A stretch of 35,551 nt of DNA from positions 1 to 35,551 of the forward strand of contig CAMBJF010000002.1 of assembly GCA_945867875.1 (NCBI GenBank), in the 5' to 3' direction. This document shows positions 1-35,551 of this stretch, in pieces. The translations under genes were made by a program, and so were the position numbers. Position 1 is the first letter of the stretch. Each line of letters opens with the position of its first letter. The DNA is from an uncultured Ruminococcus sp. GTDB taxonomy: Bacteria; Bacillota; Clostridia; Oscillospirales; Ruminococcaceae. The notes below the pieces were generated by a model that saw only the letters and a list, made by a program, of their open reading frames with translations, was not told where the DNA came from and did not search any database.

Positions 1-185
1 TTTTAAAGCGGTTGAGCAATCTCAAAATCTTTTCTTAACAAACCAACTTTTATTTAAAATAATCCAATAAAACGATTAAATTTTACCAAAAAAGTATCTG
101 TTCATAAAAAATTTGCATTTGCTGATTATTGCACGGAAAATGTGTTGTTAGAATGCACAAAGGCAATGTAAGAAATAAGTGAGAA

Positions 186-202
186 TTGTAAAACTTTTAC
201 AA
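186..202. promoter_or_regulatory. Perfect 17-bp inverted repeat TTGTAAAA-C-TTTTACAA, candidate operator upstream of glgB
   Basis: Read directly: 8-bp arms with a 1-bp centre, immediately upstream of a promoter-like -35 at 209. Confidence 0.5.
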
Positions 203-208
203 GACCCC

Positions 209-237
209 TTGTAATCTGATGCACAATCTGTTAAAAT
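209..237 (+). promoter_or_regulatory. Putative sigma-A promoter for the glg cluster (TTGTAA-17-TAAAAT)
   Basis: 4/6 and 5/6 match to consensus with 17-bp spacing, about 80 bp upstream of glgB. Confidence 0.45.
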
Positions 238-320
238 ATTAGTTAAGATAAGCAGAGGTATCTGCACAAGCGGATCCGGGCTGCTTTTAACAAAGTCTGA
301 AAGGTGGATATAAATTAAAT

Positions 321-2540
321 ATGAGCGAAAATAAAAACAAATCCTCTATCGGAGATTATGATTTTCCTCTCTTTGTTTTCCACGAGGGCAGCAACTGCGA
401 GGCTTTCAACTTCTTCGGTGCTCACAAGGGCGTTAAGGACGGCAGGGAGGGCGTTTACTTCCGTGTATGGGCACCCAATGCAAAGTCCGTTTCCCTTGTC
501 GGCGACTTCAACGAATGGGACAGACGGAAAAATCCTATGTACCGTCTTGATGACCCCACTGTATGGGAAATTTTCGTTGAGGGCGTGGAGCAGTATTTTA
601 CCTACAAATACAGCGTCGAGACCTCTCATATGAGCATTGTTGACAAGGCTGACCCATATGGAACGCATATGGAACTCCGACCCAGCACCGCTTCAAAATA
701 TTTCGATATCGACGGCTATGAGTGGCACGATAAAAAGTGGTACGATCATAAGAAAAAGACCAATGTTTACAAGAGCCCTATGAACATCTATGAGGCTCAC
801 TTGGGTTCCTGGAAGCAGTATAAGGACGGCTCTCCCTTTGATTATGTGAAATTCGCCCACGAAATGTCCGATTATTTAAAGGATATGGGCTACACACATC
901 TGGAGCTTATGCCCCTTGCGGAATATCCCTTTGACGGCTCCTGGGGCTATCAGGTAATCGGATATTACGCTCCCACATCACGCTACGGAACTCCTGAGCA
1001 GTTTATGCAGATGATAGATATTTTCCATCAGAACGGCATAGGAGTTATCCTGGACTGGGTGCCCGCACATTTCCCCAAGGACAGCGCAGGTCTGTTTGAA
1101 TTTGACGGCGACTGCTGCTATGAATACAGCGATCCTCTCAAAAAAGAGCACGCTGCATGGGGTACGAGAGTTTTCGACTACGGCAAGGGCGAGGTAAGGA
1201 GCTTCCTTATTTCAAACGCAATTTACTGGATAGAAAAGTTCCACGTTGACGGACTGAGAGTCGATGCAGTGGCTTCAATGCTGTATCTTGACTATGACAG
1301 ACGTGAGTGGAGACCCAACAAGAACGGCGGTCACGAAAACCTTGAGGCTATTGAGTTTTTGCAGAAGCTGAATACAACAGTATTCTCCAGAAACCCCGAT
1401 GTACTGATGATCGCCGAGGAGTCTACTGCATGGCCTATGGTCACAAAGCCTGCGGATATCGGCGGTCTGGGATTCAACTTCAAGTGGAATATGGGCTGGA
1501 TGAACGACACCCTTTCCTATATGCGCACCGACCCCATTTACAGAGCGGGAGACCACGGCAAGCTCACCTTCTCCTTCTTCTATGCATTCAGCGAGAATTT
1601 CGTGCTCCCTATCTCCCACGATGAGGTGGTCCACGGAAAGGCTTCTCTTTTCAACAAGATGAGCAGCGGCACTATGGAGGGCAAATTTGCAAGCCAGAGA
1701 GCCTTTGCGGCATATATGATAGCTCACCCCGGAAAGAAGCTCAACTTTATGGGCAATGACTTCTCCCAGGTCATCGAGTGGAACTACGAAAAGGAGCTTG
1801 ACTGGATGCTGCTGGGCTTCGAGAGCCACCGCAAGATGAATGATTTCTACAGAGACCTGAATCATCTCTACAAAGAGCTTCCCGCTTTCTGGCACGATGA
1901 TGATTCATGGGACGGCTTCAAGTGGATATGTGCCGATGACTACACTCAGAGCGTCATTTCGTTCAGACGTATCGACAACTCCAATCCCGAAAAGCCTGAG
2001 GAAATTATCGTTGTCTGCAACTTCGTTCCCGTTCAGAGAAATGACTACAAAATAGGCGTTCCCTATGAGGGCACCTACGAGCAGATATTCTCCACCGACG
2101 ACATCAAGTACGGCGGCAGCGGCGAGGTGGACAACGGCAAGATAAAGGCAAAGGAATATTCAATGCACGGCTGCGATTATTCCATCAGCCTTACTATCCC
2201 CGGACTTTCCGCAATGTTCTTCCGTCACGTTACTCCCAAGACCCGCCGCAAAAAGGCAGGGGACAAGATAGACGTTACGGGTACAGCTTCCGTTAAGGAA
2301 ACTTCTTCTTCCAAGGAAGAAACAACTAACGAAGCTCCCAAGAAGTCATCAAAGGCTGCAAAGGCAGAGAAAACGGTCAAGACCGAGAAAACTGCTGCAA
2401 AGAAGCCCGCAGAAGTAAAGGCAGCAGATGCTAAAACATCTGAGACCAAAGCATCTGCAAATGAAAATGAAAAACCGTCGGCAGAGGCTGCTCCCAAGAA
2501 ACGGGGACGCAAGCCAAAGACCGATAAATCGGCGGAATAA
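321..2540 (+). CDS. glgB: 1,4-alpha-glucan (glycogen) branching enzyme with a lysine-rich C-terminal extension
   Basis: 739-aa ORF; CBM48-like N-terminus ([23 protein letters not shown]), GH13 motifs ([46 protein letters not shown]); SD-like gaaaggtgg upstream. Confidence 0.97.
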
Positions 2541-2572
2541 GCCGCATAAAACCGAAAGGAAGGATTTTAAAG

Positions 2573-3781
2573 ATGTACACTAAAAAAGAATGCGTCGCAA
2601 TGCTTTTGGCAGGCGGACAGGGCAGCCGTTTGTATGCCCTCACTCAGGATATGGCAAAGCCTGCCGTTCCATACGGAGGAAAGTACAGGATCATTGACTT
2701 CCCTCTTTCCAACTGCGTAAACTCAGGTATCGACACCGTTGGTGTTCTTACTCAGTATCAGCCTCTGGTGCTCAATGACTACATCGGAAACGGTCAGCCT
2801 TGGGACCTTGACAAGCAGTACGGCGGCGCTCACTGCCTGCCTCCTTATCAGACAGCTCTCGGCGCTGAGTGGTATAAGGGCACTGCGAACGCTATCTATC
2901 AGAACATCGCTTTTGTTGACCGATACAATCCCGATTATGTTGTAGTTCTCTCAGGCGACCACATCTACAAGATGGATTACAACGTAATGCTCAGCTACCA
3001 CAAGGAGAAGAACGCTGCGGCTACTATCGCCGTTCTTGATGTTCCTATGGAGGAGGCTTCCCGTTTCGGAATTATGATAACCGATGACGACGGAAACATC
3101 GTTGACTTCGAGGAAAAGCCTAAGAATCCCCGTTCCACACTTGCTTCAATGGGTATTTATATCTTCACCTGGAGCAAGCTCAGACAGTACCTTATCGACA
3201 ACGAGAACAACCCCGATGAGGACAAGGATTTCGGTAAGGCTATCATACCCAATATGATGAACGCAGGCGAGAAGCTTGTTGCTTGGACATTTGACGGCTA
3301 CTGGAAGGACGTTGGAACTCTGGACTCCCTCTGGGAAGCAAATATGGACCTTCTTAATCCCAATATCCCCATTGACCTTTACGACCCCGACTGGAAGATG
3401 TATTCCAGAAACCCCGTTCTCCCTCCTCAGTACATAGGCGACAATGCAAATGTTGAAAACTCTATGATCGCAGAGGGCTGCAACATTGACGGAAACATCG
3501 ACTTCTCCGTTATTTACGAGGGCGTTACCATCGAAAAGGGCGCTACTGTCACCGACTCCATTATTATGCCCGGTACTGTCATCAAGGAGGGCGCTACAGT
3601 TGAGTACGCTATCGTTGGTGAGAACAGCGTCATCGAAAAGGGCGCACACGTTGGTGCACGTCCCGAAACTGTTGAGAACAGAGATGACTGGGGCATCGCA
3701 GTTATCGGAAACAAGATAACCATTGCCGAGGGTCAGGTAGTAGGACCCAAGCAGATGGTCCCCGATATCAAGAAGAAGTAA
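2573..3781 (+). CDS. glgC: Glucose-1-phosphate adenylyltransferase
   Basis: 402-aa [47 protein letters not shown]; left-handed beta-helix hexapeptide C-terminus. Confidence 0.97.
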
Positions 3782-3810
3782 GAGCTTCACGGAAGGAAGG
3801 TTAATATAAA

Positions 3811-4935
3811 ATGAGCTTAAATAAGAAAATCCTTGGCGTAATTTTCGCCAATATGCACGAGGACGTTGTTCCCGAGCTTACCCGTCAGAGAACAATGGGC
3901 TCGGTTATGTTCGGCGGCAGATACAGACTTATCGACTTCACACTTTCCAATATGGCAAACTCCGGCATTGACGAGGTGGGCGTTGTTACAAAGTCCAACT
4001 ACCAGTCCCTCCTTGACCACTTAGGTTCAGGCAGAGAGTGGGATATGGCAAGAAAGAACGGCGGACTTCACCTCCTCCCTCCTTTCTCCAATATGACAAG
4101 CGGTATGTACAGAGGCCGTCTTGAGGCCCTTTACGGAATCACCGATTTTATCCGTCATTCCGACGCTGATTATGTTATCATGTCCGACTGCGATGTTGTA
4201 ACAAGCCTTGACTACAACAAGCTTTATGACGCCCACATCAAGAGCGGCGCTGACATCACAGCGGTGTATGCAAAGTCCAACCTTGACCTTGACGCTGCGG
4301 CTCACACCAATGTTTTCGGGATCAACAACGAGGGACGCATAAACAACGTTCTCATCAATCCCGAGATAAGCGGTGAGTGCAACATCTCCCTCAATACATA
4401 CATCATCTCCAAGCCCCTGCTTATGAGTATGATAACCGATGCTGCCGCAAAGGGCATCTACAGCTTTGCAAAGAGCATTCTTCAGGCTCAGTGCGGAAGA
4501 TACAAGATAATGGCTTACAAGCACGAGGGATATTTCTCCAAGATAACCTCTATCAAGAGCTATTATGACGCAAATATGGCTCTCCTCGACACTGAGAGCA
4601 GAAAGAAGCTCTTCCCCGACAATGCGCCCGTTTACACAAAGATACGTGATAATCCTCCCGCAAAGTTCGCTATCGGCGCAAAGGTAAAGAACTCCCTTAT
4701 CGCTGACGGCTGCATCATCGAGGGCACTGTTGAAAATTCCATTCTGTTCAGAGGCGCAAAGGTTGCAAAGGGTGCTGTTGTCAAGGACTGCGTAATTATG
4801 CAGGACAGCGTTATCGGCAAGAACTGCAGCATCAGCTGCGTTATCACCGACAAAATCGTAAACATCTCCGACCAGAAGATACTCACAGGCTCCAAGAACT
4901 TCCCCATTTACATTGGCAAGGGCGCACAGATATAA
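3811..4935 (+). CDS. glgD: Glucose-1-phosphate adenylyltransferase subunit GlgD (GlgC paralogue)
   Basis: 374-aa ORF; GGRYRLIDFTLSNMANSGIDEVGVVTKSNYQSLLDHLGSGREWD; lacks the GGxGxRL loop; adjacent to glgC. Confidence 0.93.
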   Translation: MSLNKKILGVIFANMHEDVVPELTRQRTMGSVMFGGRYRLIDFTLSNMANSGIDEVGVVTKSNYQSLLDHLGSGREWDMARKNGGLHLLPPFSNMTSGMYRGRLEALYGITDFIRHSDADYVIMSDCDVVTSLDYNKLYDAHIKSGADITAVYAKSNLDLDAAAHTNVFGINNEGRINNVLINPEISGECNISLNTYIISKPLLMSMITDAAAKGIYSFAKSILQAQCGRYKIMAYKHEGYFSKITSIKSYYDANMALLDTESRKKLFPDNAPVYTKIRDNPPAKFAIGAKVKNSLIADGCIIEGTVENSILFRGAKVAKGAVVKDCVIMQDSVIGKNCSISCVITDKIVNISDQKILTGSKNFPIYIGKGAQI

Positions 4936-4966
4936 CAAAGTTAAAGCCGAAAATGGCTTGATATCA

Positions 4967-5015
4967 CAGTGACATCGGGCCTGCGGCTTACCCGCAGGCT
5001 CGGTTGCTGTTTTTT
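4967..5015 (+). terminator. Intrinsic terminator/attenuator-like hairpin between glgD and glgA
   Basis: Stem CAGTGAC..CG.GCCTGCGG-CTTAC-CCGCAGGC.CG.GTTGCTG followed directly by TTTTTT. Confidence 0.65.
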
Positions 5016-5084
5016 CAGAATGCTTCCTGAGACTATTATAAACAGCGGCAATTATACCTTCCGAGAGAAAGGATTTGAATATAT

Positions 5085-6506
5085 ATGAGAATACTTTACA
5101 CAGCTTCCGAGGCGCTCCCTTATGCGGCGTCAGGCGGTCTTGCAGATGTTGCGGGCTCACTTCCTGCGGCTTTGTGCAAGGCAGGACACGACTGTCGTGT
5201 TGTGCTCCCCCTTTACAAGAGCATCAAGCCCGAGCTGAGGAAAAAGCTTAAATTTTTAAAGAACTTCACCGTTGATGTGGGCTGGAGAAAGCAGTACTGC
5301 GGCGTTTTCGAGGGCCACGAAAACGGCGTTACCTATTATCTTCTCGATAATGAATACTACTACGCAAGAGACGGACTTTACGGCTTCTATGATGACTGCG
5401 AGAGATTTGTATTCCTCTCCCGTGCAGTAATGGAGCTTATCAAGCAGATAGACTGGAAACCCCAGATAATCAACTGCAACGACTGGCAGACTGCTCTTGT
5501 TCCCGTTTATTATCAGACCTACTACAAGTTCCAGTACGGCTATGAGGACATCAAGACCGTTTTCACTATCCACAATATCCAGTATCAGGGAAGATACGGT
5601 ATGGACGTTATCAACGATATTATGGGCATACCTATGTATCACGCAAAGCTCCTTGAGTATGACGGTGCTGTGAACCTTATGAAGGCTGCCTTCGAGACCG
5701 CCGACAAGATAACCACCGTTTCCCCCAGCTATGCATGGGAGATACTTGACCCATGGTATTCCCACGGTCTGGACAGGGCTCTTACAAACAAGCAGTATAA
5801 GCTCTGCGGCTTCTTAAACGGCATCGACACCAAGCTTTATGACCCCGAGCACGACCCCCTTATCCCTGCTCATTTCAGCTCAAAGGACATTTCGGGCAAG
5901 GCAAAGTGCAAGGCAGAGCTTCTGAAGTCGCTGAACCTTTCTGCAGGCGACGAGCCTGTTATCGGCATAATCACGAGATTTGTCTCCCACAAGGGCATCG
6001 ACCTTATCAAGTATGTTTTCGAGGAAATGCTGGGACTTGGCTGCAAGTTTGCGGTGCTTGGTTCGGGCGAGAAAATTTACGAGGACTTCTTCAAGGAAAT
6101 GGCGTGGAGATATCCTGACAAGGTAAGCGTTACACTGGGCTTTATGCCTGACCTTGCAAGAAAGATCTATGCAGGTGCGGATATGTTCCTTATGCCCTCT
6201 CAGAGCGAGCCCTGCGGTCTTGCTCAGATGATATCCATGCGCTACGGAACACTGCCTATCGTAAGAGAGACAGGCGGGCTCAGAGACAGCGTAAGAGATG
6301 CAGGCGGCGAGAACGGCAACGGCTTTACTTTCAAGACCTATAACGCTCACGATATGCTTAACGCCGTAAGCAGAGCCTGTGACTATTATCACGACAAGGC
6401 AGCGTGGGAGAAGCTTGTCAAGGAAACTATGAAGAACGATTTCAGCTGGGATAACTCCGCAAAGCTGTATATCGGTCTTTACAAGGAGCTTGCAGGGGAA
6501 GAGTAA
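5085..6506 (+). CDS. glgA: Glycogen synthase (ADP-glucose, GT5)
   Basis: 473-aa ORF; RILYTASEALPYAASGGLADVAGSLP N-terminus, PSQSEPCGLAQMISMRYGTLPIVRETGGLRDSV motif. Confidence 0.97.
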   Translation: MRILYTASEALPYAASGGLADVAGSLPAALCKAGHDCRVVLPLYKSIKPELRKKLKFLKNFTVDVGWRKQYCGVFEGHENGVTYYLLDNEYYYARDGLYGFYDDCERFVFLSRAVMELIKQIDWKPQIINCNDWQTALVPVYYQTYYKFQYGYEDIKTVFTIHNIQYQGRYGMDVINDIMGIPMYHAKLLEYDGAVNLMKAAFETADKITTVSPSYAWEILDPWYSHGLDRALTNKQYKLCGFLNGIDTKLYDPEHDPLIPAHFSSKDISGKAKCKAELLKSLNLSAGDEPVIGIITRFVSHKGIDLIKYVFEEMLGLGCKFAVLGSGEKIYEDFFKEMAWRYPDKVSVTLGFMPDLARKIYAGADMFLMPSQSEPCGLAQMISMRYGTLPIVRETGGLRDSVRDAGGENGNGFTFKTYNAHDMLNAVSRACDYYHDKAAWEKLVKETMKNDFSWDNSAKLYIGLYKELAGEE

Positions 6507-6544
6507 TACTGATACACCTCAGTATTGGTTCACAATTAACAGAC

Positions 6545-6576
6545 AGACCCGTTTTGTTCGGACGGGTCTTTTTTTG
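6545..6576 (+). terminator. Rho-independent terminator after glgA
   Basis: AGACCCG-ttttgttcgga-CGGGTCT followed by a T run. Confidence 0.85.
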
Positions 6577-6643
6577 TTTAGGCAAATGCCTATTATGCTG
6601 TAATAACGGTGCAGTGGTTTGACAATTTTGAACATTATTACAA

Positions 6644-6672
6644 TTGACAACGTTTTCATAGTGTGATATAAT
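6644..6672 (+). promoter_or_regulatory. Consensus sigma-A promoter (TTGACA-17-TATAAT)
   Basis: Exact -35 and -10 hexamers with 17-bp spacer, about 50 bp upstream of the GGDEF/EAL ORF. Confidence 0.85.
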
Positions 6673-6721
6673 ATTTAAATAACATTGGAATTATATTTTT
6701 TTCGGAAGGGGAAAAAAGGGA

Positions 6722-8419
6722 ATGGAAAGCTGTGGATTCGGCGGCTGTGTTCTTGATTTTTGGGGGAAAATTAGTGCAAATACAGATGATATCGGCAGGG
6801 CTGTGCTATGTATCCGTCAGGCTCTTGGCGATGTTGCGGAAAATATCAGACTTGGAAGGGCTGTCCTTTCAGTAAGGGCAGCATCGGACAAAATTAAGAC
6901 AGTGGGGCTTGGTGACACCGAGCTTTATACCTCTCCTGCGGGATATGAGGACAGCGCTGTTACTGTGAGCACGGTTTCAAAGCAGGGCGGAGTTATGTCC
7001 GTTTCGGTATGTCCCGAAAAGGGCACTGAATGGAATGACGGTGAAAAGCAGGCTATGGAACTTCTTGCAAAGACCTGCTGTCTCCTTTGCAGCAGGGCAA
7101 AGGCTGTTGAGCTTATGGAGGAAGCCAAGTTCATCGACAATCTGACAGGGGTTGCCAACACTGACGGATTTACCCGCTATGTGGGTATGCTTGCGGCAAA
7201 GGGCGAGCTTGTGAATTACGCTGCGGCGTTTATGAACATTAAGAATTTCAAGTACGTTAACAAGGTCTACGGCAGCGGGCAGGGCGATAAGCTTTTAAAG
7301 CAGTTTGCGGAGTCTATGAGCAAGTTTATCGGCACTGACGGAAAATTTGCCCGTCTTGGCGGCGATAATTTTATCCTGCTTATCAAAAAGGGCAGAGTTA
7401 ACGACCTCCGTGTTTTTATTGATGCACTTTCTTTTGAAATGGGCGGGGGCGAAATTACTCAGGCTTATGACCTCAGGCTGCGTATGGGAATTTACGAAGC
7501 CTGTCAGAATGATACGGTATCGGACATTATGAACAAGTCCTCAATTGCCTACATAAATGCAAGGTCGGACAGGGTCAAGGACGTTGTTTATTTCTCGCCG
7601 CTGCTCCTTGAAGAATCAAACCACAGAAAAACCATATCCACACTTTTCCCAAAGGCTCTCGAAAAGAGGGAGTTTGCGGTATATTATCAGCCTAAGGTAA
7701 GTCTTGATGACAATAAGCTCTGCGGCTGTGAGGCTCTTTGCAGATGGATACGTGACGGCAAGGTCGTTCCGCCTATGGAATTTATCCCCGTGCTGGAAAG
7801 CGAGGGCTCGGTTTGCAGGCTCGATTTTTATGTGCTTGAAAGGGTCTGCGAGGACATTAAGGGCTGGCTTGATGCGGGCATTGAGCCTGTAAAGGTGTCG
7901 GTGAATTTCTCGAAGAATCATCTTCACAACAAGCGCCTTGCCGACCAGATAATCGGCATTATCAAGAAATACGGCATCGGCGGAAAGTATCTCGAAATTG
8001 AGCTTACCGAGATGACAGGCTCTGATGACCTTAATGCAATGAGCGTTTTCGTGGACGTGATGAAGGAAAACGGCGTGGGCACATCTATCGACGATTTCGG
8101 AACGGGATATTCCTCTCTCAACCTCTTAAAAGACCTTGATGTTGATGTTATCAAGCTGGACAAATCTTTCTTTACCAATATAAACGAAGCTGACGGCGGC
8201 ATTTCCACCGATAGGATTGTTGTCAAGAACATTGTAAATATGGTGAATGAGCTTAATATGGAGGCTATTTCCGAGGGCGTTGAGACAAAGTCTCAGGCGG
8301 ATTTCCTCAGAAATGTGAATTGCAGTATGGCTCAGGGCTTCCTGTTTGACCGTCCTCTGCCAAAGGGCGAGTTTGAGACAAGGCTCACTGACGGGGAGTT
8401 TTATACGGATAAAGGTTAA
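6722..8419 (+). CDS. GGDEF/EAL domain protein; degenerate GGDEF, EAL probably an active c-di-GMP phosphodiesterase
   Basis: 565-aa ORF; RLGGDNF in place of GGDEF; EAL signatures CGCEALCRW, NFSKNHL, LEIELTEM, DDFGTGYSSL, IKLDKSFF, SEGVE. Confidence 0.93.
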   Translation: MESCGFGGCVLDFWGKISANTDDIGRAVLCIRQALGDVAENIRLGRAVLSVRAASDKIKTVGLGDTELYTSPAGYEDSAVTVSTVSKQGGVMSVSVCPEKGTEWNDGEKQAMELLAKTCCLLCSRAKAVELMEEAKFIDNLTGVANTDGFTRYVGMLAAKGELVNYAAAFMNIKNFKYVNKVYGSGQGDKLLKQFAESMSKFIGTDGKFARLGGDNFILLIKKGRVNDLRVFIDALSFEMGGGEITQAYDLRLRMGIYEACQNDTVSDIMNKSSIAYINARSDRVKDVVYFSPLLLEESNHRKTISTLFPKALEKREFAVYYQPKVSLDDNKLCGCEALCRWIRDGKVVPPMEFIPVLESEGSVCRLDFYVLERVCEDIKGWLDAGIEPVKVSVNFSKNHLHNKRLADQIIGIIKKYGIGGKYLEIELTEMTGSDDLNAMSVFVDVMKENGVGTSIDDFGTGYSSLNLLKDLDVDVIKLDKSFFTNINEADGGISTDRIVVKNIVNMVNELNMEAISEGVETKSQADFLRNVNCSMAQGFLFDRPLPKGEFETRLTDGEFYTDKG

Positions 8420-8429
8420 CGGATAATGA

Positions 8430-8459
8430 AAGCCGCTTCCGACGATTCGGGAGCGGCTT
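8430..8459. terminator. Bidirectional terminator between the GGDEF/EAL gene and trpA
   Basis: AAGCCGCTtCCG-acgatt-CGGgAGCGGCTT hairpin between convergent genes. Confidence 0.7.
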
Positions 8460-8483
8460 GTTTCATAATATTCGTATTATATA

Positions 8484-9269
8484 TTATTCCATAGCGTCCT
8501 TTAGGCTCTTAACAAACTCACCCACAGGCTTTGGCGAGTTTACGCCGTTTGCTTCCATAATGCGGACAATTGCACTTCCAACGATAACTCCGTCGCAGTA
8601 GGCGGACATTTTTTTTGCCTGCTCGGGGCTTGAAATGCCGAAGCCCACGCAGCAGGGGCACTTTGCATTCTCTCTCACAAGTCCGAAAAATTCATCGAAA
8701 TCAGTTCTGAACTCGGAGCGGACGCCTGTTACGCCGTTTGAGGAAACGCAGTAGAGGAATCCGTCGGAATCAGCGGCAATGCGCTTTATTCTGTCGTGAG
8801 ATGCAGGGGAAACGAGGTTAATGTTATGTACCCCGTACTTCTGCGCATAGGGGAGTATCTCCTCACGCTCCTCATAGGGCATATCGGGAACAATTACGCC
8901 GTCAACGCCCTTTTCTCTGCAAAGTGAGAAAAATCTTTCTGTGCCGTAAACGAAAATTGTGTTCAGATACATCATAAGGATAAGTGGCTTGTCAGTCTTG
9001 GCACGGATATCATCAACTGCGCCGAAAATTTTATCAAGAGTAGTGCCGCCTTTAAGTGAGCGGAGAGAGGACTTCTGAATGGTCACGCCCTCAGCGATAG
9101 GGTCGGAAAAGGGCACGCCAAGTTCGATTATATCTGCGCCCTTGTCAAACATTTCAAGAGCTGTCTTAACGGTGGTGTCCATATCGGGGTCGCCTGCGGT
9201 GATAAAGGTCACAAGCGCCTTTTTTCCTGCGGCTTTAAGCTCTTCAAAGCATTTATCTATACGGTTCAT
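8484..9269 (-). CDS. trpA: Tryptophan synthase alpha chain
   Basis: 261-aa ORF; ALVTFITAGDPDMDTT, DIIELGVPFSDPIAEG, GFGISSPEQA. Confidence 0.97.
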   Translation of the reverse strand: MNRIDKCFEELKAAGKKALVTFITAGDPDMDTTVKTALEMFDKGADIIELGVPFSDPIAEGVTIQKSSLRSLKGGTTLDKIFGAVDDIRAKTDKPLILMMYLNTIFVYGTERFFSLCREKGVDGVIVPDMPYEEREEILPYAQKYGVHNINLVSPASHDRIKRIAADSDGFLYCVSSNGVTGVRSEFRTDFDEFFGLVRENAKCPCCVGFGISSPEQAKKMSAYCDGVIVGSAIVRIMEANGVNSPKPVGEFVKSLKDAME

Positions 9270-9284
9270 AGCTGTATTTCCTCC

Positions 9285-10475
9285 TTATGAGTTCTCGATG
9301 TTGTGACCTCTGTAGCGGGCAACGGAGTAAACGTCCTTGTCGCCTCTGCCCGAAAGGTTTATGACGATGGTCTGATCCTTGCCCATTTCGGGAGCTATCT
9401 TCATTGCCGCCGCAACTGCGTGGGCGGATTCAATGGCGGGGATAATGCCCTCGGTTCTTGAAAGATATTCGAATGCGGAAACGGCTTCCTCATCGGTAAC
9501 GGCAACATAATCCGCTCTGCCTGTTTTCCAGAGATTTGCGTGCTCGGGGCCTATTCCGGGGTAGTCAAGACCTGCGGAAATGGAATAAACGGGAGCTATC
9601 TGACCGAATTTATCCTGGAGGAATATGGACTTCATTCCGTGGAAAATACCAACGCTGCCGCAGGAAAGCGTTGCTGCGGTATCGGCGGTGTTTATTCCTC
9701 TGCCTGCGGCTTCTGCACCAACGAGACGAACGGATTTGTCGGGGATAAAGTCATAGAATGCGCCCATTGCATTGGAGCCGCCGCCTACGCAGGCAACCAC
9801 GCAGTCGGGGAGCTTGCCCTCACGCTCCAGCATCTGAGACTTTATCTCCTCACCGATTATCTTCTGAAAATCCCTTACCATTTCGGGATATGGGTGGGGA
9901 CCCATTACAGAGCCGATGCAGTAAAATGTATTCTCAATATTTGTGCACCAGTCACGCATTGCCTCGTTGATAGCGTCCTTAAGGGTAGATGTGCCGCTGC
10001 TGACGGGAACGACCTTTGCGCCGAGAAGCTCCATTCTGTAAACGTTCAGAGACTGTCTCTTAGTGTCCTCTTCGCCCATATACACGCAGCATTCGAGCCC
10101 CATAAGGGCGCAGACTGTGGCGGTGGCAACGCCGTGCTGACCTGCTCCCGTTTCGGCGATAATGCGCTTCTTGCTCATACGCTTTGCAAGAAGTATCTGA
10201 CCTAAAACATTGTTTATCTTGTGAGCGCCTGTGTGATTTAAGTCCTCACGCTTGATGTACACCTTTGCACCGCCGAGATCCTCTGTCATATGCTTTGCAA
10301 AATAGAGCATTGAGGGGCGGTTTGCGTAGTTTACGTAAAGGTCGGTAAGCTCTGCCTTGAAATCGGGGTCGTCCTTGTATTTGTCATAAGCTTCTTCAAG
10401 CTCGTGAACGGCGTTCATTACCGTTTCGGGAACGTACTGTCCGCCAAATTCTCCGAATCTTCCAACTTTATTCAT
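9285..10475 (-). CDS. trpB: Tryptophan synthase beta chain
   Basis: 396-aa [54 protein letters not shown]. Confidence 0.98.
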
Positions 10476-11089
10476 TATGGTTCTTCCTTTCTGTTTCGGT
10501 AAAGCTCTGTTACCCTGCGTATCTTTTCCCTGTCCTTAACGCCGTCGGTCTCTACCGAGCCTGACAGGTCAACATTGGGGCAGATCTCAAGAGCCTTTGA
10601 TATATTGTGCTCGCCTATCCCTCCTGCGAGAAAATAGGGGAGAGAGATGTGTGCATTTTTTATGATGTCCCAGTCAGCTGTGATGCCCGTGCCGCCTACA
10701 GCCCCTTTAACGAAGCTGTCAAGGAGGAGCATATCACAGCCAAGCTCCTCTCCACGGTATATGTCCTCCGCACTTTGCACCCTGACCGCTTTCCATACCT
10801 CACATATGCCGTCAAGGGAGCGGATATATGCCCTGTCCTCGTCGCCGTGGAGCTGTATCACGTCAAGGGAAAGCAGTTCGGCAATTCGCTTGACATTATC
10901 CGCAGGCTCATTTACGAACACGCCCACCTTTTTTATGCGGATGTCGGTGAGGTCTGAGAGCTGCTTTGCGGTGTCAATATCCACCGTCCGCCTGAAGCCC
11001 TGAGTGAGTATCATTCCCATATAATCGGGGAGAAACTCGTTTATTATCCGCACATCGTCGGTGCGTCTCATTCCGCAGAGCTTTATCAT
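10475..11089 (-). CDS. trpF: Phosphoribosylanthranilate isomerase
   Basis: [13 protein letters not shown]-terminus, VQLHGDE-like [13 protein letters not shown] core. Start set at 11089 (ATGA overlap with the trpC stop, SD-like ggcaggag) rather than the ORF-track 11116. Confidence 0.92.
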
Positions 11090-11871
11090 ACTCCTGCCCT
11101 CAGTGACTTCATACATTCGGAAATGCCGCCAAGACCGCTTCTCATAAGCGTTTCACCGATGAGCACGCCGTCAGCGCCGCTTTTTACTGCATATTTCATA
11201 TCATCATTGTTCTTTATGCCGCTTTCGCAGACAAGAAGTGTGCCCTCGGGGATAAGCTTTGCGAGACGCTCGGTGTTCCCGATGTCAACGTTAAATGTCT
11301 TAAGGTCACGGTTGTTCACGCCGATGATGTCGCAGCCCATATTCACAAGGCGGTTTACCTCCTCCTCGGTGTGAGCTTCGCAGAGAACATCAAGACCGAG
11401 ATTGTGTGCAAGCTCATAAAGGGGCTTGAACTCGTCATCTGTGAGAATTGCGGCGATGAGAAGTATTGCGTCCGCACCAATTGCCTTGGCTTCATATATC
11501 TGATAGGGGTCAAATATGAAATCCTTTCTCAGAACGGGGATATTCACATTTTTCCGTATTTCCGCCAGATATTCCGATGAGCCCTGAAAATAATGCTCCT
11601 CGGTGAGGCAGGATATGGCTCTTGCTCCTGCCTTTTCGTATTCGCAGGCAATTTTAACGGGGTCAAAATCGGGCTGTATCAGTCCCTTTGAGGGAGATGC
11701 CTTTTTCACCTCCGCAATTACCGAAAGCCCCTCTGCGGCAATGGCGTTTTTGAAGCTGTGAACGGGGAAATTTGCTGCCGCTGCACGCTTTTTCATCTCG
11801 TTGGGAGATGTTTTCGCCATTTCCCTTTCAAGCTGGATTCTCCTCTTTGCGGTTATATCATCAAGAATCAT
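11086..11871 (-). CDS. trpC: Indole-3-glycerol-phosphate synthase
   Basis: 261-aa ORF; VIAEVKKASPSKGLI, LRKDFIFDPYQIYEA, IGVNNRDLKTF, CESGI. Confidence 0.97.
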   Translation of the reverse strand: MILDDITAKRRIQLEREMAKTSPNEMKKRAAAANFPVHSFKNAIAAEGLSVIAEVKKASPSKGLIQPDFDPVKIACEYEKAGARAISCLTEEHYFQGSSEYLAEIRKNVNIPVLRKDFIFDPYQIYEAKAIGADAILLIAAILTDDEFKPLYELAHNLGLDVLCEAHTEEEVNRLVNMGCDIIGVNNRDLKTFNVDIGNTERLAKLIPEGTLLVCESGIKNNDDMKYAVKSGADGVLIGETLMRSGLGGISECMKSLRAGV

Positions 11872-13508
11872 TACTGCACCTCGTTGGTAAATGCCTTCAT
11901 CTCTTCAAACTTGTTCAGAGCCTTGCCGCTGTCTATCATATCGGCGGCGATTTTTATGCCGTCGGCTACGGTTTTTGCACCGCCTGCGCAGTAAATTGCA
12001 CAGCCTGCATTCATAAGAACGGTGTTTCTCTTAGCGCCCTGCTCCTTGCCCGAAAGGATATCAAGTGTTATTTGGGCATTCTCGGCAGGAGTGCCACCCT
12101 TAAGGTCATCGTGTGTGCAGTATTCAAAGCCGTAGTCGTTAGGGTCAAGGTCATATTTGCTTATTGTGCCGTCCTTTACCTCACAAACGTGGGTGATGCC
12201 TGTCATTGTTATCTCGTCAAGTCCGTCGCTGCCGTTTACCACCATTGCGCCCTTTATGCCAAGCTTTATGAGCACATTCGCCATAAGCTCAGCAAGCTTG
12301 TTGTCGTAAATTCCCAGAACGATGTAATCCGCAAGGGCGGGGTTTGTGAGAGGACCTAAGATGTTGAAGAATGTGCGGCAGCCGATTCCCTTTCTTACGG
12401 GAGCCACGAATCTCATTGCGCCGTGGAATACCTGTGCGAAAAGGAAGGCAATGCCTGTTTTGTCAAGGCACTTTGCGGCATTTTCGGGGGAAAGCTTGAT
12501 GTTTACTCCGAGAGCGTCAAGGCAGTCTGCTGCGCCGCTCTTGCTTGATGCGGCTCTGTTTCCGTGCTTTGCAACGTTTATCCCTGCGGCGGCTATTACA
12601 AATGAGGAGGTGGTGGAGATGTTGAAGGTACCTGCCATATCTCCGCCTGTGCCAACGATGTCGATAGCGGAGCGGAAACCGTTTATCACAGCCGCCTTGC
12701 TTCTCATACCCTTTGCAAAGCCTGTTATCTCGTCAATGGTCTCGCCCTTCATTCTCATTGCAATAAGGAATGCGGATATCTGAGCGGGTGTTGCGGCGTC
12801 GCTCATAATTATGTTCATAGCATCAAATGCTTCTTCCTCGGAAAGGTCGCCCTCGGTTGCCTTGGCGATGTACTTTTTGAGAGCTGTGCGCTTATCCATG
12901 GGGATAGGTGCAACGCCTGCACCTGTGGTCTGAACGCCTACCACCTGAGTGAGGAAGTTTGAGATTATGTTCACGCCCATTTCCGCAAGAATGGACTCGG
13001 GGTGGAACTGAACGCCGTAAATGGGGTAATCCTTGTGAGCCACAGCCATAATTTCGCCGTCCTCGGTCTCGGCTGTTATTTTAAGGCACTCAGGGAGACT
13101 TTCACGCTCGATTATAAGGGAATGATATCTTGCGGCGGTTATCTTTTCGGGGAGACCTGAGAAAATGGGGCAGGCAGTGTCAAGCTTTATGACGGAAGCC
13201 TTGCCGTGCATAGGAGCCTTTGCCCTTACCACCTTGCCGCCGAAAGCCTCGCCTATAGACTGATGACCGAGGCAGATGCCGAAAATGGGGAGCTTGCCTG
13301 CAAAATGCTTTATAGTCTCAACGGAAATTCCTGCGTCCTTGGGATAGGAGGGACCGGGGGAAATCACCAGTGCTTCGGGCTTCATTTTTTCTATCTCGTC
13401 AATGGTTATCTCGTCATTTCTGAAAACCTTGATGTCCTTGTAAAGGCTTGCCATTGCCTGATATACGTTATAGGTGAAGCTGTCGTAGTTATCTATCATT
13501 ACGATCAT
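11871..13508 (-). CDS. trpGD: Fused anthranilate synthase glutamine amidotransferase / anthranilate phosphoribosyltransferase
   Basis: 545-aa ORF; N-terminal GATase1 (IDNYDSFTYNVYQ, GICLGHQSIGEAFGG, VQFHPES) then TrpD (IVGTGGDMAGTFNISTTSSFVIAAAG, KHGNRAASSKSG). Confidence 0.95.
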   Translation of the reverse strand: MIVMIDNYDSFTYNVYQAMASLYKDIKVFRNDEITIDEIEKMKPEALVISPGPSYPKDAGISVETIKHFAGKLPIFGICLGHQSIGEAFGGKVVRAKAPMHGKASVIKLDTACPIFSGLPEKITAARYHSLIIERESLPECLKITAETEDGEIMAVAHKDYPIYGVQFHPESILAEMGVNIISNFLTQVVGVQTTGAGVAPIPMDKRTALKKYIAKATEGDLSEEEAFDAMNIIMSDAATPAQISAFLIAMRMKGETIDEITGFAKGMRSKAAVINGFRSAIDIVGTGGDMAGTFNISTTSSFVIAAAGINVAKHGNRAASSKSGAADCLDALGVNIKLSPENAAKCLDKTGIAFLFAQVFHGAMRFVAPVRKGIGCRTFFNILGPLTNPALADYIVLGIYDNKLAELMANVLIKLGIKGAMVVNGSDGLDEITMTGITHVCEVKDGTISKYDLDPNDYGFEYCTHDDLKGGTPAENAQITLDILSGKEQGAKRNTVLMNAGCAIYCAGGAKTVADGIKIAADMIDSGKALNKFEEMKAFTNEVQ

Positions 13509-13526
13509 TTTTATCAGATCCTTTCA

Positions 13527-15044
13527 TCACATCTGTGCCGCTGCCTTTATTGCGTTTATTACCGCCGCAGCCTTGCGCTTGGTCTCCTCGTACTCGTTCT
13601 CGGGAACGCTGTCATAAACGATTCCTGCGCCTGCCTGAACGTAAGCCTTGCCGTTCCTGAAAAGCACCGTTCTTATTGCGATGCAGGTGTCAATGTCGCC
13701 GTTATATGCCATATATCCAACTGTTCCGCCGTAAAGTCCACGTTTTACGTTTTCGAGGCTGTCGATTATCTCCATTGCCTTTACCTTTGGAGCACCCGAA
13801 AGTGTTCCTGCGGGGAGCACGGACATCAGCGCATCTACGGGAGTTTTGCCCTCTGCAAGCTGTCCCTCAACGTCGGACACAAGGTGCATTACCTTGGAGT
13901 AGCGCTCAACTCTCATAAAGTCCGTTACCTTTACAGTACCGGGAGCGCAGACCCTGCCAACATCGTTTCTGCCAAGGTCAACGAGCATTGTGTGCTCGGC
14001 TCTTTCCTTGGGATCGGTCCTGAGCTGCTTTTCAAACTCAATGTCCTCATCAGCGTCCTTGCCTCTGGGGTATGTTCCCGCAATGGGCTTGTTGAGGACT
14101 GTTCCGTCGGTAACGCTCACCAGCATTTCGGGCGATGCGCCTGCTATGCAGTAATCCTTGTGGTCGAAGTAGAAAAGGTAGGGGGAGGGGTTTGTGGAGC
14201 GGAGCATTCTGTAAACATCAAAGGGAGCGGGAGGATTTTCTGCTTCAAACCGCTGGGAAATAACTATCTGGCTGATGTCGCCGCCAATGATGTGCTCTCT
14301 GCACTTATTCACCATTTCGCAGAACTGCTCTTTGGTGTAGTTGGAATTTACCTTTATCTCAGCGGGAGTGAGCATTTTCGGCGCAGGCTCGGGAGTGTAT
14401 CTGCAAAGGAGCTTGCCAAGCTTTTCAGCCTTTGCTCCAAGGCTTTCATACATCTTATCGGCTGCGGTATCAAAGCTCTCGCCCGACTTTTCCGCAAGCT
14501 CTGCAATTGCCTCTTTATCCATATTGAGGATAATAACGGCTCTGTTTGAAAGGTGGTCGTAAGCCACTATCTCGTTGTAGATGAACATATTTGCGTCGGG
14601 CATATCAAGGTCATCATTGGGAATATTTGTAAGCTTCTTTTCGTAATATCTCGCCATATCGTAGCCGAAATATCCGATAAGACCGCCTGTGAGCTTGGGG
14701 AAATTGATAAACTTGGGGGACTTGTATTTTTCCATTATGTCGGAGAAAAGCTTAACGGGGTCGGAGGCATCGGCTGTTTCCTTGTGACCGTCCGCATAAA
14801 TGATGTCCGCCTGCTTGTTCTTCACACGTATCTCCGCCTTGGGGTTAAGACCGATGTAGGAATATCTGCCCCATTTGTTTGAGTTGTCCACGGACTCAAG
14901 GATAAAGCAGTTATCATAATTTTCCTTGAGGATAGCGAACATTCTTACGGGTGTGAAGCTGTCTGTCAGCAGCTCGTAAAAAAGCGGTACGGTGCCGTAG
15001 CTTTTAAGATATTCTTTTGTCTCTTCTCTTGCGGGATACATCAT
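13527..15044 (-). CDS. trpE: Anthranilate synthase component I
   Basis: Chorismate-binding signatures (GGLIGYFGYDMARYYE, PIAGTYPRGKD, LVDLGRNDVGRV, PAGTLSGAPK, QAGAGIVYDS). Start set at MMYPAREE (15044, SD-like gaaagga); the longer ORF-track version runs into the T-box leader. Confidence 0.95.
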   Translation of the reverse strand: MMYPAREETKEYLKSYGTVPLFYELLTDSFTPVRMFAILKENYDNCFILESVDNSNKWGRYSYIGLNPKAEIRVKNKQADIIYADGHKETADASDPVKLFSDIMEKYKSPKFINFPKLTGGLIGYFGYDMARYYEKKLTNIPNDDLDMPDANMFIYNEIVAYDHLSNRAVIILNMDKEAIAELAEKSGESFDTAADKMYESLGAKAEKLGKLLCRYTPEPAPKMLTPAEIKVNSNYTKEQFCEMVNKCREHIIGGDISQIVISQRFEAENPPAPFDVYRMLRSTNPSPYLFYFDHKDYCIAGASPEMLVSVTDGTVLNKPIAGTYPRGKDADEDIEFEKQLRTDPKERAEHTMLVDLGRNDVGRVCAPGTVKVTDFMRVERYSKVMHLVSDVEGQLAEGKTPVDALMSVLPAGTLSGAPKVKAMEIIDSLENVKRGLYGGTVGYMAYNGDIDTCIAIRTVLFRNGKAYVQAGAGIVYDSVPENEYEETKRKAAAVINAIKAAAQM

Positions 15045-15065
15045 AAAATTTATTCCTTTCACTAA

Positions 15066-15125
15066 TAAAAAAAGTCTGCCGTCTCCTGACAACACAACAC
15101 TGTGCATTGTCAAGGGACGACAGAC
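15066..15125 (-). terminator. T-box-controlled attenuator/terminator upstream of trpE
   Basis: Minus strand GTCTGTCGTCcCTTGACAA...TTGTCAGGAGACGGCAGAC followed by TTTTTTT. Confidence 0.85.
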
Positions 15126-15470
15126 ATTGTTTCGTTTCTGCCGTGGTGCCACCCTGATTGCGAAGCATCTTATGCAGATGCATCACCACTTTTGGGTATC
15201 CTTTTTGAAATAAAAAGCATTACCGAAAAAATCCGATAATGCTGTACTTTTAAATATAATGATCAAAGTACGCAGCATTTCGCATCAATACCCTTTCCCT
15301 TTACGCAGGAAATACGGCTCGGACTACTAATCACCCAAAAGATGAAATTCACCCTGCTCCTCACAAACCCATTCACACCTGCCGTTCATATCGGACTTCC
15401 ACCATTGTCCGACTCTCTGTGATGCCGTTACAAATGCTACTTGCTTTTGTTCATAGGATTTAAACTTGTT
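15126..15470 (-). ncRNA. T-box leader of the trp operon, Trp (UGG) specifier
   Basis: Minus strand T-box sequence AGGGTGGCACCACGG (15141-15155); stem I with AGAGAG, distal GGTGGAAG hairpin, GCATTTGT/GCAGGTGT pairing, AGTA opposite GAA-TGG specifier (TGG at 15369-15371). Outer limits approximate. Confidence 0.9.
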
Positions 15471-15483
15471 AAATTGTGATTTC

Positions 15484-15512
15484 AGTATATCACCGGAAAA
15501 TCATTTTGTCAA
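15484..15512 (-). promoter_or_regulatory. Sigma-A promoter of the trp T-box/operon (TTGACA-17-TATACT)
   Basis: 6/6 and 5/6 hexamers with a 17-bp spacer directly upstream of the T-box. Confidence 0.85.
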
Positions 15513-15577
15513 TAGCCGCAGAAATATTTTGTAAATTCTCACAAAAATCCCTATCATTTTTATAGAATATAGAAAAA

Positions 15578-15853
15578 TTATCCTGCATTGCTGTCATTAT
15601 GCTTGGGGTTGGCACTTACCAGATTTATCGCTTTGAGAATTTCGATGTCAATATCCGCTGTTTTCTGCGGGAGCATACTGTTGATGCGCTTGAAGAGCAT
15701 TCCCTCCGCAGTGTTAACATATGCGGGCTTGATGTTGTTGAGAGCGATCGCCATCATATCGTTAACACATTTTTCGCACTTGCAGCAGTCATATTCTCTC
15801 AGAAGCTCGGGAAGTCTCTGCTTGACTATCTCCTCATTTGCGTTAATAAGCAT
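15578..15853 (-). CDS. Late competence development ComFB family protein
   Basis: 91-aa ORF; CKCEKCVNDMMAIALNNIKPAYVNTAEGMLFKRI resembles the ComFB consensus (CxCxxCxxDxxAxALNxxxPxYVxT). Confidence 0.8.
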   Translation of the reverse strand: MLINANEEIVKQRLPELLREYDCCKCEKCVNDMMAIALNNIKPAYVNTAEGMLFKRINSMLPQKTADIDIEILKAINLVSANPKHNDSNAG

Positions 15854-15881
15854 AAATGCCGTCCCCTTTCAAGCTGTATGT

Positions 15882-17051
15882 TTATGCGTCAATACCCCTG
15901 TGCATTATCTCCATACACATTCTTCCGTTGTGATAAGGGCACTTCCACTCGTTCACCATAGTGAACTTGGGCATAGGCTTGCCGTTGTAATCAACTTCAG
16001 CCCACCATTCGCTGCCCTCACGCTTGTCTATCTGAACGTTCTTTATCCAGCCCCAGATATCTGCCGCAGCTTCAAGGAACTTCTTGTCGCCGCCGTGCTG
16101 ATATGCATTCACGAAGCCAACAACGGACTCAGCCTGTACCCACCACACACGCTTCTTGTCGATCTCGGTCTTGTCACGCTCGTTGTTGAGGGAGTGGTTT
16201 TCGTATGCAATATCATAGATATTGTTTGAGATGCGCAGATTGATAGCTGCCCATCTGTCGATATATGCCTTGTCGCCGAGAACGTCGCAGGCACGGTCGA
16301 TGAGCCATGTAGCCTCGATATCGTGACCGTAGGAATGGATATCGCCGATAACGTTCAGCTCTCTGTCGAAGAAAACAAGGAGCTTGTTGTTTTCGCTGTC
16401 GAAAATCTTGTTTTCGGTGATGTCAAGGAGAAATTTCAGTCTTGACTTCACTCTCTCATCTCCGCTTGCTTCAAGGAGAACTGTGTAGCCCTCGATGAGG
16501 TGGAGGACGGTGTTCATAGTCTTGTCAGCCATAAGACCGTTCTCACTGAGAGCATCATTTTCAATGAGCTGCCAGTTTCTGTCAAAAGCTTCCATATATG
16601 CAACATCATCTGTGCACTTCTTCTCAACTGTTTCAAAAAGCTCGAAAGCAAGGTCAAGAGCTTCTTTGTCCTTGCAGGCAAGGTAATAGGTGGACAGGGC
16701 ATAGATAGCGAATGCCTGATTGTAGGTGTGCTTCATACTGTCCATAACGGTGCCGTCATAGTTCATCATCCAGTAAACGCCGCCGTTTTCACGGTCAACG
16801 CACTTGTCTCTGAGAAACTCGTATGCGTGGCGGGCGTTGTCAAGGTTCTTTTCGCCGCCTACTGTGCGGTAAACGGAGGAGTAGAACCAGAGTATTCTTG
16901 AATTGAGGATAACGCCCTTGCCGCCCTTTTTGTCAAGGTTGAGGTCATTGTCCATCTGACCGTAGAATCCGCCGAATTCATCGTCTCTGAGAGCGTCCCA
17001 GAAAGGAATGATGTGGTTTAAAAGCTCATTTTTAACTTCACTTATAAGCAT
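15882..17051 (-). CDS. N-acylglucosamine 2-epimerase family protein, likely cellobiose 2-epimerase
   Basis: 389-aa ORF; IIPFWDALRDDEFGGFYG, GVILNSRILWFYSS, MKHTYNQAFAIYALSTYY, SYGHDIEATWLIDRA, RVWWVQAESVVGFVNAYQH, EWKCPYHNGRMCMEI match R. albus-type CE as remembered. Confidence 0.88.
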   Translation of the reverse strand: MLISEVKNELLNHIIPFWDALRDDEFGGFYGQMDNDLNLDKKGGKGVILNSRILWFYSSVYRTVGGEKNLDNARHAYEFLRDKCVDRENGGVYWMMNYDGTVMDSMKHTYNQAFAIYALSTYYLACKDKEALDLAFELFETVEKKCTDDVAYMEAFDRNWQLIENDALSENGLMADKTMNTVLHLIEGYTVLLEASGDERVKSRLKFLLDITENKIFDSENNKLLVFFDRELNVIGDIHSYGHDIEATWLIDRACDVLGDKAYIDRWAAINLRISNNIYDIAYENHSLNNERDKTEIDKKRVWWVQAESVVGFVNAYQHGGDKKFLEAAADIWGWIKNVQIDKREGSEWWAEVDYNGKPMPKFTMVNEWKCPYHNGRMCMEIMHRGIDA

Positions 17052-17076
17052 TGCTTTTTCCTCTTTTCAAAACATT

Positions 17077-18126
17077 TTACATTGCCGATGAGTCGTGATA
17101 TACCGATACATCAGCATATATTCCTCCGCATTCAGCCCCTTTGAGGAGCCGTCTGCTTATACTGAAACGGCTTTCTGCAACAATGCCGTTCTGTATTTTT
17201 ATGCTGTAATAGCTTTTGCTGCGGTCTGCGGCAATATTTGACATAAATGCTGAAATGTCCTCGTCAGAACCGTCAAAACATATCTCAGGTTCAGTCTTAC
17301 GGGCTTTCAGCACTCCGCTGTAAACTCTGTCGGGTATGACATTCCTGCATTCGGATAAATATACCTTTGCCGCTTCAAAAACCGCCTGTGCATTTTGCCT
17401 GTATTCATCTTTGGTATAAAAACTGTGGATCAAAACGGGAACTGCAAGCAACAGCAGAAGCGGTGAGAAAATTATCACTGCATATGCCATAGCTTTCACT
17501 GCATCACCGAAGATGATGCTTGCAGGCAGCGATGAGGTATAGCCCTTTGAGGGCTTGGTCTTATAGTCGGTGTTATATACGGGATAACCGCCCGCAGCAG
17601 CGCCGCCTGCGTAGAAGCTCACATTTTCATTTTCGGAAGTGATGTTGTCATATTGCTTTGCCAGGCTTTCAGTGCAATACAAAAGCCTTTCATCTGAGCA
17701 CCAGAAGCTTTGGACGGGCTTGCCTTTTATTACAATAACGGAGAAATAGCCATAGTCCCTTTCCGTGCTGCCGCCCATAAGACGGCGCATTGCTTTAAGG
17801 ATATCTTCCTCCGAACCGTCATAAAGAGCGTCATAGCTCCTGTAATAGCTTTCATACTCATCGGGATATGAAAGGCTGCCGCTGTAAATGCCGTCTTTTA
17901 TGACTTTGCCCTCGGCTTCGCATTTTGTCTCATAGGTGCAAAAATTTGTAAAGACAAGCTTGGCATTTGAGTTTGCAGCCGAAAGCATACCACCGATGCA
18001 GCCTGTATCATAAACAAGCTCACAGGCAAAATAAGAAGTATAATATGAGAGGAGAATGGTAAGGACGATACCAACAATGAGAAACATCACGAAATGACCC
18101 TTTCTTCTTGGGATTATCCTTGTCAT
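17077..18126 (-). CDS. Uncharacterised two-TM membrane protein with an internally duplicated domain
   Basis: 349-aa ORF; hydrophobic segments about residues 12-32 and 211-235; two similar segments (see findings). Confidence 0.8.
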   Translation of the reverse strand: MTRIIPRRKGHFVMFLIVGIVLTILLSYYTSYFACELVYDTGCIGGMLSAANSNAKLVFTNFCTYETKCEAEGKVIKDGIYSGSLSYPDEYESYYRSYDALYDGSEEDILKAMRRLMGGSTERDYGYFSVIVIKGKPVQSFWCSDERLLYCTESLAKQYDNITSENENVSFYAGGAAAGGYPVYNTDYKTKPSKGYTSSLPASIIFGDAVKAMAYAVIIFSPLLLLLAVPVLIHSFYTKDEYRQNAQAVFEAAKVYLSECRNVIPDRVYSGVLKARKTEPEICFDGSDEDISAFMSNIAADRSKSYYSIKIQNGIVAESRFSISRRLLKGAECGGIYADVSVYHDSSAM

Positions 18127-18144
18127 ACCCTCACTCCGTCTGTA

Positions 18145-20883
18145 TTACTTCAAGTCTCTTCCGCAGCAGTTCTTGTACTTCTTGCCGCTTCCGCAGGGGC
18201 AGGGATCGTTTCTGCCAACCTTCTTCACACGTCTTGGCTCGTTCTCATAGCTGCCGTCGCCCTGAGTCTCCATGGGCTCCGCAACTCTTTCTCTCTTAGG
18301 CTCATCATTGCCCTTGACCTGAATTGTGAACAGGAGACGTACAGTGTCCTCACGGATAGACTCGATCATTGCGTCGAACATCTCGAAGCCCTCGTAACGG
18401 TACTCGACAACGGGGTTCTTCTGACCGAATGCACGGAGACCGATACCTCTTCTCAGCTCTTCCATATCGTCGATATGCGCCATCCACTTAAGGTCAACTA
18501 CCTTAAGGAGGATAACTCTTTCAAGCTCTCTGAGCATATCGCTGCCAAGGTCCTTTTCACGCTTGTCATAATATGTCATTGCTCTTTCGGTGAGCATATC
18601 GATGATGTCGTCCTTTTTGAGCTTGCCAAGCTCTTCGGGGGTGTATTTGAAATCATCGGGAGTGGTGAGAAGTCCTGCGAAATGCTCCTTAAGACCTGTA
18701 AGGTTCCACTCGTCCTGAATGGTGTTGTCGATAATGTAGAGGTTAACACCGTCAGCTACCCAGTCCTTTATCATCTTCTGGATATATTCGTGGATATCCT
18801 CGCCGTTGAGAACCTTTGCTCTCTGCTCGTAGATAATGGCTCTCTGAGTGGACATAACGTCATCATAGTTGAGGACATTCTTTCTGATAGCGAAGTTTCT
18901 GCCCTCCACCTTTTTCTGAGAGGACTCAATTACCTTGGAGAGCATCTTGGACTCAATGGGCATATCCTCGTCTATGTTCATATTTGTCATCATCATCTGG
19001 AGACGCTCGCCGCCGAACAGTCTCATAAGGTCGTCCTCCAGTGAAAGGAAGAAGCAGCTTTCGCCCTCGTCTCCCTGACGGCCTGCACGTCCACGGAGCT
19101 GGTTGTCGATACGTCTGGATTCGTGGCGCTCGGTACCGAGAATGTAAAGACCGCCTGCGGCACGGACCTTGTCCGCCTGATCCTTGATAACAGCCTGATG
19201 CTTTGCATAGAGCTTCTTATATTCCTCACGGGCTGCAAGGATAGCCTCGTCATCGGTGTCGGCATAGCTTATAGCCTCGCTGATAAGCTCCTCCTCCATA
19301 CCCTCACGCTTCATATCAGCCTTTGCAAGGAACTCGGCATTACCGCCGAGAAGGATATCAGTACCACGTCCTGCCATATTGGTGGCAATGGTAACTGCAC
19401 CAAGCTGACCTGCCTGAGCAACTATCTCGGCTTCCTTAGCGTGCTGCTTTGCGTTCAGAACGTTGTGCTTGATGCCTCTCTTGGAGAGCATCTTTGAAAG
19501 TATCTCGGACTTTTCAATGGAGATAGTACCAACGAGAACGGGCTGACCCTTTTCGTGGCACTCAACTATCTTATCAATAGCAGCCTTGAACTTTGCGTTC
19601 TCGGTCTTGAAAACAACATCGGGGTGGTCTATACGCTTGATAGGACGGTTTGTGGGGATCTCGATAACGTCCAGCTTATAGATCTCTCTGAACTCGTCCT
19701 CCTCGGTCATAGCCGTACCGGTCATACCGGAGAGCTTGTGATAGAGACGGAAGAAGTTCTGGAATGTGATAGATGCAAGGGTCTTGGACTCGTGAGCTAC
19801 CTTAACGCCTTCCTTTGCCTCAATAGCCTGATGAAGTCCGTCATTGTAGCGGCGTCCCATCATAAGACGGCCTGTGAACTCGTCAACGATGACAATTTCG
19901 CCGTCATTTACAACGTAGTCGATATCCTTCTTCATAATTCCGTTGGCTTTGAGAGCCTGGTTGATGTGGTGAAGAAGAGTGGAGTTTTCGGCATCGTAGA
20001 GGTTTACAACGTTGAAATATTTCTCAGCCTTTTTTACGCCCTGACGGGTGATAGTGGCTGTCTTTGCCTTTTCGTCGATGATGTAGTCGCTGTCCTCGGC
20101 AATTTCTTCCTGATCGGTCTTTGTGTCCATTTCAGCAACAACAAAGGGCTTTAATGTCTTTGCGAATTTATCCGCAAGGGTGTACCACTCTGTGGACTTG
20201 TCTCCACGTCCCGAAATGATAAGAGGGGTTCTCGCTTCATCGATGAGGATAGAGTCCACCTCGTCCACGATGGCGAAGTTAAATTCTCTCTGAACCTTTT
20301 CGCTCTTGTAGATGACCATATTGTCACGGAGGTAGTCGAAGCCGAACTCGTTGTTTGTACCGTATGTGATATCGCAGTTGTATGCTTCACGGCGCTCGTC
20401 GTTGCTAAGGTCGTGGAGGATACAGCCGATAGTAAGTCCTAAGTATCTGTACACCTTACCCATTTCCTCGGACTGGGATTTTGCAAGGTAGTCATTAACC
20501 GTTACGACGTGAACGCCCTTGCCGTCCAGAGCGTTGAGGTATGATGCACAGCAGGCAACGAGGGTTTTACCCTCACCTGTTCTCATCTCGGCGATTCTGC
20601 CCTGATGAAGAACTATGGCACCGATTATCTGCACGGGATAGGGCTTCTTGCCGAGAACACGGAATGCCGCTTCTCTGACAGTTGCAAGAGCCTCGGGAAG
20701 TATATCGTCAAGAGTCTCGCCGTTTGCAAGTCTTTCCTTGAATTCGGGGGTCTTGGCTTTCAGCTCTTTCTCGGTGAGCTTGCCGTATTCCTCGTCAAGG
20801 TCAAGCACCTTCTGCTTTATGGGGTCGATCTTTTTAAGCTCTCTTTTGCTGTAGTTTCCGAAAAGTCCGTCTAAAATACCCAT
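18145..20883 (-). CDS. secA: Preprotein translocase ATPase subunit SecA
   Basis: 912-aa [63 protein letters not shown]-terminal SEC-C motif [17 protein letters not shown]. Confidence 0.98.
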
Positions 20884-20973
20884 TCTTTTTATTCCACCTT
20901 AATAAATGTATGTGTTTTAATGTAATGCGTAAAAGTGATAATGCATAAATACGCACAACTATGCTTATATTCT

Positions 20974-21002
20974 ATTATAACGCATAATTCAAGTCGTGTC
21001 AA
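20974..21002 (-). promoter_or_regulatory. Consensus sigma-A promoter for secA (TTGACA-17-TATAAT)
   Basis: Perfect hexamers and spacing on the minus strand, about 90 bp upstream of secA. Confidence 0.85.
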
Positions 21003-21122
21003 TATATTTTTTTGTTATGACCTTGTTAAGGAAAGCATACGCTGATCTGTCCGCCACACAAATACAGCAGTATTTCCCAAATGGACAAGCCCCGAAACGG
21101 CAAAATTTGTCTTATATGGCAA

Positions 21123-21151
21123 TTGACCTGAGGGGAAAAATAGGATATAAT
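21123..21151 (+). promoter_or_regulatory. Sigma-A promoter for aspartate kinase (TTGACC-17-TATAAT)
   Basis: 5/6 and 6/6 hexamers, 17-bp spacer. Confidence 0.8.
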
Positions 21152-21233
21152 AGAATAGTCGCATATTATACGATGAAAGAGACGCTCCAAATGGCAGCGT
21201 CCTCACATATATTTAAAATGGAGAAGAGTTATT

Positions 21234-22559
21234 ATGGAAAACACTAAGGTAGTCAAGTTCGGCGGAAGCTCTCTTGCCGATGCAGGTCAGTTCCGCAAGG
21301 TTGCGGACATCGTTCTTTCCGACCCCGCAAGAAGATTTGTTGTTGCCTCCGCACCCGGAAAAAGATTCGGCGGCGATACCAAAGTCACCGATATGCTTTA
21401 CAACTGCTACGATCTCGCCGTAAAGGGCGAAAGCTTCGACAAGGCTTTTGAAGCTATCGAGCAGAGATTTGAGTCCATTATTGACGAGCTTGGCATTGAC
21501 CTTTCCCTCGACACCGAGTTTGCAAACATCAAGAACGCCTTTGCTCACCGTGCGGGCAGAGACTATGCCGCAAGCCGTGGCGAGTATCTTAACTCCATTG
21601 TTCTTGCAAAGTTCCTGAACTTTGATTTTATCGACCCCGCAGGCTATATCAGATTTGACGAAAAGGGCGTTTTTGACCTTGAAACCACACGCTCCCTCCT
21701 CGCTCCCAAGCTTGCCGAGTCCTCCCACGCAGTTATCCCCGGCTTCTACGGCTCAATGCCCAATGATACTATAAAGACATTCTCAAGAGGCGGCTCCGAT
21801 ATCACAGGCTCTATCGTTGCAAATGCCGCAAATGCTGTTATATACGAGAACTGGACTGACGTAAGCGGCTTCCTTATCTGCGACCCAAGAATCGTCGATA
21901 ACCCCAAGCCTATCACAACCATCACCTACAGAGAGCTGAGAGAGCTTGCTTATATGGGCGCAACCGTTCTCCACGAGGAAGCTATCTTCCCCGTAAGAAA
22001 AGCAGGTATCCCCATTAACATCAAGAACACCAACCACCCCGAGGACAGAGGAACATTTATCGTTTCCGAGACCGCTGAGACCTCCAAGTACACCATTACG
22101 GGTATTGCGGGCAAGAAGGGCTTCTCCGTTATCCAGATCGAAAAGGATATGATGAATTCCGAGCTGGGCTTTGGCAGAAATGTTCTGAGAGTTCTTGAAA
22201 AGAACGGTCTCTGCTTTGAGCATATGCCCTCAGGCATCGACACAATGAGCATCGTTGTTAATTCCGAGTCTCTTATCGGCAAGGAAAAGGCAATTATAGA
22301 TGAGATAAACTTCCGCTGCCACCCCGACAAGCTGGAGATCGAGAACAATCTCGCACTTATCGCCGTTGTGGGCAGAAGTATGAGAAAGGCAAGAGGCACT
22401 GCGGGCAGACTGTTCAGCGCCCTTGCACACGCAAGAGTTAATGTTAAGATGATAGATCAGGGCTCCTCTGAGCTCAACATCATTATCGGAGTTGAAGAAG
22501 AGGACTTTGAGACTGCTACAAAGGCGATCTATGATATGTTCGTACTTCCTCAGGAGTGA
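21234..22559 (+). CDS. lysC: Aspartate kinase
   Basis: 441-aa ORF; VVKFGGSSLADAGQF, TFSRGGSDITGSIVA, C-terminal ACT-type repeats (ALIAVVGRSMRKARGTAGRLFSALAHARVNVKMIDQGSSELNI). Confidence 0.93.
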   Translation: MENTKVVKFGGSSLADAGQFRKVADIVLSDPARRFVVASAPGKRFGGDTKVTDMLYNCYDLAVKGESFDKAFEAIEQRFESIIDELGIDLSLDTEFANIKNAFAHRAGRDYAASRGEYLNSIVLAKFLNFDFIDPAGYIRFDEKGVFDLETTRSLLAPKLAESSHAVIPGFYGSMPNDTIKTFSRGGSDITGSIVANAANAVIYENWTDVSGFLICDPRIVDNPKPITTITYRELRELAYMGATVLHEEAIFPVRKAGIPINIKNTNHPEDRGTFIVSETAETSKYTITGIAGKKGFSVIQIEKDMMNSELGFGRNVLRVLEKNGLCFEHMPSGIDTMSIVVNSESLIGKEKAIIDEINFRCHPDKLEIENNLALIAVVGRSMRKARGTAGRLFSALAHARVNVKMIDQGSSELNIIIGVEEEDFETATKAIYDMFVLPQE

Positions 22560-22619
22560 TTATTCCATTGGCTCTGAGGGGCAGTGCTCCTCAGGGTCTG
22601 TATGAAAGGACTGGTAAAA

Positions 22620-23948
22620 ATGGATAAGCTTTATGCAGCTTACACCGAGAACAACAAGATCGACCCTAAGTATTACGATAAATTCAGCGTTAAAAGAGGT
22701 CTCAGAAACCCCGACGGCTCAGGCGTTATGGCAGGCATTACAAACATCTGTAATGTTCACGGATATGTGCTCAACGAGGGTGAAAAGTTCCCCGATGAGG
22801 GAAAGCTTGTGTTCCGTGGCTATAACATCAACGACCTTGTTGAAAATGTAGTTGCCGAGAACCGTTTCGGATATGAGGAAATTGCATATCTTCTTCTTGG
22901 CGGAAAGCTCCCCGACAAGGCAGAGCTTGAAAATTTCGGCAGGCTCCTTGACAGCAACAGAGAGCTTCCCGACGGATTTTTCGAGGATATGATACTTAAA
23001 GCTCCCTCAAAGAATATTATGAACAAGATGTCCCGTTCGGTGCTTGCTCTTTATTCCTATGATGAATGTCCCGACAACACAGGCGCAAAGCACGAGGTGG
23101 ACACCGCTATTTCCATTATCGCAAAGATGCCTGTTATTATGGTAGATGCATACAACGTCAAGCAGAGATATTACAATCACGGCACAATGTTTATGCATCC
23201 CCTTATCCCCGGACTTTCCACAGCCGAGACTATCCTCTCACTGCTCCGTCCCGACAGGCAGTACACCGATGCAGAGGCAAAGCTCCTTGATATTATGCTT
23301 ATGCTCCACGCAGAGCACGGCGGCGGAAACAACTCCACATTTACCTGCCGTGTGCTTACATCTTCGGGCACAGACCCTTATGCTGCATATTCCGCAGCTA
23401 TCGGCTCCCTTAAAGGCCCCCGTCACGGCGGTGCCAACCACAAGGTCCTTGAAATGCAGCGCTGCGTAATGGAAAATGTTCAGCACTGGGACGATGAGGG
23501 CGAGGTCGCTGACTTCCTTACAAAGATACTGAAAAAGGAAGCAGGAGACGGCAGCGGACTTATCTACGGTATGGGTCATGCGGTTTACACCCTTTCCGAC
23601 CCCAGAGCCGTTATCCTCAAAAAGAATGCAGAGAAAATGGCTCTCGACAGCGAGTTCGAGCCTGAGTACAGACTGCTTGAAACTATTGAGCGCCTTACTC
23701 CCGAGCTTTTCAAAAAGGTCACAGGCAACGACAAGAAGATGTGCGCAAATGTGGATATGTACAGCGGCTTTGTTTACAAGATGCTGGGCATTCCCGAGGA
23801 CCTTTACACTCCTCTCTTCGCCACATCACGTATGGCAGGCTGGTGCGCTCACCGCTTCGAGGAAGCTATGACAGGCAAGAGAATTATCCGTCCCGCTTAC
23901 AAGAGCGTGAGCAAGGAAAAGAGCTATATCAAGCTTTCCGACAGATAA
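22620..23948 (+). CDS. gltA: Citrate synthase
   Basis: YGFRGY-like FRGYNINDLVE, LHAEHGGGNNSTFTCRVLTSSGTDPYAA, GLIYGMGHAVYTLSDPRA, RMAGWCAHRFE. ATG at 22620 (SD-like gaaagga) preferred over the ORF-track 22584. Confidence 0.94.
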   Translation: MDKLYAAYTENNKIDPKYYDKFSVKRGLRNPDGSGVMAGITNICNVHGYVLNEGEKFPDEGKLVFRGYNINDLVENVVAENRFGYEEIAYLLLGGKLPDKAELENFGRLLDSNRELPDGFFEDMILKAPSKNIMNKMSRSVLALYSYDECPDNTGAKHEVDTAISIIAKMPVIMVDAYNVKQRYYNHGTMFMHPLIPGLSTAETILSLLRPDRQYTDAEAKLLDIMLMLHAEHGGGNNSTFTCRVLTSSGTDPYAAYSAAIGSLKGPRHGGANHKVLEMQRCVMENVQHWDDEGEVADFLTKILKKEAGDGSGLIYGMGHAVYTLSDPRAVILKKNAEKMALDSEFEPEYRLLETIERLTPELFKKVTGNDKKMCANVDMYSGFVYKMLGIPEDLYTPLFATSRMAGWCAHRFEEAMTGKRIIRPAYKSVSKEKSYIKLSDR

Positions 23949-23961
23949 TTTTGGTACATAT

Positions 23962-23995
23962 ATAATTTCAGCCGCTCTCGGTTTCGGGAGCGGCT
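23962..23995 (+). terminator. Terminator after citrate synthase; left copy of an identical 34-bp repeat
   Basis: ATAATTTCAGCCGCTCTCGGTTTCGGGAGCGGCT, hairpin AGCCGCTC-tcggtttcg-GGAGCGGCT-type, followed by gtttt. Confidence 0.85.
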
Positions 23996-24026
23996 GTTTT
24001 AATGTAATTTTAGAATACAATACATA

Positions 24027-24055
24027 TTGACTTAATTAAATTAGCCTGATATAAT
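24027..24055 (+). promoter_or_regulatory. Sigma-A promoter of the accessory nuclease-like gene (TTGACT-17-TATAAT)
   Basis: 5/6 and 6/6 hexamers, 17-bp spacer, 30 bp upstream of the ORF. Confidence 0.8.
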
Positions 24056-24084
24056 AATATTATAAACTTTATTGGGGGGATGTT

Positions 24085-25602
24085 ATGTTTAATGAGTATA
24101 TGTGGAAAACGTATCTTAATGCAGGCGGAAAAGACGTTGTGAAGATGTTTGAGGATAACTTTACGAAGAAAATGTCACCAAGCTATTATGATGAAATTTT
24201 AAACCTTCACAAAAATATATGTGCAGCTCCTATTGTCAGCAAGCGTGTATGTGAAGATTTAAAAATGCTTGCAACGGACTTGAAAAATAATGATTTCCTT
24301 TATGGCTGTTATTCCATAATAGATATGTTTAATGCGAAAAATTTTGATTGCACAATAGAAAACGTTATGAAAGGATTGTATGACGGGCTGAACGATACGG
24401 GCAAGGAAAAGCCCAATTATATGTTCAAAGAATTTGCTTTGGGTATTACCTACTATTCAACTTTTTTGGCGATAGAGTTTCCCGAAGCATTCATACCTTA
24501 TTATTTCTGTTATAATTACAACGTTCTTGAAAAAATAGCGGAAGAGTTTGAGATTGAGATGCCTGAAATTCCCGTGAAAAAGGATTACGAGGGTCGCTTT
24601 TTCCACTATGCCGAAATTTGTATGACACTGTGGGATTTCAGGAAAAAACATAATATGTCGCCCTATGAGCTTTGGGCATTTCTTTATGATTTTGCTCCCA
24701 AATACATCGGAGGCACGGACAGCTACATAATTAAAGATATTCCCGAACCCAAAGGAGCATATTTTATCGGCGGCTCAAAAGATGATATTTTCCTTGACGG
24801 AAACGAAGAAAAAATAACCTGCTGGCAGTGCGACCCTGATACAAGAGCCGGGGATATGATAGTTATGTACCTCAAAACGCCGGTCAGCGCAGTTGATTCG
24901 GTGTGGAGAAGTATTTCGGTAGGATTTAATGACCCATTCTTTTACTATTACAGATGCACATATATCGCCAGACCTGTTAGTATTAAGCGAATTACACAAA
25001 AAGAGCTTCAACAGGATTCCGTATTTAAAGAAGTGCCCATAGTCCGCAAAAATATGCAGGGAATAAACGGCGTGGAACTGTTGCCATCTCAGTACAATCA
25101 TTTAATGGATATTGCAGGTGCTGATGTTCCACGGCTTGAATTTATTGTTTCGGAAAGCGGTCAGGAGCTTATCAGAGAAAAAGATGTTGAAAACAAGCTT
25201 ATAATTCCTCTTTTGAAAAAACTCGGCTATAATGAAAATGAATACACAAAACAGCTTTACATTGAAATCGGCAATCATAATCACGCTATGATACCTGATT
25301 TTGTGCTTTTACCCAAACATTCAAAGGGACATTATTCGGCGTTTGCACTTATTGAAGCCAAGATTAAAATTTCAAGTCAAAAACAGCTTGAAGAGACAAA
25401 AACGCAGGCAAGAAGCTACGCAGTTCAGCTTAAATCAAAGTATGCGGCTATTGCTGACAAAAATAAGATATGGGTTTTAAGTTCGGATGATGATTATTCT
25501 GAGGAAATTTTTTCGGTTAGTTGGGATGAGCTTAATGATCCGGATGTTTTTTCAAAACTGCTAAAGCTTATAGGCGTAAATTCTAAAAACGCCAAGAAAT
25601 AA
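24085..25602 (+). CDS. Putative restriction/defence protein: N-terminal unknown domain + EVE/PUA-like segment + HsdR-N-type PD-(D/E)XK nuclease
   Basis: 505-aa ORF. Nuclease motifs: VENKLIIPLLKKLGY, IPDFVLL, FALIEAKIKI (D405..E424-x-K426), and QARSY (QxxxY, Q441-Y445). EVE-like: ITCWQCDPDTRAGDMIVMYLKTPVSAVDSVWRSISVGFNDPFFYYYRC. Confidence 0.75.
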   Translation: MFNEYMWKTYLNAGGKDVVKMFEDNFTKKMSPSYYDEILNLHKNICAAPIVSKRVCEDLKMLATDLKNNDFLYGCYSIIDMFNAKNFDCTIENVMKGLYDGLNDTGKEKPNYMFKEFALGITYYSTFLAIEFPEAFIPYYFCYNYNVLEKIAEEFEIEMPEIPVKKDYEGRFFHYAEICMTLWDFRKKHNMSPYELWAFLYDFAPKYIGGTDSYIIKDIPEPKGAYFIGGSKDDIFLDGNEEKITCWQCDPDTRAGDMIVMYLKTPVSAVDSVWRSISVGFNDPFFYYYRCTYIARPVSIKRITQKELQQDSVFKEVPIVRKNMQGINGVELLPSQYNHLMDIAGADVPRLEFIVSESGQELIREKDVENKLIIPLLKKLGYNENEYTKQLYIEIGNHNHAMIPDFVLLPKHSKGHYSAFALIEAKIKISSQKQLEETKTQARSYAVQLKSKYAAIADKNKIWVLSSDDDYSEEIFSVSWDELNDPDVFSKLLKLIGVNSKNAKK

Positions 25603-25632
25603 TTTCAGCCGCTCTCGGTTTCGGGAGCGGCT
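25599..25632 (+). terminator. Terminator after the accessory gene; right copy of the identical 34-bp repeat
   Basis: ATAATTTCAGCCGCTCTCGGTTTCGGGAGCGGCT, starting inside the ORF stop codon, followed by tttgtt. Confidence 0.85.
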
Positions 25633-25636
25633 TTTG

Positions 25637-26096
25637 TTATCCCCTATGCACATACATTCTCGTCATACCCCCACCGTCTTCCTGCACCATACACAGAAAT
25701 TCCCAGCCGTACCGCTCATAAAATGAGGTGTGGTCGGTGACGAGATAAAGGGTGTCGATGCCCTGTGACTTCATATCATCGCAGACATATCCAAGAAGCT
25801 TTCCCGCAATGCCGTATCCCCGCATATCCTCCTCGGTGTAAACGGCGCAGACATTTGGGGAGAGGTCTTTTCTGCTGTGAAAATCATTTTCTATGACCCC
25901 CCATTCCCCCGATGATGCGGTCACTTTCGTCCTTTTTTACAACATACCACTGCGGTATGGGACGTTCACCTTTGATACACACGTCTATGCTTTCAAGATA
26001 TGCCGATTTCGGTACGCCCCATTTTTCGTGAAACAACTCTGCGGCTTTTTCATTAAGCTGGGGGCAGTCTTTCAATTTTATAATTTTTATGTCCAT
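25637..26096 (-). pseudogene. GNAT-family N-acetyltransferase split by a +1 frameshift in a G6 run
   Basis: ORFs 26096..25884 and 25924..25637 join into one GNAT-like protein (..IIGGMG|VIENDFHSRKDLSPNVCAVYTEEDMRGYGIAGKLLGYVCDDMKSQGIDTLYLVTDHTSFYERYGWEF) if one base is removed from C6/G6 at 25897-25902. Confidence 0.8.
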
Positions 26097-26117
26097 AATT
26101 TCACCCGATTACAAAAT

Positions 26118-26146
26118 CGGAGCCAAACATCAACTGCCTGGCTCCG
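26118..26146 (-). terminator. Terminator at the end of the flagellar operon
   Basis: CGGAGCCA...TGGCTCCG followed by ATTTTG on the minus strand. Confidence 0.75.
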
Positions 26147-26152
26147 AAAAAT

Positions 26153-26620
26153 TCAGTGTGCGGAATTAAGCTTGCTGCCCTTGTTAACATCAACGGCGGT
26201 AGCACCGAAATAGTTTACCACCTTTTTGCTCTTGGCAGTTTTTGTCATTTCCTCGTAGGTCTCATCACGCATCTGCTCAAGGCGCTGTATCGCAAGCCTG
26301 TCATTCTTCTTTATGCTGTCGGTAAGCTCTTTCAGCTCACCTATCTTCTTGGAAAGCTCCAGCATAGAGCCTGACAGCCCCTCGATCTCCTTAAAAGATA
26401 GCAGGGCATTTATGGTGTCCTTGCGCTCGATGGACTGAGCGTTTATCAGACTGCGCATCTCCATTGATATCCCGTCAACGGCGGTAACGATGTCCTGCCT
26501 CTGCCTGATAAGGTCGCCAACTCCGTCAATGTCCTCATAGATTATCCGTGAGGTAATGTCATTATAATGTCTGAGCTGTTCGATCTTTTTGTCAACAAGC
26601 CCTAAAAGTCTGGGGTCCAT
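26153..26620 (-). CDS. Small coiled-coil flagellar protein, FliT/FlgN-like chaperone candidate
   Basis: 155-aa helical ORF directly downstream of fliS; assignment rests on position and helical character. Confidence 0.6.
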   Translation of the reverse strand: MDPRLLGLVDKKIEQLRHYNDITSRIIYEDIDGVGDLIRQRQDIVTAVDGISMEMRSLINAQSIERKDTINALLSFKEIEGLSGSMLELSKKIGELKELTDSIKKNDRLAIQRLEQMRDETYEEMTKTAKSKKVVNYFGATAVDVNKGSKLNSAH

Positions 26621-26633
26621 ATGCCGACCTCCC

Positions 26634-26996
26634 TTATCTTACGGTCTTGCCCGCTTCATAAAAGGCGTTTCTCAGCTCTGTTATCATCGGGAGTATCTCT
26701 TTGAGTATCTCAGGGTCTTTCTTAACATTCGCCTGAACAAGTCTCTCACGGAAATACTGATACAAAGCGGCAAGATTGTCGGATATCTCATATTTTACCT
26801 TAAGGTGTGCGTCCAGAGCGTCAATAATGTCGCTGGCTCTCATAATTGAGTTGTGTGCCTTGGGGATATCCTTGTCCTCGATGAAGATTATCGCCTTGTT
26901 TATCTCGGTGATAGCCTTGTCATAGAGTGCTATGAGAAGCTGGGCGGGGGTCATTGTTGTGACCGACTGCTGCATATATTTCTGGTAGGGATTCAT
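26634..26996 (-). CDS. fliS: Flagellar export chaperone FliS
   Basis: 120-aa ORF; MNPYQKYMQQSVTTMTPAQLLIALYDKAITEINKA, NLAALYQYFRERLVQANVKKDPEIL. Confidence 0.95.
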   Translation of the reverse strand: MNPYQKYMQQSVTTMTPAQLLIALYDKAITEINKAIIFIEDKDIPKAHNSIMRASDIIDALDAHLKVKYEISDNLAALYQYFRERLVQANVKKDPEILKEILPMITELRNAFYEAGKTVR

Positions 26997-27058
26997 TTGT
27001 GGTTATCCTTTCTCAGTCGTTTGCCACATAGGACAAATGACTGATTGAAGAGCTTTTA

Positions 27059-29779
27059 TCAGGTTGAGCTGTTTGATGTTCCGAATATGGAGGAGGACTG
27101 GTTGTTCATTGTGGAGATGTAGGATTCAAGAGTTGAGTACTTGTTCCACAGTCTTTCCTGTTCGTTCTCATATCTGTCATTGAGCTTGTCGATAAGGCTC
27201 TGGAGATTTGAGATCTGATTGTATATCATATTGTTGCGGTCGGAACGTGTATTTGCCACACCTGCCATAGCGGTGAGTGTTCCCTTGGGATAGCCGTTCT
27301 TGTTGGTGCTGGTGTCAATTGCAGATGTAACTGCATTGTTGAGCACTGTTCCGAGACCGTTTGTGGTGTCGGTAAAGAAGTTTGCTATCTCATCGCCGTA
27401 CTTTTCAATAGCCGCATCAAGCTTGCTCTCATCATCGATCTTCAGCTTGCCGTACTCGTTGAAATCGTCGGAAGTGTCGATACCGAGAGCCTGAATGGTC
27501 ATACCGTTCACATTTGCGCAGCCCACAGCCTGACGTATCTGAGTGAACACCTTGGAGAGTGTGGAATCGTGGTAAAGGAGACCTGTCTTGGCCTTTTCCT
27601 CCCACTTGGTTATCTCGTCAGCCTCCATTTCGTCCTTCTGGTCATCGGTCAGAGGGTCATAGTAATCGCCGCTGTCCTTGGGGCGCTTGGTGCTGAGCTG
27701 CTCATAGACCTTGTCGAGCATATCATTGTATGCCTCAACGAAGCCGAGAATGGTTTCCTTTATCTTGCTTGTGTCCTTGGAAACATTAACGGTGATCTCC
27801 TCGGCAGCTCCGCTTGCAATGTCATCTTCGGTAAATGCCTTAACATCTGCAATGCTGAAAGTTGTTCCCTCAACGGTGAAGCTGTTGGAATTACTTTCAA
27901 GTGTAACGCCGTTAATGGTCATCTGAGCGTTGGAGCCTCTGAGGGTCATACTGCCCACATTGTCAACGCCGCTGAGTACGTCTGTGCCGAAAAGCTTTTT
28001 GAATACCTCTGCGCTTTCGCCCTCAGCAGTGATAGTATTCTTGCCTGTTACCGCAAGAACGCCTGTGGATTCGTCATATACGAAATATCCCGAACGAACA
28101 AGGTCGTTGATAGTAACCTTTCCGTCCTCGCCGCTGCCCGACATATTGAATGTCACTCCGCCGTTTACGGTAAAGGATATCTTATCAATATCTGCAATAA
28201 CGTGGTCGGAGGGGTAGGGAGTTTCGGTGTAGTTGGAGGAAGCACCGTCAACAGTCACATCTCCGCTTGCGGATACGCTTACAGCCTCTCCTGCTGCGGG
28301 AGTGAACTTAATGCTTACGCCGTCATCGGAGCTTTCAACGGAGAATGAGCCCTTTCCGCTGGGGAAAGATGCCTTGTATGCATCATTCAGAGCCTTTGCG
28401 ATGTCATCGGAGGAATACTGCTGATATTTCTTTTCAATTCCGAGATTTTTAAGCTGGTCTGCCTCGGTAACGTCCTCTAAGTCGCTGCCGTTGTAGTTTA
28501 CAACGCCCTCTGAGGACACGGACATAACAGTTTCAAACTTGTCATCGGCGGTTTTCTTGGCGTAGATAGTGCTGCCGTCCTGAGTGTACTGATAGATAGT
28601 GTTTCCGTCAGCATCAGTGTGGAGCTTTGCGGTTATCTCGCTGTCGCCTATGGTTATCTTCTCGGTCTCCTGCTTCTTTGTGAGACCTGTTACAGCAAGT
28701 GTTTTGCCGTTTACAGTAATGCCATCACTTGCACCGAAACCGTCTGCGGTGGTTTTAAATGTAAAATCGGTAATGCTTTTGTCAATGTTCTTGTCGGAAA
28801 GACCTGTTGCAAGAGTGGGGTCGATGCCAAGCTCATCGCCTATGTTGAAAAGGGAGTTGAGAAGATTTCCGCTTGTCTGGCTGACTTTCAGTTCCTGACC
28901 TGCGCCTGTCTGGGTCGTTTTCAGCTCAAAGGACTGGGAAAGGCTGTTGAAGCTCATTGTAACGCCTGCGTCGGACTTGTTTACAGTGTTCATCATTTCC
29001 TTGACGGTGGTGTTCTTATCAAAAGAGAAATCAACACCGTTTATGGAAAAGCTGAATTTATCACCGGAAAGCTCAGTCACAAAATCAAGGCTGCCGAGCT
29101 TTGAGGTAGTGGAAATCCTGTTGGAAGCGTCATTTTTAAGACCTACCGCATCGCTGTATCCAACAGTAAAGTTGTGTGTTACTTTATCGCTTGCAGCATT
29201 TTCAATAGTCAGCTTGTTTGTGCCGTCCTTGAAAGAAAATCTTGCTGCGCTTATCTCGCCGAATGTATCGTTGAGGGCTGTAAGGAAATTGTCCTTAGCG
29301 TTTTCGCCGCCCTCGAAGGTGATGTTCCTTGCGGAGCCGTCAAGGGTAACGGTAACGGTGTTGCTGCCCTCTGCGGCGTTTGAGAAGTCAAGGGCAACGG
29401 TGCCTGCGGAGGCTCTTGTGCCCGAAAGTGTGGCAGCCTTTGCCTGAGTTACGGAGGTAATGGAATATTTTCCTGCGGCTGCGCTTGCAGATGCGGAAAC
29501 TACGAGGGAGGAATCGGAGGATTCAGCCTTGTTGCTCTTCATAACGGCGTTTGCCCTGATAGAAGAAGAGGACTCGATGTTCAGATACTTCTTCTTGAAA
29601 TCGGACATAGTCGTGATTACGCTTCTGTAGGCTTCCTGCTTCCACTGGAGAGTCTGGAGCTTCTGCTTTCTCTTGTCGAGAGAGGTCTTTGTATTTGCAG
29701 TGCCTGCCTTGACCAGTGATTCTATATCAAGTCCCGAGGCAAGACCTGTCATTCTTGTAATTTCGTGAGTGGTTGCCAT
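27059..29779 (-). CDS. fliD: Flagellar hook-associated protein 2 (filament cap), enlarged
   Basis: 906-aa ORF; RMTGLASGLDIESLVKAG, KQKLQTLQWKQEAYRSV N-terminus; FVEAYNDMLDKVYEQLSTKRPKDSGDYYDPLTDDQK C-terminal FliD_C. Confidence 0.95.
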   Translation of the reverse strand: MATTHEITRMTGLASGLDIESLVKAGTANTKTSLDKRKQKLQTLQWKQEAYRSVITTMSDFKKKYLNIESSSSIRANAVMKSNKAESSDSSLVVSASASAAAGKYSITSVTQAKAATLSGTRASAGTVALDFSNAAEGSNTVTVTLDGSARNITFEGGENAKDNFLTALNDTFGEISAARFSFKDGTNKLTIENAASDKVTHNFTVGYSDAVGLKNDASNRISTTSKLGSLDFVTELSGDKFSFSINGVDFSFDKNTTVKEMMNTVNKSDAGVTMSFNSLSQSFELKTTQTGAGQELKVSQTSGNLLNSLFNIGDELGIDPTLATGLSDKNIDKSITDFTFKTTADGFGASDGITVNGKTLAVTGLTKKQETEKITIGDSEITAKLHTDADGNTIYQYTQDGSTIYAKKTADDKFETVMSVSSEGVVNYNGSDLEDVTEADQLKNLGIEKKYQQYSSDDIAKALNDAYKASFPSGKGSFSVESSDDGVSIKFTPAAGEAVSVSASGDVTVDGASSNYTETPYPSDHVIADIDKISFTVNGGVTFNMSGSGEDGKVTINDLVRSGYFVYDESTGVLAVTGKNTITAEGESAEVFKKLFGTDVLSGVDNVGSMTLRGSNAQMTINGVTLESNSNSFTVEGTTFSIADVKAFTEDDIASGAAEEITVNVSKDTSKIKETILGFVEAYNDMLDKVYEQLSTKRPKDSGDYYDPLTDDQKDEMEADEITKWEEKAKTGLLYHDSTLSKVFTQIRQAVGCANVNGMTIQALGIDTSDDFNEYGKLKIDDESKLDAAIEKYGDEIANFFTDTTNGLGTVLNNAVTSAIDTSTNKNGYPKGTLTAMAGVANTRSDRNNMIYNQISNLQSLIDKLNDRYENEQERLWNKYSTLESYISTMNNQSSSIFGTSNSST

Positions 29780-29795
29780 TGCTATGACCGTCCTT

Positions 29796-30056
29796 TCACT
29801 GATTATTCTTGTTTATCTCATTAAAACGGGTGGGTGTATCGGTAAGAAACTTGTTCATAAAGTCGGCGGAGACCTTGTTCACGGCTGCCTGAACATTAAA
29901 TCCTCTCGACTCGAACATTTCCGAGCGGATTATCTTAACGTCCTTTGGAGCGCTTATTCCGAGCCTGACCTTATCCTTGCCCGCTTCGACCACGTTCACC
30001 ACAACGTCATCGCCGATATGTATTCCCTCCCCCGTTTTTCGGGTGATTATAAGCAT
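29796..30056 (-). CDS. csrA: Carbon storage regulator
   Basis: 86-aa ORF; MLIITRKTGEGIHIGDDVVVNVVEAGKDKVRLGISAPKDVKIIRSE. Confidence 0.96.
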   Translation of the reverse strand: MLIITRKTGEGIHIGDDVVVNVVEAGKDKVRLGISAPKDVKIIRSEMFESRGFNVQAAVNKVSADFMNKFLTDTPTRFNEINKNNQ

Positions 30057-30081
30057 ACGGATATCATTCCTTTCTGAAAGG

Positions 30082-30543
30082 TCATTCCTTGGCTTTTGCG
30101 AAAACGGGGAATTTTATGGGGTAATCATCTGCGGCAATGACCTGCACTGCCTTGTTGTTGGCGGTGTTTATGATGATAGGGCTTTTGAGATTTACCGTTG
30201 CGTCCATATTGTTTTCGGGGATAACGGCGATAACGTAGAACTTGGCGTCTGCGTCATTTGCCATATCCAGCACCGCAACGTCCTCATCGGCAACGGTTAT
30301 GCGGTAATCGGGACAAAATTCAAGGGGATCGAAAAGTATGAAGCAGAGGTTGGGGTTTTCCGTGCTCTGAAGCCATACGGGGCATTTGCCCTTGCCGAGA
30401 GGGGAGATAAGGATATAATCCCTGTAGTCCTCAAAGGCGAAAATTCCCTGGGGGAAGCTTATCACCTCGGCGGGGGAGACCTCTATCTCGTCGAAATCCC
30501 TTGTTTTAACTGTGATTCTGTTTACGGTATCGTTCATAATCAT
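30082..30543 (-). CDS. fliW: Flagellar assembly factor FliW
   Basis: 153-aa ORF; FPQGIFAFEDYRDYILISPLGKGKCPVWLQSTENPNLCFILFDPLEF. Confidence 0.95.
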   Translation of the reverse strand: MIMNDTVNRITVKTRDFDEIEVSPAEVISFPQGIFAFEDYRDYILISPLGKGKCPVWLQSTENPNLCFILFDPLEFCPDYRITVADEDVAVLDMANDADAKFYVIAVIPENNMDATVNLKSPIIINTANNKAVQVIAADDYPIKFPVFAKAKE

Positions 30544-31130
30544 TCCTCATATCCCGGAGCTGCGCTTCTGGGGAAATATATGGGCTCGCCTACATATTCT
30601 ATTTCAAGCTTGGGCCTCTGGTTAACGATGAACTCAACAGTTCCGGGAACAAATTCAAGCTTTGCTTCAGGGTTTGTGTTCCAGTCCATATTAAGCTCAG
30701 ATGCCTGATAGTTTATGCTGAGAGTGTTGCCTGACCAGCTTATGTCGGGACCCTCCTTGGGGAGAAAGTCCATAATGGTCTCCATTGTCCTTGTTGCCTT
30801 GGCGGTGGCAATAGAGGCGGGTGTGGCTTCAAAGTTGCAGAGAGCGTTGCCCTCGTTCACGATGTTTGCCACTGCCTGATAAGCTACCTTCATACCCTTC
30901 TGGGCTTCGTCCTTGGCAAAGGTGTCAATGTTCTTGTGACCGTAGCCGAGGCTTTCTCTTGCGGCGGTGTTGTCGATGTTTATTTTGATGGGTTCTGCGG
31001 TTATCTGCATTCCCCCCGGACTTTTTGAGATCTGTACGGTGGGAGCGGGAGTATCGAGCTTCAGCTCCGCACGGGTAACGTTTATCTCAACATTAATAGG
31101 TACTGATGTTATATTAAGAAGCTGATCCAT
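30540..31130 (-). CDS. DUF6470 family protein (YviE-like)
   Basis: 196-aa ORF between flgL and fliW; N-terminal beta-rich repeat and SLGYGHKNIDTFAKDEAQKGMKVAYQAVANIVNEGN; 4-bp overlap with fliW. Confidence 0.75.
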   Translation of the reverse strand: MDQLLNITSVPINVEINVTRAELKLDTPAPTVQISKSPGGMQITAEPIKINIDNTAARESLGYGHKNIDTFAKDEAQKGMKVAYQAVANIVNEGNALCNFEATPASIATAKATRTMETIMDFLPKEGPDISWSGNTLSINYQASELNMDWNTNPEAKLEFVPGTVEFIVNQRPKLEIEYVGEPIYFPRSAAPGYEE

Positions 31131-31163
31131 AACTGCGTCCTCCTTTTATAAATTTTTCGTATA

Positions 31164-32537
31164 TTATACGAAATCGAAAATGCTCTTGGGAAGTATGCCC
31201 GAACCGAGGGAAAGAGATGCATTGTATGCAGCCTCGATGGACTTCATATTGGTGATCTCCGCCTCAATGTCAACACCCTCAATGCTGTTCTGCTTCTCGG
31301 AAAGGCTTATGCGGTAAATTGCATTTCTGTCAATGTACATCTCCATATTGTTCTGCTTTACGCCGAGAGTTGTAATTGTGTCCATTACCTTGGAGTTTGC
31401 GGTATCGAGCTTGTCGATGTAGCGGTTTACGGAAGATGTGTCGCCCTTTCTGAGAGCGGCAGCAGCGTCATAAATCAGCTGGATAAGGTTAAATGCATCG
31501 CCGTCATCATCTGTTCCGCAGCCTGTTATCTCAGCACCGTTAAGGCTCATATCAAGGGCTGTGGCGGGATTTACGGTTCCGTTCTCGTCATACTTTATTC
31601 CGAGACCGATGTCAACATAAATTGGGGCAGTTCCGGGGAAACCCTTGGAGTTTGTGTATTCTGTGGGATAATTTACGGTCTTGGTGTCGGAAAGCTTGCC
31701 TTCCTTGTCATAATACTTTATGGTAGCGCCGTTTACAGCATTTTTTAGGTCATCGCCCATAAGATTTACGGGGATATCGTTGTAGCAGACTATCCTGTCC
31801 TTGGGAGATGTGCTGAAATCGGGGCTGCCATTCACGGTGAATTTGATAGTGTCGGCAGAGGTCTTGTATGCACTGCTGTAGTACGTGTAGCCCTTGTAGT
31901 TGTCAAAATCGGTTATCTCGCTGCCATCGGCATCGTAAAACTTATCTACAGTAATTGTATTGCCCGCAGCGTCGGTATATGTGCCGTCATCGTTTCTTGT
32001 GAGGGCAGCGCCGCCCATTTCAGCAGTATCGTAATCATTGCCGTAAACCTTTGTTGTGCCGTCAGCAAATGTTATCTCAACCCTTGAATGAACGGTAAAG
32101 GGGGTCTTGTCATTGCTTGCGGAGCCGAACATCTGCCTTGTGGCGAAATCGGTGTTCATATCCTGGAGCATATGCTCAGCCTGCTGCTCCATTTCAAGAG
32201 CGATGATGTCAAGCTCGGTCTGGTCCATAGTGTCCTGAACGGAAACTATCTTGGACTTTACGTTAAGATATGTCTTGTCGGCAATATCGTAAAGAGCGTC
32301 CTCGGCAGCATAGTAGAAATCCTTTGCGGTCTTGAGGTTCTCGTCATAGATATCCAGATTTTCAAGGGATTTTCTAACGTGAGCCGCCTTTGCCGCAGAG
32401 GAGGAATCCTCGCTGGCACGGTTGTATTTTCTCTGTGTAAGTATTTTTGTCTGAGATTTCAGATAGTTTGAAAGCAGTGTGTTATAGCTGTTTAAAAACG
32501 TTCCGCTGAACGCATTGTTGGTAACTCGCATCGCCAA
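31164..32537 (-). CDS. flgL: Flagellar hook-associated protein 3
   Basis: 457-aa ORF; MAMRVTNNAFSGTFLNSYNTLLSNYLKSQTKILTQRKYNRASEDSSSAAKA and flagellin-like C-terminus. Confidence 0.93.
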   Translation of the reverse strand: MAMRVTNNAFSGTFLNSYNTLLSNYLKSQTKILTQRKYNRASEDSSSAAKAAHVRKSLENLDIYDENLKTAKDFYYAAEDALYDIADKTYLNVKSKIVSVQDTMDQTELDIIALEMEQQAEHMLQDMNTDFATRQMFGSASNDKTPFTVHSRVEITFADGTTKVYGNDYDTAEMGGAALTRNDDGTYTDAAGNTITVDKFYDADGSEITDFDNYKGYTYYSSAYKTSADTIKFTVNGSPDFSTSPKDRIVCYNDIPVNLMGDDLKNAVNGATIKYYDKEGKLSDTKTVNYPTEYTNSKGFPGTAPIYVDIGLGIKYDENGTVNPATALDMSLNGAEITGCGTDDDGDAFNLIQLIYDAAAALRKGDTSSVNRYIDKLDTANSKVMDTITTLGVKQNNMEMYIDRNAIYRISLSEKQNSIEGVDIEAEITNMKSIEAAYNASLSLGSGILPKSIFDFV

Positions 32538-32561
32538 TCAGCTCCTTATCTTATAGCTTTA

Positions 32562-34559
32562 TCAAAGACCGACCTTGCCTGTGCCGTTGATGAGCTTATC
32601 AAGGCACTCGTCAAGAGCGGATATCATTCTTGAAATAGCGTTGTACCATTTCTGGTAGTTCATCATATTAACGCCCTCTTCGTCCATACTTACGCCCATT
32701 ACCTCGTCTCTTGCATCGGAAACGCTGTTCAGCATAATATTGGTGGAATCGAAGCTGCCAAGCTCGTATTCAAGGTCGCCGCCCACCTGATTGCCGTAAT
32801 ACTGGATAAAGCCCTCAAAGGTGAACTGGTCGGGTTCATTTCCGAACTTGTACTTTGCATCAAAGGCGGAAAGTATCTTGTTGATGTAAGCATTGTCAAG
32901 CTCATCATAATTATAATCAAGCTTGCCGTCGTCATCAACGAAGGGGTGAACGCAGCGGAGAGTGTTTTCGTTCCAGGTATCGGCAATTTTCAGGTCAGCA
33001 ACATTGCCGTCATCAAGAGCGCCGCCCTCAAATTCAAAGAGCTTGAATTTGGTGCTTTCGATTGCATCATTGCGGACATCTGCAAGCGTCCGGTTAACGA
33101 TATCGTCTATCTTGGTGAGGTCATCGGCAGTGAGAGCAGTCTCATCTGTAATGCCGTTGTCAGCCATATACTGAGCCTTGGTGTCATCTCTGAGCTTTGC
33201 CTCAGCCTTGTCAGCCGCCGCATTCTGCTGTTTTACAGCATCGGCAGAGCTGTTGTAATCATCGTAAAGGGCATTGAATGCCTTTGCAAATCTGTTTGCA
33301 AATGAGCGGATAGTTTCCTGATAATACTTGATGCCGTTGTAGCCGTTCTCAGCACCCTCTGCATAGCAGCCCTTGCCGTTGTACATATCAAAAAGTCCGC
33401 TTACAGAGCCGCCTGTGAGCTTGTCGGTCTCTTCGTCAACGGTTATTGCGTAGGAGGGAGCTGCTTTCAGCTGGGCAGCGGTCATATTGTTTGTGAAAAT
33501 GGGGTCATAATCAACGCCCGCAGCCTTTGCATCGGCAATAATTTCCTTTTCAAGCTCGCACGCCTGTTTTACATTTCCCTTGTAGATGTAGGAATTGAGC
33601 TTGTCGATCTTGTCATTCAGATCGGGGTTTGCAATTACCTCGGGGGTTATCTCACGCTCGCACTTTGTCCACTGCTTGTCGGTGTTTGTGGTGCTGATGT
33701 GAAGCTCGGCAAAATCGTTTCTTTCGGTCTGCTCGCCTGAGAAGATTATGTCAGTCTTGGCGTATGCGTCCTTCTGAACGAGAGCAACATCTCCGAAATA
33801 AACATCATATGTTCCGTCCTGATTCTGCTTTACGTCGATGTTCATATACTGTGAAAGCTCGTCGCAGAGGTTGTTGAAGCTGTCCTTTAATTCAAGGGGA
33901 CCGTATTCTATCTCAGCCTGATAGCCGTCTCTTGTGGCATAAACGTTGTCCATCTGAACATAAGCATCGGATATCTGCTTGTTGAGGGAAGCCATCTGCT
34001 TAAGGATAGCGTTAACTCTGTCATTGGTAACGAGAATATCTTCTCTTGTGGAAAGCTCAACATCATTGAGTCTCGCATCAAAATTCTTAAGCACGTTTAT
34101 GACCGAATCTGCAGCGTTCATAGCTACATTTGAAAGGTCCTGTCTGTCCGCACCTGTTGAGGAGAAGGACTGGAAAGCGGCCTTTAAATTTCCGAAAATA
34201 GCCGCAAGACCCGAATCCTGATTTTCAACATCATCAAGGATATCCTCGATGTCTGCAAGAACATTGGTCTTAGCGCCTGTGTCGCAAAGCTCTGAGCTGT
34301 ATCTTCTTACCTTTGCATCAAGGAGCTTGTCTCTGAGCTGGGTAACGCCCACAGCGTCAGCGCCCTTGCCCGCAAGGTTCACCTGAGTGTTGTAGCCGAG
34401 ACTTCCTGCGGTGTTAGCCACGGAAACAACGTCAAGGCGCTGTCTGCTGTAGCCTTTTGTTTTAATGTTTGAGATGTTGTGTCCTGTGATATCAAGGCCT
34501 TTCTGTGCAAGCTGGAGACCGTCTCTCTGCACATAAAGTCCGAAAAATGATGAAGCCAT
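32562..34559 (-). CDS. flgK: Flagellar hook-associated protein 1
   Basis: 665-aa ORF; FFGLYVQRDGLQLAQKGLDITGHNISNIKTKGYSRQRLDV; C-terminal VSMDEEGVNMMNYQKWYNAISRMISALDECLDKLINGTG. Confidence 0.97.
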   Translation of the reverse strand: MASSFFGLYVQRDGLQLAQKGLDITGHNISNIKTKGYSRQRLDVVSVANTAGSLGYNTQVNLAGKGADAVGVTQLRDKLLDAKVRRYSSELCDTGAKTNVLADIEDILDDVENQDSGLAAIFGNLKAAFQSFSSTGADRQDLSNVAMNAADSVINVLKNFDARLNDVELSTREDILVTNDRVNAILKQMASLNKQISDAYVQMDNVYATRDGYQAEIEYGPLELKDSFNNLCDELSQYMNIDVKQNQDGTYDVYFGDVALVQKDAYAKTDIIFSGEQTERNDFAELHISTTNTDKQWTKCEREITPEVIANPDLNDKIDKLNSYIYKGNVKQACELEKEIIADAKAAGVDYDPIFTNNMTAAQLKAAPSYAITVDEETDKLTGGSVSGLFDMYNGKGCYAEGAENGYNGIKYYQETIRSFANRFAKAFNALYDDYNSSADAVKQQNAAADKAEAKLRDDTKAQYMADNGITDETALTADDLTKIDDIVNRTLADVRNDAIESTKFKLFEFEGGALDDGNVADLKIADTWNENTLRCVHPFVDDDGKLDYNYDELDNAYINKILSAFDAKYKFGNEPDQFTFEGFIQYYGNQVGGDLEYELGSFDSTNIMLNSVSDARDEVMGVSMDEEGVNMMNYQKWYNAISRMISALDECLDKLINGTGKVGL

Positions 34560-34579
34560 TGTAAATCTTCCTTTCGTAT

Positions 34580-35047
34580 TCAGGCATTTGTGAATATCTT
34601 TGAGCCTGCTGCGCTTTCTTTTCTTACTGCGCCTTTGCCGTTATATGTATCAAGCTCGCCCACGGTGCTGCGAATTTTTTTGAGACGTTCGGAAACGATG
34701 ATGTTCGCCGTGTCATTTATCTCTTTTATCTTATATATCATTTCGGAAAGGGAGGCACGCTGCTCTTCAAGGCGGGACTTATATTCCTCGGGAGCCTCGC
34801 TGACTATCTGCTCAAAGGTCTTAGAGCTGTTGTCACCGAGAAGTGCAAGGCGCTGCTTTTCAAGTGCATTGCTTTTCATAATGAAAGCCTGCTCGGCGGA
34901 AAGTGAAGCGGAAAGCTTCTCAATCTCGTTCTTGTTCAGCATATCCATTTTGGAATATTCAAATTTAAGGAAGTTTCTGTAATGAGCGTTGTACTCATCA
35001 AAGAAAGCTATGAGTGCTTTATAGTCCATTTGTCCCATTCCTTTCAC
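34580..35047 (-). CDS. flgN: Flagellar export chaperone FlgN
   Basis: 155-aa helical ORF between flgM and flgK; conserved operon position. Confidence 0.82.
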   Translation of the reverse strand: MKGMGQMDYKALIAFFDEYNAHYRNFLKFEYSKMDMLNKNEIEKLSASLSAEQAFIMKSNALEKQRLALLGDNSSKTFEQIVSEAPEEYKSRLEEQRASLSEMIYKIKEINDTANIIVSERLKKIRSTVGELDTYNGKGAVRKESAAGSKIFTNA

Positions 35048-35068
35048 GAGGGTGCGGGTGCGTTTTCT

Positions 35069-35359
35069 TTACAGACCGAGGATAGAGTCTGCGATATCCT
35101 CAGAGGATACCTTATAGCTGCCGTCAGCTATCTTTGCGGAAAGCTCTGCCAGTCTTTCGGCGGATGCTGTGCTGTCTGCGGCGGTCTTTGCAGCGGCTTT
35201 CAGGGTGTCTGAAAAGCTTGCTCTTGCAGATGAAGAAAACTCAGCCTTATCGGTGTTCTTTCCTCTGCTTTTCTGAGTCTTGCCCGAAATGGGGCGTGAA
35301 GCGGCTTCGCTTGCGTATCTGTATGCGTTCAAAGCTGATGTATAGTTCTTTATCTCCAT
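35069..35359 (-). CDS. flgM: Anti-sigma-28 factor FlgM
   Basis: 96-aa ORF; C-terminal RLAELSAKIADGSYKVSSEDIADSILGL is FlgM-typical. Confidence 0.9.
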   Translation of the reverse strand: MEIKNYTSALNAYRYASEAASRPISGKTQKSRGKNTDKAEFSSSARASFSDTLKAAAKTAADSTASAERLAELSAKIADGSYKVSSEDIADSILGL

Positions 35360-35424
35360 AATATCTCCACCTTTCCGTGGTAAAATTTATATCTGTGCAT
35401 AGTTATCCCGATGCTCTACTATAT

Positions 35425-35452
35425 ATATCGGCAGTAATATTAGAAAAATTTA
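35425..35452 (-). promoter_or_regulatory. Sigma-D/sigma-28 (FliA) type promoter for the flgM operon (TAAA-16-GCCGATAT)
   Basis: Minus strand TAAA-tttttctaatattact-GCCGATAT, 66 bp upstream of the flgM start. Confidence 0.85.
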
Positions 35453-35510
35453 GCCTTTTGGGAGATTTTTTTGATATGACAATAGTTTTTATATACTATA
35501 TGTATATTAT

Positions 35511-35551
35511 CTGTCTCTTATACACATCTCCGAGCCCACGAGACGCTACGC
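35511..35551. other. Illumina Nextera transposase adapter contamination plus partial i7 index
   Basis: CTGTCTCTTATACACATCT (mosaic end) + CCGAGCCCACGAGAC + GCTACGC. Confidence 0.98.

Follow-up and report, generated by a model that had tools for sequence, protein, structure and literature searches.

What does a gene do that joins a putative base-reading domain to a putative nuclease in one polypeptide, and that has no recognisable restriction partner beside it? The question is raised by an open reading frame at 24085–25602 on the + strand of the window (the whole stretch of 35,551 nucleotides of uncultured Ruminococcus sp. DNA that was analysed), which the original prediction took for a candidate single-gene, modification-dependent restriction system. 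The frame encodes 505 amino acids followed by a TAA stop codon, and a reading of the translation showed that the ORF is genuine and that the quoted motifs all lie where they had been placed. An AlphaFold model built with the family alignment (pLDDT 85.7, pTM 0.81) has three parts, which correspond over the whole ORF to a helical N-domain, an EVE/PUA-like domain and a PD-(D/E)XK nuclease domain of the HsdR-N type.

Database searches placed the protein in a family to which no function has been assigned. PHROG 37753 (function unknown) was matched across the full length of the protein with an E-value of 2.7e-79, and a homologue from D. proteolyticus also gave a full-length match. None of the PADLOC-DB models matched the window protein or two full-length Deinococcus homologues, and no NCBIfam model matched the window protein. 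Sequence searches of the PDB, both with the single protein and with profiles, returned no usable match; cGAS matches at E~0.1 were judged to be due to chance, and weak Pfam matches to Neurobeachin, Tn7_TnsA-like_N, WRKY and others were discarded.

The nuclease domain is predicted at residues ~361–500 (25165–25584, + strand) from Pfam family matches, viral Foldseek matches and invariant residues. It contains the motifs VENKLIIPLL (about residues 368–377), PDF with D405, E424-A-K426 and QARSY (residues 441–445). Conservation was scored over 13 divergent homologues with 25–63% identity to the query, and across these E365, E369, D405, E424, K426, Q441, A442, Y445 and L449 are invariant. The claimed combination of PD-(D/E)XK and QxxxY is borne out by the invariance of D405, E424, K426, Q441 and Y445 and by a predicted PD-(D/E)XK-like core, in which residues 365–479 follow the order α-β-β-β-α-β in the AlphaFold model; a single-sequence model of the isolated domain reached a pLDDT of only 52.6. 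The window protein itself falls below the Pfam thresholds at residues 364–469 (HSDR_N, 21.5 bits, cut-off 25.1; HSDR_N_2, 20.2 bits, cut-off 25). Each of the two models matches 11 of the 18 family members at E<=1, and a related protein from Deinococcus NW-56 passes HSDR_N_2 with 36.6 bits against the cut-off of 25. The top viral Foldseek match was a protein with a type I R N-terminal (HsdR-N) domain (E=2.1e-4), and a family profile picked up the HsdR-N-like portion of a fusion with a DNA methylase (E=4.5e-7).

The middle domain (residues ~224–345; 24754–25119, + strand) had been described as EVE/PUA-like, and its quoted stretch ITCWQCDPDTRAGDMIVMYLKTP is present in this part of the protein. 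AlphaFold and Foldseek agree with that description in predicting a PUA/EVE-like fold for a β-rich unit that spans residues 225–344 of the model. When Foldseek matches were allotted to domains by size and secondary structure, the PDB entries ranked first were 2ar1, 2g2x, 1zce and 2gbs, which we take to be EVE proteins, followed by YTH and ASCH domains. The E-values for the model of the window protein were modest, from 1e-4 to 1e-3, and an EVE-domain protein stood beside the HsdR-N protein among the top viral matches. The Pfam EVE model PF01878 did not match the window protein or any other protein of its genome, and a homologue from Deinococcus QL22 scored 14.3 bits, below the cut-off of 23 (E=0.042). 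The fold match and this weak Pfam match suggest a predicted reader fold of the EVE/PUA superfamily. P220, G229, Q248, G256-D257, M261-Y262, P266, P284-F285-F286, Y288 and Q325-G326 are invariant in this part across the 13 homologues, and GD...MY and PFF motifs are among them. Because they are invariant in such divergent proteins, the motifs of the nuclease and middle domains are, on the strength of the alignment, more than chance resemblances. The loop KNMQGI at residues 322–327 (25048–25065, + strand) contains the invariant Q325-G326 and is almost invariant, yet is poorly modelled (pLDDT<50), and it is therefore a candidate DNA-contacting loop.

Folds of the EVE and YTH kinds are established as readers of bases. 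Some YTH and ASCH domains bind RNA, and their presence among the structural matches would also fit an RNA- or nucleotide-directed enzyme, whose PUA-type domain would read modified RNA or a nucleotide signal. We consider this very unlikely indeed, as EVE structures outrank those of YTH and ASCH domains and the nuclease has the complete DNA-cutting residue set of HsdR-N.

The original prediction had found no named family in the first ~220 residues, and this still holds; the region is confidently modelled as an all-helical domain at residues 1–215 (24085–24729, + strand). It comprises 11 helices between residues 4 and 213, with pLDDT mostly about 90, and has a conserved block near residues 138–172 in which PYYF is followed, in most members, by I.LP..P.KKDY.GRF.

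The gene has no obvious restriction partner. Pfam found no helicase domain in the 505-residue ORF, and the translations of ORFs at 18–30 kb of the window include no hsdM, hsdS, methylase or helicase gene next to it, so that the claimed absence of an SF2 helicase and of partner genes stood on both counts. Membership of a type I restriction-modification system was rejected, since there is neither motor nor partner gene. The upstream neighbours, identified by reading ORF translations, are secA and genes for aspartokinase and citrate synthase, and downstream lie a frameshifted GNAT gene and flagellar genes. This GNAT acetyltransferase gene (25637–26105, minus strand) is broken near a GGGGGAATGGGGGG run at about 25897–25910, either as a pseudogene or through a sequencing error. 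The G+C content of the window gene is 37.2%, against 47.2% for the window.

The neighbourhoods of homologues are varied. Most clostridial copies stand alone amid housekeeping genes, outside defence islands. On a Deinococcus plasmid the QL22 copy adjoins BREX pglZ and brxL, accompanied by DarT-family and N6 methylase genes, and the plasmid copy of D. proteolyticus has a type IIG restriction-modification gene four genes downstream. L017 lies in a region that also has Gabija (GajA/GajB) along with a type II methylase; in L022/L023 the copy comes after genes for an Eco57I-type methylase and for a ResIII protein, and the L020/L021 copy precedes a TPR/STAND-like ATPase. A MobA/MobL relaxase lies near the L009 copy and a ParB-like gene near that of L012. 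Directly upstream of the homologue, a protein with GIY-YIG and an Xre-type HTH recurs in L007, L012 and L017, and an HTH/sigma-region-4/alpha-CTD-like regulator in L007 and L012.

The methylase genes near the L017 and L022/L023 copies would fit classical restriction without a modification requirement, in which a stand-alone nuclease is matched by a methylase elsewhere in the genome. We give this little probability: at most homologous loci no methylase is adjacent, and EVE is a reader of modified bases, unlike the target-recognition domains of type I and II enzymes.

The BREX context bears on the chief rival to modification-dependent restriction, a back-up or abortive nuclease effector whose EVE-like and helical parts would respond to a signal of infection or to a mark made by the host, and whose HsdR-N domain would degrade any DNA, that of the host included. 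The QL22 copy lies directly beside pglZ, and the nuclease of NW-56, related through its HsdR-N part alone, sits between NADAR-DarT1 and BREX pglZ. Back-up effectors of the PD-(D/E)XK type, whose N-terminal sensors vary, are reported next to BREX (PMC12839542), and VcaM4I becomes toxic and cuts non-specifically once the EVE domain and linker are taken away (PMC7897488). Decayed copies also suggest a cost of carrying the gene, with stops or frameshifts in L007, L016, L017 and the G012 remnant, although these are draft assemblies and some of the lesions may be sequencing errors. Most clostridial copies, however, have no defence partner, so that the protein would have to sense its own trigger, and the established role of EVE and YTH folds is to read bases. 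Overall we judge such an effector unlikely.

The NW-56 protein belongs to a set of ~263-residue proteins that combine a short N-terminus with HsdR-N (L072, 7564–8355; L073, 7268–8062; L028, 7653–8444). They are solitary in Desulfovibrio and lie in a BREX/DarT/NADAR island on the Deinococcus plasmid; they form a sister group of single-gene nucleases.

The family is patchily spread through Clostridia, Desulfovibrio and Deinococcus plasmids. A contig search of genomes gave 20 loci, and profile searches added further copies; three Deinococcus plasmid records were matched, of which two include the EVE portion. Within the genus, 4 of 20 genomes carry the family, one as a 62-residue remnant with stops, and one genome (G003) has two copies at different sites. 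The wider samples gave 5/394 for the order, 2/399 for the phylum (one a match to the nuclease part only), 3/249 for the order of Anaerococcus and 5/199 for the Desulfovibrio family (four sharing the nuclease part only). No phage members were found among INPHARED phages or in IMG/VR. In the tree, Desulfovibrio copies branch among those of Clostridia, and two copies from the genus, P0001 and L025 (about 41% identical), lie far apart; acquisition has therefore probably been repeated and horizontal. A fixed housekeeping context for the homologues would have spoken against a defence role, and what was found is a family that is sparse, mobile and partly located in defence islands.

The predicted EVE and HsdR-N folds, the invariant D...ExK...QAxxY residues, the partial defence context, the patchy, cross-phylum spread, the low G+C content and the precedents of VcaM4I and of the predicted EVE-PD(D/E)XK enzymes together lead us to propose, with moderate confidence, that the gene encodes a type IV-like restriction endonuclease that depends on modification, acts alone and moves horizontally. 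In such an enzyme the EVE domain (~224–345) would probably flip out a modified base (5mC/5hmC or 6mA class) of the incoming DNA and read it. The PD-(D/E)XK domain of the HsdR-N type would cut close by, with no ATP-driven translocation. The helical domain at the N-terminus would probably mediate dimerisation, or else restrain the nuclease and add target contacts. Base reading, cleavage, phage restriction and the role of the N-domain are all inferred here.

How might a solitary gene of this kind have reached its site? The window gene is bracketed by a perfect 34-nt direct repeat, of which the upstream copy (23962–23995, + strand) includes the terminator hairpin that follows citrate synthase, and the downstream copy (25599–25632, + strand) includes the stop codon of the gene together with a terminator hairpin. 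The 30-base core of the repeat occurs at just two sites in the genome when up to three mismatches are allowed. Three sister genomes (G002, G004 and G018) lack the gene, and in each a single hairpin terminator of this type follows citrate synthase. In G018 the homologous blocks are 227 bases apart, as against 2.1 kb in the window; because the GNAT gene is also gone there, this locus is an imperfect empty site. Inside the insert lies a sigma-70-like promoter with an extended -10 (TTGACT-17-TATAAT, 11 of 12; 24027–24055, + strand).

A distant family copy from the same genus, about 41% identical to that of the window, is similarly bracketed by a perfect, promoter-like direct repeat of 39 nt (L025, the same as L003; 156–194 and 1778–1816). 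Another sister genome (G007) has one sequence related to this repeat (84% identical) at a gene-free place with partly alignable flanks. No further direct repeats of at least 28 nt spaced 300–6000 bases apart were found in 223 kb from these genomes, a non-random sample gathered around the family gene and two anchor genes; two cases are a small number. At other family copies no repeats stood clearly above control, with possible imperfect ones at L070 (27 of 32) and L071.

The paired 34-nt and 39-nt repeats hint at insertion of a solitary gene with a long target duplication. A doubtful extension of this idea is that the gene is a solitary cassette, consisting of promoter and ORF without a recombinase, which inserts at terminators or promoters with duplication of 34–39 nt of host sequence and owes its mobility to a system whose genes lie elsewhere in these Ruminococcus genomes. 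If true, such insertion would be an unrecognised route for single defence genes into chromosomes, and the long repeats at two distant copies offer a way into the question of how lone defence genes move from one chromosomal site to another. As a candidate single-protein restriction enzyme that is uncatalogued (having no PADLOC or NCBIfam model), the protein could read a modification that gut phages use in their DNA and is a possible reagent for modified-base mapping.

Among known systems, the type I HsdR N-terminal domain (Pfam HSDR_N and HSDR_N_2) shares the PD-(D/E)XK and QxxxY set with the window protein, which differs in lacking the SF2 motor and hsdM/hsdS and in being fused to EVE. The ~263-residue HsdR-N proteins of Deinococcus NW-56 and Desulfovibrio (L072/L073), solitary or in a BREX island, have a related nuclease domain but another, shorter N-terminal part and no EVE, while PHROG 37753 resembles the protein over its full length and carries no functional assignment. 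The EVE-HNH enzyme VcaM4I works on DNA that contains 5mC/5hmC, and T4gt phage was used to assay it; its P24, W82 and Y130 read the base that has been flipped out, and its Q128 intercalates (PMC7897488). Like the window protein, this enzyme joins an EVE reader to a nuclease in a single chain that has no translocase, but its nuclease is HNH rather than PD-(D/E)XK, its EVE domain is N-terminal and it has no helical N-domain. Closest in kind are the EVE-PD(D/E)XK proteins predicted in 2020 to be type IV restriction endonucleases (Bell et al., 2020; PMC7641849), which likewise combine EVE and PD-(D/E)XK in one polypeptide with predicted modification dependence. Compared with the domain descriptions in that survey, the window family adds a helical N-domain of ~215 residues, has a nuclease of the HsdR-N type and carries an EVE domain that has diverged beyond the reach of Pfam. 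The kind had thus already been predicted, and what is new here, within that comparison, is the helical N-domain, the HsdR-N-type nuclease, the strongly diverged EVE domain and the solitary, mobile habit.
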